Assembly: GCF_003412455.1 (NCBI RefSeq)
Contig: NZ_QTJU01000002.1
Span: 186,001-250,000, forward strand
Reading direction: 5' to 3'
Length of the DNA: 64,000 nucleotides
From: Deminuibacter soli
GTDB lineage: Bacteria; Bacteroidota; Bacteroidia; Chitinophagales; Chitinophagaceae
The notes under the pieces are model-generated. The model was not told the DNA's origin. It was given only the letters and a program-made list of their open reading frames with translations, and ran no database searches. The translations under genes and the position numbers were made by a program. Numbering within the stretch: position 1 is the stretch's first letter; each line of letters opens with the position of its first letter. This document shows positions 1-64,000 of this stretch, piece by piece.

Positions 1-1771
1 CATAAAACCGCCATTTGCTCACATATTCTTTTTCCAGCGGCTGGTTGGTTAGTATCGCCCTGATCATTTCAACAGGCATATTGTTGAGGTGCATAATGGT
101 ATCGTGAAACTGTTTGTAGCTCATTTTACCGCTATCTACCAGCTCATGTTTTAACGCATAAAACTGCCTGCCGCCGGTGAGGTAGGCCAGCTGGTACAGC
201 GGCGGGTAATGGCCTGTAAAAGAACGGCGCACTTCACCCGCTGCATTGGCGCGTTCATGGCCTACACGGTCAACCAGGAAGTCGATGCATTGCTGCGGTG
301 TCCATTTACCCAAATGGTAATTGAGCGAAAAGATAATGCGTGCGCAACGATGCATATGCCAGAATAGCATACCTATGCGGTCTTCAGGGCCTTGCGGAAA
401 TTCCAGATCCCACAGCAGCAGTTCCCAGTATAACGACCAGCCTTCCGTCCAGAATGGCGTATCAAAATTGCGGTAGGTTCTGTTACGTTCGTTCATAAAG
501 TACTCCAGGTTATGTCCTGCCAGCAATTCATGATGTACCGTTGCCCTGGAAAAATGCGGGTTATTGCCGCGCATGCTCATCAGGCGGTCGTTCTCTTCCA
601 TGGTATTGGTGGGGTAGGATATCAGGATATCCGTGCCACCCAAAAAGAAGGGCGCTATCAATTGTGCTTCGGGTGTCATCATGCGCATGCCCCAGGTTTC
701 TTCTGCCAGCGGCGGAATTGTAATCAGGTCATGCTGCTTGATAAAGCCGATCGATTCATTGTATAATTTATAAATCGCCTCAGGCTGTTTGCCTGCAGGT
801 ACATACGTGTTCTTCACTTTCTCCATCGCAGCTTTCCAGTCATCACCAAAGCCCATTTCACGCGAAGCCTTCAGCATCTCCTGGTCGCACCACGCAAACT
901 CCTTGTTGGCTATCGTAATAAGTTCCTCGGGCGTGTAAGGGATCATTTCATATTTCAGCTGGCGCACCAGTTCGTCCCTGCCTGCAGGCTGACCAACAAT
1001 GCCGCTTTTATCAGGCGGCACCAGCTCTTCCAGCTTTTTTTTAAAAGCACCTGCATAATGGGTTAAAGCACTGTCGAGGTTTTTATACGGCATGGGCACC
1101 CACCAGCTAAAAAGCGGGTCGTAGCCATTGTAGAATTCAAATATACTTTTCAGTGATAACTGCAGGTTGCGGATGGTTTGCCTGGCATGGTCAATTGCCG
1201 CAGGTTGCAGGTCTTTTGCTGTTTTCAGCTGTTCTTCCAGCGCAGTTACCTGTTTGGTTATATCGTACCAGTCCTTTGCCGTTTGCTGTGCATTCAGCTG
1301 AAACCCGCGCCTGCGCAGTCGTTCGGTACTGCGGATGCTGTCTGCAAACGGGAACCATTGTTTTATTTTCTGCCATGCAGCAGAATCGTTGGAGGCTACC
1401 TGCAGTTTGGCCAGCAGATCACGTTTAAACAGGATATAATCCACCTTGCATTCCTGCGGCAGGCTGTTAAAGTCAAGCAGGCCCAGGCGTTGCAGGTAGG
1501 TGTGGTACAACTGGTTAAGCCGGTTTCTTTTTTCCGGTGAATCACCCGGCCCGGTGCCGCTCCAGCGCGATTCATCATCCGGTGCGCCTGCACTGTAAAT
1601 ATGCAGCAGTGCGCCATAGTCTGCATTGTATTCCTGTATCAGGTTGGGCATTTCCTGGCAGGGCACATAGTTCTGCGCGGCAGAACTGGTAATGGTTTGT
1701 GCAGATGAAGCAGTACTGCATGATAAGAATAGCAGCGATCCGGCACAGTACTGCAATAGTTTTTTTCTCAT
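1..1771 (-). CDS. DUF885 family secreted hydrolase (3' end outside window)
   Basis: An open frame runs from an ATG at 1769-1771 on the minus strand to the window edge without a stop, about 590 codons. The N-terminus reads like a signal peptide ending near a Cys (LLFLSCSTASSAQ), so export, possibly as a lipoprotein, is likely. Around 515-540 the frame encodes HHELLAGHNLEYF, the His/Glu motif characteristic of DUF885 proteins, which resemble zinc-dependent carboxypeptidases. The catalytic role is not established for this member. It is divergent from the sulfatase gene, and the shared 240-bp spacer contains a LacI-type palindrome. Its C-terminus lies beyond position 1. Confidence 0.85.
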   Translation of the reverse strand, partial: MRKKLLQYCAGSLLFLSCSTASSAQTITSSAAQNYVPCQEMPNLIQEYNADYGALLHIYSAGAPDDESRWSGTGPGDSPEKRNRLNQLYHTYLQRLGLLDFNSLPQECKVDYILFKRDLLAKLQVASNDSAAWQKIKQWFPFADSIRSTERLRRRGFQLNAQQTAKDWYDITKQVTALEEQLKTAKDLQPAAIDHARQTIRNLQLSLKSIFEFYNGYDPLFSWWVPMPYKNLDSALTHYAGAFKKKLEELVPPDKSGIVGQPAGRDELVRQLKYEMIPYTPEELITIANKEFAWCDQEMLKASREMGFGDDWKAAMEKVKNTYVPAGKQPEAIYKLYNESIGFIKQHDLITIPPLAEETWGMRMMTPEAQLIAPFFLGGTDILISYPTNTMEENDRLMSMRGNNPHFSRATVHHELLAGHNLEYFMNERNRTYRNFDTPFWTEGWSLYWELLLWDLEFPQGPEDRIGMLFWHMHRCARIIFSLNYHLGKWTPQQCIDFLVDRVGHERANAAGEVRRSFTGHYPPLYQLAYLTGGRQFYALKHELVDSGKMSYKQFHDTIMHLNNMPVEMIRAILTNQPLEKEYVSKWRFY

Positions 1772-1856
1772 GTAGAAGGTTTGTTTTGGGCCATGCAGTT
1801 AACTATACCGCAGTGCCGGTGTTTAAAAGTAATACATCCCGCTAAAAGAATCTACG

Positions 1857-1866
1857 CAAACGTTTC
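1857..1866. promoter_or_regulatory. Candidate LacI-family operator (CAAACGTTTC)
   Basis: This is a 9/10 match to the perfect palindrome CAAACGTTTG that precedes the LacI regulator gene at 10036-10045. It lies between the divergent DUF885 and sulfatase genes, where one repressor could control both. The assignment is inferred from motif similarity and position only. Confidence 0.4.
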
Positions 1867-2015
1867 CGGTAATTAGTAACGCGGAAAATAAGCTGCCATT
1901 CACCTATATGCCTTGCTTTGCTGTTCGTATGATGTATGAATATGCTTAATTTAGTCATCGCCCTGCCGCAATGCCGGCCTCAGCAAACAACATATTTCAC
2001 TCAACCGCCAACAAC

Positions 2016-3503
2016 ATGGGATTATACCAGATAAAGCGCATAGCATGCACAGTAGCAGCCATCACACTCACGCTTGCTGTAATGGCACAGCGAAAGCCCA
2101 ATGTTATTTACATTTATGCGGATGATATGGGCTACGGTGAACTGGGTTGTTACGGCCAGCAGAAAATAAAAACACCCAACCTCGATAAGCTGGCTGCAGA
2201 AGGCATGCGCTTTACACAACACTACACCAGCACGCCTGTTTGTGCACCTGCGCGTTGCATGCTGCTTACCGGTAAAAACGGAGGCCATTCATTTATACGC
2301 GGCAATTACGAACTCGGCGGTTTTGCAGACAGCACCGAGGGTGGACAGATGCCTTTACCCGAAGGCACTTTCACCATCGCTAAGCTCATGAAGCAGGCCG
2401 GTTATGTAACAGGCGCTACCGGCAAATGGGGTCTGGGTATGAGCAATAGCAGCGGTGCTCCGCAAAGGCAGGGCTTTGATTATTTCTATGGTTATCTTGA
2501 TCAGAAGCAGGCACACAACTATTACCCCACGCATTTATGGGAGAATGATAAACCTGCTCCGCTCAATAACCCGTTTATTTTTGTACACCGCCCGCCACTG
2601 CAGCCAGGCGCTCCTGATTCTGCATTTGAGTATTTCCGCGGGAATGATTATGCCGTAAACCGCATTGCAGACAAGGCGCTGGACTTTATTACCCAACACC
2701 GCAACGAACCTTTCTTTTTATACCTGCCCATCACGCTGCCGCACGTATCGCTGCAGGCGCCCGATTCAGTGGTGCAGCCGTACATCGGCCAGTTTGATGA
2801 ACCCGTGTATTATGGCGAGAATGGTTATACACCCACCAAACACCCATACGCTACCTATGCCGGTATGATCACTTACCTTGATAAACAGGTAGGGCGCGTA
2901 ATGGCCCTGCTGCAACAGCTGGGACTGGATAACAACACGCTGGTGCTGTTCTCCAGCGACAATGGCGCTACGTTTGATGTAGGTGGTGTGAAAGGCGATG
3001 TGTTTCAATCAACCGGCGGACTGCGTGGCCGCAAACAGGATTTGTACGAAGGCGGCATCCGCGAACCGTTTATTGCACGCTGGCCCGGTAAAATACCTGC
3101 CGGTGTGGTAAGCGATGAAATATCTGTTCAGTACGATATAATGCCCACGCTCGGCGAACTCACCGGCACTAAGGCACCCAATGCAGACGGCATTTCACTG
3201 CTGCCGGTATTGCTGGGTAAAAAAACACAGCAGCACCATCCCTATATCTATTTTGAGTTTCCCGAAAAAACAGGGCAGGTGGCAGTACGCATGGGCAAAT
3301 GGAAAGGTGTAAAAAGCAACATGAAAAAGAACCTGCATGCACCCTGGGAAATTTACGACCTGGATACCGACCGGCAGGAGGCGCATGATGTAGCCGCCCA
3401 GCACCCCGACCTGGCCGCACGTTTTGAAGCCATTGTGCAGCAGGAACACGAGCCCGCCGTGATACAGGAATGGGAGTTTGTAGCCCCGAAGTTGCATAAA
3501 TAG
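2016..3503 (+). CDS. Arylsulfatase-type sulfatase, secreted
   Basis: This 495-residue S1-family sulfatase would hydrolyse sulfate esters on a carbohydrate; the exact substrate cannot be told. The motif CAPAR at residues 76-80 is the C-x-P-x-R signature whose Cys is converted to formylglycine. The DD pair at 36-37 and the late SSDNG segment are typical metal ligands. I chose the ATG at 2016 because it gives a normal signal peptide (TVAAITLTLAVMAQ) starting within ten residues; an upstream ATG at 1971 would add 15 residues. It is followed 28 bp later by the DUF2264 gene and then GH88, as one operon. Confidence 0.9.
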   Translation: MGLYQIKRIACTVAAITLTLAVMAQRKPNVIYIYADDMGYGELGCYGQQKIKTPNLDKLAAEGMRFTQHYTSTPVCAPARCMLLTGKNGGHSFIRGNYELGGFADSTEGGQMPLPEGTFTIAKLMKQAGYVTGATGKWGLGMSNSSGAPQRQGFDYFYGYLDQKQAHNYYPTHLWENDKPAPLNNPFIFVHRPPLQPGAPDSAFEYFRGNDYAVNRIADKALDFITQHRNEPFFLYLPITLPHVSLQAPDSVVQPYIGQFDEPVYYGENGYTPTKHPYATYAGMITYLDKQVGRVMALLQQLGLDNNTLVLFSSDNGATFDVGGVKGDVFQSTGGLRGRKQDLYEGGIREPFIARWPGKIPAGVVSDEISVQYDIMPTLGELTGTKAPNADGISLLPVLLGKKTQQHHPYIYFEFPEKTGQVAVRMGKWKGVKSNMKKNLHAPWEIYDLDTDRQEAHDVAAQHPDLAARFEAIVQQEHEPAVIQEWEFVAPKLHK

Positions 3504-3531
3504 CCATATAGTTATAATCCTCAACAGCCAT

Positions 3532-4791
3532 ATGAAAAGAAGAAAATTATTACAGCTAACCCCCATGGCCCTGCTTACGGGTTTGTTTGCTCCCCGCAGT
3601 ATAGCGGCAGGCTTGCCCGGTACTGTTTGGGCAGATGGCACAACAGACCGCGATTATTGGGTAAACCTGCTGCAGCGCATTGCACAGCCGGTATTGCAAC
3701 ACATGGCTGCCGGTACGTTAAAGCAGCAGATGCCTTATGAAAAAGGCAATGGCTATTCTGAAAAGAATGCCGCCAATGGTGTTACCTATCTCGAAGCTTT
3801 TGGCAGAACACTTTCCGGCATAGCGCCCTGGCTGGCCCTGCCCGATGATGATACCCAAGAAGGTAACATGCGCAAACAACTGCGCGCATATGCGCTGAAA
3901 GGACTGGCTAATGCGGCAGACCCTGCATCACCCGGTTACCTGCAATTCAGAACTACCGGCCAGCCGCTGGTTGATGGCGCTTTTCTTTGCCTGGGTTTAC
4001 TGCGTGCACCGGAAGCACTATGGGCACCGCTTGAGGCTACTGCCAAAGCCAGGCTGGTTACCGAATTGAAAGCGCTGCGGCATACCACACCGCCCAACAA
4101 CAACTGGCACTTGTTTTCTGCAATGGTAGAAACCTTCCTGTTATACGCCGGCGAGCAATGGAACCCTGCACCCGTACAAACCGCTATACAAAAAATACAA
4201 AGCTGGTATGTGGGCGACGGCTGGTACAGCGATGGCCCGCATTTCGCGTTCGATTACTACAATGGCTATGTAATACAACCCATGCTGGTTACCATACTGA
4301 ATGCACTGGTGCAGAAAGGCCAGGCAAACGAAGCCGATCTGCAGCAGGCATTGAAACGCATGCAGCGCTATGTGTTTCAGCAGGAGCGGCTGGTAGCGCG
4401 CGATGGTACTTACCCTGCCATAGGCCGCTCTATGCCTTACCGCGTGGGCGCTTTTCAACCCATGGCGCAGCTGGCATGGCAACAGCAATTGCCTGCAACC
4501 TTACAACCCGCGCAGGTACGCTGTGCACTAACCGCGCTGATGAAAAATATGTTTGATGCACCAGGCACTTTCGATAACAAGGGCTGGCTGCAGATCGGTA
4601 TCTGCGGGCACCAGCCGCAGGTGGCAGACAGCTATATTTCCACCGGCAGCCTGTACCTGTGTACCAATGGCTTTTTACCACTGGGCTTACCGGCAGACAA
4701 TGCTTTCTGGACAAGTGCGCCTGCTGAATGGACGGCACAGCGGCTCTGGTCGGGCAAAGAGATATTGCACGATACGCATGTAGATTATTAA
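3532..4791 (+). CDS. DUF2264 family protein, exported
   Basis: A 419-residue protein with an N-terminal signal sequence (KRRKLLQLTPMALLTGLF). The remainder matches my recollection of DUF2264: an alpha/alpha-barrel-like protein rich in Trp and Tyr, with the segments NNNWHLFSAMVE, GDGWYSDGPHFAFDYYNGY and GRSMPYRVGAFQP. DUF2264 proteins commonly neighbour polysaccharide-degrading enzymes; activity on unsaturated uronides has been suggested but is not proven here. The gene sits between a sulfatase and GH88 with short spacers, so it probably takes part in the same depolymerisation pathway in the periplasm. Confidence 0.8.
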   Translation: MKRRKLLQLTPMALLTGLFAPRSIAAGLPGTVWADGTTDRDYWVNLLQRIAQPVLQHMAAGTLKQQMPYEKGNGYSEKNAANGVTYLEAFGRTLSGIAPWLALPDDDTQEGNMRKQLRAYALKGLANAADPASPGYLQFRTTGQPLVDGAFLCLGLLRAPEALWAPLEATAKARLVTELKALRHTTPPNNNWHLFSAMVETFLLYAGEQWNPAPVQTAIQKIQSWYVGDGWYSDGPHFAFDYYNGYVIQPMLVTILNALVQKGQANEADLQQALKRMQRYVFQQERLVARDGTYPAIGRSMPYRVGAFQPMAQLAWQQQLPATLQPAQVRCALTALMKNMFDAPGTFDNKGWLQIGICGHQPQVADSYISTGSLYLCTNGFLPLGLPADNAFWTSAPAEWTAQRLWSGKEILHDTHVDY

Positions 4792-4820
4792 ACAATACCC
4801 TTTATACGTACATTATAACC

Positions 4821-6041
4821 ATGAACATGACAAACACAACAACGGCGCGCTATGCAGCAGCCTGCCTGCTGATCTGCAGCAGCTGGCTGCAACAGGCCAA
4901 AGCGCAGTTTACCCCAAAGGCAAACAAACAGGTGCTGCAGCTGGTAAACAACGATCTTGATTTTGCCGTAAAGCAATACAAACACATGGCGCAGCATGTG
5001 CCGGAGAAACTGCTGCCCCGCACCACCAACAGCGACGGTGGTTTAATGACCAGCAATACCGGCTGGTGGACAAGCGGTTTTTACCCCGGTACGCTCTGGT
5101 ACCTGTACGAGTATGCACACGATACCGCTGTACAGGCCGAAGCCACCAAACGCATGCTGCTGCTTACCAAAGAGCAGTATAACAAGGGCACACACGACCT
5201 GGGTTTTATGATGTACTGCAGCTTTGGCAACGCCTACCGCCTGCAACCGTCTGACGCTTATAAAAAGATACTCATCACCAGCAGCAATTCACTGAGTACC
5301 CGTTTTAAACCAACTGTGGGCTGCATCAAATCATGGGATAACAAGGAGTGGCAGTTCCCGGTAATCATCGATAACATGATGAATCTCGAACTGCTTTGCT
5401 GGGCTTCCAAAGCAACCGGCGACAGCAGTTACCTGCACATCGCGAAAACACATGCCAATACCACTATGGCGCATCATTTCAGGCCCGACTACAGTTCCTA
5501 CCATGTAGTGAACTACGACACAACAACGGGTAAAGTGATCAGCCGTATTACTGCGCAGGGGTATGCAGATGAATCGGCCTGGTCGCGCGGGCAGGCATGG
5601 GGTTTATATGGCTACACGGTAATGTACCGCGAAACAAAAGATCCGGCTTACCTGCAGCAGGCCCAACATATTGCAGCCTACATTCTCAACAACCCGGCTA
5701 TGCCCAAAGACCTGGTGCCTTACTGGGATTACAATATACCCGACACTGCCAATGCCAAACGCGATGCCTCAGCAGCCGCCATCACGGCATCTGCATTGCT
5801 GGAGCTAAGCACTTATGCTGATAAGAAAGAAGGAACAAAATACTGGACTGCGGCAGAAAGCATCATCCGCAGCCTGAGCAGTGCTGCCTACCTGGCCAAA
5901 GAAGGAGAGAACAATAACTTTCTCCTGATGCACAGTACCGGCTTCTTTAAAGCCAACTCGGAAGTAGATGTGCCGTTAACGTATGCGGATTACTATTTTG
6001 TAGAGGCTTTAATGCGGTATAAGAAGTTAACGGGTAAATAG
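4821..6041 (+). CDS. Glycoside hydrolase family 88 (unsaturated glucuronyl hydrolase)
   Basis: A 406-residue exported enzyme (signal peptide ends near LLICSSWLQQAKAQ). GH88 enzymes hydrate and release the 4,5-unsaturated uronic acid left at the non-reducing end by polysaccharide lyases. The segments SNTGWWTSGFYPGTLWYLYE, GCIKSWDNKEWQFPVIIDNMMNLELL (with the conserved catalytic Asp of IDNMMN) and ADESAWSRGQAWGLYGY are family hallmarks. The start at 4821 removes an implausible 31-residue extension that would overlap the DUF2264 gene. Together with the sulfatase it points to a sulfated, uronate-containing glycan. An inverted-repeat element follows before the convergent GH109 gene. Confidence 0.9.
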   Translation: MNMTNTTTARYAAACLLICSSWLQQAKAQFTPKANKQVLQLVNNDLDFAVKQYKHMAQHVPEKLLPRTTNSDGGLMTSNTGWWTSGFYPGTLWYLYEYAHDTAVQAEATKRMLLLTKEQYNKGTHDLGFMMYCSFGNAYRLQPSDAYKKILITSSNSLSTRFKPTVGCIKSWDNKEWQFPVIIDNMMNLELLCWASKATGDSSYLHIAKTHANTTMAHHFRPDYSSYHVVNYDTTTGKVISRITAQGYADESAWSRGQAWGLYGYTVMYRETKDPAYLQQAQHIAAYILNNPAMPKDLVPYWDYNIPDTANAKRDASAAAITASALLELSTYADKKEGTKYWTAAESIIRSLSSAAYLAKEGENNNFLLMHSTGFFKANSEVDVPLTYADYYFVEALMRYKKLTGK

Positions 6042-6049
6042 CGGTCACT

Positions 6050-6160
6050 TTTTTAACCGCAAAGTCCGCAGAGATTTACGCAAAGAACACAAAGAAGCAA
6101 ATGAATCCTTTGCGCCCTTCGCGGGTTTTGCCTTTGCGTGCTTTGCGGTTGGAAAAGTCG
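6050..6160. repeat. Palindromic 'CGCAAAG' intergenic element
   Basis: The perfect arms AACCGCAAAG (6055-6064) and CTTTGCGGTT (6141-6150) enclose further CGCAAAG/CTTTGCG words. The element fills most of the spacer between the convergent GH88 and GH109 genes and could fold in either transcript. A partial relative occurs at 44213-44255. ORFs within it look accidental. Confidence 0.6.
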
Positions 6161-6299
6161 CTAATATCTTCGCTCAGATTAAGGACGTACCTTCAAGAAA
6201 ATGGCCAACGGCTGCAACGGGCCCCGGGAGATAATTGTTATAGCTCTCCTTCCTGTTGCATAGCCATTGGCCATGTTGCCTATACTCACCACTTACGAA

Positions 6300-7661
6300 T
6301 TAAAATTCATCGTTCTGTGCCCAGTCGTTTTTGCGGTTCATCCATTGGCCGCTGGTGAAATCAGGGAAGTCAACGGTTTGGTTACCCATCTCGATAGATT
6401 TTTCGCTCAGCGGTGTAATAGCGCTCCATGCAGCTGCATCATACACATCCAGCGGTGTGGGCTGCTGGCGTTTAATGGCTTCTACAAAAGCGTGCAGTAC
6501 AAAGAAGTCCATACCACCATGACCTGCACCTTCAGTTGATTTGCTCCAGCGTTTCCACAATGGGTGATCGTATTTATCCAGCCAGGGTTTGGCATCTTCC
6601 CATGCATCATTCTTCGCGCTCATGCCTTCTACATAAATGCTCTTGTTCACATCCATCCACAAACCATGTGTACCCTGTACGCGGAAGCCCAGTGAATAGG
6701 GGCGTGGCAGGTTGGTATCGTGCTGCAGCAAAATGGTTTCGCCATTGGCGCAGCGGATATTGGTGGTTACAATGTCACCCAGTTTAAATTCTACTTTGGC
6801 ATTGGGGTGCGATGCGCCGCCTTTCTCCACAATGTAGTTGTGCAGCCCGCGTGATTTGGTGGCAAAGGAACACAGCGATACAAAGCGGTTGCCGCGGTTA
6901 ATATCCGTCATCATAGCAATGGGGCCTATGCCGTGCGTGGGGTACAGGTCGCCGTTGCGGTGAACGGAGTGGTTGGTGCGCCAGCGTGCTTCAGAGAAGC
7001 CTTTCTCGCCAAACTCAACGCCGCTGTTATAGGCAGTAATGCCATTGTTGAACTTAACACCACGCAAATCGTGCTGGTAGCCACCCTGCAGGTGCATCAG
7101 TTCGCCGAACACATTCTGGCGTACCATATTCAGTACGGCCATTACATCCCTGCGGTAACATACGTTTTCGAGCATCATTACATGCGCGTTGTTCTGTTCT
7201 GCGGCATGTACCAGGTTCCAGTGGTCTTCGAGGGTAATGCCTGCAATCACTTCTGTGCCTACATATTTAATACCTGCTGCAATGGCATCCAGTATCATAA
7301 TATTGTGCCATTCCCAGGGCGTAGCAATGATAACGCCATCCAGTCCTTTTATTTCAAGCAGTTTCTTATACGCGCGGTTGTCACCCTTAAATACTTTAGG
7401 CATGGCCTTGCCCGATTTCTTGATGAGCTCGAAGCTGCTGTCGAGCATACGGTCATCTACATCGCAAATGGCCACTACTTCTACATCCTGGCGTTCCAGT
7501 GCGTTGTTCAGGTGATTCTGACCGCGCAAGCCCACACCAATGAAGGCAAGTTTTACTTTGTCAGTTGCCTTTCTTTCACGGGCTTCGGCGTTAGACAACA
7601 GGGCAATGCCTGCTGTGGTAAGGGAAACATTTTTTACAAATGTTCTTCTCGATGTAGTCAT
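6300..7661 (-). CDS. Gfo/Idh/MocA-family protein, GH109-like alpha-N-acetylgalactosaminidase
   Basis: A 453-residue protein with a Tat-like leader (SRRTFVKN followed by a hydrophobic stretch) and an NAD-binding Rossmann motif GVGLRG at about residues 42-47. The C-terminal half carries GGYQHDLRG, NGDLYPTHGIGPIAMM and GGMDFFVLHAF, which I associate with GH109, the NAD-dependent glycosidases that cleave alpha-GalNAc by a redox mechanism. A plain oxidoreductase remains possible. The gene lies 33 bp downstream of a sugar kinase and would be co-transcribed with it, consistent with GalNAc release followed by phosphorylation. Confidence 0.8.
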   Translation of the reverse strand: MTTSRRTFVKNVSLTTAGIALLSNAEARERKATDKVKLAFIGVGLRGQNHLNNALERQDVEVVAICDVDDRMLDSSFELIKKSGKAMPKVFKGDNRAYKKLLEIKGLDGVIIATPWEWHNIMILDAIAAGIKYVGTEVIAGITLEDHWNLVHAAEQNNAHVMMLENVCYRRDVMAVLNMVRQNVFGELMHLQGGYQHDLRGVKFNNGITAYNSGVEFGEKGFSEARWRTNHSVHRNGDLYPTHGIGPIAMMTDINRGNRFVSLCSFATKSRGLHNYIVEKGGASHPNAKVEFKLGDIVTTNIRCANGETILLQHDTNLPRPYSLGFRVQGTHGLWMDVNKSIYVEGMSAKNDAWEDAKPWLDKYDHPLWKRWSKSTEGAGHGGMDFFVLHAFVEAIKRQQPTPLDVYDAAAWSAITPLSEKSIEMGNQTVDFPDFTSGQWMNRKNDWAQNDEF

Positions 7662-7694
7662 ATTCGCAATTCGTTTTTATGAGCGATACAATGG

Positions 7695-8762
7695 TTAAGA
7701 TAAATGCTGGGGTACAAAGTCAATCATGGCAAGCAATACGGGTTCTTTCTCGGCTATGCTCTGCAACAGCTTCAGCTGGTTGCGTGCCCTTACCAGGTTG
7801 TGTTTTTCATAGGCCGCACCGTAGTAAATATCGTTGTTAAGATAGTCTGTTAAAAAGCGCATGGCCTGCATATAGGTCATGAATTTACCGGCGTATACAA
7901 TGTGTGCGGTTTCTGCTGCGGTAAGCTCATCTTTCATTTCACTGAGGTAGCCGCTTACCAGCGCGCGGAAATATTCTTCCCGCACATATACCTTGCTGGT
8001 GTCTTGTTCTTCTTCACTGGCAGGTGATAAATATGTGCGCATCATATCACCGAAATCGCTGATGAAGTAGCCGGGCATTACCGTATCAAGGTCAATCACG
8101 CAAAGGCCATTGCCCTGCGCATCGAACAGTACATTGCTTATTTTGGTATCGTGGTGCGTAACCCGTTTTTTAAAATGCGGGTTGTGCTGAATGGCTTCGT
8201 AGGTTTGGGTAATGCTGCTGTACTGCTGAATTAACCGTATGCTGTCTGCACATTCTGCAATGCGTTCCCTGTTGCCATTGGCAAGCGCCTGCTCAAACTG
8301 GCGGTAACGCAGGGTAAGGTTATGGAAATCGGGAATGGTAGTGTGCAGCTGCCCTGCCGGGAAACCGCTCAGCAGGTGTGCAAAACGGCCAAACTGTTTC
8401 GCCGCTTCATAGCCGATATTGCCGGATGGTACTACATCGTACGATTGCGAGCCTTCAATAAACGGTGTTAAACGAAAGTAACCTTGTGCTGCATCATAGA
8501 ACAATGATTCATTGGCAAGCGTATTAATCTGCGCCACAAACAGGTACCCCGGTGCATGTACCTGGAGCCAGGCTGCCAGTACTGCCGTGTTCGATGCAAT
8601 GTCAGCAGGTTGTTTAAATATCTGCTGGTTAATATGCTGGAGAATGTAGTTGTCGCTGTTGTGCGTTACTTTCCAGGTGCGGTTAATTAAGCCGCTGCCA
8701 AACTGCTGAATAATACATTCATCTGCCCTTAAGCCATATGCCGCTAATATTCTGGAAAACAT
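7695..8762 (-). CDS. APH-fold sugar kinase (N-acetylhexosamine kinase-like)
   Basis: A 355-residue cytosolic kinase of the aminoglycoside phosphotransferase fold. The catalytic loop HHDTKISN at residues 203-210 (general base Asp205) and the metal-binding segment IDLDT at 223-227 are intact. The overall pattern resembles NahK, which phosphorylates GalNAc and GlcNAc at the anomeric position. The GH109-like gene immediately downstream supports a hexosamine substrate, but homoserine- or choline-type kinases share the fold, so the substrate is an inference. A good promoter and a LacI-type palindrome lie upstream. Confidence 0.75.
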   Translation of the reverse strand: MFSRILAAYGLRADECIIQQFGSGLINRTWKVTHNSDNYILQHINQQIFKQPADIASNTAVLAAWLQVHAPGYLFVAQINTLANESLFYDAAQGYFRLTPFIEGSQSYDVVPSGNIGYEAAKQFGRFAHLLSGFPAGQLHTTIPDFHNLTLRYRQFEQALANGNRERIAECADSIRLIQQYSSITQTYEAIQHNPHFKKRVTHHDTKISNVLFDAQGNGLCVIDLDTVMPGYFISDFGDMMRTYLSPASEEEQDTSKVYVREEYFRALVSGYLSEMKDELTAAETAHIVYAGKFMTYMQAMRFLTDYLNNDIYYGAAYEKHNLVRARNQLKLLQSIAEKEPVLLAMIDFVPQHLS

Positions 8763-8800
8763 TCTTCCTGTAAGGTTTAGTCAGAAATCGGAAAAGTATT

Positions 8801-8830
8801 CAAACTTATTAAACCTGTATGTATTCACAA
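8801..8830 (-). promoter_or_regulatory. Bacteroidota-type promoter for the kinase-GH109 operon
   Basis: Read on the minus strand there is TTG (8830-8828), a 19-base spacer and TAAGTTTG (8808-8801), a full TAnnTTTG match. It would start transcription about 35 bases before the kinase ATG. A LacI-like palindrome at 8835-8844 sits just upstream. Confidence 0.55.
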
Positions 8831-8834
8831 CAGA

Positions 8835-8844
8835 CAAACGGTTG
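8835..8844. promoter_or_regulatory. Candidate LacI-family operator (CAAACGGTTG)
   Basis: It differs by one base from the palindrome CAAACGTTTG at 10036-10045 and borders the -33 side of the kinase promoter. The LacI gene is the adjacent upstream neighbour. Function is inferred. Confidence 0.4.
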
Positions 8845-8938
8845 CGTTATTTTGTTCAGTAAGGAAAGCACAAGCCCATGCCTGCTGCAATACAGCCGGT
8901 GCCGTTGCGGTAAGGCTTGTGGCAATATGATTTTGCAG

Positions 8939-9952
8939 CTACGGAAAGATCAGTTTCGATTCAACAATAATTTTATAATATGTTGTTTCTTCCTGTTCCT
9001 TGTCACCCTTCTCCAATAACTCCAGCAGTATTTCCGTGGCCTTTTGTCCCTGCAGGTACGGGAACTGGTCTACCGTAATCGCCGGCGGAAAATCAGTATA
9101 CGAGCTGATGGGCAGGTTGGCATAACTCACAAAGGTTACATCCTGGTTTATCTTGATTTTCTTTTCACGTGCATATTTAATGGCATCCAGCGCCACATAA
9201 TCGTTAAAGGCAACAATGGCGGTTACCTTTCTTTTGGCAGAGAGTAATTGCTGTGTTGCCTGGAAATTGCCTTCGCATGTAAGATCGGTTGTGGCAATCA
9301 GCGATGGGTCAAACTTCAACGGTTTTTTGCCCAACGCTTTTATATACCCGTCCAGGCGCTGCTGGCTGGCATACAGCTTTTCAGGTCCGTTGATCATGCC
9401 TATTACCTTGTGCCCGTCTTTCAGCAAATGGTTTACCAGCTGTATGGTGCCTGCTTCCATATCGCAGGCTACATAATGTATGTTGGGTAGTTTGGGAATA
9501 CGGTCGAAGAACACGATGGGGATATTGTATTTCTTCAGCATCTCGAAATGATCGTAGTTCACCGTGTTTTTCGAGATAGATACAATGATGCCATCTACCC
9601 GGTGATTCTTCATGGTTTCCACAATCTGTTTCTCGCGCTGTTCGTCATCATGACTTTGTCCCATCAGTACCGAGTACCTGTTTTTATTGGCTGCATCTTC
9701 AATACCGCTGATAGCTGAGGAGAAAAAGGCTTCAGACAAGGAAGGCATGATTACCCCGAGTGTATAGGTTTTGCGCTGCTGAAAAAAGATAGCGGTCTGG
9801 TTGGGTTCATAACTCAGTTCCTTGGCCAGCTGGTGCACACGCATTTTTGTTCTGAGCCCTATGCTGGGATGATCGTGCAAGGCACGCGACACCGTGGAAG
9901 GGGAGATGTTTAACCTTTTGGCTATTTCTTTGATAGTAGGCGGATTACTCAT
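8939..9952 (-). CDS. LacI family transcriptional regulator
   Basis: A 337-residue repressor or activator. The N-terminal helix-turn-helix is TIKEIAKRLNISPSTVSRAL at about residues 6-25, followed by the hinge and a periplasmic-binding-protein-like sensor domain (TLGVIMPSLSEAFFSSAISG, VDGIIVSISKN, VALDAIKYARE). The start at 9952 places the HTH at the usual distance from the N-terminus; the longer form from 10000 adds 16 unlikely residues. It probably senses a sugar produced by the neighbouring GH109/GH88/sulfatase enzymes. A perfect palindrome CAAACGTTTG lies 84 bp upstream and suggests autoregulation. Confidence 0.92.
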   Translation of the reverse strand: MSNPPTIKEIAKRLNISPSTVSRALHDHPSIGLRTKMRVHQLAKELSYEPNQTAIFFQQRKTYTLGVIMPSLSEAFFSSAISGIEDAANKNRYSVLMGQSHDDEQREKQIVETMKNHRVDGIIVSISKNTVNYDHFEMLKKYNIPIVFFDRIPKLPNIHYVACDMEAGTIQLVNHLLKDGHKVIGMINGPEKLYASQQRLDGYIKALGKKPLKFDPSLIATTDLTCEGNFQATQQLLSAKRKVTAIVAFNDYVALDAIKYAREKKIKINQDVTFVSYANLPISSYTDFPPAITVDQFPYLQGQKATEILLELLEKGDKEQEETTYYKIIVESKLIFP

Positions 9953-10035
9953 GGGGGCACTCGTTTTGACTTGGATAAAAATAACGGAAAATCGCGACAC
10001 CTGCCGCTGTCAATCGCCCGGCCACACGGTTTACT

Positions 10036-10045
10036 CAAACGTTTG
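10036..10045. promoter_or_regulatory. Perfect palindrome CAAACGTTTG, candidate LacI operator
   Basis: A ten-base perfect palindrome with a central CG, the usual form of LacI-family half-sites, located upstream of the LacI gene. Near copies occur at 1857-1866 and 8835-8844 beside other genes of the locus. Confidence 0.5.
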
Positions 10046-10090
10046 CATAGCCTGAAATCATTTCTGTATAAGGGTTTCAAGGATGCGTAA

Positions 10091-10115
10091 AACAAAAGGC
10101 AGCCCTGCGGCTGCC
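10091..10115 (-). terminator. Intrinsic terminator of the PepSY-like gene
   Basis: Stem GGCAGCC / GGCTGCC (10098-10104 with 10109-10115), four-base loop, followed on the minus strand by TTTTGTTTT. It lies 37 bp beyond the stop of the gene at 10152-10580. Confidence 0.8.
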
Positions 10116-10151
10116 CTTGCTTGCACATAAGAAAAATTGTTATAGTTGTTC

Positions 10152-10580
10152 TTATTTTTTGAAGATGCTTACTGTTCCGGCATCATCAACCTGCAGTATT
10201 ACTTTGCCTGTTTCGTTCTGTAATGACACATAGTAGTGGTGGCCTGTTTCTTCATGGTTCAGTTCAACTGCTTCTGTTGCAGTATAATCAGCATATTTGG
10301 TGGTGATTACTTTATAGGCATTCAAAGGCAGGTTCTGCAGCTGCACAGCACGGCTGCTGCCCAGTTTGTGACCTTCTTTATCGTAGAATGCCTGCATGCG
10401 CTGATCGTTTACCATAAAGTTTACGGTGATCATATCTTCGTTTTCTTTTGCAGTGATATTGCTGGCACCGGGAAATTCTTTTTTAACCAGGCTGCTGGCA
10501 TAAGTATTTTCAATGTTGGCGGCCATAGCAGCGTTAATGGCGAAAACAAAAAGGGCGGCGGCGAGGATAAGCTTTTTCAT
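10152..10580 (-). CDS. Small exported PepSY-like (BLIP-fold) protein
   Basis: A 142-residue protein with a clear signal peptide (KKLILAAALFVFAINAAMAA). The rest alternates beta-rich segments such as MITVNFMVNDQRMQAFYDKEGHK and HYYVSLQNETGKVILQVDD, which look like the PepSY-like / BLIP-like secreted proteins common in Bacteroidota. No catalytic motif is visible and its role is unknown. It is a single gene with its own terminator, divergent from the MFS sugar porter. Confidence 0.75.
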   Translation of the reverse strand: MKKLILAAALFVFAINAAMAANIENTYASSLVKKEFPGASNITAKENEDMITVNFMVNDQRMQAFYDKEGHKLGSSRAVQLQNLPLNAYKVITTKYADYTATEAVELNHEETGHHYYVSLQNETGKVILQVDDAGTVSIFKK

Positions 10581-10758
10581 AATTGCGTTTTTATAAGTTT
10601 TATTATTTTTTGTGTTGTTGTATAGTATAAGTCCAAACCGGTGCCAATGTGCCAGAGATATGACAATGTGCTGATAATCAATTGTTCGGTAGAATGGTTA
10701 GTACAAGCACGTGTTCGTTAGTGAACAATTTTCTGTCCGCAACCGAACAGAAGTCCTG

Positions 10759-10784
10759 TTGTATGGCGTGAGAATGTTATCTTG
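10759..10784 (+). promoter_or_regulatory. Candidate promoter of the sugar porter gene
   Basis: TTG at 10759-10761, a 16-base spacer and TATCTTG at 10778-10784, which is one base short of TAnnTTTG. It lies 24 bases before the ATG at 10808. The upstream region holds the short inverted repeat TGTTC/GAACA near 10711-10727, a possible regulator site. Confidence 0.35.
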
Positions 10785-10807
10785 ACACGTAAAACAATAT
10801 CAGCCAT

Positions 10808-12121
10808 ATGTCATACCCCGTTCGCATAGCATTGATCGCAGCTTTGGGAGGATTTTTATTTGGTTTTGAAACAGCAGTTATATCAGGCGCAGAAGCCATT
10901 ATCCAGCAATTGTGGTCGTTAAGTCCCTTCTGGCAGGGCTTTACAGTAGCCGCCAGTTTAATAGGTACGGTGCTGGGTTCACTGGTAGCCGGTATGCCCG
11001 CTAAAAAGCTGGGCCGTAAAAAAGTGTTGATGGCTATTGCCGTTATTTACCTGTTCTCTTCTATCGGTTGTGCAACCGCAGGCACCTGGTTATTATTTGT
11101 GTTCTTCCGTTTTGCCGGTGGCGTTGCCGTGGGTGTTTCTTCTGTGGTAGGCCCCATGTATATTTCAGAGATTTCCCCCGCACATTTGCGTGGCCGCCTG
11201 GCAGGTTCTTTCCAGTTAAATATTGTGGCCGGTATTTTTATCGCGTATCTCACCAACTTTTTATTTGTAGGTCTTGGTGATAATGCCTGGCGTTATATGA
11301 TGGGTATTATGGTGGTACCGGCAGGTTTGTTCTGGCTGCTGCTGCGCAGCATCCCTGAAAGTCCGCGCTGGCTGGTGCTGAATGGCCGCGAAGCAGAAGC
11401 CATTACCGTAATGAACCGCCTGCAGGAAACCAATGTGCAGGGTGTAATTACCGCCATACGTGAATCGGTAAAACAACACCAGGAATCACTTTTCCAGAAA
11501 CGTTATGCCCGCCCGATTATATATGCTGTGCTGCTGGCGATGTTTAACCAGCTGGCAGGTATCAACGCCATCTTATACTATGCCCCGCGTATTTTTGAAA
11601 TGGCCGGGTTTGATAAGGCACATGCTTACCTGCAGCCTGTTTATATCGGCGCAGCCAACCTGTTGTTTACCTTACTGGCCATGTCGGTGATTGACCGCTT
11701 TGGCCGCAAAACCCTGCTTATTATCGGCTCTATTGGTATGATCGTGTTTCTCGCACTCACGGCCTATGCCTTCAGAAACCCCGGACAGGAAAGCAAGGAG
11801 GTGTTGATTTACCTGATTGGCTTTATCGCCTTCTTCGCCTTTTCGCAGGGCGCCGTTATCTGGGTGTTTATTTCCGAAATATTCCCGAACGCGGTACGTT
11901 CACAAGGCGGCTCGCTGGGCAGCTTTACTCACTGGATTATGGATGCGATTATCTCGTGGACCTTTCCCATTATCGTAGGCAGCAGTGTGCTGGGTGGTTA
12001 TTACTCTTTCGTGTTTTACGCTGTAATGATGTGCCTGCACCTGGTATTCGTCTGGAAGTTTCTCCCCGAAACCAAGGGGCGTTCGCTGGAAGATATACAG
12101 AAGGAGCTGGGGATTGAATAG
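10808..12121 (+). CDS. MFS sugar:proton symporter (sugar porter family)
   Basis: A 437-residue, twelve-helix transporter. Signature motifs of the sugar porter family are all present: FGFETAVISGA in helix 1, GRKKVLM after helix 2, PESPRWL before the central loop, DRFGRKTLL after helix 8 and PETKGRSLEDIQ at the C-terminus. The substrate is probably a hexose or pentose; XylE/GalP-like specificity cannot be decided. Placement next to the GH109/kinase/LacI genes suggests it imports a monosaccharide released by that locus. Confidence 0.9.
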   Translation: MSYPVRIALIAALGGFLFGFETAVISGAEAIIQQLWSLSPFWQGFTVAASLIGTVLGSLVAGMPAKKLGRKKVLMAIAVIYLFSSIGCATAGTWLLFVFFRFAGGVAVGVSSVVGPMYISEISPAHLRGRLAGSFQLNIVAGIFIAYLTNFLFVGLGDNAWRYMMGIMVVPAGLFWLLLRSIPESPRWLVLNGREAEAITVMNRLQETNVQGVITAIRESVKQHQESLFQKRYARPIIYAVLLAMFNQLAGINAILYYAPRIFEMAGFDKAHAYLQPVYIGAANLLFTLLAMSVIDRFGRKTLLIIGSIGMIVFLALTAYAFRNPGQESKEVLIYLIGFIAFFAFSQGAVIWVFISEIFPNAVRSQGGSLGSFTHWIMDAIISWTFPIIVGSSVLGGYYSFVFYAVMMCLHLVFVWKFLPETKGRSLEDIQKELGIE

Positions 12122-12130
12122 CGTGAAAAT

Positions 12131-12345
12131 ACATCGAGAATCGAGACATCGACACGTCGAGACTATCTTATCGGATAACAATTCGACAATCGAGACATCG
12201 ACACGTCGAGACTATCTTATCGGATAACAATTCGACAATCGAGACATCGACACGTCGAGACTATCTTAGCGAGTGCTATACTTGTCGCCGGAGACGATTT
12301 ATACTGAACAAACTTGCAGCTCGTAGCTTGAAGCTTGCAGCTGTT
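12131..12345 (+). repeat. Composite repeat: 49-bp tandem units plus conserved tail, left copy
   Basis: A 49-bp unit starting CGAGACATCGACACGTCGAG begins at 12142, 12191 and 12240 (last copy partial). It is followed by a tail with TATACTTGTCGCC and TTTATACTGAACAAACTTGC. The same arrangement recurs inverted at 13650-13800, about 1.3 kb away, so this is one dispersed element family and not a unique sequence. Units are contiguous with no spacers, so it is not a CRISPR. Confidence 0.85.
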
Positions 12346-12372
12346 TTCGAACTCTTAAACGTTTAAACGCAT

Positions 12373-12402
12373 AAAAAAGGCTCCCCGCGGGAGCCTTTTT
12401 TT
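12373..12402. terminator. Bidirectional intrinsic terminator
   Basis: Stem GGCTCCC (12379-12385) / GGGAGCC (12389-12395), three-base loop, with A6 on the left and T7 on the right. It can end the minus-strand LytTR gene, whose stop it touches, and any plus-strand readthrough from the MFS gene. Confidence 0.85.
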
Positions 12403-13063
12403 ATGCAATCACGCCTTCTCTTCGCCGGCGGCGGCTCAGGCGTATTTCCCTGTCGCCGTATAGCAGGCGGCCTTTGTGGGCATCCTGCACTACTTCAGCG
12501 GGCAGCACCAGGTGGCGGTTTACCCGGAAAAACTGCTGCTGCGGCAATAAGGTCATTATTTTATTCAGTGAACAGGCAATCATAAACTGGTTGCCCGGAA
12601 CGGTAATGGTGATGTAGTTGGTTTTGGCTTCAATACACTGCACATCGGGGAAGTGTATTTTCTTAAAGCGGTAGTTGTGTTTGATAAAGAAAAAATTCCA
12701 GTGATACTGCGCGCGGAAAAGGCCATGTTCTATGTTCAGCAATATCCTGTTTACACTGGTGAGGCAGTAGGGTTCTTTGAGGTGAAGGGATAAATCTTTT
12801 GCCAGCAGCTCTGTGCCTTTTTCATTATGCTCCGAAATAAATACCAGCAAGGGTCTGTGGTGTGCCTGCATTTCGGCAAAGCTGGTATAGTTCCAATCTT
12901 TCACTTTCAGAAACATGGCGGTGATCTCGTGCTGTTGCAGCAGATCAGCAGCTTGCTGGGTGGTTGCACAGGTGTATACGGTGGCGGCGGGACGGCATTG
13001 CATAATAATAGTGCGCAAGGCCTGGCAGGAGAATGCCTGCTCATTCACAATCAAAAATTGCAT
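12401..13063 (-). CDS. LytTR-domain regulator with degenerate receiver
   Basis: A 220-residue protein. Residues about 120-215 form a LytTR DNA-binding domain (YRFKKIHFPDVQCIEAKTNY, FFRVNRHLVLP). The first 110 residues have receiver-like length and pattern, but the acidic pair after the first strand reads N7-E8 and the phosphoacceptor position reads Lys (MFLKVKDW, K53). Phosphorylation in the usual way is therefore unlikely. No cognate sensor kinase lies beside it. The gene stands alone between two inverted copies of a composite repeat. Confidence 0.85.
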   Translation of the reverse strand: MQFLIVNEQAFSCQALRTIIMQCRPAATVYTCATTQQAADLLQQHEITAMFLKVKDWNYTSFAEMQAHHRPLLVFISEHNEKGTELLAKDLSLHLKEPYCLTSVNRILLNIEHGLFRAQYHWNFFFIKHNYRFKKIHFPDVQCIEAKTNYITITVPGNQFMIACSLNKIMTLLPQQQFFRVNRHLVLPAEVVQDAHKGRLLYGDREIRLSRRRRREGVIA

Positions 13064-13392
13064 AGTTGTTTTGGGTATGGCGCTGGGCCGGTGTTAAAAA
13101 GATGAGGAGCCTGCGTTCAGGCAATTAACGGGGGAGGTGGGAAGGCGAATCTGTTGCGAGTGATTCCATCAGCAGTACATAGCTTGTACGCTTGTCGTGG
13201 TATGTTTTTGATGGATAGTCTGGTCGCATGGCCCATGAAAATACAGATTCCTGTATTCCCAAACAAAAAAAGGTCAGGGTGGCTGGTGAGTGGTGGCTGG
13301 TGAGTGGTGAGTGGTCAGTGGTGAGTGATTGAAGCGGAGGGGTTGTGGGAACGGATCACTGGTGAATGGTGAATAGGCAATAGTGAATAAAA

Positions 13393-13432
13393 CAGCGAAT
13401 GTTGCCGGTGTCCTCACCGGCAACATTCGCTG
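13393..13432. repeat. Perfect 18-bp hairpin, REP-like
   Basis: Arms CAGCGAATGTTGCCGGTG and its exact complement are separated by TCCT. The ten-base core with the same TCCT loop recurs at 48321-48344, and a loop-less form (GTTGCCGGCAAC) occurs at 44965-44976. Each copy is accompanied by 'gtgaat' tracts. Confidence 0.8.
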
Positions 13433-13649
13433 CAATCAAGATCGATCTGTATAGAAGCACTAAACAACAATAATAATGCATGGGAGAGGTTACGGCCAAA
13501 CGGCAACAGTAGCCTGCTCCCGGCCTGCCGGGCAGCCCGGGAGAGCTTCTTGAAAGCTTTTGATAGCTTTTTTAATTTTTTAAGATGGCTTGCGGAAGCA
13601 GCTTCGCTTAGGTTAAATCATTCACGACAGGAAAACGGTCGCAAGCTCA

Positions 13650-13800
13650 GGCTACGGGCTGCAAGTTTGTTCAGTATAAATCGCCTCCTGCGACAAGTAT
13701 ATTGGTACTCGCTTAGATGGTCTCGACGTATCGAAGTCTCGATTCTCGAAATTGGTACCCGCTTAGATAGTCTCGACGTGTCGATGTCTCGATTCTCGAA
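13650..13800 (-). repeat. Composite repeat, inverted right copy
   Basis: This is the reverse complement of the element at 12131-12345. It has the tail (GCAAGTTTGTTCAGTATAAA, then GACAAGTATA) followed by two units of about 50 bp containing TAGTCTCGACGTGTCGATG. Together the copies flank the LytTR gene and about 0.5 kb of non-coding DNA. Confidence 0.8.
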
Positions 13801-13970
13801 TTGTTACCCGCTTCGATCACTCACAACTGACGACTGACGATTCACGCCTTACCGCTCATCACATCCCCCGGATTATCCAATCCTTTCCCCTGATTATCCA
13901 TTTTTCGGGAGCCGGAGTTCTGTTGTTTTGCAAATACTAACCGTTGTACTCAAATTTCAAAAAACACACT

Positions 13971-14678
13971 ATGTTCAATATTAAACAGAAAGCCATCGCG
14001 CTCATCGAAAACCGGGTTGGTAAAACCGGGCGTGTACTGGGTGTACGCCATTGGGAGCCGGGCGGTTTTGTGGAAATAGACCTGCACCTGCCGGATATTG
14101 ATATGTACCGGTTTTCCAGTGTGCAACACATTAAATGCCGTGTAGCACCCGCCCAATACCGTGATTATACCATTGCCGGCTGGGATGCGGAAACCCATAC
14201 CTGTACCTTATATATTCATACCGCACATGCGGGAGCGGGCAGCAACTGGGCCAATAACCTGGAAGAGGGGGATGAAATCGTGTACCTGGGGGTAAGCGGC
14301 AGCGTGCACAGCGCTACGGAACGCAGCACTTTGCTGTGCCTGGGCGATGCCAGCACCATTGGTCATTACTGGGCCCTGCAGCAACTGGCGCATAGCGGCC
14401 GGGCTAACCTGTGCGGAGCCATTGCATTGGATCATGAAGCCTATTGCGGTCAGCTGAATGATTACCTGCGTATGAATGTGCAGCCGCTGCTGCAGACAGA
14501 TGCGGGGGGCGAAACCGTATTGTTGCAGTGGATGCAGCAGGAGCTGCTGAAACGGCAGCATGAAGATGTTACGGTATATGTGGCCGGTTATTCACCTGCC
14601 GTGGCTACCCTGCGCAGGCAGCTCAGGAGCCTGCGTTATGGTGGTGCACTGGTTAAAGCACAGGCCTTCTGGTCATAA
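13971..14678 (+). CDS. Siderophore-interacting-protein-like flavoprotein
   Basis: A 235-residue cytosolic protein. The N-terminal half is a beta-barrel of the ferredoxin-reductase type with RDYTIAGWD, the R-x-Y-T FAD-binding motif of SIP/ViuB proteins. The C-terminal half has the NAD(P)-type segments LLCLGDASTIGHYWAL and VYVAGYSPAV. Such proteins reduce ferric siderophores or related flavin substrates; no siderophore gene is nearby. An in-frame ATG at 13944 is possible, but the 13971 start follows an A-rich tract. Its end overlaps by six bases the convergent TetR gene. Confidence 0.75.
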   Translation: MFNIKQKAIALIENRVGKTGRVLGVRHWEPGGFVEIDLHLPDIDMYRFSSVQHIKCRVAPAQYRDYTIAGWDAETHTCTLYIHTAHAGAGSNWANNLEEGDEIVYLGVSGSVHSATERSTLLCLGDASTIGHYWALQQLAHSGRANLCGAIALDHEAYCGQLNDYLRMNVQPLLQTDAGGETVLLQWMQQELLKRQHEDVTVYVAGYSPAVATLRRQLRSLRYGGALVKAQAFWS

Positions 14679-15272
14679 ATGCCAGCTGCCGCCGAGAAAA
14701 TTGCGGGTAATGGCCTTGATGTGTTCGGTGAGTTTTGTTTCAATGCCGGCTTCGTCCTGCATTTCATCCTGGTCAATCAGTGTTTGGGTAATGGTGCCGA
14801 GCATGGTGTTGAACAGCAGCAATACATCGTGTTCGCCGGGAAGAAAATAACCGGTTTGCTGTCCGCCATAGATCAGGGAACTGAGTATTTCAGTCTGGTG
14901 CCCCTTAATTTCTTTCACCATGGCGCTCACTACGGGGTTTTTGTTGGTGATCTGCTCTGCCATTACCAGGCGGTAAAATGCCTGGTGTGCCAGCGCCCTG
15001 TGTACCAGTGCGGTGATAAACAGGTTTATTTTGGCCGGGTAACTCAGTTCTTCATTGCCGGCAATGGCGGCATTGGTATCCAGTACCAGCTGTATACCCT
15101 GTTGCAGCATGGCTTCCAGCAACTTGTCTTTCGAGCCGAAATAGTACGAGATAGCTGAAATATTTACTTTCGCCTGTTCTGCTATATCCCTGATCGATGT
15201 GCCTTCATATCCGCCGGAGGCAAAAAGATGCCTGGCCGTGTTGAGGATATGGGATCGCTTGTCCAGATTCAT
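14673..15272 (-). CDS. TetR/AcrR family transcriptional regulator
   Basis: A 199-residue regulator. The N-terminal TetR helix-turn-helix is seen in GYEGTSIRDIAEQAKVNISAI followed by SYYFGSKDKLLEAML, about residues 18-53. The C-terminal ligand domain is not diagnostic. The gene converges on the SIP-like gene, with which it overlaps by six bases, and is divergent from the MscS gene, so either neighbour could be a target. Confidence 0.9.
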   Translation of the reverse strand: MNLDKRSHILNTARHLFASGGYEGTSIRDIAEQAKVNISAISYYFGSKDKLLEAMLQQGIQLVLDTNAAIAGNEELSYPAKINLFITALVHRALAHQAFYRLVMAEQITNKNPVVSAMVKEIKGHQTEILSSLIYGGQQTGYFLPGEHDVLLLFNTMLGTITQTLIDQDEMQDEAGIETKLTEHIKAITRNFLGGSWHL

Positions 15273-15395
15273 ATGTCCTTGGTTCTACTGCAAAAGTACT
15301 CAAGCCAATAACACATACAATTACACATTTGACCGGTTTTTTTGTACAAATCAGTGATGTGGGGGCATGTTGTTTGCAATATACCGCTAACCAAT

Positions 15396-16514
15396 ATGCA
15401 CAAAGCTATGATTGACAAACTGCTGAATGCGCTCGACCACTTGCCCGATTACCTCTGGAACCTGATGCTGATAGCCGGTGCCATACTGGTGGGGTTAATT
15501 ATAAAATGGCTGCTTGCCATTACCATTAAGTTCCTGTACGCCAAAAAGGGGGAATACTCCTTAACCCGGTCTATCATTAAACACCTGGGCAAACCGGTGA
15601 ACTACTTTTTGCCGCTCCTGGCCCTGAACCTGGCAGAACCGCTCATCCGCATTAAACCGAAGTATTTCCCGGCGTATGATAAATTTGTTGACATATCCCT
15701 GATTATTGCTTTTGCCGCCATATTGGTAAGCATCACCAACGTAGTGCAGGATTATATTTATCATGTATACGATTCCAGTGCAGAGAACAACCTGCGGGCG
15801 CGTAAAATACGCACACAGCTGCAGTTTGTACGGAGGCTGGTAATTACCACCATCATTATATTAACGGTTTGTGCCGTGCTGCTCAACTTCGATCACCTGC
15901 GTAAAATAGGCGCTACACTGCTTACCGGCGTAGGGGTAGGCGGTATTATCATTGGTTTTGCGGCGCAGAAATCGCTGGGCAATTTCCTGGCAGGGTTCCA
16001 GATTGCGTTTACCCAACCCATCCGTATTGACGATGTGCTGGTGCTGGAAGGTGAGTGGGGCAGGGTAGAAGAAATATCGCTGACCTACGTGGTGGTGAAC
16101 ATCTGGGACCAGCGGAGATTGATCGTGCCGATCAACTATTTTATAGAAAAGCCCTTCCAGAACTGGACGCGCAGCACGTCTGAACTGCTGGGAACGGTGT
16201 TTTTGTACATGGATTATACCATTCCGCTGGAGCCATTGCGGGCCGAATTTTACCGTTTACTGGACGGCGCGCCGCTGTGGGACAAGCGGGTGCGGGTGCT
16301 GCAGATAACCAATGCCAGTGAAAAAACAATGGAAATCCGCTTCCTCATGAGTGCCCACAACTCAAGCCAGGCCTTCGATCTGCGTTGTTACATCAGGGAG
16401 AACCTCATTGTATATATCCAGCAAAACTACCCGGGCAGCCTGCCGCAGAACCGGGTAACCCTCGACAACCCCTTCACCGGGCAGGTGCCGGCAGTGGTAA
16501 CAGAGCGGTCATGA
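15396..16514 (+). CDS. MscS-family mechanosensitive ion channel
   Basis: About 372 residues. Several N-terminal membrane helices (AGAILVGLIIKWLLAITIKFLY and others) are followed by the conserved MscS pore region GVGVGGIIIGFAAQKSLGNF and the beta domain with FTQPIRIDDVLVLEGEWGRVEEI. The channel would release solutes on hypo-osmotic shock. Candidate starts are 15342, 15396 and 15408; the last two begin immediately before the amphipathic helix IDKLLNALDHLP and are preferred. The MarR gene follows. Confidence 0.88.
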   Translation: MHKAMIDKLLNALDHLPDYLWNLMLIAGAILVGLIIKWLLAITIKFLYAKKGEYSLTRSIIKHLGKPVNYFLPLLALNLAEPLIRIKPKYFPAYDKFVDISLIIAFAAILVSITNVVQDYIYHVYDSSAENNLRARKIRTQLQFVRRLVITTIIILTVCAVLLNFDHLRKIGATLLTGVGVGGIIIGFAAQKSLGNFLAGFQIAFTQPIRIDDVLVLEGEWGRVEEISLTYVVVNIWDQRRLIVPINYFIEKPFQNWTRSTSELLGTVFLYMDYTIPLEPLRAEFYRLLDGAPLWDKRVRVLQITNASEKTMEIRFLMSAHNSSQAFDLRCYIRENLIVYIQQNYPGSLPQNRVTLDNPFTGQVPAVVTERS

Positions 16515-16542
16515 AGTTTTTCAAAAAAAACTTTTAAAAAAA

Positions 16543-16575
16543 TAGTTGATGTATCTACTATTCTTTTTACCTTTG
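16543..16575 (+). promoter_or_regulatory. Promoter and operator of the marR-type gene
   Basis: The near-palindrome TAGTTGATGTATCTACTA (16543-16560, one mismatch) has the form of a MarR operator. It overlaps the -33 position of a promoter whose -7 box TACCTTTG lies at 16568-16575, only four bases before the ATG at 16580. This predicts autorepression and a leaderless or nearly leaderless mRNA. Confidence 0.6.
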
Positions 16576-16579
16576 TGTC

Positions 16580-17017
16580 ATGATGGAGGACAAAGAACTG
16601 CAGCGCTTGTTTGCATTTCACATGCACCGGATCAAATGTGCTGTGTTCCGGGTGTTAAACAAGAAGCTGGTGAGCATGCGCTTACCGGTACAAATGGAAC
16701 AGATTCCTGTTCTGTTTACGCTGTTCAACAGTGATTTATCCCAGCAGGAAATAGCCAACCGTACAGAACGCGACAAATCGTCAATTCAGCGTACAGTAAG
16801 GCTTCTGGAAGAAAAAAACTTAGTAGTGATCCAGCAGGATCAGTTTGATAAAAGAAAGAATATTGTGCATTTGACGGCAGAAGGGAAATGTGTAACGGGC
16901 AAAATAAGGAAGACATTGATTGAAGCAGAAGATGAAGTTTTTTCAGCGGTTGAAGAGAAAGACAGGGAAGATTTTTTCAGAGTGTTAAAAAGGATTTCAG
17001 ACGGTACAAAAGAGTAA
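16580..17017 (+). CDS. MarR family transcriptional regulator
   Basis: A 145-residue winged-helix regulator. The recognition region reads LSQQEIANRTERDKSSIQRT, followed by the wing ILKK-like segment KRKNIVHLTAEGKCV, the usual MarR arrangement at residues 50-100. A palindromic site overlaps its promoter, and a second palindrome GTATCAACCGTTGATAC (17026-17042) starts nine bases after its stop. Autoregulation is likely; the signal and other targets are unknown. The adjacent downstream material is the small-peptide region. Confidence 0.9.
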   Translation: MMEDKELQRLFAFHMHRIKCAVFRVLNKKLVSMRLPVQMEQIPVLFTLFNSDLSQQEIANRTERDKSSIQRTVRLLEEKNLVVIQQDQFDKRKNIVHLTAEGKCVTGKIRKTLIEAEDEVFSAVEEKDREDFFRVLKRISDGTKE

Positions 17018-17025
17018 AAGTTGAG

Positions 17026-17042
17026 GTATCAACCGTTGATAC
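17026..17042. promoter_or_regulatory. Perfect palindrome GTATCAACCGTTGATAC
   Basis: Seven-base arms GTATCAA and TTGATAC around CCG, just after the marR stop codon. The TTGAT/GTATC words resemble the candidate operator at 16543-16560, so it may be a second MarR site acting on the downstream peptide region. Alternatively it is a small transcript hairpin. Confidence 0.4.
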
Positions 17043-17121
17043 GTCACCGGATATCAAAGCATAAAAGGAAAAAAGAACCAGTAAAGGAATTAATGTTCAG
17101 CATTGGAAATTGGTATAAGTT

Positions 17122-17230
17122 CCTGAATTAAAGATGACAGATCGGCAAGGCATTAGAACAGAAAGGAATAGACACATCAGATTATGAGCAAGCATCAGGT
17201 AAAAATCGTTGATCTGTCATCTAATTCAGG
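17122..17230. repeat. 109-bp structure with 20-bp inverted arms
   Basis: The left arm (17122-17143, starting CCTGAATTAAAGATGACAG) pairs with the right arm (17211-17230, GATCTGTCATCTAATTCAGG) over 20 bases with a two-base bulge. The ~67-bp loop has no ORF. It may be a structured RNA or a small inserted element; no relative was seen elsewhere in the window. Confidence 0.55.
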
Positions 17231-17306
17231 TAGCCAGGGTTGATTAAGTAGATAAAATATATATTAATTATATTGATTTGTTTGGCTAATACAGTAGGTT
17301 TTGTAC

Positions 17307-17334
17307 GGCGGTTGTTTCCACAACCGCCTTTTTT
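17307..17334 (+). terminator. Intrinsic terminator upstream of the peptide cluster
   Basis: Nine-base stem GGCGGTTGT / ACAACCGCC (17307-17315 with 17320-17328), loop TTCC and six T. It ends transcription from the MarR side, implying the short ORFs starting at 17536 have their own promoter between about 17340 and 17520. Confidence 0.85.
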
Positions 17335-17535
17335 GTGCCTTGCATTTTCCCGCCTGCAATCGCGCCTGCGCTGTATGAACACTGCCTTTTTTGAATGAAT
17401 GAACTGGATATGCTTCTTTTTTTAGATGTTTTTAAATTCGTTCCAGGGAAGGTTAGTATCTGTTTAAGGCCATTGGAAAAGCCGAACACCAATCCAAATC
17501 AAGGTAGGCACTCATTTAGTTAAAAACATCTATTT

Positions 17536-17643
17536 ATGATCAACGACATCGTAACCCAGCTCTTTTCCGGCTTAAGCAGCGGCGCATTCATCAGTAACCT
17601 CAGTGCTAATGTGCGCACCCTGATTTCTTCCATTTTCGGCTAA
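17536..17643 (+). CDS. Short amphipathic peptide 1 (35 aa), unknown
   Basis: ATG to TAA encodes 35 residues, beginning MINDIVTQLFSGLSSG and ending RTLISSIFG. The segment TQLFSGLS parallels TQLLTGLS in peptide 2, and a hydrophobic residue plus Gly precedes the stop, as in peptides 2 and 3. Polar residues recur every three to four positions, giving a mostly uncharged amphipathic helix. The start follows AAAAACATCTATTT, an A-rich region of the kind used by Bacteroidota and similar to those before the other three ORFs. There is no cleavable signal peptide. Translation is inferred, not shown. Confidence 0.55.
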   Translation: MINDIVTQLFSGLSSGAFISNLSANVRTLISSIFG

Positions 17644-17716
17644 CCGCCCCAGAAACACAATCATCTTATTTCAGTTGCCTGTTACACGGCAATGTATCAT
17701 CTAAAAAACTAACCTT

Positions 17717-17800
17717 ATGACGCTTAGCGCATTTCTGACCCAGTTGCTGACTGGTTTGAGTGCCCTGCTTTCACAGGTACTCAATATTTATCTTGGCTAG
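17717..17800 (+). CDS. Short amphipathic peptide 2 (27 aa), unknown
   Basis: ATG to TAG encodes 27 residues without any charged side chain: begins MTLSAFLTQLLTGLSALL and ends QVLNIYLG. It shares TQL-x-x-GLS with peptide 1. Thr/Ser/Gln/Asn fall at positions 4, 8, 12, 15, 19 and 23, forming one polar stripe on a leucine-rich helix. The upstream sequence AAAAAACTAACCTT is A-rich. Such a peptide would insert in or lie on a membrane; pore, toxin, signal or surfactant roles are all open. Confidence 0.55.
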   Translation: MTLSAFLTQLLTGLSALLSQVLNIYLG

Positions 17801-17908
17801 TGCAGCGGCTATACAGCCCCGTATTTAAGCTTTACAAGTACTAACACCCTATTGGCATTTGTTGCGACCAATTCAAAAAACGCGGCAGTAAATACAAAAA
17901 ATAACACC

Positions 17909-18019
17909 ATGCTTAGTCAATTACTTGTGCAGTTATCTATACTGGTAGCACAACTGCCCGGCACCACCCACAACCTGGGCACTTCAATCAACGACCTTAT
18001 CAGCTACCTGGTAGGCTAA
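17909..18019 (+). CDS. Short amphipathic peptide 3 (36 aa), unknown
   Basis: ATG to TAA encodes 36 residues, beginning MLSQLLVQLSILVAQLPG and ending NDLISYLVG. A helical leucine-rich half with Gln/Ser at three- to four-residue spacing is followed by a Pro-Gly break and a second short amphipathic segment. The hydrophobic-Gly C-terminus matches peptides 1 and 2. It is preceded by AAAAAATAACACC. Confidence 0.5.
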   Translation: MLSQLLVQLSILVAQLPGTTHNLGTSINDLISYLVG

Positions 18020-18120
18020 TATAAACCTGTACCCGGTACAACATAACCGGTTAAACCGCGCAACAGCCGGTACAGTGGAAATCAATACAACTTGTTGGCA
18101 GCCTCACATTGCTGCAACAC

Positions 18121-18148
18121 GTAAAGCACTGCGCCTGCAGTGCTTTAC
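18121..18148. other. Perfect 12-bp hairpin between peptide ORFs 3 and 4
   Basis: Arms GTAAAGCACTGC and GCAGTGCTTTAC with the loop GCCT. There is no T-tract, so it is not a standard terminator. It may be an RNA-processing or stability element that sets the relative level of the fourth ORF. Confidence 0.7.
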
Positions 18149-18176
18149 TAACGTATGAACGCAAAAACACCTTACT

Positions 18177-18251
18177 ATGGAATTGTTACAAGCTTTGTTA
18201 CAAGTGTTGAACCTGTTACTGGGCAATATTCTGGGGGGAATAGGACTGTAA
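18177..18251 (+). CDS. Short amphipathic peptide 4 (24 aa), unknown
   Basis: ATG to TAA encodes 24 residues, beginning MELLQALLQVLNLLLGN and ending ILGGIGL. Glu2, Gln5, Gln9, Asn12 and Asn17 lie on one helical face; everything else is Leu/Ile/Val/Ala/Gly. The start is preceded by AAAAACACCTTACT, similar to the other members. A 63-codon ORF in another frame (18155-18346) overlaps it but lacks this context. The cluster terminator follows 54 bp downstream. Confidence 0.5.
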   Translation: MELLQALLQVLNLLLGNILGGIGL

Positions 18252-18304
18252 CCGGGTTTTTCACAAACGGGGTGATGTACATGACTATGCTGCATACTCC
18301 CAAT

Positions 18305-18335
18305 AAAAGCCTTCGGCAACAGCCGGGGGCTTTTT
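18305..18335 (+). terminator. Intrinsic terminator closing the small-peptide region
   Basis: Stem AAAAGCC with TCGGC, loop AACA, then GCCG and GGCTTTT, ending in T5. It separates the peptide ORFs from fucP and supports a distinct short transcription unit. Confidence 0.85.
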
Positions 18336-18512
18336 CATTGCCTTAGCCTTCCCGGTAAGCTGGTTATGCCAATTCTCCCTGCTTTTCTTTCCCAAAATGC
18401 CAATCTAATTGAATCTTTGGTTAATTTGTCGGTATGCCGGTACTGCCGGAATCAGTTTATTTGTGCCTTTCGTGCTCCATAGAAGGCCATCACCACGATT
18501 AACTATTGCCAC

Positions 18513-19820
18513 ATGCCAAAGAACAAATACTTTTTCCCATTCATCCTGGTCACGTCACTGTTTTTTTTATGGGCCTTCCTGCACAACATCAATCCCATAC
18601 TCATCCCGCATCTTAAAAAAGCCTGCCAGCTCACCGATACCCAGTCTTCTTTTATCGACTTATCCGTGTACATGGGCTACTTTGTAGTGGCCATACCGGC
18701 CGGGCTGCTCATGCACAAATACGGGTATAAAAAAGGAATTATTTTCGGACTGATCCTGTACGCTGCCGGTGCATTGCTGGTAATTCCCGCGGCCTCGGCC
18801 CGCAGTTACGGCTTTTTCCTGTTCGCCTTTTTTGTGATTGCCAGCGGCGCCACCTTTCTTGAAGCAGTTGCCAACCCTTATATTGCTGTGCTGGGTGATA
18901 AAAACACCTCGGCCCAGCGCCTCAATTTTGCACAATCCTTTAACGGCGTGGGGTCTTTCATTGCGCCGCTCATTGGCGGTAATTTTATTCTCTCCGGTAT
19001 TGAACATACACCGGCAGAACTGCAACGCATGTCGCCTGCCCAGCTGGGTAACTACCTGCAGTTTGAAGCCAACATGGTAAAGATTCCCTACCTCGTTATT
19101 GCAGGCATTGTGTGCGTACTGATTGTATTGTTCGTCATTACCCATATACCCGATGTAAAAGAAGATGACAGCGAGGTAGATTCCCATGCGCCCGGTACCA
19201 ACTTTTCCCTGAAAGTGTTCAGGCACCGCCATCTTGCATGGGCCGTGGCTGCACAGTTTTTTTACGTGGGTGCGCAGGTGGGTGTGGGCAGTTTCTTTAT
19301 CCGTTTTGCCCGTTATGTAGACAATGTAAACGAAAAAGAAGCCGCATCGCTCTGGGGGTTTATTGCCATGGTGGGTTTTATGCTGGGCCGTTTTGCCGGC
19401 ACTTTCCTGATGCGTTTTATAAAACCCGCGCGGTTGCTTGCCATCTATGCTATGATTAACGTAGCGCTGCTGCTGCTGGCCCTCACTGCCAAAGGCAATG
19501 TGGCCATATACGCGGTAATGGCCGTTCCGTTTTTTATGAGCATCATGTATCCCACCATTTTTGCACTGGGCATTAAAGGTTTGGGGGAAGAAACCAAGAT
19601 TGCTTCTTCCTTCCTCGTAATGTCTATCATTGGTGGTGCTGCTGCACCGCTGGTGATGGGGTTAATTTCCGATAAAACACACAGCATCCAGAATGCATAT
19701 GTTGTTCCGTTGGTTTGTTTTGCCGTGGTGTTGTATTATGCATTGCGTGGCTCACGCGTGCACGAAGCCACGCTGCCGGTGCGCAGCGGTGAAACAAATA
19801 ACCGCGCTGCTGTTGTATAA
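18513..19820 (+). CDS. fucP: L-fucose:proton symporter
   Basis: A 435-residue MFS permease of the FHS family. FFPFILVTSLFFLWAFLHNINPIL and the segment ATFLEAVANPYIAVLGD are typical of FucP. Twelve membrane helices can be traced. It would import L-fucose with a proton. The next five genes encode the enzymes of oxidative L-fucose breakdown, which fits this specificity better than glucose/galactose transport. The first gene of the cluster, it follows a terminator and an untranslated spacer of about 175 bp. Confidence 0.9.
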   Translation: MPKNKYFFPFILVTSLFFLWAFLHNINPILIPHLKKACQLTDTQSSFIDLSVYMGYFVVAIPAGLLMHKYGYKKGIIFGLILYAAGALLVIPAASARSYGFFLFAFFVIASGATFLEAVANPYIAVLGDKNTSAQRLNFAQSFNGVGSFIAPLIGGNFILSGIEHTPAELQRMSPAQLGNYLQFEANMVKIPYLVIAGIVCVLIVLFVITHIPDVKEDDSEVDSHAPGTNFSLKVFRHRHLAWAVAAQFFYVGAQVGVGSFFIRFARYVDNVNEKEAASLWGFIAMVGFMLGRFAGTFLMRFIKPARLLAIYAMINVALLLLALTAKGNVAIYAVMAVPFFMSIMYPTIFALGIKGLGEETKIASSFLVMSIIGGAAAPLVMGLISDKTHSIQNAYVVPLVCFAVVLYYALRGSRVHEATLPVRSGETNNRAAVV

Positions 19821-19848
19821 ATAATAAACGGTTTCTAAAGCTTGTACC

Positions 19849-20178
19849 ATGAACAGATATTGCCTGGCACTTGACCTGGTGAATGATGACGCTCTGATTG
19901 CTGAATATGAAGCCCACCACCGTGCCGTATGGCCCGAGATTAGGGCTAGTATTAAAGATGCAGGTATTACGCATATGGAGATTTACCGTTTTGGCAACCG
20001 CCTGATGATGATCATGGAAACAACTGGGGGGTTCAGCTTTGCAGCAAAAGCATCCAGCGATGCGGCCAATGAAAAAGTGCAGCAATGGGAACAGCTGATG
20101 TGGAAATACCAGCAGGCCATTCCAGGCGCAAAACCAGGCGAAAAATGGGTGCTGATGGAACGGATATTTGAGTTGTGA
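19849..20178 (+). CDS. L-rhamnose mutarotase family protein (probable fucose mutarotase)
   Basis: A 109-residue dimeric alpha/beta-barrel protein of the RhaM/YiiL family. It has EYEAHHRAVWPEIRASIKDAGI and EIYRFGNRLMMIMET, including the His of HHRAVWPE that acts in anomer exchange. It interconverts alpha and beta anomers of a deoxy sugar. In this operon L-fucose is the likely substrate, supplying the anomer used by the dehydrogenase. Confidence 0.85.
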   Translation: MNRYCLALDLVNDDALIAEYEAHHRAVWPEIRASIKDAGITHMEIYRFGNRLMMIMETTGGFSFAAKASSDAANEKVQQWEQLMWKYQQAIPGAKPGEKWVLMERIFEL

Positions 20179-20347
20179 GCCACCAACGCCCGCGGGTGTG
20201 GGTGGTTTCAGTGAATGAATAGTCAATGAACAGCCAATCAGAAAAGCTATTCGCATTCGTAAACATCCGGTAAATTGAACATTTAAACTTTGAAACTATT
20301 TGAATGGTGCATGGGAACTGTTTCCCATGCTTTTAAACACACAATAC

Positions 20348-21112
20348 ATGTTTTCATTAAAGAACAAAACAGCAGTTGTTACAGGAGCAGGCAGCGGCAT
20401 TGGTAAGGCAGTGGCGCTGCTGTTGGCACAGCAAGGTGCAACCGTACACGCATTTGATGTAAACGATACTGCGGCAAACGCCGTGGTGCAGGAAATTACT
20501 GCAGCAGGCGGCAGCGGTGTGGCGCATGTAAATGATGTAACCAAACAGCAGGATATTGTAGATACCTTTAACACCATCGGATCGCTGGATATACTGGTGA
20601 ACTGTGCCGGTATTTCACATATCGGTAAGGTAGAAACCACTACTGAGGCTGATTTTGACAGGCTGTTCCAGGTGAATGTAAAGGGCATGTACAATTGCCT
20701 GTTTGCTGCCGTTCCGCTGATGAAACAAAACGGCGGCGGTGTAATACTCAATATGTCGTCTATCGCGGCGCTGGTGGGGCTGCCAGACCGGTTTGCGTAT
20801 TCCATGACCAAGGGAGCCGTACTGGCCATGACTTTATCTGTAGCCAAAGATTATATCGCCGATAACATACGCTGCAACTGCATTTCACCTGCACGTGTGC
20901 ATACCCCGTTTGTAGATGGCTTCCTGGCTAAAAACTATCCGGGCAAAGAGGCGGAGATGTTTGAGAAGCTATCCAAAACACAACCCATCGGCCGCATGGC
21001 TAAACCGGAGGAAATAGCCGGCTTAATTTTATACCTGTGCTCAGATGAAGCTTCCTTTATTACCGGCTGCGATTATCCTATTGACGGCGGGTTTGTTAAA
21101 CTGAATAATTAA
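20348..21112 (+). CDS. SDR oxidoreductase, probable 2-keto-3-deoxy-L-fuconate dehydrogenase
   Basis: A 254-residue short-chain dehydrogenase: NAD motif TGAGSGIGKA at about residues 12-21, NCAGISH, catalytic Ser of NMSSIAAL, and Y-x-x-x-K in YSMTKGA. The tail TPFVDGFLAKNYPGKEAEM resembles KDF dehydrogenases, which oxidise 2-keto-3-deoxy-L-fuconate to the 2,4-diketo acid. The start at 20348 is chosen because it begins directly at the Rossmann fold; 20300 would add 16 unlikely residues. The FAH-type hydrolase next door would use its product. Confidence 0.85.
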   Translation: MFSLKNKTAVVTGAGSGIGKAVALLLAQQGATVHAFDVNDTAANAVVQEITAAGGSGVAHVNDVTKQQDIVDTFNTIGSLDILVNCAGISHIGKVETTTEADFDRLFQVNVKGMYNCLFAAVPLMKQNGGGVILNMSSIAALVGLPDRFAYSMTKGAVLAMTLSVAKDYIADNIRCNCISPARVHTPFVDGFLAKNYPGKEAEMFEKLSKTQPIGRMAKPEEIAGLILYLCSDEASFITGCDYPIDGGFVKLNN

Positions 21113-21192
21113 TTACGCACTGCGCAGGTTGCAATACAACATTGCAACAAAACCTGCAGGCGCGTAACTTGCAGCAACAGAAAAAGCATATT

Positions 21193-22050
21193 ATGAAACT
21201 GATACGATTCGGAGAACTGAACAAAGAGAAACCCGGTGTGCAGCTACAGGATAAAATGTACGATGTATCGGCATTGGGAGAAGATTACAACGAGCAATTT
21301 TTTGAAACCGGTGGTTTGGGCCGACTGGAAAAATATGTGCAGTCGCACAGGGGTATCCTGCGCGAACTCCCTGCAGGTGTGCGTTTGGGTAGTCCTGTTG
21401 CAAGGCCGTCTAAAATTGTTTGTATCGGTTTAAACTACGCCGATCATGCAAAGGAAACCGGTGCTGCATTGCCGCCCGAGCCGGTGGTTTTTTTTAAAAG
21501 CACAACAGCACTCGTTGGTCCGTTTGATAATATCATAATTCCGAAGAACTCCGTTAAAACAGACTGGGAGGTAGAACTGGCGGTGGTGATAGGTAAAAAA
21601 GCATCGTATGTAGAAGCAGCAGATGCGCTGGGCTATGTGGCCGGTTATTGCCTGCACAACGATGTAAGTGAACGCGAGTTTCAGCTGGAGCGTAATGGCA
21701 CCTGGGATAAAGGCAAAGGCTGTGATACATTCGCACCTATTGGTCCCTTTATGGCTACGCCCGATGAACTGGGCGATATCAACAACCTGCGCCTGTGGCT
21801 GAAATTAAACGGTGAAACCATGCAGGATGGCAATACCAGCAATTTCATCTTCAATGTTCCCTTCCTCATTTCATATGTAAGCCAGTTTATGACCCTGCTG
21901 CCAGGTGATATCATTTCTACCGGCACACCGGCAGGTGTTGGTTTGGGTATGAACCCGCAGGTATACCTGAAGCCGGGTGATGTGGTAGAGCTGGGTATTG
22001 AAGGGCTGGGTGTTGCCAAACAAAAACTGGTAGCCTATGCCGCGCATTGA
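21193..22050 (+). CDS. Fumarylacetoacetate hydrolase family protein (2,4-diketo-3-deoxy-L-fuconate hydrolase)
   Basis: A 285-residue FAH-fold enzyme. The C-terminal domain contains KIVCIGLNYADHAKETGA, the metal ligands of DWEVELAVVIG and the DVSERE segment, then STGTPAGVGLG. In the non-phosphorylative fucose route this enzyme splits 2,4-diketo-3-deoxy-L-fuconate to pyruvate and L-lactate. Ureidoglycolate lyase is a paralogous alternative, disfavoured by context. Its stop overlaps the next gene by 14 bases, so translation is coupled. The ATG at 21193 gives the standard N-terminus. Confidence 0.85.
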   Translation: MKLIRFGELNKEKPGVQLQDKMYDVSALGEDYNEQFFETGGLGRLEKYVQSHRGILRELPAGVRLGSPVARPSKIVCIGLNYADHAKETGAALPPEPVVFFKSTTALVGPFDNIIIPKNSVKTDWEVELAVVIGKKASYVEAADALGYVAGYCLHNDVSEREFQLERNGTWDKGKGCDTFAPIGPFMATPDELGDINNLRLWLKLNGETMQDGNTSNFIFNVPFLISYVSQFMTLLPGDIISTGTPAGVGLGMNPQVYLKPGDVVELGIEGLGVAKQKLVAYAAH

Positions 22051-22867
22051 TGCTCATCAGCATTTCTGGGAGTACAGTGAAACGCGCGATACCTGGATAA
22101 CGCCGGAGATGTCGGTGATCAGGAACAATTTTATGCCGGAACACCTGCAGCCCATACTGGCACAGCATCATATAGACGGTTGTATTGCTGTGCAGAGTGA
22201 CCAGACAGATGAACATACACATTGGCTGCTGTCACTCGCAACAGCCAATACTTATATTAAAGGCGTGGTGGGGTGGACGGATCTTCAATCACCCCACCTG
22301 GAGCAGCAACTGGAACTATACCGGCAATACCCGTTATTAAAGGGTTTCCGGCATATACTGCAGGGCGAAACCAACCGTGCCTTAATGCTTGAGCCGGATT
22401 TTACAAAAGGCATTGCAGCATTGGGTAAGGCAGGATATGTGTATGATATCCTGATTTATCCTGATCAGTTGCCCTATACCGCACAGCTGGCCGGTCTTTT
22501 CCCGGCGCAGGTATTTGTGCTGGATCATATAGCAAAACCAGCCATCAAAACCGGCGACTGGCAACAATGGGCTGTCGATATACAGGCGCTCGCTGCGCAC
22601 GAGCATGTGTACTGCAAAGTATCGGGCATGGTAACAGAAGCAGACTGGCACCAGTGGCAGCCGCAGGATATTTATCCCTGCCTGGATGTGGTAACAGCCG
22701 CCTTTGGCACCAACCGTTTACTGTATGGTTCTGACTGGCCGGTATGTTTGCTGGCAGCCAATTACAGCAGGATGCTGCAGCTGGTCACAAATTACTACAG
22801 CAGGTTTTCAGCAGCAGAACAGGAAGCCATATTTGGTGAGAATGCAATCCGCGTGTATCGCCTTTAA
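22037..22867 (+). CDS. Amidohydrolase, probable L-fuconolactonase
   Basis: A 276-residue COG3618-type amidohydrolase. It starts with RIDAHQHFWEYS, the H-x-H metal motif, and ends with the conserved LLYGSDWPVCLLA that supplies the catalytic Asp. It would open L-fucono-1,5-lactone to L-fuconate. It overlaps the FAH gene by 14 bases and is followed by the fucose dehydrogenase gene, which makes its substrate. Confidence 0.87.
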   Translation: MPRIDAHQHFWEYSETRDTWITPEMSVIRNNFMPEHLQPILAQHHIDGCIAVQSDQTDEHTHWLLSLATANTYIKGVVGWTDLQSPHLEQQLELYRQYPLLKGFRHILQGETNRALMLEPDFTKGIAALGKAGYVYDILIYPDQLPYTAQLAGLFPAQVFVLDHIAKPAIKTGDWQQWAVDIQALAAHEHVYCKVSGMVTEADWHQWQPQDIYPCLDVVTAAFGTNRLLYGSDWPVCLLAANYSRMLQLVTNYYSRFSAAEQEAIFGENAIRVYRL

Positions 22868-22904
22868 GCCATTCATCAATCAAACCATTCAACAATCTCA
22901 ACAG

Positions 22905-23699
22905 ATGGATTTACAGTTAAAAGATAAAGTGATCATTGTTACAGGCGGCGCCAAGGGCATTGGAGAAGGTATTGTGCAGGTGCTGGCCAGGGAAGGGGCG
23001 ATACCGGTAGTGGCAGGGCGCAATGAGCAGGATAACCTGGCAGCAGTGGCTGCAGTTGAACAGGCCGGTGGCAAGGCCTGGCAGGTGGTGGCCGAACTGT
23101 CTGACCCGGCAACCTGCGAAAAAACGGTACAGGCCGTGCTGGATAAATTTGGCACCATACATGGCCTGGTAAACAATGCAGGCGTTAACGACGGGGTAGG
23201 ACTTGAAAACGGCGATTATGAAGGTTTTGTGGCTTCCCTGCATCGCAACGTGGTGCATTATTATTTACTGGCGCATTATTGTTTGCCTGCGTTAAAACAA
23301 AACCGCGGCGCTATTGTAAATATCAGTTCAAAAACGGCTGAAACGGGGCAGGGTAACACATCAGGTTATGCAGCAGCCAATGGTGCCCGTAATGCATTAA
23401 CGCGCGAGTGGGCGGTTGAACTGCTGAAATATGGCATACGGGCCAATGCTATTATCGTAGCCGAGTGTTATACACCGCAGTATGAAAAATGGATTCAGAC
23501 CCTGCCTGATGCAGCAGCCAAACTCAAAGAAATTACATCGAAAATTCCGCTGGGTAACAGGATGACCACTGCCGAAGAAATAGCCAATACAACCGCCTTC
23601 CTGCTATCAGAAAAATCCAGTCATACCACCGGGCAGTTACTGCATGTGGATGGCGGCTATGTACACCTGGACAGGGCGCTGGCCAATGCCGGATTGTAA
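22905..23699 (+). CDS. SDR oxidoreductase, probable L-fucose dehydrogenase
   Basis: A 264-residue short-chain dehydrogenase with TGGAKGIGEG (residues about 13-22), NNAGVND, Ser of NISSKTAET and YAAANGA, where the usual Lys of Y-x-x-x-K is replaced by Asn (Y-A-A-A-N). The C-terminus HVDGGYVHLDRAL is familiar from L-fucose dehydrogenases. It would oxidise L-fucose to the lactone, the first step of the pathway. The missing Lys should be checked against close relatives before the activity is assumed. It is the last gene of the cluster. Confidence 0.78.
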   Translation: MDLQLKDKVIIVTGGAKGIGEGIVQVLAREGAIPVVAGRNEQDNLAAVAAVEQAGGKAWQVVAELSDPATCEKTVQAVLDKFGTIHGLVNNAGVNDGVGLENGDYEGFVASLHRNVVHYYLLAHYCLPALKQNRGAIVNISSKTAETGQGNTSGYAAANGARNALTREWAVELLKYGIRANAIIVAECYTPQYEKWIQTLPDAAAKLKEITSKIPLGNRMTTAEEIANTTAFLLSEKSSHTTGQLLHVDGGYVHLDRALANAGL

Positions 23700-24360
23700 T
23701 GCCGGGCATAAAAAGATAATTTTTTTTATGACCAGTACAGTATAGGATGGTTTTATAAAATAAATAAACTAACTTCAGTATACAGGCTTGCCGCCTGTAT
23801 GTCAAAACCGTAACGACGGAACCGATTGCCAAATTATTAACTTGTATAATGCTTGCTGTTATGAGAACACTCCTGCATTCGTCTATAATCCAGTCTATTC
23901 CTGTTTCCCGTAAATTATTGTTACAGTCTCACGTGACTGTTATCCATCATACTTGCTGTTAACGTACCTGTGCATATTTGCCTGGTTAACTTAAAGTGTA
24001 AAAAGCGTTTTCTTAATTAGTGTTTGTGGTGATAAAATAAACCCTGTTGTTTGCAACGGGGTTTTTTAATTGTATATTAAACAATTATAAATCATTCTAC
24101 CTTTGCTGCAGGTAATGGCCATTGCGCAGCAGCCTGCCTGCTGCACGCATTGAAAAAGCCTGTTTTCCGGTAACGTTTGCGTAAAAAAAAGGCTATGCAT
24201 GCAGTGATGCTATCAAATATATAAGTAGCATTGTTGTGCAGGAGCCGTTCGCGGTACTGTGCTGCAAAAGCAGTTGGAGTTTTTAGCATAAAAAGCGATA
24301 TTGATGGGGCAGGCTGTACAGCAAAACTGTATAGCCTTTGCACGCATAACAGGATATTGT
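23700..24360. other. 660-bp spacer with two hairpins, no gene seen
   Basis: The spacer holds a perfect 8-bp hairpin ATACAGGC / GCCTGTAT (23780-23800), an isolated terminator (24042-24067) and a GTAACGTTTG word (24170-24179) that is an 8/10 match to the LacI-type palindrome. No ORF with plausible start context is visible. A small RNA ending at the terminator is possible. Confidence 0.5.
24042..24067 (+). terminator. Intrinsic terminator far downstream of the fucose cluster
   Basis: Stem CCCTGTTG / CAACGGGG with one G-T pair, loop TTTG and T6. It lies 340 bp after the last fucose gene, so it ends either a long 3' region or an unannotated small RNA. Confidence 0.75.
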
Positions 24361-25905
24361 ATGAAAAAACAGTTGATTCCGGCGCTGCTTGTATGGTTGC
24401 TGCCTGTTGCCGGCTACGCACAACAAACGGCTTTGGCGCAGCCTGCTGCTGAGAAAATATTGGCATTGCCTGCAACACCCGTGGCGGATAAAGATGCCTG
24501 CGACCTGATATTGCAGGGTATGGAAGCATGGTGGTATGCAACCGGCGACGGCAGGTATTACCAATATATAGAAAAAACAGTTGACGCTTTTGTAAACGGC
24601 AATACAACTGCCGGCTTACCCGGCCGGGCAGCGCTTACTTTATACAACGTTACCGGGAAAATAAAATACTATAACGCAGCACGCGCCCGGCGCATGCAAA
24701 CCGGTAACGCCTGGCAGCAGCAGGCCTTTGTTGCAGCTTACAGTAACCCTTTTCACCAGGATACCGCATTTGACGGCATTGGCCGGAGTTTGCTGCAAAA
24801 CAGCAAAACCGTAACCCGCCTGCGCAATACCAGTGATGCCGCCCGTTATGGTGCGGTATTGATTGATGTGCTGGAGCAGTTTCCCGGGCAAAACGCACAA
24901 CGTGCAGCCCTGCTGCAACTGCTGAAGCAAACTGCCGCATTATGGTCTGCAACCCGCTTTACAGCGGGTAGCTGTGCCTTGCAGGTGTATATGCTGGCCA
25001 AAGGCGTGCGGCTTGGTTTGCTGCCCCAATCGTACCTGGTTACCGCGCAGCAATATGGAGCGGCAATAGCCGGGCAAACGCCCGGTGGTGATGATAACAC
25101 AAAAGCTTTCGCACTGGGCGCTTACCTGCTGGCAGGCACTGAACTGGAGCTGGCCGCTGTTCCCAAAACAGGTAGCAACAAAACCATACTGCTCGACAGT
25201 TACTTTAACAACGAACACCGCAACGATACCACAGGCGCCAATACTTCCTTCCACTATAAATGGGAGGAGATGGACAATAACGGCTTTTATGCCTGGGGAA
25301 ATATCTTCCGCGCAACAGGCGCCCAAACCCATACCCTGTATATTTCACCCGATGCGGCAACACTCCAGCAGGCTGATGTGTACATCATTGTTGATCCTGA
25401 TACCAAAGCAGAATCACCCATGCCCAATTACATGACCCCCGAAGCTGCACAGCATATTTATGACTGGGTAAACAAGGGCGGTGTACTGGTGATGATGATG
25501 AACGATTCGGCCAATACCGAATTTGATCATTTCAATATACTCAGCGAAAAATTCGGTATCCATTTTAATAAAGACGTTCGCAATAAAGTTGCGGGCAGGC
25601 AGTACGAAACCGGCCAGATGGACATACCGCAGGGTGACAGCATTTTCACCACTGCCCGCAGAATTTATATGAAAGAGATCTGCACCCAAACACTGCAGCC
25701 GCCTGCCAAAGCGCATTTTACCCGGCAGGGCGATGTGCTGGTATCAGTGGCCAAGGTAGGTAAGGGTACTGTATTCGCGGTAGATGATCCCTGGTTGTAC
25801 AACGAGTATACCGATGGCCGCAATGCCGCTGCAGATGCAGATAATTTTAAGGCAGCACAGGATCTTGCCCGCTGGCTGCTGCAACAGGTACCTGCTTCAA
25901 AATAA
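24361..25905 (+). CDS. GH88/GH105-related protein with C-terminal DUF4350-like domain, secreted
   Basis: A 514-residue protein with a signal peptide (KKQLIPALLVWLLPVAGYAQ). The C-terminal ~240 residues (LLDSYFNNEHR, YKWEEMDNNGFYAWGNIF, VYIIVDPDT, VNKGGVLVMMMND, GKGTVFAVDDPWLYNEY) match the glutamine-amidotransferase-like DUF4350 module often fused to GH105 unsaturated rhamnogalacturonyl hydrolases. The N-terminal ~270 residues are helical and GH105-like but shorter than a full (alpha/alpha)6 barrel, so activity is uncertain. As first gene of the uronate cluster it would act on pectin-derived oligosaccharides outside the cytoplasm. Confidence 0.65.
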   Translation: MKKQLIPALLVWLLPVAGYAQQTALAQPAAEKILALPATPVADKDACDLILQGMEAWWYATGDGRYYQYIEKTVDAFVNGNTTAGLPGRAALTLYNVTGKIKYYNAARARRMQTGNAWQQQAFVAAYSNPFHQDTAFDGIGRSLLQNSKTVTRLRNTSDAARYGAVLIDVLEQFPGQNAQRAALLQLLKQTAALWSATRFTAGSCALQVYMLAKGVRLGLLPQSYLVTAQQYGAAIAGQTPGGDDNTKAFALGAYLLAGTELELAAVPKTGSNKTILLDSYFNNEHRNDTTGANTSFHYKWEEMDNNGFYAWGNIFRATGAQTHTLYISPDAATLQQADVYIIVDPDTKAESPMPNYMTPEAAQHIYDWVNKGGVLVMMMNDSANTEFDHFNILSEKFGIHFNKDVRNKVAGRQYETGQMDIPQGDSIFTTARRIYMKEICTQTLQPPAKAHFTRQGDVLVSVAKVGKGTVFAVDDPWLYNEYTDGRNAAADADNFKAAQDLARWLLQQVPASK

Positions 25906-25955
25906 CTGGTACCGGTAAGCGTTAACCAAGCAAATATTCAGAACACACAGCATAT

Positions 25956-27425
25956 ATGATTTTATCAAAGGCAAATATCCCGGCAATACACCCACAGGCA
26001 AAACTGCGGGTGCCGGCCGGCAATATATTCGAACTCCCGGAAAAAGTGATCCAGTTTGGAACAGGTGTGTTGCTGCGTGGGTTACCCGATTATTTTATTG
26101 ACAAGGCAAACAGCCAGGGTGTATTCAACGGCAGAATTGTTGTCATCAAATCAACCGGCGGCGATGCCAATGCATTTGATGAACAGGATGGGTTGTTTAC
26201 GCATTGTGTGAAAGGGATTGCGGCAGGGCAACTGGTAGAAGAAACCATTGTCAATGCCGCCATCAGCCGCGTGTTATCTGCCAATGATGAATGGGAGGCT
26301 GTACTGGCCTGCGCAGAAAACCCGGCATTGGATATCATCATCAGCAATACCACGGAAGTGGGTATTACACTGGTAAAAGAACAAATCAATACAGGCGTGC
26401 CGTCTTCTTATCCCGGCAAGCTACTGGCTTTCTTATACCGCCGTTACCAATGGTGTAAAGGTGATGCTGCCGGCGGACTGGTGATTATTCCCACGGAACT
26501 GATCAGTGACAACGGTAAAAAGCTGCTAGCCATTTTACTGGAACTGGCGGCATTCGATAACCTGGATGCAGCGTTTGTGCAATGGCTGCAGCAGGCGAAT
26601 GATTTTTGCAGTTCACTGGTAGACCGCATTGTGCCCGGTAAACTCCCTGCTGCAGCGCAGGCTGCACTGGAAGCCGCGCTGGGTTATACCGATGCGCTCA
26701 CCATTATGAGTGAGTGCTACAGTCTGTGGGCCATTGAAACCAGCAATGAACAAACAAAAGCGAAACTGAGCTTTTCGCAAACAGACAAGGGTGTGGTGCT
26801 GGCGCCTGATATTACGAAGTTCAAGGAATTGAAACTGCGCCTACTGAACGGGACGCATACTTACTCCTGCGGGCTGGCTATTGCAGCCGGTTTTGCCACG
26901 GTAAAAGAGGCATTGGCTAACGATACCTTCTGCACCTATATCAGGCAGCTGATGTTGCAGGAAATAGCGCCTGCCATTACAGGCAATGTTATTACGGCAG
27001 CAGATGCCGAAGCTTTTGCCCTGCAGGTGATAGACCGCTTTAAAAACCCGCATATAGAACACCAATGGAAAAGCATTACCATGCAATACACTTCTAAGAT
27101 GGTGTTGCGCAATGTGCCGCTGCTGCAATGGTATTATGAAAAACAACAGGGTGTGCCACAGCATATGGCCCTGGGTTTTGCTGCTTACCTGCTGTTGCTG
27201 CGCGGTGACGCAGGCTTTACCCTGAACGATGATAAAGCCGCCGTGCTGCAGCAAAAATGGCAGCGCAACCCCGCATTGGCGGCGTTGGCGCAGGATGTAT
27301 TAAGTGACGTAACTTTATGGGGTGCAAACCTCGCATCACTGGCCGGTTTTGCCGATGCAGTAACGCAGTTTATGCAACAGTTGCAGCAACAACCTGCCCT
27401 GGAGGTGATGGCACAATTACAGTAA
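25956..27425 (+). CDS. uxaB: Tagaturonate reductase
   Basis: A 489-residue mannitol-dehydrogenase-family enzyme. It begins with the NAD-binding region VIQFGTGVLLRGLPDYFIDKAN, then TEVGITL, and has the helical C-terminal segment KLRLLNGTHTYSCGLAIAAG (K-x-x-x-x-N-G-x-H) seen in the family. It reduces D-tagaturonate to D-altronate with NADH. It is followed by the altronate dehydratase (15-bp gap) and uronate isomerase, giving the isomerase-reductase-dehydratase series from galacturonate to KDG. Confidence 0.9.
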   Translation: MILSKANIPAIHPQAKLRVPAGNIFELPEKVIQFGTGVLLRGLPDYFIDKANSQGVFNGRIVVIKSTGGDANAFDEQDGLFTHCVKGIAAGQLVEETIVNAAISRVLSANDEWEAVLACAENPALDIIISNTTEVGITLVKEQINTGVPSSYPGKLLAFLYRRYQWCKGDAAGGLVIIPTELISDNGKKLLAILLELAAFDNLDAAFVQWLQQANDFCSSLVDRIVPGKLPAAAQAALEAALGYTDALTIMSECYSLWAIETSNEQTKAKLSFSQTDKGVVLAPDITKFKELKLRLLNGTHTYSCGLAIAAGFATVKEALANDTFCTYIRQLMLQEIAPAITGNVITAADAEAFALQVIDRFKNPHIEHQWKSITMQYTSKMVLRNVPLLQWYYEKQQGVPQHMALGFAAYLLLLRGDAGFTLNDDKAAVLQQKWQRNPALAALAQDVLSDVTLWGANLASLAGFADAVTQFMQQLQQQPALEVMAQLQ

Positions 27426-27440
27426 AAGCGGAGTTGTGAT

Positions 27441-29096
27441 ATGAAGCAGTTAGTTTTAAAAGTACATCCTTTAGATAATGTGATTGTTGCCCTGGCTGAT
27501 TTGCCCAAAGAACAGCCGGTACAATGGAACGGATCGGTGTATCACTTAACGGAGACTATCCCGGCCAAACATAAATTTACTACCACCGATTTACAGGAGG
27601 GCGATCCCGTAACCATGTACGGCGTGCTGGTTGGTAAGGCACGGCATTTTATTGCTGCCGGCTCCCGCATCAGCACCGAAAACCTGAAACATGCGGCCAG
27701 TCCTTACCAACTGGGCGAACGCAAAACCAGCTGGCATATACCCGCAACAGGCCACTGGCAGCAACGCACCTTTAATGGGTACCATCGCAGCGATGGCAGC
27801 GTAGGTACCGCCAACTACTGGCTGGTAATACCGATGGTGTTTTGCGAAAACAGGAATGTAGAGGTATTGCGTGAGGCTTTGCAGGATGACCTGGGTTATG
27901 GCCGCCCGCGCAAATACCAGGGGCTGGCCAAAGAACTTGTATCGCTGTACCGCGCGGGTAAAACAGCAGAAGCTATTCTTGGAACAGACCTGCAACAGTT
28001 ACCCGGTAGCGGCACTGCGGCAGAACGGCTCTTCCCGAATATTGATGGGGTGAAATTTTTACTGCACGATGGCGGTTGCGGCGGCACCAGGCAGGATGCA
28101 CAGGCTTTGTGCGGACTGCTTGCCGGTTATATTACGCATTCCAATGTGGCAGGCGCTACCATACTAAGCCTGGGTTGCCAGAATGCACAGGTGTCGATGC
28201 TGCAGGAAGAGATTAACAAACGCGATGCAAATTTCAGCAAGCCGCTATTTATACTGGAACAACAGAAAATTGGCCTCGAAACCGACCTGGTGGCTGCTGC
28301 CATTAAACAGACTTTTGCAGGGCTGGTACAGGCTAATCAGCAGGAAAGAAGTGCGGCCCCGTTAAGCAAACTGGTGATAGGTCTCGAATGCGGCGGTTCA
28401 GACGGGTTCTCCGGCATCTCAGCCAACCCGGCCATTGGTTATACATCCGATTTGCTGGTGGCGCTCGGCGGCTCGGTTATCTTGTCTGAATTTCCGGAAT
28501 TGTGCGGGGTGGAGCAGGAGCTGAGCGATCGCTGCAATACAGAAGATACAGCTACGCGTTTTATACAACTCATGCGCAGTTATAACGAACGCGCAACTGC
28601 GGTAGGCTCTGGCTTTGATATGAACCCATCACCCGGCAATATCAAAGACGGTTTAATTACCGATGCCATTAAATCTGCCGGTGCAGCCAAAAAAGGCGGC
28701 ACTTCCCCGGTAACAGCCGTGCTGGACTACCCGGAGAAAGTAACACAGCCAGGTTTAAACCTGTTGTGCACACCCGGCAATGATGTGGAATCAACCACAG
28801 CAGAAGTAGCCGCAGGCGCCAACATTGTATTGTTTACCACGGGACTGGGAACGCCTACAGGCAACCCCATTGCACCGGTGATCAAACTTGCCAGCAATAC
28901 CGCCCTTGCCCGCCGCATGCCCGATATTATTGACATCAATACCGGTACCATTATCGATGGTGATGAAACCATTGAACAGGCCGGCGAGCGCATACTGGAT
29001 TATGTGATAAAAGTCGCCAGTGGCGAAACCACTGTTGCCGCTGTTAAACACGGGCAGGATGATTTTATCGTATGGAAGCGGGGAGTGTCCTTGTAG
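27441..29096 (+). CDS. uxaA: Altronate dehydratase (possible second role on L-fuconate)
   Basis: A 551-residue UxaA-family enzyme. An N-terminal SAF-like domain (residues about 1-100) is joined to the catalytic part with GYHRSDGSVGTANY, HDGGCGGTRQDAQALCGLL, LGLECGGSDGFSGI-like GLECGGSDGFSGI and NPSPGNIKDG. It dehydrates D-altronate to 2-keto-3-deoxy-D-gluconate using a divalent metal. It lies between uxaB and uxaC. Because the fucose cluster has no dehydratase, and a UxaA-type enzyme has been proposed for fuconate in Campylobacter, it might serve both pathways; this is inference. Confidence 0.9.
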   Translation: MKQLVLKVHPLDNVIVALADLPKEQPVQWNGSVYHLTETIPAKHKFTTTDLQEGDPVTMYGVLVGKARHFIAAGSRISTENLKHAASPYQLGERKTSWHIPATGHWQQRTFNGYHRSDGSVGTANYWLVIPMVFCENRNVEVLREALQDDLGYGRPRKYQGLAKELVSLYRAGKTAEAILGTDLQQLPGSGTAAERLFPNIDGVKFLLHDGGCGGTRQDAQALCGLLAGYITHSNVAGATILSLGCQNAQVSMLQEEINKRDANFSKPLFILEQQKIGLETDLVAAAIKQTFAGLVQANQQERSAAPLSKLVIGLECGGSDGFSGISANPAIGYTSDLLVALGGSVILSEFPELCGVEQELSDRCNTEDTATRFIQLMRSYNERATAVGSGFDMNPSPGNIKDGLITDAIKSAGAAKKGGTSPVTAVLDYPEKVTQPGLNLLCTPGNDVESTTAEVAAGANIVLFTTGLGTPTGNPIAPVIKLASNTALARRMPDIIDINTGTIIDGDETIEQAGERILDYVIKVASGETTVAAVKHGQDDFIVWKRGVSL

Positions 29097-29123
29097 CTTC
29101 TTTAAACCTACAATCAAGCTAAA

Positions 29124-30563
29124 ATGAAACCATTTTTAGACGAACATTTTCTATTGAAAAACACCACCGCGCAGCGGTTATACCATGAGTACGCGAAGGA
29201 CATGCCCATTATCGATTACCATTGCCATCTGCCCCAGGCGCAGATTGCAGCAGATAAACGTTTTGACAACTTAACACAGATATGGTTATACGGCGATCAT
29301 TATAAATGGCGCGCCATGCGTACCAATGGTGTGGATGAAAGCTATTGCACCGGCAACCAGCCTGATTACGACAAGTTCTTGCAGTGGGCCAAAACTGTTC
29401 CATACACCATGCGTAACCCGCTGTACCATTGGACGCACCTGGAATTGCAGCGCTACTTTGATGTATACGATATATTGAACGAACACTCTGCCAAAGCCAT
29501 CTATGATCACTGCGGCAAGCTGTTGCAAACGGATAATTATTCCGTACGCAATCTCCTCCGCAAAATGAATGTGGCCATGGTTTGCACTACCGATGATCCG
29601 GCAGATGACCTGGCTGATCACCAGCTGCTGAAAAAAGAAGGCTTTGAAATACCCGTGCTGCCTGCGTTCAGGCCCGATCAGGCGATGAATGCAGACAATC
29701 CCGCGAACTTTAAAAAGTATGTGCAGCGTATTGAGCAGGCTGCGAATGTATCAGTTACCAGCTTTAACGATTATATTACTGCATTGAAATCGCGCCACGA
29801 CTTCTTTGCCAGCATCGGCTGCGGTGTATCTGATCATGGACTGGAAGAACTGTATGCAGAAGACTATACCGAATCACTTATCAGCAATCTGTTTGATAAA
29901 CTGATGGCCGGTAAACAGCTGGATGAAAAAGAACTGCGCCAGTTTAAATCTGCCATGCTGGTATACTTTGCTGAATGGGATTGGGAAAAAGGCTGGGTGC
30001 AGCAGTTTCATGTGGGGGCATTGCGCAACAACAATACCCGTTTGCTGCAACAGCTGGGGCCTGATACGGGCTGGGATTCTATCGGTGATTTTCAGCAGGC
30101 ACGCAACCTGTCTAAATTCCTGGGCAGACTTGATCACAACAACAAACTCGCGAAAACCATTTTATACAACCTGAACCCGGCAGACAATGAGATGATTGCT
30201 GCCATGACAGGAAATTTCAACGATGGTTCTGTGGCAGGCAAAATACAGTTTGGCTCTGCCTGGTGGTTCCTTGATCAGAAGGATGGCATGATCAAACAAA
30301 TGAACGCCTTGTCTAACATGGGATTGATCAGCCGCTTTGTGGGTATGCTTACTGATTCGCGCAGCTTTTTATCGTTCCCGCGCCATGAATATTTCAGGCG
30401 TATCCTGTGCAACCTGTTTGGTGAAGAAGTTGAGAATGGCGAACTGCCCAACGATGTGCGCTGGATAGGTAAAATGATACAGGACATCTGTTACTACAAT
30501 GCCCGCAACTACTTTAACTGGCAGCACCTGGGTGCACCGGCGTTTAAGGAAATATTGGTATAA
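29124..30563 (+). CDS. uxaC: Uronate (glucuronate/galacturonate) isomerase
   Basis: A 479-residue amidohydrolase-superfamily isomerase. The N-terminal metal site IIDYHCHLPQAQIAADKRF, the segment LYGDHYKWRAMRTNGV and the C-terminal MLTDSRSFLSFPRHEYFRRI are diagnostic. It converts D-galacturonate to D-tagaturonate and D-glucuronate to D-fructuronate. Only the tagaturonate reductase (UxaB) is present in this window. The next gene begins after a 120-bp spacer with its own promoter and operator candidate. Confidence 0.95.
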   Translation: MKPFLDEHFLLKNTTAQRLYHEYAKDMPIIDYHCHLPQAQIAADKRFDNLTQIWLYGDHYKWRAMRTNGVDESYCTGNQPDYDKFLQWAKTVPYTMRNPLYHWTHLELQRYFDVYDILNEHSAKAIYDHCGKLLQTDNYSVRNLLRKMNVAMVCTTDDPADDLADHQLLKKEGFEIPVLPAFRPDQAMNADNPANFKKYVQRIEQAANVSVTSFNDYITALKSRHDFFASIGCGVSDHGLEELYAEDYTESLISNLFDKLMAGKQLDEKELRQFKSAMLVYFAEWDWEKGWVQQFHVGALRNNNTRLLQQLGPDTGWDSIGDFQQARNLSKFLGRLDHNNKLAKTILYNLNPADNEMIAAMTGNFNDGSVAGKIQFGSAWWFLDQKDGMIKQMNALSNMGLISRFVGMLTDSRSFLSFPRHEYFRRILCNLFGEEVENGELPNDVRWIGKMIQDICYYNARNYFNWQHLGAPAFKEILV

Positions 30564-30632
30564 AACCGCGATTGCGCTTGCAGTTTGGTGGAAATATCAT
30601 GGAATGCTAATAACTGGCATCCCGTACACAAC

Positions 30633-30668
30633 GTGTTAACCATTAAATTTGTAGAGATTAGTTAACAC
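30633..30668 (+). promoter_or_regulatory. Promoter with flanking 8-bp inverted repeats upstream of gapN
   Basis: TAAATTTG at 30644-30651 is an exact TAnnTTTG box. It is bracketed by GTGTTAAC (30633-30640) and its exact complement GTTAACAC (30661-30668). A dimeric regulator bound there would cover the promoter. The transcript would start about 28 bases before the ATG at 30684. The -33 region is weak. Confidence 0.5.
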
Positions 30669-30683
30669 CATGAAACATGAATT

Positions 30684-32324
30684 ATGAGCACAAGCACTAA
30701 TGTAACAGCAGATGCGCTGCGGGCTAAGTTTGTGAAGGAAGCAGATATTCCTGCTGAATATAGACTAAGCGAACCGCTGCATCAGAAAGAATACCTCACC
30801 AATGGTGAAATGAAAACATGGGCCGGCGCTACCAACCCTGTTTATTCACCGGTTTGTGTGGTAACACCGGATGGGCTGCAACGACAGCTGATTGGTTCTT
30901 ACCCTGTATGTACAGAGAAAGAAGCAATGGAAGCGCTGAATGCAGCAGTGGCCGCATACGACAATGGGCGCGGTGAGTGGCCTACCATGAGCGTAGCCAA
31001 CCGTATTGCGTGTGTTGAGCGCTTTACGCAGAAAATGATTGAACAGCGTGATGTTGTTGTAAAGCTGATTATGTGGGAGATTGGCAAGTCTGCCGCTGAT
31101 TCTGCAAAAGAATTTGACAGAACGGTTGAGTATATCTACGCCACCATTGATGCACTGAAAGATATAGACCGTCAATCATCCCGTTTTGAAATAGAGCAGG
31201 GCATTATTGCACAGGTTCGCCGCTCACCGCTGGGTGTGGTGCTGTGTATGGGCCCGTTTAACTACCCGCTCAACGAAACATTCACCACGCTGATACCCGC
31301 AATTATCATGGGTAATACACTGCTGTTTAAACCTCCGAAACATGGTACCCTGTTGCACTATCCTTTGCTGCAGGCGTTTAAAGAATGTTTTCCACGTGGT
31401 GTGGTGAATACCATCTACGGCCGTGGCAACAGCATTATCCCGGGCTTAATGCAATCAGGCAAAATTGATGTGCTTACGCTCATCGGTTCAAGCAAGGTGG
31501 CGAATGAATTAAAGAAGCTGCACCCTAAAGTCAACAGGCTGCGCGCCATACTGGGGCTCGATGCCAAGAACGCCGCTATTGTTACACCCAAGGCCGATAT
31601 TAAACTGGCTGTACAGGAAACTGTGCTTGGCGCATTGTCTTTTAACGGGCAGCGTTGTACGGCACTCAAAATAATTTTTGTACACCACAGTGTTGCCAGC
31701 AGCTTTATACAGCAGCTGAATGAGGCGGTGAACAAACTGCAGTTTGGTATGCCCTGGGAAAAAGGCGTGAACATTACGCCATTGCCGGAGCCGAACAAAC
31801 CAGCCTACCTGAAAGATTGCATTGATGATGCCATTGAACATGGTGCCAAGGTAATGAATGAAGGCGGTGGTGCATCAGCTGAATCGTTTGTATTCCCGGC
31901 TGTGTTGTATCCTGTGAATGCTAAAATGAAGCTGTACCGCGAAGAACAGTTTGGTCCCATTATACCGGTAGTGCCTTATTACAGTCTCGAAGAACCGGTG
32001 CAGTACCTGATTGAAAGTACACATGGTCAGCAGATCAGTATTTTCAGCAACGACCAGGAAGAAGTGGCCTCACTCATTGATCCGCTGGTAAACCAGGTAA
32101 GCAGGGTGAACATCAACTGCCAGTGCCAGCGCGGTCCGGATGTGTTTCCGTTTACCGGCCGCAAAGACAGTGCAGAAGGTACTTTGTCTGTTGTAGATGC
32201 ACTGCGTTCTTTCTCTATCCGTTCACTGGTGGCAACCAAGTTAACCGATGACAACAAACACCTCATCAATGGTATTGTAAGTCATGAGTACTCGAATTTC
32301 TTAAGTACGAAATACATTTTCTAA
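30684..32324 (+). CDS. gapN: Aldehyde dehydrogenase, GapN-like (NADP-dependent glyceraldehyde-3-phosphate dehydrogenase)
   Basis: A 546-residue ALDH. Recognisable parts are GPFNYPLNETFTTLIPAIIMGN, the nucleotide-binding LIGSSKVANELKK and the catalytic Cys in SFNGQRCTALK. The long N-terminus and NCQCQRGPD near the end are typical of the non-phosphorylating GAPDH branch. It would turn glyceraldehyde-3-phosphate from KDPG cleavage into 3-phosphoglycerate and yield NADPH. Oxidation of another aldehyde in the uronate or fucose routes (for example lactaldehyde) cannot be excluded. Confidence 0.8.
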   Translation: MSTSTNVTADALRAKFVKEADIPAEYRLSEPLHQKEYLTNGEMKTWAGATNPVYSPVCVVTPDGLQRQLIGSYPVCTEKEAMEALNAAVAAYDNGRGEWPTMSVANRIACVERFTQKMIEQRDVVVKLIMWEIGKSAADSAKEFDRTVEYIYATIDALKDIDRQSSRFEIEQGIIAQVRRSPLGVVLCMGPFNYPLNETFTTLIPAIIMGNTLLFKPPKHGTLLHYPLLQAFKECFPRGVVNTIYGRGNSIIPGLMQSGKIDVLTLIGSSKVANELKKLHPKVNRLRAILGLDAKNAAIVTPKADIKLAVQETVLGALSFNGQRCTALKIIFVHHSVASSFIQQLNEAVNKLQFGMPWEKGVNITPLPEPNKPAYLKDCIDDAIEHGAKVMNEGGGASAESFVFPAVLYPVNAKMKLYREEQFGPIIPVVPYYSLEEPVQYLIESTHGQQISIFSNDQEEVASLIDPLVNQVSRVNINCQCQRGPDVFPFTGRKDSAEGTLSVVDALRSFSIRSLVATKLTDDNKHLINGIVSHEYSNFLSTKYIF

Positions 32325-32334
32325 ATAACCAGCC

Positions 32335-32365
32335 AAAGCTGTGTGCTGTAACGGCACACAGCTTT
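32335..32365 (+). other. Strong hairpin between gapN and kduD
   Basis: Perfect 12-bp arms AAAGCTGTGTGC (32335-32346) and GCACACAGCTTT (32354-32365) with a seven-base loop. The tail TTTACGG is not a full T-tract, so it may act as an attenuator or as mRNA 3'-end protection inside an operon instead of a full stop. Confidence 0.65.
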
Positions 32366-32381
32366 ACGGTAAGCTTGCAAC

Positions 32382-33146
32382 ATGAAAAATTTATTCGATC
32401 TGTCAGGTAAAACAGCACTGGTTACAGGCGGCAACAAGGGCATTGGTAAAGGCATGGCGCTTGGGTTGGCTGAAGCGGGCGCCGATATCATCGTTGTTTC
32501 CGGCTCAGTAGCACTGCAGGGAAGTGAAGTGGAAAAAGAAGTCACAGCGTTAGGCCGTAAGTTCAAAGCCTACCAGGCAGATTTATCTGACAGGGAAAAA
32601 TTACATGCTTTTATTGCACAGGTTACGGCAGACTATCCTGTGATTGATATCCTGGTAAATAATGCAGGTGCCATTATGCGCAAGCCTGCTGCCGAACATC
32701 CCGATGAATATTGGGATAAAGTACTCTCCATTAATCTTGATGCGCCTTTTATACTTGCACGCGAACTGGGCAAACGCATGATTGCACAGGGCAGCGGCAA
32801 AATCATATTCACGTGTTCCTTGCTTAGTTTCCAGGGTGGCATTAATGTGCCCGGCTATGCTGCCAGCAAGGGCGCATTGGCAAGCCTGGTAAAAGCGCTG
32901 GCCAATGAATGGGCATCAAAAGGTGTAAATGTCAATGGCATTGCTCCCGGTTATATCGCTACCGATAACACTGAGGCATTGCGCAACGATGAAAACCGCA
33001 GCAAATCCATCCTCGACCGCATACCGGCAGGCCGCTGGGGCGAACCGGAAGACTTTAAAGGGCCTACCGTATTCCTCGCCTCTGAAGCAGCCGGCTATGT
33101 AAACGGAACAATTTTAACGGTTGACGGCGGATGGATGGGAAGATAA
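32382..33146 (+). CDS. kduD: 2-dehydro-3-deoxy-D-gluconate 5-dehydrogenase
   Basis: A 254-residue short-chain dehydrogenase with TGGNKGIGKGMALGLAEAGA at residues about 13-32, NNAGAIMRKPAAEH, Ser of FTCSLLSFQGG, Y-x-x-x-K in YAASKGA and IAPGYIATDNTEALR. These fit KduD, which reduces 2,5-diketo-3-deoxygluconate (DKII) to KDG. Its end overlaps the KduI open frame but not the chosen KduI start (45 bp gap). KduI next door makes its substrate. Confidence 0.92.
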   Translation: MKNLFDLSGKTALVTGGNKGIGKGMALGLAEAGADIIVVSGSVALQGSEVEKEVTALGRKFKAYQADLSDREKLHAFIAQVTADYPVIDILVNNAGAIMRKPAAEHPDEYWDKVLSINLDAPFILARELGKRMIAQGSGKIIFTCSLLSFQGGINVPGYAASKGALASLVKALANEWASKGVNVNGIAPGYIATDNTEALRNDENRSKSILDRIPAGRWGEPEDFKGPTVFLASEAAGYVNGTILTVDGGWMGR

Positions 33147-33190
33147 CGTGGCAGCCATTGAACCATCAAGCCATAAAACTATCCTTTAAG

Positions 33191-34021
33191 ATGGAAATAA
33201 GATTTCAGAATAGCCCGAAAGAAACCAGCCGCATGAATACGGCGGAGCTGCGCAGCAATTTCTTGATTGAAAAGCTGATGCAGGATGACCAGGTGCAACT
33301 GGTGTATTCACATTACGACCGTGTGATCATAGGTGGCGCCAAACCTGTTCACCAAAGTGTTGAACTGCCCAATCATCCTGAATTGCGGGCAGATTATTTC
33401 CTGGAGCGCAGGGAAATAGGCATCATCAATGTAGGTGGTGCGGGTGAAGTAAAAGCAGATGGTGAATTGTTTAGCCTCGATAAGCTCAGTTGCCTGTACC
33501 TGGGCAAGGGTGTGAAACAGGTAAGCTTCAGCAGTAAAGATGCGGCGCAACCTGCAGTGTTTTATTTGTTGTCTGCACCGGCACATGCAACACATCCCAA
33601 CCGTTTGTTTACAAAGAACGATGCACAGGGTGGCAACATGGGCGACCAGGCTACTGCCAACAAGCGCACTATTTACCGTTATATACATGCAGATGGCATT
33701 CAGAGCTGCCAGCTGGTAATGGGCCTCACCATACTGGAACCGGGCAGTGTATGGAACACCATGCCTGCACACACGCACACGCGCCGTATGGAAGCTTATT
33801 TTTATTTTGATGTGCCGGCAGAGCAGCGCGTATTTCACTTCATGGGCGAGCCCACTGAAACACGCCACCTGTTAATGGCCAATCACGATGCAGTGGTATC
33901 GCCGCCGTGGTCTATCCATTCGGGCTGCGGCACAGCGGCGTATGGGTTTATATGGGGCATGGCCGGTGAAAATTATACTTACAGCGATATGGATGCTGCG
34001 CCCTTGGCAGATTTACGATAA
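33191..34021 (+). CDS. kduI: 5-dehydro-4-deoxy-D-glucuronate isomerase
   Basis: A 276-residue cupin enzyme; length is right for KduI with the ATG at 33191, while the longer reading from 33131 adds 20 residues overlapping kduD. NMGDQATANKRTIYRYIHADG and MPAHTHTRRMEAYFYFDVP carry the zinc-binding His residues. It isomerises the unsaturated uronate product (5-keto-4-deoxyuronate) that GH88/GH105 enzymes release after polysaccharide lyase action, linking the two enzyme groups in this window. Confidence 0.95.
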   Translation: MEIRFQNSPKETSRMNTAELRSNFLIEKLMQDDQVQLVYSHYDRVIIGGAKPVHQSVELPNHPELRADYFLERREIGIINVGGAGEVKADGELFSLDKLSCLYLGKGVKQVSFSSKDAAQPAVFYLLSAPAHATHPNRLFTKNDAQGGNMGDQATANKRTIYRYIHADGIQSCQLVMGLTILEPGSVWNTMPAHTHTRRMEAYFYFDVPAEQRVFHFMGEPTETRHLLMANHDAVVSPPWSIHSGCGTAAYGFIWGMAGENYTYSDMDAAPLADLR

Positions 34022-34041
34022 CCAGGTTTAGTTACAGTATT

Positions 34042-35061
34042 ATGAAAAAAGTATTTTGTTTTGGCGAACTGTTACTGCGCATGTCCCCCGTATTAAACGG
34101 CACATGGATTAAAGAAAACAGCATGCCCGTTTTTATAGGTGGTGCCGAGCTGAATGTGGCGCATGCACTGGCCAACTGGCAGGTGCCGGTGCAGTACTGT
34201 ACTGCGCTGCCGGCGAATTACCTGTCAGCGGAGATTTGCACGGCTGTGCAGGCGAAAAACATCGATACCAGCACCGTCCTGTTTTCGGGTGAACGTATCG
34301 GTACCTATTACCTGCCACAGGGAGCTGATCTAAAACATGCCGGTGTTATTTATGACCGTGCATATTCATCTTTCTGGTCATTAAAGCCAGGCACTATCGA
34401 TTGGGATACACTGCTGGCCGGTGCTTCCTGGTTTCATTTCAGCGCAATTAGTCCGGCGCTTAACGAAAACGTGGTGGCTGTATGCAAAGAAGGCCTGGAA
34501 GCTGCCACCCGACTGGGCTTGAAGATATCTGTTGATTTGAACTACCGTGCCCGTTTGTGGCAGTACGGCAAAACGCCGGCTTCGGTAATGCGCGGACTGG
34601 CCGGTTATTGCGATGTAATCATGGGCAATATCTGGGCAGCAGCTACCTTGCTGGATATCCCGGTAGATAATGAATTAATAGCGGCAGACAGCAGGGAAAA
34701 TTACCTGGAACATGCCAGCCGCACCGCTGCAGCCATAATGGAGCAATTCCCGCGTTGCACTACGGTGGCCAATACTTTCCGTTTCGACGACGGGCATGGC
34801 GGCATCCGGTATTACGCAGCTTTGAACCAGCCGGGTGTTCAGTTTGTTTCCCATCACATGAAAGCAGCCAGCATTGCAGATAAAGTAGGCAGCGGCGATT
34901 GTTTTATGGCCGGACTGATTTACGGCATTCACAATGGGCATACCCCGCAGCAGGTAATTAATTATGCAGCAGCGGCGGCTTTTGGTAAATTGCAGGAAAC
35001 CGGCGACGCAACAAGGCAAACCATATCATCCATTCACTCAATATTAGCATCATATGAATAA
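34042..35061 (+). CDS. kdgK: PfkB-type 2-keto-3-deoxygluconate kinase
   Basis: A 339-residue ribokinase-fold kinase. FGELLLRMSP and IGGAELNVAHALANW at the N-terminus bind the sugar, and the C-terminal KVGSGDCFMAGLIYG holds the catalytic Asp. It phosphorylates KDG to KDPG with ATP. It overlaps the aldolase gene by eight bases, so both are made together. Confidence 0.92.
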   Translation: MKKVFCFGELLLRMSPVLNGTWIKENSMPVFIGGAELNVAHALANWQVPVQYCTALPANYLSAEICTAVQAKNIDTSTVLFSGERIGTYYLPQGADLKHAGVIYDRAYSSFWSLKPGTIDWDTLLAGASWFHFSAISPALNENVVAVCKEGLEAATRLGLKISVDLNYRARLWQYGKTPASVMRGLAGYCDVIMGNIWAAATLLDIPVDNELIAADSRENYLEHASRTAAAIMEQFPRCTTVANTFRFDDGHGGIRYYAALNQPGVQFVSHHMKAASIADKVGSGDCFMAGLIYGIHNGHTPQQVINYAAAAAFGKLQETGDATRQTISSIHSILASYE

Positions 35062-35719
35062 GTACGATTCTGCATTACACGAGATTTTAGACAAGGGTAT
35101 TCTTCCTTTGTACTTTCATGCAGATATTGATATCTGTATAAACATACTCAAAGCCCTGTACCAGGCCGGCATCCGCGCAGTAGAGTTTACCAACAGGGGA
35201 GAAGCGGCCCTGCGTAATTTCAGCAGCATGAAAGCTGTGCGTGACGCGGAAATGAAAGACCTGCAGCTCGGCGTTGGTACTATCAAAAATGAACACGATG
35301 CCAAAGCATTTGTGGCAGCAGGCGCCGATTTCCTGGTAAGCCCGGGTTATGTGCCTGAAGTAAATACCGTGGCGCAGGACAATGGCCTGTTGTGGATACC
35401 CGGCTGCATGACGCCTTCTGAAATAATACAGGCCGAGAATGCAGGCGTTAAGTTTGTAAAATTGTTTCCCGGCAACCTGCTGATGCCTTCCTTCCTTGAA
35501 GCCATCCGCCCCATTTTCCCTGACCTGCTGTTTATGCCTACCGGTGGTGTGGAAGTGGAGAAAACAAATATCCAGTCCTGGTTTAAAGCCGGTGTAAGTG
35601 CTGTTGGTCTTGGCAGCAAACTCATCAACAAAGCCATCTTAGACCAGGATGATTATGCACATTTTATCTCTGCACTTACCGAAAAAGCTATTTGCCTGGT
35701 GAAGACAGTTAGGCAGTAA
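35054..35719 (+). CDS. eda: KDPG/KHG aldolase
   Basis: A 221-residue class I aldolase. The Schiff-base Lys is in KFVKLFPGN, the catalytic Glu in RAVEFTNRGE, and the phosphate site in PTGGVEVEKTN. It cleaves KDPG to pyruvate and glyceraldehyde-3-phosphate, the latter a substrate for the GapN-like enzyme upstream. The start overlaps the kdgK stop by eight bases. Confidence 0.95.
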   Translation: MNKYDSALHEILDKGILPLYFHADIDICINILKALYQAGIRAVEFTNRGEAALRNFSSMKAVRDAEMKDLQLGVGTIKNEHDAKAFVAAGADFLVSPGYVPEVNTVAQDNGLLWIPGCMTPSEIIQAENAGVKFVKLFPGNLLMPSFLEAIRPIFPDLLFMPTGGVEVEKTNIQSWFKAGVSAVGLGSKLINKAILDQDDYAHFISALTEKAICLVKTVRQ

Positions 35720-35759
35720 TTACTGCTCCCTTAAAATCTAACGATTAAACCAACTACGC

Positions 35760-37055
35760 ATGCCAAATACCGGTATTGGAAAATACAGGTGGACGATCTG
35801 TTCGCTCATATTTTTTGCTACAACGATTAACTACCTGGACAGGGCGGTTATTTCACTCTTAAAACCGTACCTCACCGATGAATTTAAATGGAATGCCGGT
35901 GACTATGCCAATATTGAAATTGCCTTCAAAATAACCTATGCACTCGGCCTGTTTATGGCAGGCCGGGTGATAGACCGCACCGGCACCAAGCTGGGCTATG
36001 CGCTGTCGCTTATTTTGTGGAGCCTGAGTGCCATTGGCCATGCCTTTGTAACCAGCACCGGCGGCTTTATTGTAGCCCGTGCCTTCCTGGGTATCAGTGA
36101 AGCAGGTAACTTTCCCGCGGCCATTAAAACCGTGGCAGAATGGTTCCCGAAAAAAGAAAGAGCTTTTGCTACCGGTATCTTCAACTCCGGCTCCAACATC
36201 GGGGCCATCATTGCACCGTTAACCGTACCATTTATTGCCAAAGTATGGAACTGGCGCTGGGCCTTTGGTATTACCGGCGCTGTAGGTTTTATATGGCTTA
36301 TTTTCTGGTACCTGCTGTATGAAATTCCTTCAAAGCACAAACGCGTAACACCTGCTGAGCTGGAATACATTAACAGCGATAAGGACGAAGAAAAAACAGA
36401 AGTAAAGGAAAAAGTGCCCTGGGGTGTACTGCTGCGTTTCAGGCAAACCTGGGCCTTTGTACTCGGTAAGTTTTTAACAGATCCTATCTGGTGGTTTTAT
36501 TTATTCTGGTTGCCCGATTTCCTGGAGAAACAATATGGCTTAAAGAATACAGCCATTGCATTGCCGGTGGCTCTGGTGTACACCATGTCCAGCTTTGGCA
36601 GCGTATTCGGCGGCTGGCTGCCCATGTTTTTCATCAACAGGAATGTGGCAGTATTTAAAGCACGTAAAACATCTATGCTTATTTATGCCTTCTGTGTAAT
36701 ACCCATTGTGTTTGCGCAGGTATTGGGGCAGATAGATATGTGGCTTGCTGTGGCGATTATTGGTCTGGCAGCAGCAGCGCACCAGGCATGGAGTGCCAAT
36801 ATCTTTACTACTGTATCTGATATGTTCCCCAAAAAAGCGGTTGCTTCTGTTACCGGGTTGGGCGGCATGTCCGGTGCATTGGGTGGCATTTTGTTATCGG
36901 CCCTGGTGCAAAAGCAGATGTTTGTGTATTACGAGCGCATCAACAAAATGGAAACAGCGTACTACATCATGTTTATCATCTGCGGCCTGGCTTATTTAAC
37001 CGGCTGGCTGATTATGCATATACTGGCGCCGCGTATGGAGAAAGTGAATATTTAA
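35760..37055 (+). CDS. MFS hexuronate transporter (ExuT-like)
   Basis: A 431-residue anion:cation symporter-family permease. RWTICSLIFFATTINYLDRAVISLLKP opens helix 1, followed by GRVIDRTGTKLGY, the substrate-region motif LGISEAGNFPAAIKTVAEWFP and FNSGSNIGAIIAPL. These motifs are typical of galacturonate/glucuronate transporters. As last gene of the uronate cluster it would import free hexuronates. A hairpin terminator follows. Confidence 0.92.
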   Translation: MPNTGIGKYRWTICSLIFFATTINYLDRAVISLLKPYLTDEFKWNAGDYANIEIAFKITYALGLFMAGRVIDRTGTKLGYALSLILWSLSAIGHAFVTSTGGFIVARAFLGISEAGNFPAAIKTVAEWFPKKERAFATGIFNSGSNIGAIIAPLTVPFIAKVWNWRWAFGITGAVGFIWLIFWYLLYEIPSKHKRVTPAELEYINSDKDEEKTEVKEKVPWGVLLRFRQTWAFVLGKFLTDPIWWFYLFWLPDFLEKQYGLKNTAIALPVALVYTMSSFGSVFGGWLPMFFINRNVAVFKARKTSMLIYAFCVIPIVFAQVLGQIDMWLAVAIIGLAAAAHQAWSANIFTTVSDMFPKKAVASVTGLGGMSGALGGILLSALVQKQMFVYYERINKMETAYYIMFIICGLAYLTGWLIMHILAPRMEKVNI

Positions 37056-37075
37056 TAACAGGTAATGATAAAAAG

Positions 37076-37109
37076 AAAGCAGCTGTGTTTCAATAACACA
37101 GCCGCTTTT
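37076..37109. terminator. Bidirectional terminator between exuT-like and anti-sigma genes
   Basis: Stem AAAGC-GCTGTGTT / AACACAGC-GCTTT with a single unpaired base on each arm and loop TCAAT. A-rich and T-rich flanks on both sides let it serve the convergent genes ending at 37055 and 37129. Confidence 0.75.
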
Positions 37110-37128
37110 GTATGTGGCATGTACCCGG

Positions 37129-38421
37129 TTACTTGATATGTACAGTGACTTTCTTTTTCTTTTCCGGTCCGCTGGTAATCCATTTTGGTCCATTACGTAT
37201 GGCATCAATGGCCTGTGAATCTGTTTCTGAAGGTGTGCTGCGGATCACGAAATTGTAGGGCTTTCCTTTATCGTTTATTTCAAACTCCATTTCTATATCA
37301 CCGGGCAGGGGCTCTTCGCTGGCGGTAGTATCTATTTCTTTGTGCAGTTTGGTGTATACATACTGCTGAAACATTTGCCAGCCGCCTGCTGGTGTTGCGT
37401 CGGGTGTTGCCTGTTTAACTGCATTGCCCGAAGCAGCAGCTTTTTTGCTGCGTGAGCGCAGTTCTGTCACCACCATATCGCCAAGGCTCTGCTGGCTTTC
37501 TTCCAGCTGAACACTATTGGTTTTATTCGCTTTGATGGTTACCTCTGCACTGGCATATCCCAATGAAGAAACAGTAACGCTGGTAATGGAATCGTTACTA
37601 CGTAATACAAAGCGGCCGTCTTCATCGGTCATGGCCAATGCTTTGCCGTTTATGGGTTTAATAGTGGCGTTTTCCAGTGGTTTCTGCTGTTCATCACGCA
37701 CAATTCCTTCCAGCTGGTATACTTTGCCTGGTGCGGCCTGCATAGGAGCTGCCATAGTAGCTTTTCTTGCTGCGGTAAACCCCATATTGCCGTGAATAAC
37801 GGTATCAGTTTGAACTTTATCGTATTCAGCCGGGGCTGCCATTGCGGTGACTGCTGCCGGTTGTTTTGCTGCAGGGGCAGGCGGTGCTTCGGCTGCTGCA
37901 ACTACGGGTGCACTGGCAGTAACAGGCTGCTGTGGCTGTGGTTTGCTAAACACCTGTGGTGCAGGTTTACGCCGGATAACTGCGGGTTCTGCTGCCGGTT
38001 TGGGGCTGCCGCTTTTATCTGCCCGTATGCTGTCTTGTACAACAGGGGGCGTGGTGTTTTTGGTAATGGTAGCCAGTTCGGGTGCCTGGGTTGGCGAGGG
38101 CTTGTTTTGCAGCAACAGGGCGCCTGTACCTGCGCCTGCAATAAGTATTACAGCTGCAGCCACGCGCAGCCAGGTGCGGCGCTTATACACGGGCAATACT
38201 TTTACCTGTGCAGGGCGTTGCAATGCCGCCGCAATGTTATTTAAATGCTGTTGGGCAATCGGCAGCTGCACCTGGGCAAAACCTTCCATTGCATCGGCCA
38301 GGAAAGGGTCGTTCAGCGCTGCCTTTTCCAGTTCGTGCATTTCTTTTGCGGGCATGCGGCCCTGCAGGTACCGCTCGATATCTGCCAAAGAAAATTCATT
38401 ATGGTTGTATTGCTCAGCCAT
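37129..38421 (-). CDS. Anti-sigma factor with carboxypeptidase-regulatory-like and TonB-like periplasmic parts
   Basis: A 430-residue single-pass membrane protein. The cytoplasmic N-terminus (residues 1-80; FSLADIERYLQGRMPAKEMHEL) resembles a zinc-free anti-sigma domain. A membrane helix follows (WLRVAAAVILIAGAGTGALLL, about 84-104), then an Ala/Pro/Gln-rich linker. Next come a carboxypeptidase-regulatory-like repeat (GIVRDEQQKPLENATI to VTVSSLGYASAEV) and a C-terminal domain similar to TonB C-termini (IEMEFEINDKGKPYNFVIRST). Its start overlaps the sigma gene by eight bases, so it very likely controls that sigma factor. Confidence 0.82.
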   Translation of the reverse strand: MAEQYNHNEFSLADIERYLQGRMPAKEMHELEKAALNDPFLADAMEGFAQVQLPIAQQHLNNIAAALQRPAQVKVLPVYKRRTWLRVAAAVILIAGAGTGALLLQNKPSPTQAPELATITKNTTPPVVQDSIRADKSGSPKPAAEPAVIRRKPAPQVFSKPQPQQPVTASAPVVAAAEAPPAPAAKQPAAVTAMAAPAEYDKVQTDTVIHGNMGFTAARKATMAAPMQAAPGKVYQLEGIVRDEQQKPLENATIKPINGKALAMTDEDGRFVLRSNDSITSVTVSSLGYASAEVTIKANKTNSVQLEESQQSLGDMVVTELRSRSKKAAASGNAVKQATPDATPAGGWQMFQQYVYTKLHKEIDTTASEEPLPGDIEMEFEINDKGKPYNFVIRSTPSETDSQAIDAIRNGPKWITSGPEKKKKVTVHIK

Positions 38422-38992
38422 TGCTTTCCATACAATTTTTCAGGTTTCTTCTCCCGTTCTGTATCAGGCTGCGTACTTTGTTCCAGTCGCTGCCGGTTAT
38501 TTCAGTGATTTCCTGGTAACATTTGTTTTCCAGGTAAAACAGTGTAACTGCTTGTTTCTGTGCTTCTGCCAGCTGTTCCATACACAAACCGAGACGCTTA
38601 AAATCCGCTTCTTTTTCCAGTATACTGTCCAGATGCGAAAGATCTTCCGATTGCATAAAAAATCCCTGCTCCGGCAGGGAAACCGTTTTATGCTTCTGCT
38701 CTTTGCGCAGTTGCATCAAACAGTGGTTTTTGGTAACCACGTACAGCCAGCTTTTGAAATTGGATACCTGGTGGTGGGGTAGTTTGACCAGTAATTCCTG
38801 GTAAATGTTCATAACTGCGTCTTTGGCAGATTCGGCTTGTTTCAGGTATTTAACACAGGTGCCGTATACCAGGTCGGTATAACGCAGGTATAAGGTTGCC
38901 AGTACCTGCTGTTCGCCGGTTTGCTGAAATTCAGCCAGCAGCTCCTCATCGGTGCGCGGGGCGTTTGTCCCTATGTGCCTTACTGGAATCAT
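38414..38992 (-). CDS. ECF RNA polymerase sigma factor
   Basis: About 192 residues (an ATG at 39013 would add seven). Region 2 is seen in LATLYLRYTDLVYGTCVKYL and the following DAVMNIYQELLVKL, with VSNFKSWLYVVTKNHCLMQLR. Region 4 is EQLAEAQKQAVTLFYLENKCYQEI ending in the HTH ITGSDWNKVRSLIQNGRRNL. It is translationally coupled to the anti-sigma gene. It is divergent from a four-Cys membrane protein gene, a plausible regulon member. Confidence 0.92.
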   Translation of the reverse strand: MIPVRHIGTNAPRTDEELLAEFQQTGEQQVLATLYLRYTDLVYGTCVKYLKQAESAKDAVMNIYQELLVKLPHHQVSNFKSWLYVVTKNHCLMQLRKEQKHKTVSLPEQGFFMQSEDLSHLDSILEKEADFKRLGLCMEQLAEAQKQAVTLFYLENKCYQEITEITGSDWNKVRSLIQNGRRNLKNCMESNG

Positions 38993-39150
38993 GTGCTGCC
39001 GGCAAGGTAACAATTTTTACCGTACGCCTGAAACCCAGTGTGTTAAAACAGGGAACAGCCTTACCCGGTATGAACAGAACTGAACGCCCATGTAACGCAG
39101 CTAAATGATGTAATTTGTCGTTTCCCCGCATCTTCTGCAAAACTGCTGTT

Positions 39151-39978
39151 ATGAAAAAAACACTACAGGTATCTGTACTCCAACCCTGCCACGAAAACTG
39201 GAATGCCATGCTACCCGGCGAAAAGGGAAGTTTTTGCGGGGCCTGCCGCAAAGAGGTGGTTGACTTTTCGCTGATGACCGATCAGCAGTTGCTGAACTAC
39301 CTCTCAGCCGCAAAAGGCAATACCTGCGGCCGCTTTACCCGCAGCCAGCTGCAACGGAATCTTGTTGCTGCGCAACCACCTGCAAAGAAAAGCCGCTGGC
39401 TGGCGGTGCTGATGCCGTTGTTGTTGCTGCTGGACAAAAGTTACGGGCAGCAACCGGCTGTTACGCCTGCAACAGCACAATACCCGCATGAAAAAAAGCC
39501 ACCAAACCTGGAAACGGAATCTATCGTGTCTACACTTCCATCGTCAGAGTTATTGGATACACCCAACGCAAATTATATGGAGCATAGGCGCAGCTCTTTT
39601 CAATATGGCCAGGGGCTGCCCCTTGCATCGTCAATTGATATAGTCATTGGCCAACCCGAACTAAGACGGCAGCCTCATTTTTTGTGGCGTGATACAGCCG
39701 CCAGTTACCTGCGTGGCGTTCTGCAAAAACGCCCTTTTATAGTTAAGCCTAGCCAGGTAAAATTGAATAACAACTGCACGGTAACCGTACATGAATGGAA
39801 TGATTTTAATATCGAAGTGTTTAATGCAGCCGGCGACTTTGTATATCTGCAAAAATGCAGGAACAGTCAAAACCTGCCTGTCAGCATCCAGGCGAAATGG
39901 CCTAAAGGTGTTTATTATGTACGGGTATTGAATGAGCGGTTATTAGGTTACTACACAGAAAAAATATGGGTGAAATAA
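39151..39978 (+). CDS. Four-Cys N-terminal domain membrane protein with T9SS-like C-terminus (paralogue 1)
   Basis: A 275-residue protein of unknown function. Residues 1-70 form a Cys domain (C13, C29, C32, C59; PCHENW, FCGACRKEVVDFS, GNTCGRF) that could hold zinc or an Fe-S cluster. A single membrane helix follows (WLAVLMPLLLLL, about 83-94), then a low-complexity region. The last ~70 residues (CTVTVHEWNDFNIEVFNAAG, KGVYYVRVLNERLLGYYTEKIWVK) resemble type IX secretion sorting domains. There is no N-terminal signal peptide. The next gene is a paralogue with identical Cys spacing. Confidence 0.75.
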   Translation: MKKTLQVSVLQPCHENWNAMLPGEKGSFCGACRKEVVDFSLMTDQQLLNYLSAAKGNTCGRFTRSQLQRNLVAAQPPAKKSRWLAVLMPLLLLLDKSYGQQPAVTPATAQYPHEKKPPNLETESIVSTLPSSELLDTPNANYMEHRRSSFQYGQGLPLASSIDIVIGQPELRRQPHFLWRDTAASYLRGVLQKRPFIVKPSQVKLNNNCTVTVHEWNDFNIEVFNAAGDFVYLQKCRNSQNLPVSIQAKWPKGVYYVRVLNERLLGYYTEKIWVK

Positions 39979-40038
39979 ATAATTGCTATTCTCTTATGTA
40001 ATACAGAAGATCGTGGCATCCTGTATTAAACTGCAACC

Positions 40039-41037
40039 ATGAAACCGACTGTACAACTCTTTATACCCACTCCTTGCCATGAAGACTGGCACAAGATGCA
40101 ACCCGGTTCACAAGGCCGCTTTTGCAATGCCTGCAGTAAACAGGTGATTGATTTTTCTGCAATGAGTGATCAGCAAGTACTTCAGTATTTTTCTGCCGCG
40201 CAGGGAAATGTATGTGGCCGTTTTAATTCTCATCAACTAATGCGCGATCTGGCGCATGCAACGCAACCCTCACGCAAAAGCAAGTGGGTGGCTGCTTTAC
40301 TGCCTTTGCTGGCGTTATTCAGCAAAGCTGAAGCACAGAAAACGATGGGTAAACCAGCGATAGGCCAATATCAGTCTGACAGGCAATTAACCGGCGATAC
40401 CGTAATAATAGCAACCAAACAAACCATAAAAGCAAGTATCAGCGGGTGGGTAATCGATTCGTCGGGAGCACCTATTGCATACAGTTCAATAACAATTGCC
40501 GGTACAAAATATGGCTGCGTTGCAGATAGTGCAGGCTATTATCATTTGTCTTTTGATGCACCCGGAAGAGAAGTAACCATTAGCTATGCTGCCGTTGGTT
40601 ACGTGATGCGATCCAGACAATTGCTTTTGTCCGAATCGCGTACAGCCATTGCCAATATGGAACTGTTGGCAACGACAACACTTGATGAAGTGCTGGTGGT
40701 CGGTGAAATAATTCCTTCACGGCGTTCCATAAAACTGAAGCGCGATACCATTGCTGCAAGTCTGTGCAAAGTAGTGAAAGGAAATACCTGTAAGCTATAT
40801 CCCAACCCTGTTACAGCCGGCGGCACTACCACACTCACGGTAAGTGCATGGGAGCATTTTACAGTAGAAGTATATACCACAGGAGGCGCACCTGTTTATA
40901 ACCAGGAATACACCAATAGCAAAAAAATGCCCATACAAATACCCGTGGCCGGTAACTGGCATACAGGCATGTATTACGTACGCGTTGTAGAAATTGGTTC
41001 CGGTAAAAATTATACCACCAAACTGCTGGTGCAATAA
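40039..41037 (+). CDS. Four-Cys N-terminal domain membrane protein (paralogue 2) with carboxypeptidase-regulatory-like domain
   Basis: A 332-residue protein. Cys13, Cys29, Cys32 and Cys59 and the words PCHEDW, FCNACSKQVIDFSAM and GNVCGRF repeat the pattern of the upstream gene. After a membrane helix (WVAALLPLLALFSKAEAQ, about 85-102) there is a carboxypeptidase-regulatory-like module (ISGWVIDSSGAPIAYSSITI, REVTISYAAVGYVMRSRQL) and a T9SS-like end (CKLYPNPVTAGGTTTLTV, GMYYVRVVEIGSGKNYTTKLLVQ). It probably presents a periplasmic or surface domain; function unknown. Confidence 0.75.
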   Translation: MKPTVQLFIPTPCHEDWHKMQPGSQGRFCNACSKQVIDFSAMSDQQVLQYFSAAQGNVCGRFNSHQLMRDLAHATQPSRKSKWVAALLPLLALFSKAEAQKTMGKPAIGQYQSDRQLTGDTVIIATKQTIKASISGWVIDSSGAPIAYSSITIAGTKYGCVADSAGYYHLSFDAPGREVTISYAAVGYVMRSRQLLLSESRTAIANMELLATTTLDEVLVVGEIIPSRRSIKLKRDTIAASLCKVVKGNTCKLYPNPVTAGGTTTLTVSAWEHFTVEVYTTGGAPVYNQEYTNSKKMPIQIPVAGNWHTGMYYVRVVEIGSGKNYTTKLLVQ

Positions 41038-41242
41038 ATAGTAAAACATGCTGGTTTTGTTACATGCAGCCTGCCTTAACGAAAGTGAATGCAGTGCTGC
41101 ATTTTTTATGCGCGTACACCTATAAAAAATATTTCCGCCGTTTATGTAATACCGTTTTCTTCCGCATCTGCTATATACAACGTTGTATCATTTGTTCGCT
41201 CGTTTTTATTTGTACTCATTTAAATCATCAAAAATTGCTGTT

Positions 41243-43204
41243 ATGAAATACCTGCTTTTTCTAAGTCTTGCCTTTGCCTTACTGGGCTTTAAATTCAGTA
41301 ATGACACTGCTTATGATATTTATGGAACAGTTACCGATTCAACAGGAGCACCCATCCCCGGTGTCAGCGTTAATGAAAAAGGAACCAAACATGGCACATC
41401 CACAGATGCGCATGGCAACTTTCACCTGCATGTAAAAACAGATTCGGTTGTACTGGAGATAAGTTATATAGGCTATGAAACCAAAGAGGTGCTGGCCGTT
41501 GCAGGCAATAAGCTGACTGTACAATTGAATGCATCCAGCCAGGTACTAAATGAAGTTGTTGTAAAAGGATATTATACAGCGAGTAAAAAAGACCTTGTTG
41601 GTTCGGTACGTACAACAGCCCCTGGCATGTTGGCTGATAAGGAAGCCCAATACGATATGATGGCCGCTGCGCCTTTGCAGGGAAGAGTGGCAGGCTTGCA
41701 GGTGAAAGGTCATTACAGGAAGATAGAAGAGAAACGGTTTAACCGCGAAGGGTATGCGCACATAGAAGAAAACAGGTTTATGAAAGTAAAAGATGCCCCG
41801 CTGTCTACTTTTTCCATTGATGTGGATGCAGCCTCTTACAGCAATATCAGGCGTTTTATACAGGCAGGTGAACTGCCGCCTGCAGGTGCAGTGCGTATTG
41901 AAGAAATGGTGAACTACTTTCATTATAATTATCCGCAGCCAACAGGTAGTGATCCCTTTAGTGTAAATACTGCACTGTCCGTTTGTCCCTGGAACACCAA
42001 ACACCAGCTATTGCAGATAGGACTGCAGGGCAAAATTATCCCGCGTGAATCACTGCCACCTGCCAATCTTGTTTTCCTGGTAGATGTGAGCGGCAGCATG
42101 ATGGAAGAAAACAAATTGCCGCTGGTGCAATCATCTTTAAAATTATTAACTGATCAGTTGCGCCCTGAAGACCGTGTGGCACTGGTGGCGTATGCAGGTA
42201 ATGCCGGACTGGTGTTGCCTTCTACCTCTGGCGCGGAAAAAAATATCATTAAAACAGCCATCGCCCAACTGGAAGCAGGCGGCTCCACAGCAGGTGGTGC
42301 AGGTATTCAGCTGGCGTATAAAGTAGCGCGGGAACAGTTTAAAGCCAAGGGCAACAACCGTGTTATTCTTTGCACAGATGGCGACTTCAATGTAGGTGCC
42401 AGCAGCGACGATGCATTGGTGCGCATGATAGAAAAAGAACGGGAAGGCGGTGTGTTTTTAACTGTGTTGGGTTTTGGTACCGGTAATTACCAGGATGCAA
42501 AAATGGAACAACTGGCCGATAAAGGCAATGGCAACCATGCTTATATCGACGGCATGAACGAAGCACGCAAAGTACTGGGACATGAATTTGGCGGCACCTT
42601 GTTCACCATTGCCAAAGATGTGAAACTGCAGCTGGAGTTTAACCCTGCGCAGGTACAAGGCTACCGGTTGATTGGTTATGAAAACCGCATGCTGGCAAAA
42701 GAAGACTTCAATAACGATAAAAAGGATGCAGGCGAACTGGGCAGCGGGCATACGGTTACGGCTTTGTATGAGTTAATTCCCGCCGGTGCGGCTGCCAGTG
42801 AGCTGGATAGTGTTGATCAGCTGCGTTATCAACCGGTTGCTGCTGCTGCATCCAAACAGCCGGTGAGTAAAGAGTTGCTGAACATTAAACTGCGCTACAA
42901 ACAACCCGATGGCGAAACCAGCAAGTTGATTCAGTATGCCGTACAACCCGGTGCCGTTGCATTTGACAAGGCACCCGAAAACCTGCGCTTCGCTGCTGCT
43001 GTAGCCGCGTTTGGTATGCAGCTGTGTGATTCAAAATTCAGGGGAACACTTGATTACAATGGCATTTTAAAAATAGCGCGCAATGCAGTAGGGAATGATA
43101 CGGAAAACTACCGCAGCGAATTTGTACAGCTGGTACAGAAAGCCCGGTCATTGCCCACTGCGTCTGTAAAGCACGGCGATGACGATGATGACGAAGATGA
43201 ATAA
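41243..43204 (+). CDS. VWA-domain protein (YfbK-like) with carboxypeptidase-regulatory-like domain
   Basis: A 653-residue exported protein. A signal-like helix (KYLLFLSLAFALLGF) precedes a regulatory-like module at 25-100 and a stretch resembling a SusC plug remnant (VVKGYYTASKKDLVGSVRT, then LQGRVAGLQV at about 145-154). The von Willebrand type A domain has an intact MIDAS, DVSGSMM, at 281-287. The C-terminal part matches the DUF3520-type tail (YELIPAGAA, LNIKLRYKQPDGETS). The extreme C-terminus is acidic (DDDDDEDE). The role is unknown; protein-protein interaction at the envelope is likely. Start 41243 fits the signal sequence. Confidence 0.85.
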   Translation: MKYLLFLSLAFALLGFKFSNDTAYDIYGTVTDSTGAPIPGVSVNEKGTKHGTSTDAHGNFHLHVKTDSVVLEISYIGYETKEVLAVAGNKLTVQLNASSQVLNEVVVKGYYTASKKDLVGSVRTTAPGMLADKEAQYDMMAAAPLQGRVAGLQVKGHYRKIEEKRFNREGYAHIEENRFMKVKDAPLSTFSIDVDAASYSNIRRFIQAGELPPAGAVRIEEMVNYFHYNYPQPTGSDPFSVNTALSVCPWNTKHQLLQIGLQGKIIPRESLPPANLVFLVDVSGSMMEENKLPLVQSSLKLLTDQLRPEDRVALVAYAGNAGLVLPSTSGAEKNIIKTAIAQLEAGGSTAGGAGIQLAYKVAREQFKAKGNNRVILCTDGDFNVGASSDDALVRMIEKEREGGVFLTVLGFGTGNYQDAKMEQLADKGNGNHAYIDGMNEARKVLGHEFGGTLFTIAKDVKLQLEFNPAQVQGYRLIGYENRMLAKEDFNNDKKDAGELGSGHTVTALYELIPAGAAASELDSVDQLRYQPVAAAASKQPVSKELLNIKLRYKQPDGETSKLIQYAVQPGAVAFDKAPENLRFAAAVAAFGMQLCDSKFRGTLDYNGILKIARNAVGNDTENYRSEFVQLVQKARSLPTASVKHGDDDDDEDE

Positions 43205-43219
43205 CAACAGCGGTTCCCT

Positions 43220-44119
43220 TTACTTAAACGCGGGGTGAAACTGGTTTAGCGTGCTGCGCAGGTAATCACGGTCAAGGTGGGTATATATTTCAGTGGTGGT
43301 AATACTTTCATGACCCAGCATTTCCTGTACGGCACGCAAATCGGCCCCGCCTTCAACCAGGTGTGTGGCAAAGGAATGGCGGAAGGTATGTGGTGATATG
43401 CTTTTGGTAATACCCGCCTGCGCTGCCAGTTCTTTGATGATGTAAAAGATCATTACCCTCGATAGTGATTTCCCGAACCTGTTTAAAAACAGGCAATCCT
43501 CAAATCCCTTTACTACAGGCTGGTGTACACGGATATCGTTTTTATAGATGCGCATGTATTTAATGGCATCTGTACCAATGGGCACCAGCCTTTCTTTGTC
43601 TCCCTTGCCTATTACACGTATAAAACCCACATCCAGGTAAAGGTTGCTGATCTGCAGGTTTACCACTTCGCTTACCCGCAGTCCGCAGCTGTACATGGTT
43701 TCCAGTATGGCTTTGTTGCGACCGCCTTCGGTGGTACTAAGGTCGAGCTTGCCGATCATTTGTTCAATCTCGGTAAAGCTCAGCACATCCGGTAATGCGC
43801 GGCGTGTTTTGGGTGCTTCCAGCAATTGGGTGGGGTCGGTGGTAACAATGTTTTCTACCAGGCAGTAACGGTAAAAACCGCGGATGCCCGATATAATGCG
43901 GGCTTGTGAGGTTGCCGTCAAGCCAAGGTTACCGATCCATTGTATAAACTGCTGCAGCTCTTTCAGCGTAATATCCGAAGGTGCCAGTGGTTGCTGAATA
44001 ATACCCATCCAGCTGGTCAGCTTGTCTACATCACGCAGGTAGGCTTCAACAGAATTATCGCTGAGCGATTTCTCCAGCTGCAGATACGCTTTGTACCCTT
44101 TTTTATACGCATCCCACAT
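43220..44119 (-). CDS. xerD: Site-specific tyrosine recombinase XerD
   Basis: A 299-residue recombinase, the normal length for XerD when started at 44119 (an upstream frame to 44305 is rejected). The N-terminal SAM-like domain (LEKSLSDNSVEAYLRDVDKL) is followed by the catalytic domain with Arg in SCGLRVSEV, Lys in GKGDKERLVP, HTFRHSFATHL, GHESITTTEIYTH and the Tyr nucleophile in that last motif. It resolves chromosome dimers at dif with XerC. No integron or phage context is present, so a housekeeping role is most likely. Confidence 0.93.
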   Translation of the reverse strand: MWDAYKKGYKAYLQLEKSLSDNSVEAYLRDVDKLTSWMGIIQQPLAPSDITLKELQQFIQWIGNLGLTATSQARIISGIRGFYRYCLVENIVTTDPTQLLEAPKTRRALPDVLSFTEIEQMIGKLDLSTTEGGRNKAILETMYSCGLRVSEVVNLQISNLYLDVGFIRVIGKGDKERLVPIGTDAIKYMRIYKNDIRVHQPVVKGFEDCLFLNRFGKSLSRVMIFYIIKELAAQAGITKSISPHTFRHSFATHLVEGGADLRAVQEMLGHESITTTEIYTHLDRDYLRSTLNQFHPAFK

Positions 44120-44160
44120 ACAAGGTATTGGTTTGGTGCCGGCGTAAAGGTAGGTTTTGT

Positions 44161-44290
44161 CGTGAATCGTCAGGCGTGAATCGACAGTCAATGTCGTCCA
44201 GTTAACAGCTCCTTTGTGAACTTTGCGGGTTTTCCTCTGTGTTTCTTTGCGGTAAAAATAGTTATCGCCATACAGGCTCGCAGCTTGTAG
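44161..44290. repeat. Dispersed-repeat remnants upstream of xerD
   Basis: Contains CGTGAATCGTCAGGCGTGAATCGAC, split by related words, a CTTTGCGGGTTTTCC/CTTTGCGGT stretch related to the element at 6050-6160, and a 'gcagcttgtagcccgcagct' word like the tail of the 12.1-kb repeat. It appears to be a mosaic of several intergenic repeat families. Confidence 0.5.
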
Positions 44291-44392
44291 CCCGCAGCTC
44301 ACCACTGTTTTCCAACTTTATTTGGAATTACACCGGGCATGGGCGATATTGCCGGCATATATTGTATTACTGTACTGCAATCCTTATTACCA

Positions 44393-44902
44393 ATGGAAGC
44401 AATTAATCTGCGCTCGTTCAAGCAAAAAGTGCGTTACCATAAAAAAACGATGCGCCGTTTTCTGGGCAAAGTAGAAAAAGCACCTCCGCGCAGATTAGAT
44501 CAGCTGGCTGAAGAACTTGATAAGCAGGTATGGCCCGAAACCGACTGCTTAAGCTGCGCCAACTGCTGCAAAACCATGACGCCTACGTTCACACCGAAAG
44601 ACATTAGGCGCATCGCCGCCCACCTCGATATGACGCAGGATGCATTCAAGGAAAAATGGCTGTACTTCGATAAGAAAGATGGCGACTGGATGAACCGCAA
44701 ACAACCCTGCCAGTTCCTCAATCTTGAAGACAACAAGTGCAGCATCTACGAAGTGCGCCCCGAAGATTGCGCCGGCTTCCCGCATCTTACCAAAAAGAAA
44801 GTAAAGGAATACATTCACGTACACCAGCAAAACATCGAATACTGCCCCGCCACCTATAAATGGGTAGAGAAAATGCAGGATGCCCTGGCAGCCAAATCGT
44901 AA
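44393..44902 (+). CDS. YkgJ family cysteine-cluster protein
   Basis: A 169-residue protein with the eight-Cys pattern of the CxxCxxCC family: CLSCANCCKTM at about residues 44-54, then CQFL, KCSIYEVRPEDC near 105-125. These Cys residues are believed to bind an Fe-S cluster or zinc. The biochemical role is unknown. The ATG at 44393 is preferred over 44339 because it precedes the conserved region by the usual distance. It stands between xerD (divergent) and a repeat-rich spacer. Confidence 0.85.
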   Translation: MEAINLRSFKQKVRYHKKTMRRFLGKVEKAPPRRLDQLAEELDKQVWPETDCLSCANCCKTMTPTFTPKDIRRIAAHLDMTQDAFKEKWLYFDKKDGDWMNRKQPCQFLNLEDNKCSIYEVRPEDCAGFPHLTKKKVKEYIHVHQQNIEYCPATYKWVEKMQDALAAKS

Positions 44903-45092
44903 TACATCGAGAATCGAGAATCGACAGTCGAGATGATGGTAGCGAATCCGTTTGACCAACGCAATGTTGCCGGCAACGGCGGTTGTTTTTTTATTCACTA
45001 TTGCCTATTCACTATTCACCGGTTTTCCTCACCACTCACAACTCACCACTCACCAAAACGCCCGTCTTCCGGCGAAGCCGGTACCCGCAAAA
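44903..45092. repeat. Mosaic of dispersed repeats
   Basis: ATCGAGAATCGAGAATCGAC at 44907 matches the start of the 12.1-kb repeat. GTTGCCGGCAAC (44965-44976) is the loop-less core of the 13.4-kb hairpin, followed by inverted 'ttcactattgcctattcac' and 'caccactcac' tracts seen in the opposite orientation at 13.3 kb. No gene was seen. Confidence 0.6.
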
Positions 45093-45452
45093 CTAAAAAT
45101 ATACATCCTCTATAAAGAAATACTCTACCACCTCGCCCTGCGGGGAAAGGTTAATGGAGAGCACATCAAACTGCAGGTAAATCCATTGGGGATGCAGCAG
45201 CTGGTATTGCTCGGCTGCTTTTTTCATGCACTCCATTTTAGCAGGTGTAATACTTTCTTCCGGGTAACCGAAACGGGTATTCGTGCGGGTTTTTACTTCA
45301 ACAAAATGGAGCAGTTTTGCTTTCGCGGCAATCAGATCCACCTCCCAGAAACGGTAGCGCCAGTTTTTAGCGAGTATGGTATAACCGTGTTGCTGTAAAT
45401 AAGCAGCTGCCAGCACTTCGCCCTGGTGGCCGATGTGTTTATTATGGTACAT
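45093..45452 (-). CDS. YraN family (UPF0102) putative endonuclease
   Basis: A 119-residue protein. GHQGEVLAAAYLQQHGYTIL, then WEVDLIA and HFVEVKTRTN form the restriction-endonuclease-like core (Glu, Asp, Glu-x-Lys). Members are widely conserved and often lie near ribosome or DNA-repair genes; the cellular role is unsettled. It is divergent from manA with a 32-bp spacer. Confidence 0.9.
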   Translation of the reverse strand: MYHNKHIGHQGEVLAAAYLQQHGYTILAKNWRYRFWEVDLIAAKAKLLHFVEVKTRTNTRFGYPEESITPAKMECMKKAAEQYQLLHPQWIYLQFDVLSINLSPQGEVVEYFFIEDVYF

Positions 45453-45484
45453 TGTAGTATCTTTCGCAGGTTAAAAAACTGATC

Positions 45485-46708
45485 ATGACGGCAATACAAG
45501 GTAAAATTTTTAAGCTGAAAGGAAAAATACAGCACTATGCTTGGGGTGGCTACAACTACATCCCGCATTGGCTGGGTGTATCGAACAGTGAACAGAAACC
45601 CTGCGCAGAATACTGGATGGGGGCACACCCTTCCGCTTCATCGGTGCTTGAAACCGCTGCAGGCGATACAGTGTTATTCAATGCCATTAAAGAAGCGCCC
45701 GGTGCTTATATCGGCGATAAGGTGTATAACCGTTTTGGTGAATTGCCCTACCTGTTTAAAATACTCGATGTAAAAGACATGCTCTCCATACAGGTGCACC
45801 CGTCTAAAACCGAAGCCGAAAAAGGTTTTGATGCAGAAGAAGCTGCCGGTATACCCATCGGCGCGGCGCACCGCAATTATAAAGACAAGAACCACAAGCC
45901 CGAAGTAATGGTGGCGCTGAGTGAGTTTTGGCTGCTGCATGGTTTTTTGCAGCCCGACCTGCTGCGCAAAGTGCTGGTAAGCGTTCCGGCGTTTAACACC
46001 CTGTTGCCGCTGTTTGAAAAGGAAGGCTACAAAGGTCTGTACCAGCATGTAATGGAGCTGCCGCAAAACCAGGTAAATACCATGCTTACACCGCTGGTAC
46101 TGGCCGAAGTGCAGAAAAAAAAGGCAGGTGAACTCAACAGGTCCGAGCCGGGCTGGTGGGTAAGCAAGCTGTACGAAAATGAAGAAACCATCGGTGATAT
46201 CGATCGTGGTGTGTTCTCTATTTACTTTTTCAATATTGTAAAAACAATGCCTGGTCAGGCAGTGTTCCAGGGTGCAGGTGTACCGCACGCGTATCTGGAA
46301 GGGCAGAATGTAGAGCTCATGGCCAACAGCGACAACGTACTGCGCGGCGGTTTAACACCTAAACACGTAGACGTGCCTGAACTGCTGAAACACACGCTGT
46401 TCGAGGGTATTACCCCCGATGTAATGGACGGTGTGGTAGCAACCGAAGGGGAGAAAAGCTACCCTTGCCCTGTGCCCGATTTCGGTATCGGCAAAATTGA
46501 ACTGAAGGCAGGTGAAGGATTTCGCCATACGGCCAGTTCTCTTGAAATCATCGTATTGCTAGATGGTGCTATGCAAATTCAGGGCTCGGGCCGTGAGCTG
46601 CAGGCGAAAAAAGGAGAGGCAGTAGCGGTACTGGCAGGTGAATCGTATATTATTTCTGCCGAAGCAGGCGGGGTACTGGCTTACCGTGCATTTGTGCCGG
46701 AGCTGTAA
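45485..46708 (+). CDS. manA: Mannose-6-phosphate isomerase, class I
   Basis: A 407-residue cupin enzyme. Zinc ligands are visible in LSIQVHPSKTEAE, HKPEVMVAL and the late GVPHAYLEGQNVELMANSDN, together with RGGLTPKHVDVPELL. It interconverts mannose-6-phosphate and fructose-6-phosphate, linking glycolysis to GDP-mannose. It appears to stand with the DUF6580 gene 20 bp downstream. A TATCTTTC word 25 bp upstream may be its -7 box. Confidence 0.93.
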   Translation: MTAIQGKIFKLKGKIQHYAWGGYNYIPHWLGVSNSEQKPCAEYWMGAHPSASSVLETAAGDTVLFNAIKEAPGAYIGDKVYNRFGELPYLFKILDVKDMLSIQVHPSKTEAEKGFDAEEAAGIPIGAAHRNYKDKNHKPEVMVALSEFWLLHGFLQPDLLRKVLVSVPAFNTLLPLFEKEGYKGLYQHVMELPQNQVNTMLTPLVLAEVQKKKAGELNRSEPGWWVSKLYENEETIGDIDRGVFSIYFFNIVKTMPGQAVFQGAGVPHAYLEGQNVELMANSDNVLRGGLTPKHVDVPELLKHTLFEGITPDVMDGVVATEGEKSYPCPVPDFGIGKIELKAGEGFRHTASSLEIIVLLDGAMQIQGSGRELQAKKGEAVAVLAGESYIISAEAGGVLAYRAFVPEL

Positions 46709-46724
46709 TAAAATCGTAAATTCG
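46691..46724 (+). promoter_or_regulatory. Candidate promoter of the DUF6580 gene
   Basis: TTTG at 46691-46694, a 22-base spacer and TAAATTCG at 46717-46724, four bases before the ATG at 46729. If used, the mRNA would be nearly leaderless. It lies inside the end of manA. Confidence 0.35.
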
Positions 46725-46728
46725 CGGT

Positions 46729-47298
46729 ATGAAACAGAAAATATCTATTGTAGTTGCACTGTTACTGCTGGTTGTAACAGCAGCTGTGTACCGGTTAATT
46801 CCCGGCCGTCCGTTTGGTTTTGCACCACAGATAGCCATGGCCTTGTTTGGCGGCGCTGTATTTGTTCACAACAAAAAATGGGCGTTTGCATTACCGGTGA
46901 TCTCTATGTTTCTGTCTGATTTGCTGTTCCAGGTTTTATACAGCGCCAATCTCAGCACAACACCCGGTTTTTATGAAGGCCAGTGGCAGAATTACCTGCT
47001 GTTTGCCCTGCTTACCGTAATTGGTTTTGCGGTGAAGAAAGAGAAAGTGCTGAGCATTGCGGCAGGCACACTGGTGGCGCCCACCGTGTATTTCCTGTTG
47101 TCTAACTCACTGGTATGGCTCAGCGGCGGCGGCTACCAGCGCCCCAAAACATTCAGCGGCTTTATACAATGCATGAATGATGGTATTCCTTTTTATGGCG
47201 GAAGTGTTGCAGCTACCGTTGTATTCGGTGCCGTACTGTTTGGCGGGTACTACCTCATCAAAAAATCACAAACCGCAACAGGCCACCAGATGGCTTAA
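46729..47298 (+). CDS. DUF6580 family multi-pass membrane protein
   Basis: A 189-residue protein with about five membrane helices (SIVVALLLLVVTAAVYRLIP, IAMALFGGAVFV, ALPVISMFLSDLLFQVLY, a central pair, and VVFGAVLFGGYYLI). The pattern R-P-F-G-F-A-P-Q-I-A-M-A-L-F-G is familiar from DUF6580 proteins, which resemble ECF-transporter substrate-specificity components. A vitamin or small-molecule transport role is possible but unproven. It follows manA by 20 bp and is closed by a strong terminator. Confidence 0.8.
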   Translation: MKQKISIVVALLLLVVTAAVYRLIPGRPFGFAPQIAMALFGGAVFVHNKKWAFALPVISMFLSDLLFQVLYSANLSTTPGFYEGQWQNYLLFALLTVIGFAVKKEKVLSIAAGTLVAPTVYFLLSNSLVWLSGGGYQRPKTFSGFIQCMNDGIPFYGGSVAATVVFGAVLFGGYYLIKKSQTATGHQMA

Positions 47299-47318
47299 TG
47301 CGATTGAACAAATCATAC

Positions 47319-47353
47319 GAAGGGCCGCGGTGTAACCGTGGCCCTTCTTTTTT
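47319..47353 (+). terminator. Intrinsic terminator after the DUF6580 gene
   Basis: Stem GAAGGGCC-CGG / CCG-GGCCCTTC around a short loop, followed by seven T. It lies between convergent genes and overlaps the last bases of kptA by two. Confidence 0.85.
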
Positions 47354-47906
47354 ACGCCTCCAGCAACTCAATGTACTGGGCAGGCACATGCGGTGTAAGC
47401 CAAACCTGGTTATCGCTCAGGTAAAAAGGATGACCATCCTGGTGCATCTGTCCGGCAGCTACGGCAAATACATAAGGCTGACCATGGCGGCTGCCTACGG
47501 TTGTGGCCGTTTCCTTGTCATGGCTAAGGTGTACATGCAGGCGGGTGCGTTTGTCAATGCCCTTTGAAAGGATGGAGGGCACCGAAGGCTTGCCTGTGCC
47601 GTGATACAGGATGGTAGGCGGCTGAATGGGGTTGTAGTTCAGGTTTACATCAACCGAATGGCCCTGTGCAGCCCTTATTTTGGTGCGGTCTTCGTTAAAG
47701 GTAAATCGTTGTTTGTCGTTATTGGCTACCACGTAATCGAGCAGCTCGGGAGATATGGGGAAGCCGTTTTTGTTCATTTTGTCAACCAGCTTGTTAACGC
47801 TAACCCAGCCTTGTTCATCGAGCGTTAGTTCGATAATCTGGGGTTTGTGCCTTAAAAAAAGGCTCAGGAACTGGCTGGTGATCCTGGCTTCAGTTTCATT
47901 GATCAT
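47352..47906 (-). CDS. kptA: RNA 2'-phosphotransferase (Tpt1/KptA)
   Basis: A 184-residue protein. The N-terminal winged-helix lobe has SLFLRHKPQIIELTLDEQGW and the Arg/His site; the ADP-ribosyltransferase-like lobe has RAAQGHSVDVN, LYHGT, HVHLSHDKETA and GSRHGQPYVFAV. These carry the Arg-His-Arg-Arg catalytic residues of Tpt1 enzymes, which remove an internal RNA 2'-phosphate using NAD. The natural bacterial substrate is unknown, as no splicing pathway producing such a phosphate is known there. It is encoded alone. Confidence 0.92.
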   Translation of the reverse strand: MINETEARITSQFLSLFLRHKPQIIELTLDEQGWVSVNKLVDKMNKNGFPISPELLDYVVANNDKQRFTFNEDRTKIRAAQGHSVDVNLNYNPIQPPTILYHGTGKPSVPSILSKGIDKRTRLHVHLSHDKETATTVGSRHGQPYVFAVAAGQMHQDGHPFYLSDNQVWLTPHVPAQYIELLEA

Positions 47907-47974
47907 ACAAGGGATGGTTTAGGATATTGAGTGCTAAAAATAGTAAATTGCGCTGTAATAAAACCTACTACTGT

Positions 47975-48154
47975 ATGGGTATCTGGCGCCAGATAGCTGA
48001 ATATTTATATATCAAGAAAAGAGATCCGAATGCTCCCCGCAATACTTCCATCCGGGCCATGCACGGAATGAACAGGATTTCCCTGTTTATGTTCCTGCTG
48101 GCATTGGTTATCATGATTGTACGGTTCCTGATTATCCCGCTTTTCAGAAAGTGA
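47975..48154 (+). CDS. DUF6728-type small membrane protein
   Basis: A 59-residue protein starting GIWRQIAEYLYIKKRDPNAP, followed by RAMHGMNRISLFMFLLALVIMIVRFLI, one basic cytoplasmic segment and one membrane helix. I associate this pattern with the small Bacteroidota family DUF6728; function unknown. The ATG at 47975 is preferred to 47927 because the family begins with the IWRQ region and a TAAATTG box lies between the two. Confidence 0.7.
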   Translation: MGIWRQIAEYLYIKKRDPNAPRNTSIRAMHGMNRISLFMFLLALVIMIVRFLIIPLFRK

Positions 48155-48584
48155 GAGAGTTGGGAAGCGTGAGGAGGTAAGGCTGATCACTGGTGAATTG
48201 TGAATAGTCAACTAGTGAATAAAACAGCCGTTGTGGCATGCTGTTGGTAATACGGGCGGTTTGCGCAGCCCCGGCATTCTGATGCCATTAACACAGGGAC
48301 ATCGTATCCCCGTGTACGCCGTTGCCGGTGTCCTCACCGGCAACTTCCGCTCACGCCTCAAAAAGGGCCCCTGTTCCAAACCTTAAAGCATTAAAAAAAG
48401 CTACCTAAGTGTAACCGTGACTTAACTAAACGACATTAATTGGTGAATAGGAAAAAATTGAACATTGAAACAATTGAACTATTCGAACCCCTCCGATCCA
48501 ACTTAAACTTCAAACGCTAAACCTTAAACCAGCGCCCAACACTATTGAGCTAAACTAAAAAACATTCATTTACCAGTGATCACC
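48155..48584. repeat. Repeat-rich spacer with conserved hairpin core
   Basis: Contains the 'ggtgaattgtgaatagtc' tract, ACACAGGG/CCCCGTGT hairpin words (48292-48315), and GTTGCCGGTG with its complement around TCCT at 48321-48344, the same hairpin as at 13.4 kb. The last 150 bp is AT-rich text with many 'aacttaaac' words. No gene was seen. Confidence 0.65.
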
Positions 48585-49724
48585 TCACAATCCTCCCATA
48601 AAATCCACAATCGCCCTCGCCGCATTGGCTGAAGCATTGCCGCCGGCAGAGAGTAGCGTTTTCAGTTCCTGGTAATCGCGCTGCAGCTGGGCTTGCTTGT
48701 CAACATTGTACAGCAGGTTTTTGAGCGCTGTGCTGGCATTGGCTACAGTAAGGTCGTTCTGGATAAGCTCTTTCACCACCAGTTTATCAAGAATCAGGTT
48801 TACGAGGGAAATGTATTTTACCTTAATCAATCGTTTGGCTATCTGGTAACTTATGTTACTGCCCTTGTAACAAACTGCTTCAGGCACACCAAACAAAGCT
48901 GTTTCCAGCGTGGCAGTGCCGCTGGTAACCAGGGCTGCATTGCTTTGGGCCAGCAGGGCATAGGTTTGGTTGCGCACGGCCAGCACATTTTTATAAGGTG
49001 CCAGCAGGTCGGCATAAAAAACGTCTTCCTGGCCGGGTGCTTTGGCTACCACGAAAGTGCAATCGGGAAACTGCTTGCTCACTTCGAGCATAACCGGCAG
49101 TTTCTTCAGTATTTCCTGCTTGCGGCTGCCGGGCAGCAGGGCTACCAGTTTTTGAGAAGCAGGTAACGGTGTATTGTTGTCTGTAAGCAGTACCTGTGCT
49201 TCGGGAGAGGCTTTAAACTGGTCAATCACGCGCACCAGCGGGTGCCCCACGTATTGCACATCCCACTGCCACCTGTTTTTAAAATAATCTTTTTCAAAGG
49301 GGAGAATTACCAGCATCAGGTCAATATGCTGTTTCATTTTCTTTACCCTTCCTTCTTTCCAGGCCCATACCTGCGGTGAAATGTAGAAAACCACTTTCAT
49401 ACCCCGGGACTTGGCCCATTCGGCAATGCGCAGGTTAAACCCCGGGTAGTCTACCAGTATCAGCACATCGGGCTGGTAGCGGGCAATATCTTCCTTGCAA
49501 AAACTGAGGTTGCGTAAAATAGTGCGCAGGTTCATCACCACTTCTGCAAAACCCATAAATGCAAGGTCGCGGTAATGTTTCACCAGTGTGGCGCCTGCCT
49601 GTTCCATATAATCGCCGCCCCAGCAGCGAATGTCCACCTCTTTATCCAGCAGCCGCAATTCTTTTATCAGGTTGCTGCCGTGCAAATCACCACTTGCTTC
49701 TCCTGCTATAATGTAATACTTCAT
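48585..49724 (-). CDS. lpxB: Lipid-A-disaccharide synthase
   Basis: A 379-residue GT19 glycosyltransferase. The N-terminus YYIIAGEASGDLHGSNLI, the membrane-binding segment YISPQVWAWKEGRVKKMKQ, LLPGSRKQEI and SGTATLETALFGVPEAV are diagnostic. It joins UDP-2,3-diacylglucosamine and lipid X to form the lipid A disaccharide at the inner membrane. A small membrane protein and surE lie upstream on the same strand, in the order common in Bacteroidota. Confidence 0.95.
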   Translation of the reverse strand: MKYYIIAGEASGDLHGSNLIKELRLLDKEVDIRCWGGDYMEQAGATLVKHYRDLAFMGFAEVVMNLRTILRNLSFCKEDIARYQPDVLILVDYPGFNLRIAEWAKSRGMKVVFYISPQVWAWKEGRVKKMKQHIDLMLVILPFEKDYFKNRWQWDVQYVGHPLVRVIDQFKASPEAQVLLTDNNTPLPASQKLVALLPGSRKQEILKKLPVMLEVSKQFPDCTFVVAKAPGQEDVFYADLLAPYKNVLAVRNQTYALLAQSNAALVTSGTATLETALFGVPEAVCYKGSNISYQIAKRLIKVKYISLVNLILDKLVVKELIQNDLTVANASTALKNLLYNVDKQAQLQRDYQELKTLLSAGGNASANAARAIVDFMGGL

Positions 49725-49766
49725 CGGTTGATTTGTTGGATAAATAGAATGCGTAATCGTTTGGAG

Positions 49767-50069
49767 TTACACAAAAAACTTGATGTACAATGCAACCAGG
49801 ATATATACAGCAGTGCAGGCAAAAATGCCACGCGCCGTTTTGTCGATATGTGCATTGGAGTACAGGGTAAAGATAAATATGTTGGCCACCAGCGATATGG
49901 TTATCATCGCAGAAAGCAGGCTTTTATTGCTCGTCATAGAGCCGAAATAATCGCCCAGGCTAAAGGTGGGGTAAAATTTAACCAGGTAGTGAATCAACAT
50001 GCCGAAAAAAGGGGCTATCAGTCCAAGTACAAGCCCCAGCTTAAAATTGTCTTTTTTTAAAAACATCAT
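49767..50069 (-). CDS. Small three-helix membrane protein, unknown
   Basis: A 100-residue protein with three predicted membrane helices (LGLVLGLIAPFFGMLIHYLV, LLSAMITISLVANIFIFTLYS, IFACTAVYILVALYI). No motif with a known role is visible. It overlaps the surE stop by four bases and precedes lpxB by 42 bp, so all three are probably co-transcribed. An envelope role is suggested only by context. Confidence 0.75.
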   Translation of the reverse strand: MMFLKKDNFKLGLVLGLIAPFFGMLIHYLVKFYPTFSLGDYFGSMTSNKSLLSAMITISLVANIFIFTLYSNAHIDKTARGIFACTAVYILVALYIKFFV

Positions 50070-50869
50070 TTGGTTTTTAAGGATCGCTCCAGTTTGTCTT
50101 TTAATTGGTAATGGGTCAGGTCAAATTGAACGGGCACCACGCTTACATAATTGTTCTTCAGTGCCCACACATCGGTGTCTCTGCCTTTATCGAAGTTCAC
50201 AAATTCACCGGTAAGCCAGTAGTATTTTTTACCGTGCGGGTCGTCGCGTTCTGTAAAGGCTTCTTCGTATTTCGCATATGCCTGCCGGCAAACCTTTAAT
50301 CCTTTCAGCAGCTCAAGCGGCGATTGCGGAATGTTTACATTGAGACAAAGATGTTTATCTATTTTTTTACCGAGTATTTGTTTTACCAGCAGGCGTGCGT
50401 AATGCTGTGCGCCGGTAAAGTCGGCTTCTATGCTGTAATCCAGCAGACTGAAGCCAATGCTGGGGATGCTTTCAATAGCTGCTTCCAGCGCGGCAGACAT
50501 GGTGCCGGAGTAAATTACATTGATGGAATGGTTGGGCCCGTGGTTAATGCCGCTTAAGCAGATATCCGGTTTGCCGTGCAATACCTTGTCTACTGCGAGT
50601 TTCACACAATCAACCGGCGTACCGCTGCACTGCCATGCTTCCACACCTTCAAAGATGTTCATTTTGGTTAAGCGTAGCGGATGACCAATGGTAATGGCGT
50701 GTCCCATACCACTTTGCGGCTTGTCTGGCGCCACCACTACTACAGTCCCCAGGTCTTTCACACTTTCCACCAGCGCTTTAATACCAGGCGATGTTATACC
50801 GTCGTCGTTGGTTATCAGTATGGTGGGTTTGGTTGTCTTTGCTGTCTTTGCGTTTGTAGCTTTTGCCAT
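50066..50869 (-). CDS. surE: 5'/3'-nucleotidase SurE
   Basis: A 267-residue metal-dependent phosphatase. TILITNDDGITSPGI holds the metal-binding Asp pair; KPQSGMGHAITIGHPLRL, LSGINHGPNHS and YSGTMSAALEAA complete the active site. It dephosphorylates nucleoside monophosphates. The ATG at 50869 (MAKATNAKTAK) begins four codons inside the longest frame and seems the better start. It lies upstream of the small membrane protein and lpxB. Confidence 0.94.
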   Translation of the reverse strand: MAKATNAKTAKTTKPTILITNDDGITSPGIKALVESVKDLGTVVVVAPDKPQSGMGHAITIGHPLRLTKMNIFEGVEAWQCSGTPVDCVKLAVDKVLHGKPDICLSGINHGPNHSINVIYSGTMSAALEAAIESIPSIGFSLLDYSIEADFTGAQHYARLLVKQILGKKIDKHLCLNVNIPQSPLELLKGLKVCRQAYAKYEEAFTERDDPHGKKYYWLTGEFVNFDKGRDTDVWALKNNYVSVVPVQFDLTHYQLKDKLERSLKTK

Positions 50870-50991
50870 AAGTATTTGCAAGATACGTAGATATATGGCA
50901 AAAAAAAGCAGCCATCACCTGATAATGAATGGCTGCCGGTATATATTGAAGTATAAAGAAAATGTACATTTCACTGCATGTGATGGCCGTT

Positions 50992-51501
50992 TTAATTAGA
51001 TGGGGCAGTCAGCTCAAAGTAACGGTAAGCAGGTTCCACATTCCACATGTTGTGAAACAGGCTGGAAAGTATTTTCAGCAAACTCTTTTTCTCATTCGTT
51101 GTGCGGTCGCAATACTGCGCCTGCTGCATTTTTACTTTCACAGCAATGTACGGATGCCTTGCCTGGTAGCTGCCTTTGGGCGCACGGCGTTTAAGGCTGC
51201 GTATAATTTTTTTATCGGCTACAACGCTTGCTGTGCCTGATACCTGGAGGTTACATGAACCACCTTTTTTATGAAAGTCAAGCTGAACAGGGAACTGTGT
51301 TTCAAGCTCGTCCAGCACATGGGTGGGTTGAGGTAATAAAAACCAGAGGTCTCCTTCATTCACAGTAATCACGTACACTACAGATGTTGGCAGTTTGGTA
51401 AGCGCCGTGCTATCGTTGTAACAGATAGCAGTTCTTATTTCCTTTATTTTATCCTGCAGAAAAAACAGGTTTTTGTTTTCGGGTCTATCTGGCGTTATCA
51501 T
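50992..51501 (-). CDS. Pyridoxamine-5'-phosphate-oxidase-like FMN split-barrel protein A
   Basis: A 169-residue protein. KIKEIRTAICYND, SVVYVITVNEGDLWFLLPQP and the segment YFELTAPSN have the split-barrel pattern, but the flavin contacts are less clear than in the two similar genes at 53.5-54.5 kb. Such proteins bind FMN, F420 or haem and are often labelled general stress proteins. It is divergent from the topoisomerase gene. Confidence 0.65.
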   Translation of the reverse strand: MITPDRPENKNLFFLQDKIKEIRTAICYNDSTALTKLPTSVVYVITVNEGDLWFLLPQPTHVLDELETQFPVQLDFHKKGGSCNLQVSGTASVVADKKIIRSLKRRAPKGSYQARHPYIAVKVKMQQAQYCDRTTNEKKSLLKILSSLFHNMWNVEPAYRYFELTAPSN

Positions 51502-51579
51502 AATAATAGCTTTGTATGAATCTATTCAAAACTGGTTCCAATTTTTTTACCATCACGTACAGCCCAATACTGGCAAGGC

Positions 51580-51612
51580 TTTGAGTAAAATTGTCTACAG
51601 GAATAAATTTTG
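51580..51612 (+). promoter_or_regulatory. Promoter of the topoisomerase IB gene
   Basis: TTTG (51580-51583), a 20-base spacer and TAAATTTTG (51604-51612), close to the Bacteroidota consensus. It predicts a start near 51616, excluding the first in-frame ATG at 51610 and supporting 51640. Confidence 0.5.
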
Positions 51613-51639
51613 TTGGTGGAACAGTTAAATATAATTGCC

Positions 51640-52719
51640 ATGTCAGTTGTTCAACTATCGCATAAGGAATTTTTATTGATGGCGCACGATAATGCCCGTG
51701 CAGCAAAGGCTGCAAAGCTGGTGTATGTGAATGATGCTGAGCCTGGTATCAGCCGTTTGAAGAAAGGAAAAGGCTTTGTATATATATACGACAACAAACC
51801 TTTGCGCGGTAAGAATGAGGTAGAACGCATACGCGCACTGGCTATTCCGCCGGCATGGACGAATGTGTGGATATGTCCCTTGCCCAACGGGCATATTCAG
51901 GCTACCGGTACAGACATACGGCAACGCAAGCAATACCGCTATCACAATTTGTGGAGCACCCTCCGCAACGAAACAAAATTCCACCGCATGGTCGAATTCG
52001 GGAAAGCTTTACCCGCTTTGAGGTTACAGCTTGAGCAGGATATGTCGCAACATGCGCTCAGCGAAACAAAAGTGCTGGCTACCTTAATCAGTTTGATGGA
52101 ACGCACGTATATCCGCATCGGCAACACCGGTTACGAAAAGGCCAACGGATCGTACGGGTTAACCACCTTGAAAGACCAGCATGTGAAAATAAACGGCGAT
52201 TCCGTCATGTTTTCTTTTAAAGGAAAGAAAGGTGTGTACCATGAAATAAACCTGCGGAACAGGCGGCTGGCAAGGGCAGTGAAAAATTGCAGGGATATCC
52301 CGGGTAAGGAACTGTTCCAGTATTACGATGAAAACCATCAACGCCAAAAGGTTGATTCAGGTATGGTGAATAATTATATAAAAGAGATAAGCGGCTGCGA
52401 CTTTACGGCAAAGGATTTCAGAACATGGGCAGGCTCGCTGGCACTATTGCGCCAATTGAAATCGGTTGGCGAGGCACAGGGCGTAACAGCGCGCAAACAT
52501 AATATTGTACAGGCTTTGGACGAAGTGAGTAAAAAACTGGGCAACACCCGTTCCGTATGTAAAAAGTATTATGTGCACCCGGGTATTATTCAATTGTATG
52601 AAGAAGATGCGCTGGGCGCATACCTGAAACAACTGGATGATATTGAGGTTGACGATGGGCAAACCGGTTTAACAGCAGATGAAAAAGTGCTGATGAAGTT
52701 GTTGAACGCGCTTTGTTAG
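51640..52719 (+). CDS. DNA topoisomerase IB (poxvirus-like)
   Basis: A 359-residue type IB topoisomerase. The catalytic domain shows YIRIGNTGYEKANGSYGLTTL (first Arg and surrounding motif), FRTWAGSLALL and CKKYYVHPGI, in which a Tyr is the nucleophile. It relaxes supercoils of both signs through a 3'-phosphotyrosine. Bacterial members are accessory and often linked with stress genes; here FMN split-barrel genes lie on both sides. Confidence 0.92.
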   Translation: MSVVQLSHKEFLLMAHDNARAAKAAKLVYVNDAEPGISRLKKGKGFVYIYDNKPLRGKNEVERIRALAIPPAWTNVWICPLPNGHIQATGTDIRQRKQYRYHNLWSTLRNETKFHRMVEFGKALPALRLQLEQDMSQHALSETKVLATLISLMERTYIRIGNTGYEKANGSYGLTTLKDQHVKINGDSVMFSFKGKKGVYHEINLRNRRLARAVKNCRDIPGKELFQYYDENHQRQKVDSGMVNNYIKEISGCDFTAKDFRTWAGSLALLRQLKSVGEAQGVTARKHNIVQALDEVSKKLGNTRSVCKKYYVHPGIIQLYEEDALGAYLKQLDDIEVDDGQTGLTADEKVLMKLLNALC

Positions 52720-53070
52720 TAGCGAAATTTCCCCATCTGTAACGCGCATATACCACAATTGATTGCAGTAATGTGTTATAAATCAGTACGAATAAAGGGT
52801 AAATGGAATTGGTACGTTTTTTTATAATATCTCTATACGCTTGCCTTTAAAAAGTTATCGCTAATAATATGAAGCACCAATAGCAAGGCCCTTTTTTAAA
52901 CGTACCTGGATTTTCTGAATGTTTGCTTGCAGTGTACCACATACCGCTGCAGGCAAACACCTCCCCCGGAACGGATGAAAACAGGCAGGTTCATCACAGG
53001 CAAGTTTCTCAGCCTTAAACATTCACGACTAAATTTTAATACACCGGTTCAGGAATTGAACTGCAAAAAA

Positions 53071-53406
53071 ATGAGTGCAGGAATATCATATAACAGAAGA
53101 AGCCTTGTACGATCGCTGAATAAAGCCATTGAAGATGGATTCAGCAGGGTATTTAAGATAGACGGAGCTGCACTGCATTATGATACTGAAAAAGTATCAT
53201 ACCAGCCAGGCCAGGTTTCCCTGGTGGGGCGTTATGAATTTGACGAGACAGCCGACCCGGCAGACAATGCGGTATTGTATGTACTGCAAACAGAAGACGG
53301 TGTAAAAGGCACCCTGATTGATGCAGCAGGTTTTTATGCATCACCGTCAGTTCAGGCGTTTATGGCCGCCATTAAACAAGCCAAACGGAAAGGGAATATT
53401 TTTTAG
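53071..53406 (+). CDS. Small conserved protein of unknown function
   Basis: About 111 residues from an ATG preceded by CTGCAAAAAA; upstream starts at 52927 or 52975 are possible but give a poorly structured extension. The core VSLVGRYEFDETADPADNAVLYV, with GVKGTLIDAAGFYAS, resembles a short Bacteroidota family sometimes mislabelled phosphoribosylpyrophosphate synthetase. No catalytic motif is visible. It lies 56 bp upstream of two FMN split-barrel genes and may be co-transcribed with them. Confidence 0.6.
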   Translation: MSAGISYNRRSLVRSLNKAIEDGFSRVFKIDGAALHYDTEKVSYQPGQVSLVGRYEFDETADPADNAVLYVLQTEDGVKGTLIDAAGFYASPSVQAFMAAIKQAKRKGNIF

Positions 53407-53462
53407 CACATGCGCATACGCAGGAGCATCTGAAGATTAAACAGACCAATTACATTTCAAAT

Positions 53463-53969
53463 ATGTTGAATAGCACTAACACCCGGGAAGAAACAGCGAA
53501 GTCCCTTACTAAATTTAAAAAACTCGTATTGCAGTCAAGGGTTTGCATGTTGTGTGGCGTTACATTGTCTGGTGAAATTGTAACCAAGCCATTGTACACG
53601 GCAAGTGTAGACGAAGCAGGAGACCTGTATTTCTATTTTAACGAAGATGCACAGGGGTTGGATGCCATTAACTGGAACAACAACATATCCCTGATTTATT
53701 CCAATTCGGGCAGGAGAACACACCTGGAGGTAACCGGTAAATCGGTGATGATTATGGACAGGCAGAAAACACGCGATTTATGGTCGCCCCTGTTGCACGC
53801 CTACTTCCCCAAAGGAAGCCATAGCATGAAGCTGATGAAAGTGCATGTAACGCGTGCAGCCTGTTACCAGGATTTTCATTCACAGCGCGAAGTATTGATA
53901 CAGGCGCCCATAGAGACGCCGCATACCGACCAGCTGAAAAAAACACTCGCATTACAGAAGGTAGGCTAG
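53463..53969 (+). CDS. Pyridoxamine-5'-phosphate-oxidase family protein B
   Basis: A 168-residue split-barrel protein: RVCMLCGVTLSGEIVTKPLYTASVDEAGDLYFYF, interrupted pattern of the general stress protein 26 group, then NISLIYSNSGRRTHLEVTGK and LWSPLLHAYFPKG. FMN or F420 binding is expected. It is followed 26 bp later by a close structural relative and preceded by a small conserved gene. Confidence 0.82.
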   Translation: MLNSTNTREETAKSLTKFKKLVLQSRVCMLCGVTLSGEIVTKPLYTASVDEAGDLYFYFNEDAQGLDAINWNNNISLIYSNSGRRTHLEVTGKSVMIMDRQKTRDLWSPLLHAYFPKGSHSMKLMKVHVTRAACYQDFHSQREVLIQAPIETPHTDQLKKTLALQKVG

Positions 53970-53995
53970 CAATCTGCCGTCAAAATAACTAACCA

Positions 53996-54508
53996 ATGGA
54001 ACATACCGTATTAGAACACCAGGAAGCAATAGCCAAACTGCGCAAGTTTGCGGAGGATGTAAACATCTGCATGTTTACCACACTCACCGAAGCCTGTGAA
54101 CTCAACACCAGGCCTATGGCAACCGCCCGGGTAGATGATGATGCTACCATCTGGTTCTTCAGCAATGAATTTTCAGGAAAAACCACAGAAGTACAGCACA
54201 GTGACGATCAAACCGTGTACCTGCTGTATGCACATCCCGGTAAAAACATTTATGTAAACCTCATCGGCTCCTGCGAAATTGTGAGAGATAAGGCTAAAAT
54301 GAAGGAATTGTACAGCCCGGTTATCAAAGCCTGGTTCCCGGATGGCTTAAACGACCCCGATATGTGCCTGCTGAAAGTAAGCGCCAAAGAGGCTTACTAC
54401 TGGAACAGCACTTCGAATAAAATGGTCGCCTTTTTGCATATGCTTAAAGCAATAGCTACCGGTGAACAATACGATGAGGGAGAAACCGGCAAACTGGAAT
54501 TTGAATAA
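53996..54508 (+). CDS. Pyridoxamine-5'-phosphate-oxidase family protein C (general stress protein type)
   Basis: A 170-residue split-barrel protein. ICMFTTLTEACELNTRPMATARVDDDATIWFF has the typical R-P-M flavin-contact motif, followed by LYAHPGKNIYVNLIGSCEIV, SPVIKAWFPDGLNDPDM and KVSAKEAYYWNS. General stress protein 26-like members bind FMN and are induced by stress. It is the last gene of this group and is closed by a terminator. Confidence 0.88.
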   Translation: MEHTVLEHQEAIAKLRKFAEDVNICMFTTLTEACELNTRPMATARVDDDATIWFFSNEFSGKTTEVQHSDDQTVYLLYAHPGKNIYVNLIGSCEIVRDKAKMKELYSPVIKAWFPDGLNDPDMCLLKVSAKEAYYWNSTSNKMVAFLHMLKAIATGEQYDEGETGKLEFE

Positions 54509-54561
54509 TGTGTAAGCACTAACATAATTTTCCTGTTTCATGGGGGTGAACCGGAAAATAG

Positions 54562-54597
54562 AAAGCGGTGACAAGGTTTTTAACCCGTCACCGCTTT
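54562..54597. terminator. Terminator between split-barrel and sensor kinase genes
   Basis: Perfect 11-bp stem AAAGCGGTGAC / GTCACCGCTTT around a 14-base loop, between convergent genes ending at 54508 and 54637. The T-tract on the plus strand is short. Confidence 0.65.
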
Positions 54598-54636
54598 TGC
54601 ATTGTTATAGTTTGTTTGTAGAACGAAAGGAACAAT

Positions 54637-56109
54637 TTACGAGAAAGAGATATTGGCAGCATAATAGGTGGAGGATGGTATCAGGATAGAAAAAGTAGTG
54701 CCCCTGTTTATTTCCGAAGCCACCTCTATACTGCCGGAATGCGACTGGATGATATTGAGCGTACTGGCCAATCCCAGGCCCATGCCGTTGCGTTTGGAGG
54801 TGAAATAAGGCTCAAACAGTTTGGACAGGTTTTCCTCTGCTATGCCGCTGCCGTTGTCTTTAATAAGCACAGTATGAAAGTCTTCACCCGCTTCAACCGT
54901 AATTTCCAGCTGCCCCACACCTGCTTCCATGGCTTCTACTGCATTAATCACGATATTGAGAAACGCGATCTTCAGTTTCTCCACGTCTACCATCGACAGG
55001 GCAGGGGCTTTATCGTAGTTCACCTTCATTTTTATCTGCTGCAGTGTAATGCGGTCAATGGCGTCTGAAATGGTCATGTCCATCACGCTTTGCAATGGCT
55101 TTTGCCTGAAGTCCAGTTCAGAAGGTTTAGACGAGTTCAGCAGCTGGTTAATCAGCCCGCCGATGCGGTTGCTGTTGCGGTGAATAATTTCGAGGAACAG
55201 TGGTATTTCATCTTCTGAATGGCTTACCCGCAGCTGCTCTACCGACATATTGATGTTGTTGAGCGGGTTGCGTACCTCGTGCGCCAGCGTTCTCACCAGC
55301 CTGCCTGTGGCTGCCAGCTTTTCGATCTGCAGGTTGGCTTTTTCTTCTTTTTTAAGATTGGTGATATCGTGCAGAATGCCCTGCAGGTACGAGCTTCCGC
55401 TTTGACTGTATTGTACGGTAATGGTGAAAATGCAGTAACGTATTTCGCCGTCTTTCGTGGTAAGCTCCACCTCTTTATCCATTACTTCGCTGTGCAGGCG
55501 CATGGATTGCTGTACAATGGTTTGCGATGATTTATCGAGCAACTGGTAAAGTGATACCTCTTTCAGCTCTTCGGCTTCGTAACCCAGCAAATCGCAGCAG
55601 GCGGTATTTACATCCAGGAAAAACAATTCGTTGGTAGAGGTGAATACAGCATCTTTCGATTGCTCAAAAATGTTGCGGTATTTGTTTTCGCTTTCGCGCA
55701 ATGCTTTTACCGAACGGCTGCGTTCAAGCGAATAACGGATGCAGCGTTCCAGTTTTTCACTGTTGAGTTCGCTTTTAATGAGGTAGTCGGTGGCGCCGAT
55801 TTGCATGGCTTCCATGTCAATCAGCTTATTGCCCTTACCGGTGAGCAGTACAATGGGTTCTTCAAAATTGAGCGCCCTGGCTTCCTTTAAAAAGTCGATA
55901 CCGGTTTTGGCGCCCAGGCGGTAGTCTACAAAGTATACATTGTAGCGGTTCATCCTGAGTTCTTCAAGCGCCTTCTGGTAATTGAAACACCAATCAACCT
56001 TGAATTCAATATCCCTGATCTGGCTGATATAACTGGAAGTTATAAAAAAGTCATCTTCATCATCATCGATAATGAGTATGTTAACGGGAGTATTCGTGTA
56101 AGCCGACAT
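54637..56109 (-). CDS. Hybrid response regulator / PAS / histidine kinase (NtrB-like core)
   Basis: A 490-residue soluble protein with an N-terminal receiver (acidic cluster IDDDEDD, phosphoacceptor D62 in YFVDYRLG, K112 region), a PAS domain at about 140-255 and a HisKA kinase with H277 in TLAHEVRNPLNNI. The ATPase has NIVINAVEAME, DNGSGI and GMGLGLAST. No membrane segment is present, so it acts in the cytosol. The receiver could take input from the adjacent kinase. The kinase core is NtrB-like and an NtrC-type regulator lies two genes upstream on the same strand. Confidence 0.9.
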   Translation of the reverse strand: MSAYTNTPVNILIIDDDEDDFFITSSYISQIRDIEFKVDWCFNYQKALEELRMNRYNVYFVDYRLGAKTGIDFLKEARALNFEEPIVLLTGKGNKLIDMEAMQIGATDYLIKSELNSEKLERCIRYSLERSRSVKALRESENKYRNIFEQSKDAVFTSTNELFFLDVNTACCDLLGYEAEELKEVSLYQLLDKSSQTIVQQSMRLHSEVMDKEVELTTKDGEIRYCIFTITVQYSQSGSSYLQGILHDITNLKKEEKANLQIEKLAATGRLVRTLAHEVRNPLNNINMSVEQLRVSHSEDEIPLFLEIIHRNSNRIGGLINQLLNSSKPSELDFRQKPLQSVMDMTISDAIDRITLQQIKMKVNYDKAPALSMVDVEKLKIAFLNIVINAVEAMEAGVGQLEITVEAGEDFHTVLIKDNGSGIAEENLSKLFEPYFTSKRNGMGLGLASTLNIIQSHSGSIEVASEINRGTTFSILIPSSTYYAANISFS

Positions 56110-56129
56110 AAGCTGTTGCTGTATACGGT

Positions 56130-58109
56130 TTATTTGGGTAATAGTATAATAAAGCTGGCGCCCTGGCCTGGTGTGCTGCGGGCGTAAATTTTACCGTGGT
56201 GGTTCTCGGCAATTTTGCGGCAAATGGCCAGTCCCACGCCGGAACCCGGGTATTCTACCTTGCCGTGCAGGCGCTGAAATATCTGGAAAATACGTTCTGC
56301 ATATTCCTGCTCAAAGCCAATACCATTGTCGCGCACTTCAATGCGGTGATAATTTTTGCTGGTGGGCAGGTGGCATATTTCCTTGTCTTCTTTGGTGGCT
56401 GTGCCGCTTTCAATATGAATCACGGTTTGCACACCCAGCGTTCTGAATTTGATGGAATTGGAAAGGAGGTTGGTGAACAGCTGCCGTATCTGCGAATGTA
56501 TGCCTTCAATTTGTGGCAGGGGCTGTTCAATCACAATGGTGGTGCTGGTTTCTTCAATCCGGAAATCAAGGTCTTGTTTTACCTCTTTGATAATGGCATT
56601 GAGGTCGGTTGGTTCCAGCTGGTTGGCGCTGCGGGTTACGCGCGAAAACTCCAGCAGGTTGTCTATCAGTATGCGCATATTGTCGGCAGAGGATACAATG
56701 CGCTCTACATACAGCCGCATATCGGTAGTGAGTTCTGCCGCGTACTTCGAAGAAAGCCGTTCGCAAAAGGTAGTGAGTTTGCGCAAAGGCTCCTGCAGGT
56801 CGTGGGAAGCCACATATGCAAACTCTTCCAGGTCTTTATTGGAACGGTTGAGCTCGCGTATTTTAGATTCAAGTGATTGTTCGTAATTCTTCAGGAGGGT
56901 AATATCTCGTGTGGTGCCATAGGTTTTTACCGGTTCATTGTTCTCATTGCGGATGATCTTCGCAAACGATTCCAGTTTTTTCTCTTCACCGCTGGCTGTG
57001 GTAATGGCATATTCCACTACATACACATCGTTGGATGACAAAGCATCTTCACGTGCCTGTTTTAGTTTGGCGAGGTCTTCGGCAGACAAATGTTTGTTGA
57101 AAAATGCTTCGGTAATGGCCAGCTGCGCCCTTTCAGACGGGTTGTAACCATACAGCTGCAGCAGCCCGTCTGAGGCAATAAAATTACTTGCATCTGCGCC
57201 CGATTCCCAGGTGCCGAATGTAAGAAAGGATTCCCTTTCCAGCTGTGTGCTTTTGAAATGCAGCAGGGCTTCATTAAAGCTCGCCTGCTCAGTAATATCG
57301 CGTGAAGTGCCATACACCTTAATGGCTTTGCCATCGGCGTTGGTGAGTATTTTACCGGTAGTGAGCAGTACGATTTCTTTGCCGTCTTTGCGTTTAATGG
57401 CAAACTGGTGCTGAAACTTGGTGTGCTCCTGTATAGCACCGTTAATGGTTTGCTTAAGGCCCTGCAGGTCTTTCGGGGCAATCTGGCTTTTTACAAAAGC
57501 CAGCGTTTTCTGCACCTCATTGTCTTCCCGGCTGTAGCCGAGTATATCGTAAATGCCGTCGCTCCAGTCAAGTGTATTGTTCTCAAGGTTCCACGACCAG
57601 CTGCCGAACTGCAGCATGTGTTCATTGTCGCGCATCAGTTCTTTCATGGCCTTAATCTCATCGCGCGATTTGCACGATTCGGTGATGTCCTGTGCTACAA
57701 ACAGCAGGGAGCTGGGTTTGCCTTTGTCGTTTTTCTGGAGAATGACGCCCTGTGCATGAAAATAACGCCAGTCGCCGCCTTTATGATTAAAACGGCAGTC
57801 AAAACCGTAGAAGTCAGTTTCACCGGGCAGTTCGTCAAATTTATCCAGGGCGCTTTTTACAGCTTCAATGTCTTCGTTGAATATCAGTTTCAGAAAATCA
57901 TTATCCCAGTTTTGTATATCTTCAAAGCTGTACCCCAGCAGGTCAGTTAGTTTTTTATTGATATAACTGATCTGCTTTTTGTCTGTATCATACACATACA
58001 CCAGCGCCGGGAAAAAATCGACCAGTTTTTGCCGGAGTGAATCTGCCTGTCCGTCATTGTCAAATAAGAACTTCAGATATTGAATACCAGTAGAAGACGC
58101 ATTGTCCAT
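56130..58109 (-). CDS. Soluble sensor histidine kinase with three PAS domains
   Basis: A 659-residue cytosolic kinase. Three PAS/PAC units span about 30-145, 160-275 and 290-405, each ending in a D-I-T motif (QDITES, RDITEQ, RDITLL). A short coiled segment precedes the HisKA box with H436 in YVASHDLQEPLRKL. The ATPase has NLLSNSIKF, RDNGIGFEQEY and GSGVGLAIC. It may sense redox, oxygen or small ligands; no cofactor can be predicted. It lies 14 bp from the sigma-54 activator upstream and 20 bp from the hybrid kinase downstream. Confidence 0.93.
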   Translation of the reverse strand: MDNASSTGIQYLKFLFDNDGQADSLRQKLVDFFPALVYVYDTDKKQISYINKKLTDLLGYSFEDIQNWDNDFLKLIFNEDIEAVKSALDKFDELPGETDFYGFDCRFNHKGGDWRYFHAQGVILQKNDKGKPSSLLFVAQDITESCKSRDEIKAMKELMRDNEHMLQFGSWSWNLENNTLDWSDGIYDILGYSREDNEVQKTLAFVKSQIAPKDLQGLKQTINGAIQEHTKFQHQFAIKRKDGKEIVLLTTGKILTNADGKAIKVYGTSRDITEQASFNEALLHFKSTQLERESFLTFGTWESGADASNFIASDGLLQLYGYNPSERAQLAITEAFFNKHLSAEDLAKLKQAREDALSSNDVYVVEYAITTASGEEKKLESFAKIIRNENNEPVKTYGTTRDITLLKNYEQSLESKIRELNRSNKDLEEFAYVASHDLQEPLRKLTTFCERLSSKYAAELTTDMRLYVERIVSSADNMRILIDNLLEFSRVTRSANQLEPTDLNAIIKEVKQDLDFRIEETSTTIVIEQPLPQIEGIHSQIRQLFTNLLSNSIKFRTLGVQTVIHIESGTATKEDKEICHLPTSKNYHRIEVRDNGIGFEQEYAERIFQIFQRLHGKVEYPGSGVGLAICRKIAENHHGKIYARSTPGQGASFIILLPK

Positions 58110-58123
58110 GAGAAAAACCCTTC

Positions 58124-59599
58124 TTATAAATTATTTAGTTCCTTGTACTGCTTCATTTTGTTGTACAGTGTTTTTCGGTCAATATTCAGCAGTTGCGCGG
58201 CCTTGCTTTTATTGAAGTTTGATTTTTTTAACGCCTGCATAATCATTTCGTATTCTGCATCAAGACTGGCATGTTTCAGATCAATTTCTTCAATGGGTAA
58301 AGACTGGTAAGCTGCTGCGGGTTTATACGCCGGTTGTTGTGTGGCAGGAGCATCATCGAACTGCAGCTTGCTGAAATTGGATATTTCAAACGGCAGTGAT
58401 TTGGCTTCTATCAGGTCGCCGTCCTGCAGCAGTGTGGCTCTTTTAATCACGTTCTTCAATTCGCGCAGGTTGCCATACCATACGTACTCCCTGAATATTT
58501 TTTCCACTTCTTCTGTAAAGCCTACCACTTTTTTGCCCAGCTCACGGTTTGTCTGCGACAAAAAGTGGCGTGCAAAAAACATGATGTCTTCCTTGCGTTC
58601 GCGCAGCGGCGGAATTTCGATACCAAACTCGTTAAAGCGATGGTACAGGTCTTCCCTGAATTTGCCTTTGCGGGCTGCATCCAGCAGTTTTTCATTGCTC
58701 GCTACAATAATACGTACGTCAAGGTCTATGTCTTTATTGCCTCCTATGCGGCGCATCTTTCTTTCCTGCACCACGCGCAGCAGGCTTACCTGCACATCGT
58801 AGCTGAGGTTGGCAATTTCATCAAGAAAAATAGTGCCGCCGTTGGCCAGTTCAAAACTGCCGGTCTTTTGTGACAGGGCACCGGTGAACGAGCCCTTTTC
58901 ATGGCCAAACAATTCACTGCCTGCCAGCTCTTTTGACAGGGCGCCGCAATCGATGGCAATAAACGGCTGGTCTTTACGGCTGCTGAGACTGTGTATGTGT
59001 TGTGCAATCACTTCTTTACCGCTGCCGCTTTCACCATAAATGATAATGCTGTAATTGGTAGGTGCTACCAGGGAAACCTGTTTCAGTATCTGGTGAAAAG
59101 AAGGGCTGTCGCCAAACACATATTCACCGTTGCTGGTATATTCAGGTAAGGTAACAGGCTGCTGCAGTGATGGCTGCCGCGCAGGCTGCAACTGCGGTTG
59201 CGATACATGCTGGGCCACCTGTACGGGGTGGTTGCCATGTTCAAGGGCATTTTTGATGGTTACCAGTATTTCTTCAGGAAACAACGGTTTGGTAACATAA
59301 TCATATGCGCCCATTTTTATAATTTCCACTGCGGTTTTGATATCGCTGTAACCGGTAATGATGATCACAGGCATGGCAGGATATTTTTCCTTAATGCTGT
59401 TCAGGAGCGATAAACCGTCGGTATCTTCGAGGCGGAAATCGCTGAGCACCAGATCCGGTTTAACGGAATCGAGTATTTCCAGTGCTTTTTTAGCGCTGAA
59501 AGCTTCTGTGACTTCAAACCCTTTTTTGGTTAAAAAACGATGCAGCAACAGGCAAAGATCCCTGTCGTCGTCAACAACTAAAATCCTGGGCATAGGCAA
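58124..59599 (-). CDS. Sigma-54-dependent NtrC-family response regulator
   Basis: A 491-residue activator. The receiver has D54 in LVLSDFRLED. A Gln/Pro-rich linker (about 122-152) leads to an AAA+ domain with Walker A GESGSGKE (189-196), the sigma-54 contact GSFTGA (236-241) and Walker B TIFLDE (256-261). The C-terminal Fis-type HTH is KSNFNKSKAAQLLNIDRKTL. It is the first gene of a three-gene unit with the two PAS kinases, which probably control its phosphorylation. Its targets are unknown; no sigma-54 promoter was recognised here. Confidence 0.95.
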   Translation of the reverse strand: MPMPRILVVDDDRDLCLLLHRFLTKKGFEVTEAFSAKKALEILDSVKPDLVLSDFRLEDTDGLSLLNSIKEKYPAMPVIIITGYSDIKTAVEIIKMGAYDYVTKPLFPEEILVTIKNALEHGNHPVQVAQHVSQPQLQPARQPSLQQPVTLPEYTSNGEYVFGDSPSFHQILKQVSLVAPTNYSIIIYGESGSGKEVIAQHIHSLSSRKDQPFIAIDCGALSKELAGSELFGHEKGSFTGALSQKTGSFELANGGTIFLDEIANLSYDVQVSLLRVVQERKMRRIGGNKDIDLDVRIIVASNEKLLDAARKGKFREDLYHRFNEFGIEIPPLRERKEDIMFFARHFLSQTNRELGKKVVGFTEEVEKIFREYVWYGNLRELKNVIKRATLLQDGDLIEAKSLPFEISNFSKLQFDDAPATQQPAYKPAAAYQSLPIEEIDLKHASLDAEYEMIMQALKKSNFNKSKAAQLLNIDRKTLYNKMKQYKELNNL

Positions 59600-59885
59600 T
59601 AACTTAAATAGGCTTCTAAATTGGTTGTTTCCGGTTCCCTGAATTACTGGATACTGGATTTAGGCCAAGCGATGCAAATTATGTGCGTGTTTGATCAAAT
59701 GAAGAAAATAAATGCGGCTTTGCCTAATTTTTGTTCAATTATTGTTGCGGAATTTTAAACGCAATTGAGTATATTGTATAAGGAATGCTTTCGGATACAG
59801 CCTTAAACCTTATTCAGGAAGCACCTGCCTTACAGCAACGATTGGAGAATAGGGGCGTTCCCGAACTGACCTTGAAAATACGAGA

Positions 59886-61301
59886 GTGGGAAAATTTATC
59901 TACAAATTGAGAAAGCTTTCCTGGAGGAGGATGGCATATACAGGATTTATTGTTTCGTTGCTGATTATTACCTTGTTATCCTGGCTTTATCATCAGCAAT
60001 ACACTACCATGCTGCGTTACACCGCCGCAGTGGAACACTCTTACCGTGCCATTGCTGAAGTAAACCGCTTTGCCAGCCAGGTAAAGGATGTTGAAACGGC
60101 TGAGCGCGGTTACCTGCTTACACACGACAGCAGCTTTTTGCTGCCTTACAACGATGCCGTAAAATCTATTGAAGAATCGCTGGATTCCCTTGCCTCTTTT
60201 ACACGCGACAACCCGCTGCTGCAGCAACAGGTTATGTCGTTGCGGTACACCACACAAAAACGCCTGCTCAACCTTTCGGGCAATTCACTGAACCAGCTTG
60301 CCGGTAATCCCAGTCTTGTTTCATTTAACCTGCTTGAAGGAAAAATGGTGATGGACACCATTAAATCCGCTGTGAGCACGCTTACCCGCTCAGAGCTGGA
60401 ACTGCTGCAGGAACGCAATAATGCACGGGAAAGTTACCAGCTGGCCGTGCCTAAAATACTGATGGTGCTGCTGGTGTTTTCTTCCAGTTTGCTGCTGGTG
60501 TCGTTCGTGGTAATTGTGCAGGTATTGCGCAAAAGAAAACAATACCTGGCGCGGCTGGAAACCTCCAACTACGAACTGCAGGCCAATAACGAAGAGCTGG
60601 CACAGATTGCAAAGGTAGTGAGCCACGACCTGCAGGAGCCGTTGCGCAAAATACGCACCTTCAATAACCGCATGGTGATTAAACACCGCGAAAGCCTTAC
60701 ACCCGATGCCCGCCAGATACTGGGCCGGCTGGATGAGGCGGTTATACGCATGCAGGCGCTGGTAGAAGACCTGATGAACTATACCAGTCTTACCGGCAAT
60801 ACCGACACCATCGCCACCGTATCGCTCAATGATGTGGTAAAGCGCATTCTGCAATATTACCAGCCGGAGATCATGGATAAGAAAGCCACTATACAGGTGG
60901 GGCCGCTGCTGGATGTGCAGGGGTACGATCACCAGGTATTTATTGCGCTGGCCGCGGTGGTGGAAAATGCATTGAAATTTTCAAGTGCCGACACGCCGCT
61001 GGTGATACGCATCAATGGCCGTATGGACATGGCACGTGATGCCGCGCCTGATGAAAAAAGGATTGCTGAAAATAAGTACTATATTGTGCAGATAGCCGAT
61101 AACGGTATTGGCTTTAATGATATATTCAGGGAAAAGATATTTGATATTTTTCAACGCCTGCATTCGGGAGAAGCGCAATATGAGGGTAAAGGCATAGGAC
61201 TTGCTATTGTGCGGAAGGTAATGCATAACCATCACGGGTTTGTGCGGGCAGAAGGCAGGGAAAACGATGGCGCGATGTTCTGTTTGTATTTCCCGGTATA
61301 G
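59886..61301 (+). CDS. Membrane sensor histidine kinase with CHASE3 domain
   Basis: A 471-residue kinase. Membrane helix 1 is at about 19-36, a CHASE3 periplasmic domain at 37-188 (VKDVETAERGYLLT is the hallmark), and helix 2 at 189-213. The HisKA box has H247 in VVSHDLQEPLRKIRTF. The ATPase shows VVENALKFSS, DNGIGFND and GKGIGLAIV. It is divergent from the NtrC gene and followed by a single-domain receiver, a probable partner. Confidence 0.93.
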   Translation: MGKFIYKLRKLSWRRMAYTGFIVSLLIITLLSWLYHQQYTTMLRYTAAVEHSYRAIAEVNRFASQVKDVETAERGYLLTHDSSFLLPYNDAVKSIEESLDSLASFTRDNPLLQQQVMSLRYTTQKRLLNLSGNSLNQLAGNPSLVSFNLLEGKMVMDTIKSAVSTLTRSELELLQERNNARESYQLAVPKILMVLLVFSSSLLLVSFVVIVQVLRKRKQYLARLETSNYELQANNEELAQIAKVVSHDLQEPLRKIRTFNNRMVIKHRESLTPDARQILGRLDEAVIRMQALVEDLMNYTSLTGNTDTIATVSLNDVVKRILQYYQPEIMDKKATIQVGPLLDVQGYDHQVFIALAAVVENALKFSSADTPLVIRINGRMDMARDAAPDEKRIAENKYYIVQIADNGIGFNDIFREKIFDIFQRLHSGEAQYEGKGIGLAIVRKVMHNHHGFVRAEGRENDGAMFCLYFPV

Positions 61302-61353
61302 CAGCGTATTGCGTTGCCGGTGTCAATTATCTTATTTTTTGTATCCTAACTAT

Positions 61354-61361
61354 TACTTTTG
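61354..61361 (+). promoter_or_regulatory. TACTTTTG -7 box that decides the start of the receiver gene
   Basis: An exact TAnnTTTG match ending two bases before the first ATG (61364). Transcription would begin at about 61365, so the next in-frame ATG at 61379 is the likelier start. The -33 element is poorly spaced. Confidence 0.4.
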
Positions 61362-61378
61362 TAATGCAAAAACCTTAC

Positions 61379-61810
61379 ATGAGTTCCTCGTTCATACTGA
61401 TAGCCGAAGATGATGCAGACGACCGGTTTCTGATTCAGACAGCCTTTGAAGAAAAGGGGTTCAACGACAGGATCGAATTTGTTGAGAATGGTGTGGAATT
61501 ATTGTCTTTTCTACAGAATATCGCTGTGACCGCAAAGGAAGAGCAAAATTTCCCCGGCTTTATTTTACTGGATCTGAACATGCCTAAAAAAGATGGCCGC
61601 GAGGTGCTGAAAGAAATAAAACAACACCCGTTATACAAGAAAATTCCGGTGATTGTATTTACTACCACCCGTAACGAGCTGGAAATTAAGCGTTGTTACG
61701 AGTTGGGCGCCAATACGTATATAGTAAAGCCCATTAGTTTTGAAGCGTTGCTGAAGGTGGTTGACGATATACGCAGCTACTGGTTTCAAACAGCTTCTAT
61801 ACCTGCATGA
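61379..61810 (+). CDS. Single-domain response regulator (Rcp1-like)
   Basis: A 143-residue receiver with the acidic patch AEDDADD, phosphoacceptor Asp at about residue 65 in FILLDLNMPKKDG, Thr in VFTTTRNE and Lys in YIVKPISF. The insertion before the third strand is typical of Rcp1-type regulators that pair with hybrid or phytochrome-like kinases. It lies 77 bp after the CHASE3 kinase. It has no output domain, so it probably works by protein contact. The ATG at 61364 is an alternative. Confidence 0.9.
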   Translation: MSSSFILIAEDDADDRFLIQTAFEEKGFNDRIEFVENGVELLSFLQNIAVTAKEEQNFPGFILLDLNMPKKDGREVLKEIKQHPLYKKIPVIVFTTTRNELEIKRCYELGANTYIVKPISFEALLKVVDDIRSYWFQTASIPA

Positions 61811-61952
61811 TGTGCGCATTTATGCTGATTTATTGCCTGGCGCAATTACAGCATGTTTTTTGCCCTCATTTTTGCGGACAATCTTATTAAAAGGAATCCG
61901 TGCTGCATAAAAAAAGCCGGCCAGCCTGTAGTATTTAAAATAGTCTTATTGT

Positions 61953-62312
61953 ATGGCAAAAGATTCAAGTAAGACGGTGGTGATTGTGGACGATGAAATT
62001 GACTGGTGTTTATTGATGAAAGCCTACCTGAGCAGATTCAATTATGCTGTGTTTTGTTTTTATACCCTGCGGGAAGCATTTCCTACCATTTATTCCATAA
62101 AGCCCGACATTATTTTCCTCGATAACAACCTGCCCGACGGTGTGGGGTGGGAGAAGGCCAATGAGTTGCTTGACCAGTTACCTGAACTGGAACTGAATCT
62201 CATCAGCGCCTACCGCAATGTACTGCCCGCAGCCCTGCACAGGCCCGATGCGATCAGGGTTTGGGAAAAACCGGTTTCGGTGAAAGATCTCGATGCATAC
62301 TTCGCGAACTGA
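61953..62312 (+). CDS. Single-domain response regulator receiver
   Basis: A 119-residue receiver. Acidic pair DDE at 13-15, phosphoacceptor D57 in IIFLDNNLPDG, Ser84 in NLISAYR and Lys106 in VWEKPVS are all in place, so it should be phosphorylated. It lacks an output domain. It is 142 bp from the previous receiver; no promoter box was identified. It could be a phosphate sink or intermediate for the kinases in this cluster. Confidence 0.85.
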   Translation: MAKDSSKTVVIVDDEIDWCLLMKAYLSRFNYAVFCFYTLREAFPTIYSIKPDIIFLDNNLPDGVGWEKANELLDQLPELELNLISAYRNVLPAALHRPDAIRVWEKPVSVKDLDAYFAN

Positions 62313-62400
62313 TGGAGGGAGCGTGAATTGTCAGTCGTCAGTCTTGCAGCTAGGAGCTAATCGCTTGCAGCTATTAACTATTTTCGGTCTTTTTAAAAGA
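62313..62400. repeat. Remnant of dispersed repeats
   Basis: GCGTGAATTGTCAGTCGTCAG and 'cttgcagctaggagctaat' words echo the tails of the repeats at 12.3 kb and 44.2 kb, in a gene-free spacer before the S24 repressor promoter. Confidence 0.4.
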
Positions 62401-62414
62401 AATGTGCATAAATA

Positions 62415-62444
62415 TTTGGAGCCACTAAAAAAATTAGTATTTTG
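62415..62444 (+). promoter_or_regulatory. Promoter of the S24-type repressor gene
   Basis: TTTG (62415-62418), a 19-base spacer and TATTTTG (62438-62444), one base short of the consensus. The expected start near 62448 excludes an in-frame ATG at 62442 and supports 62463. Confidence 0.5.
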
Positions 62445-62462
62445 CAGCTAAATGAATTAGCT

Positions 62463-63218
62463 ATGTCTTTTGCCGGAAAAAATCTTCGTTACCTGCGCAA
62501 GTTGCGGGGCTGGACACAGGAAGAATTTGCCAATAAACTGAAGATCAAACGTTCACTGGTAGGTGCTTACGAAGAGGAAAGGGCTGAGCCGCGCCTGGAA
62601 GTGCTGGAGCAGATCTGCAGCATTTACAAGCTGAGCCTCGATGAGTTACTGCTGAAAGATCTCACCGTGGTAAAAAATCCCGGCTCCTATATCGATAAGC
62701 GCAGGCAAATGAAGATGGCCGGTGAATCGCAGGAAATACAGTTTGTGCCGGTTAAAGCTGCTGCAGGTTACCTGGCAGGTTATGCTGATCCTGAATTTAT
62801 CGACGAGCTCAATACATTTACCCTCCCTATGCTGGCTCCCGGCCATTACAGGGCGTTTGAAATTATTGGCGACAGTATGCTGCCCACACCCAGCGGCAGT
62901 GTAATTGTAGGCGAAAAAATCGATGATCTCGAAGAGCTGAAAACCAGCAATACCTACATTGTTGTATCCCGTAACGAGGGTATCGTGTACAAAAGGGTGA
63001 TGCGTAATAACCGCCTCAAAAACAAGCTCACCCTAATCAGCGACAATCCTATTTACGAACCATACCAGGTAAATACCGAAGACGTACTGGAAGTGTGGAA
63101 AGCCCAGATGGTAATTACCAAGGCCAATACACAACAGCGTTGGGATGTAAACCAGCTGGCAGGCATGGTAAACACACTGCAGGAGCAGGTGACCAATATC
63201 AAGAAAAAACTGAGCTAG
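62463..63218 (+). CDS. XRE-type transcriptional regulator with S24/LexA-like peptidase domain
   Basis: A 251-residue repressor. The HTH lies at about 8-62 (LRKLRGWTQEEFANKLKIKR, YEEERAEPRLEVLEQICSIY). The C-terminal S24 domain has catalytic Ser138 in IIGDSMLP and Lys177 in IVYKRVM, and an Ala-Gly pair at 101-102 in KAAAGYLAGY that matches the self-cleavage site of LexA/CI proteins. This suggests damage- or stress-induced self-cleavage. No SOS genes lie beside it, and no phage genes are present. Confidence 0.9.
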   Translation: MSFAGKNLRYLRKLRGWTQEEFANKLKIKRSLVGAYEEERAEPRLEVLEQICSIYKLSLDELLLKDLTVVKNPGSYIDKRRQMKMAGESQEIQFVPVKAAAGYLAGYADPEFIDELNTFTLPMLAPGHYRAFEIIGDSMLPTPSGSVIVGEKIDDLEELKTSNTYIVVSRNEGIVYKRVMRNNRLKNKLTLISDNPIYEPYQVNTEDVLEVWKAQMVITKANTQQRWDVNQLAGMVNTLQEQVTNIKKKLS

Positions 63219-63404
63219 TTAGTCCGCTGTTTTCATTTCCATTTTCTGCTATACTTACTTTCCCGCCAAACAGGTACAGGTTGCTGCATGCCGCAACTGA
63301 ATGCATGCGGCCTGTATGGTAACTGCACTGCCGTGCTGATTTGCCTGCGCAATTGCGCAATGCTGAATGGTATCCTGTACTGTATCTCGACTAAAACAAT
63401 TGTT

Positions 63405-63785
63405 ATGGATAGTATTGCACCTAATCTTTTTGTTGCAGACATGGCAACATCGATTGAATTTTATGAACGCCTTGGTTTTACACGAACTATGTCTGTGCCG
63501 GAAGCTGCGCCGTTTGTGTGGGCAATGCTTACCAATGGCCGGGTTTCTGTTATGCTGCAAACAATGGAAAGCCTGGCAGATGAGTTGCCGCCCATCAGCA
63601 GGGCAGGCGGCGGATCGTTGTTATTGTATATTAACCTGCACAACATACAAGCCTATTTTAAACGGCTGGAACAAGCTGTGCCCATTTTAAAAGGGCTTGA
63701 AAAAACATTCTATGGTGCTACGGAATTTTCCGTTGCCGATCCCGATGGCTTTGTGATCACTTTTGCCGAGCATGAAGCAGGGTAA
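63405..63785 (+). CDS. Glyoxalase / bleomycin-resistance fold protein
   Basis: A 126-residue vicinal-oxygen-chelate protein. NLFVADMATSIEFYERLGF opens the first beta-alpha-beta-beta-beta module and EFSVADPDGFVITFAEH closes the second. Metal ligands of active glyoxalases are only partly recognisable, so binding or dioxygenase roles are possible. The ATG at 63405 follows an ACAATTGTT stretch and removes a 39-residue extension. A terminator follows 44 bp downstream. Confidence 0.85.
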   Translation: MDSIAPNLFVADMATSIEFYERLGFTRTMSVPEAAPFVWAMLTNGRVSVMLQTMESLADELPPISRAGGGSLLLYINLHNIQAYFKRLEQAVPILKGLEKTFYGATEFSVADPDGFVITFAEHEAG

Positions 63786-63828
63786 GCTTATCCCGTTTTG
63801 TACCCAATGTATTACCTGTGAAAACCTT

Positions 63829-63856
63829 ACTGCCTGAGCTTTTCAGGCAGTTTTTT
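63829..63856 (+). terminator. Intrinsic terminator after the glyoxalase-fold gene
   Basis: Nine-base stem ACTGCCTGA / TCAGGCAGT, five-base loop, then a run of T. It separates this gene from the riboswitch unit. Confidence 0.88.
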
Positions 63857-63931
63857 ATGCCCGGCCTTTGGTTTGCGGTGCGATCGCTCATTAGCTGCGG
63901 CTGATTGGCCTGTTGTTTTATTACGCGGAAA

Positions 63932-63942
63932 ATGTATCTTGC
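63932..63942 (+). promoter_or_regulatory. Candidate promoter region before the TPP riboswitch
   Basis: TTG near 63922-63934 and TATCTTG at about 63936-63942, the same -7 word as before the MFS porter gene, lie about ten bases before the riboswitch. The exact -33 assignment is uncertain. Confidence 0.35.
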
Positions 63943-63951
63943 AATTGCTTT

Positions 63952-64000
63952 AGGGGTGTCCACCAATGTGGACTGAGATCATACCCTTTGTACCTGATCC
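63952..64000 (+). promoter_or_regulatory. TPP (thiamin pyrophosphate) riboswitch, truncated by window end
   Basis: The THI-box landmarks appear in order: AGGGGTGTCC, a short variable stem, GGACTGAGATCATACCC and TTTGTACCTGATCC. CTGAGA contacts the pyrimidine of TPP and the ACCTGATC part closes the other sensor helix. The 3' end and expression platform lie beyond 64000. It predicts a thiamin synthesis or uptake gene immediately to the right on the plus strand. Confidence 0.93.

Follow-up and report, generated by a model that had tools for sequence, protein, structure and literature searches.

The 64,000-nucleotide stretch of the Deminuibacter soli genome analysed here (the window) carries two neighbouring genes, A and B, whose products combine a four-cysteine (Cys4) domain, an internal hydrophobic segment and an exported-type remainder (Table 1). 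The two proteins share 38% identity overall and 55% across residues 1-85 in a pairwise comparison, and a search of the same genome with an N-terminal profile returned only these two copies at E 1 or better. C13, C29, C32 and C59 occupy the same positions in both, and the hydrophobic segment begins at residue 83 in each. In these respects, the preliminary description of A and B as paralogues with matching cysteines and an internal hydrophobic segment is borne out. Divergent from gene A lies an ECF sigma factor gene, recognised through Sigma70_r2 (36.1 bits, cut-off 24) and r4_2 (33.3 bits, cut-off 25.7). Its neighbour encodes an anti-sigma-like protein that, read by eye, has a cytosolic N-terminus, one membrane helix and a TonB-like C-terminus (the latter with no Pfam match). 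The supposed ECF sigma pair is thus one sigma factor and one anti-sigma-like membrane protein (by eye), while the VWA protein reported nearby was confirmed by a family match.

Table 1. Genes, protein domains and promoter-like elements at the A/B locus (positions within the window).
Feature	Coordinates	Strand	Details
Anti-sigma-like partner	37129..38421	-	CarboxypepD_reg-like domain, residues 238-318
Divergent ECF sigma factor	38414..39013	-	ORF called from TTG
Promoter-like element of A	39109..39133	+	TGTAAT-N13-GCATCT; ends 17 nt before ATG
Gene A	39151..39978	+	Cys4 leader and exported part with weak T9SS-type tail; 275 aa from ATG
Cys4 domain of A	39163..39360	+	Residues 5-70; C13, C29, C32, C59
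Signal-peptide core and c-region of A	39397..39447	+	Residues 83-99; predicted cleavage S-Y-G/Q100
Predicted exported part of A	39448..39975	+	Residues 100-275; tail at 210-272 sorting-like but below cut-off
Promoter-like element of B	39997..40021	+	TGTAAT-N13-GCATCC; ends 17 nt before ATG
Gene B	40039..41037	+	Cys4 leader, CarboxypepD_reg-like domain and T9SS type A tail; 332 aa
Cys4 domain of B	40051..40248	+	Residues 5-70
Signal-peptide core and c-region of B	40285..40335	+	Residues 83-99; predicted cleavage A-E-A/Q100
CarboxypepD_reg-like domain of B	40438..40698	+	Residues 134-220; 42.3 bits against a cut-off of 32.2
T9SS type A sorting domain of B	40795..41034	+	Residues 253-332; TIGR04183; Pfam model below cut-off
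Promoter-like element of VWA gene	41145..41169	+	TGTAAT-N13-GCATCT
VWA/YfbK-type protein	41243..43204	+	CarboxypepD_reg-like domain; common element upstream

The Cys4 domain is strongly conserved. An alignment of 115 relatives (kept from 118 sequences, all found through the Cys4 domain) has eight invariant residues, C13, W17, G26, C29, C32, V36, D38 and C59, and H14 is retained in 95%. The coincidence of the cysteines in A and B is therefore not due to chance. Confirmed relatives number at least 567, of which 80 named loci were studied. Sampling found the domain in 42 of 98 family genomes (with a two-row profile), 100 of 295 class genomes and 43 of 296 phylum-wide (39 of these 43 within the class), counts that come from subsamples with differing profiles and thresholds. 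Identity across the Cys4 part is 52% against 25-26%, an excess that is inflated because the loci were picked by this very domain. The invariant residues, together with a recognisable copy in about a third of the sampled class genomes, indicate that the domain is probably under selection. For the same reasons, it is very improbable that the Cys4 domain of A and B is a mere inheritance of no present importance, followed by an ordinary late signal peptide. Some copies do look decayed, for instance one lacking C59 and the helix (L142), but such a relic is hard to square with eight invariant residues in 115 diverse sequences, even though these were picked by the Cys4 domain, or with its retention across the class.

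Residues 1-70 of A and B probably form a compact, zinc-stabilised Cys4 domain, with metal binding a plausible reading of the four invariant cysteines. An AlphaFold model of the domain is compact at moderate quality (pLDDT 74.3), and a fold search with it found no relative in the PDB. Searches of Pfam, NCBIfam and PHROGs gave no match at usable significance. In sequence searches of the PDB, A's domain alone matched a cytochrome at E 0.0007, a match that weakened to E 0.25 with the profile, while the best match of the Cys4 profile was HMGB1 at E 0.033. A plasmid search returned two distant matches, one of them annotated as a carboxypeptidase-like regulatory domain protein. No description of the domain was found in the literature searched, which does not by itself prove that there is none. 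Zinc anti-sigma (ZAS) domains are marked by the motif HxxxCxxC. As position 25, four residues before C29, is K or Q in A and B, this motif is missing, and no such Pfam match was among those listed; a ZAS-type identity was therefore rejected.

What follows the Cys4 domain looks like a signal peptide. Among 197 ORFs with matches, 178 were unique and 172 had a hydrophobic segment. A Q-rule-like site, [AGSTVCLI]-x-[AGSC]-Q, lies behind this segment in 136 of the 172, compared with 36.1 in shuffled tails and 13 of 168 in a control window 55 aa further on (an earlier count with other limits gave 133 of 174). In Bacteroidetes, signal peptidase I substrates with Gln at +1 have been described as the Q-rule (PMC5837995). 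Both A and B fit this pattern, with Gln100 directly after S-Y-G and A-E-A, respectively. A lipobox occurs in 13 further members (shuffled, 1.1; downstream window, 2 of 168), pointing to signal peptidase II. Uncharged runs are short, with a median of 14, and in 126 of the 172 they follow a stretch of net charge +2 or more. The leader is 89-112 aa long across members with the Q-site and about 99 residues in A and B. The Tat motif [ST]RR.F[LI] is absent ahead of the core in all 172 members, ruling out Tat export.

Such a mix of signal peptidase I and II sites would be expected of a signal peptide and not of permanent anchors. The hydrophobic segment of A and B is thus most likely a displaced late signal peptide, predicted to be cleaved and to leave no lasting anchor, and by topology the Cys4 domain ahead of it should stay in the cytosol. 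The preliminary description, which saw no N-terminal signal peptide, was right for the extreme N-terminus and wrong for the protein as a whole. It also proposed that a cytosolic metal-binding domain is tied to an exported tail. The arrangement itself stands and is an uncommon one, as a conserved Cys4 domain precedes the export signal and exported-type domains follow it, but a lasting tie is not supported, given the Q-rule sites of A, B and most relatives and the 13 lipoboxes. Nothing observed speaks directly for the sensor or assembly-factor role that it suggested. An ordinary late signal peptide, which that description had named as the finding that would overturn its reading, is what the site pattern predicts.

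A permanent anchor would instead make A and B single-span membrane proteins in which the cytosolic Cys4 domain reports on the exported CarboxypepD or tail domain, in line with the sensor of the preliminary description. The union of cytosolic-side and exported-type domains in one chain would suit this reading, as would the similar layout of the anti-sigma-like neighbour and the 23 of 172 members in which neither a Q-site nor a lipobox was recognised. Some of these 23, however, end in AxA without Gln or barely miss the pattern used. Against an anchor, cleavage sites far exceed both the shuffled and the downstream controls and the hydrophobic run is short, while the T9SS-type tails found in 62-64 of 115 relatives (E 0.01) would need to be released from the inner membrane. 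A lasting membrane sensor was rejected on the site counts, and we consider a permanent anchor in A and B quite unlikely. The segments of one Kordia (L070) and two Ulvibacter members (L083, L088) could be stable anchors.

The exported parts point towards type IX secretion more clearly for B than for A. The tail of B scores 32.4 bits with TIGR04183 (cut-off 23) and 24.3 with Pfam Por_Secre_tail, below its cut-off of 27; that of A falls below both cut-offs (19.5 and 19.9, respectively). The T9SS-like tail originally ascribed to both proteins thus holds for B and is weak in A, which also has no CarboxypepD_reg-like match in Pfam. The genome encodes SprA (2472.6 bits, cut-off 200) and two PorV proteins (373.9 and 326.7 bits, cut-off 90). 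The best PorU sortase candidate reached 19.6 bits against a cut-off of 420, and a divergent PorU is possible. In a fold search with the full B model, the 50 matches listed were beta-sandwich or Ig-like proteins, for which aligned ranges were not given. No autotransporter beta-barrel translocator was found in A or B, or among 25 of the 30 Pfam families of the 115 relatives.

Across the relatives, the leader is constant and the cargo varies, ranging from sorting-domain to lipoprotein-type and very short forms. At E 0.01, Pfam CarbopepD_reg_2 is present in 101 of 115 members, Por_Secre_tail in 64 and TIGR04183 in 62. Some complete ORFs (L132, L008) have just ~30 exported residues, and three loci (L142, L143, L144) have ORFs without cargo or helix, including one Cys4 ORF without a hydrophobic segment in L144; the L142 copy looks decayed. 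One locus (L148) has three tandem Cys4 genes whose exported parts of ~45 residues contain lysine- and arginine-rich stretches, as judged by eye. In L063, near 10001 (the same place as L012), the Cys4 frame stops at 82 aa. Its export-like remainder forms a separate ORF with a signal-peptide-like start (L172, 3231-4322), which marks the gene as split or frameshifted.

A, B and the VWA gene are also joined by a promoter-like element. The window holds three exact copies, one ahead of each gene, and six matches if a single mismatch is allowed; shuffling gave a mean of 0.89 and in 100 trials never as many as six. Genome-wide, TGTAAY-N13-GCATCY has seven matches, three of them at this locus, compared with three for a reversed-pattern control. 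The preliminary description placed A and B beside the sigma and VWA genes, and the common element and synteny support a link between them. Because the motif was initially recognised by eye ahead of these three genes and broadened once relatives had been inspected, the following wide counts are partly post hoc, and the loci are related to each other, some being almost identical (such as L095 and L096). The widened element lies upstream of 58 of 117 related Cys4 genes: 33 of 46 in sigma loci (shuffled mean, 0.16) and 25 of 71 elsewhere (0.13). With the first, narrower pattern, the corresponding counts were 10 of the 46 (shuffled mean, 0.02) and 12 of the 71 (0.04). For genes other than Cys4, the wide counts are 10 of 343 in sigma loci (shuffled mean, 1.05) and 1 of 594 elsewhere (1.80). 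Six of these ten are VWA genes, and another three sit directly ahead of Cys4 genes. A gene in the latter position, as in L171 (2485-3567) and, with similar size, in L079, L101 and L109, carries the element and so may be part of the regulon.

Of 24 genes matching the narrower pattern, 14 have the end of the element 17-22 nt upstream of the Cys4 start codon, as do 20 of 25 genes of a second list with the widened one. On this spacing, a misread start codon was rejected as the source of the long leader. In 29 family loci, the element precedes Cys4 in 13 of 22 copies from genomes with the sigma factor and in one of seven from those without it. The presence of the element before all three genes and its frequency upstream of related Cys4 genes suggest that A, B and the VWA gene are probably controlled by the divergent ECF sigma factor via this element. 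A looser pattern, TWTGBAAW-N13-GCATC, turns up in 95 of the 96 family genomes, including many that lack Cys4, so such sites are not confined to an A/B/VWA regulon. In D. soli it has four matches (control, two) and misses A's copy; three of the four are at this locus, one of them inside the sigma gene. The match within the sigma gene (38631-38657, minus strand) recurs in several relatives and coincides with the MQSEDLSHL codons, where protein constraint may explain it, although it could also be an internal promoter serving the anti-sigma gene.

Control is probably different in other lineages, since the loci of Kordia and Ulvibacter and most of those of Flavobacterium are without the element. 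Searching for motifs ahead of the 61 genes that remained yielded mainly A/T-rich dyads. A different upstream stretch is common to the Cys4 genes of Kordia, Ulvibacter and Dokdonia (L048, L056, L070, L082, L083, L088, L089, L104) and by eye resembles CTGTTTACTCATT.

The wider sigma locus appears to be self-standing. Within four genes of the Cys4 gene, the 80 named loci contain a sigma homologue in 28 cases, an anti-sigma-like gene in 27 and a VWA gene in 13; the VWA gene is visible in 10 of the 28 sigma loci, some contigs ending nearby. Beyond these genes, no neighbour was seen to recur across lineages, while lineage-specific genes recur near Cys4 in up to nine loci. In two genomes without Cys4 (L167, L168), the sigma and anti-sigma genes face a VWA gene bearing the element, and in L170 neither Cys4 nor VWA adjoins the sigma genes. 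Cys4 genes thus have the look of additions to a sigma locus able to exist without them. Two records titled as Williamsia and Limnohabitans MAGs (L041, L103) carry a Bacteroidota-type gene and are probably misnamed bins.

Among 98 family genomes, 49 have a sigma orthologue (at least 230 bits, a cut-off that we set in a visibly two-peaked score list), 42 have Cys4 and 28 have both (Fisher p 0.0076, uncorrected for kinship); in 24 of these 28, the two genes are no more than 8 kb apart. Many family genomes also have a second, more distant ECF sigma factor that scores about 125-210 bits to the profile. The co-occurrence and the element common to Cys4 genes and the sigma locus would be expected if the Cys4 domain were an anti-sigma or co-regulator of the ECF factor, or acted on another cytosolic target, either as precursor or as cleaved leader, with two products per gene. 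The members that export just ~30 residues, or have no hydrophobic segment, could also be understood in this way, but they may be decayed or frameshifted genes. Furthermore, Cys4 occurs without the sigma orthologue in 14 of its 42 genomes, and it is thus not simply the anti-sigma of that factor; conversely, 21 of 49 sigma genomes lack Cys4. The sigma gene is already paired with an anti-sigma-like partner, and the HxxxCxxC motif is absent. A regulatory role of this kind is therefore doubtful.

We favour, at roughly even chances, the view that A and B are exported proteins with a long, structured Cys4 leader that is cleaved, is expressed under the sigma factor and acts in export control. The Cys4 domain (residues 1-70) would stay in the cytosol, and residues ~75-99 would serve as a normal Sec signal peptide with a positive n-region, a short hydrophobic core and an AxA-like site. 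Cleavage by signal peptidase I is predicted between residues 99 and 100, ahead of Gln100, which would become pyroglutamate under the Bacteroidetes Q-rule. The mature part would then be exported, probably via the type IX system, given its sorting-like tail and, in B, a CarboxypepD-like beta-sandwich. The divergent ECF sigma factor would probably drive A, B and the VWA gene from the TGTAAT-N13-GCATC elements, and the Cys4 domain would hold, time or route the precursor at the Sec machinery before or during export.

The sequences themselves display the invariant domain, the signal-peptide pattern behind it and the common promoter-like element; cleavage, metal binding, sigma dependence and T9SS export are inferred. 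The least certain part of this explanation is the job of the Cys4 domain. A constant leader on variable cargo leads us to think that it acts on export itself, but this also fits a leader acting after cleavage. It is unlikely, for example, that each gene yields two products, with the cut precursor giving an exported protein and a cytosolic Cys4 leader that remains held at the membrane and, as a regulator, signals the export flux or the state of the envelope to the cytosol; were this so, Bacteroidota would possess a widespread family of signalling leaders, connected at this locus to an ECF regulon of its own. A zinc or redox switch, by which a metal-binding Cys4 domain would block or permit export according to the cytosolic metal or redox state, seems distinctly improbable. 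Four invariant cysteines alongside invariant W17, G26, V36 and D38, and expression tied to an ECF-type regulon, would be in keeping with a switch, but the recurrent neighbours, judged only from the starts of representatives, included no recognisable metal or redox gene.

Signal peptides are usually regarded as disposable. The Cys4 leader, by its sequence, is a widespread leader family in Bacteroidota with no model in the family libraries searched, so that annotation displays only the exported end. Its interest lies in this family and its sharply defined promoter-like element, rather than in a metal sensor joined to an exported tail. An invariant, domain-sized module precedes the signal peptide in about a third of the sampled class genomes, and if it controls export or signals after cleavage, secretion in Bacteroidota would be controlled at a further, new level. 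The sharp element and the fixed predicted cleavage site make the role of the leader directly testable.

ESPR leaders act on precursor export at the Sec machinery, as is proposed for the Cys4 leader. Long signal sequences of autotransporters have been described (PMC2805444) and resemble A and B in having a long N-terminal extension ahead of a Sec signal peptide. In A and B, by contrast, the extension is a conserved four-cysteine domain of ~70 residues, and no autotransporter domain was among the cargo families listed. YSIRK/GXXS signal peptides of Gram-positive surface proteins are reported to have a pre-translocation role (PMC12004944), similar to that proposed for the Cys4 leader. However, they belong to another phylum and carry a short motif instead of a domain, with no sequence relation seen.

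Closer to A and B are the Q-rule substrates of signal peptidase I (PMC5837995), which share the small-x-small site and Gln after a short hydrophobic core, whereas the signal peptide of A and B starts ~75 residues in, behind the conserved Cys4 domain. As in T9SS type A cargo (TIGR04183), B has a C-terminal sorting domain and the genome has SprA and PorV. A and B differ from such cargo in their leader with a cytosolic domain, in the tail of A being below cut-off and in the genome having no PorU above cut-off. Lastly, the PorXY-SigP signalling of P. gingivalis, which involves PorA (PMC7712824), concerns a different locus, in which PorA has an ordinary signal sequence of 27 residues and lies upstream of the sigma factor. 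Nevertheless, the arrangement is like that of A and B, in that an ECF sigma factor is linked to a small CTD-bearing surface protein.
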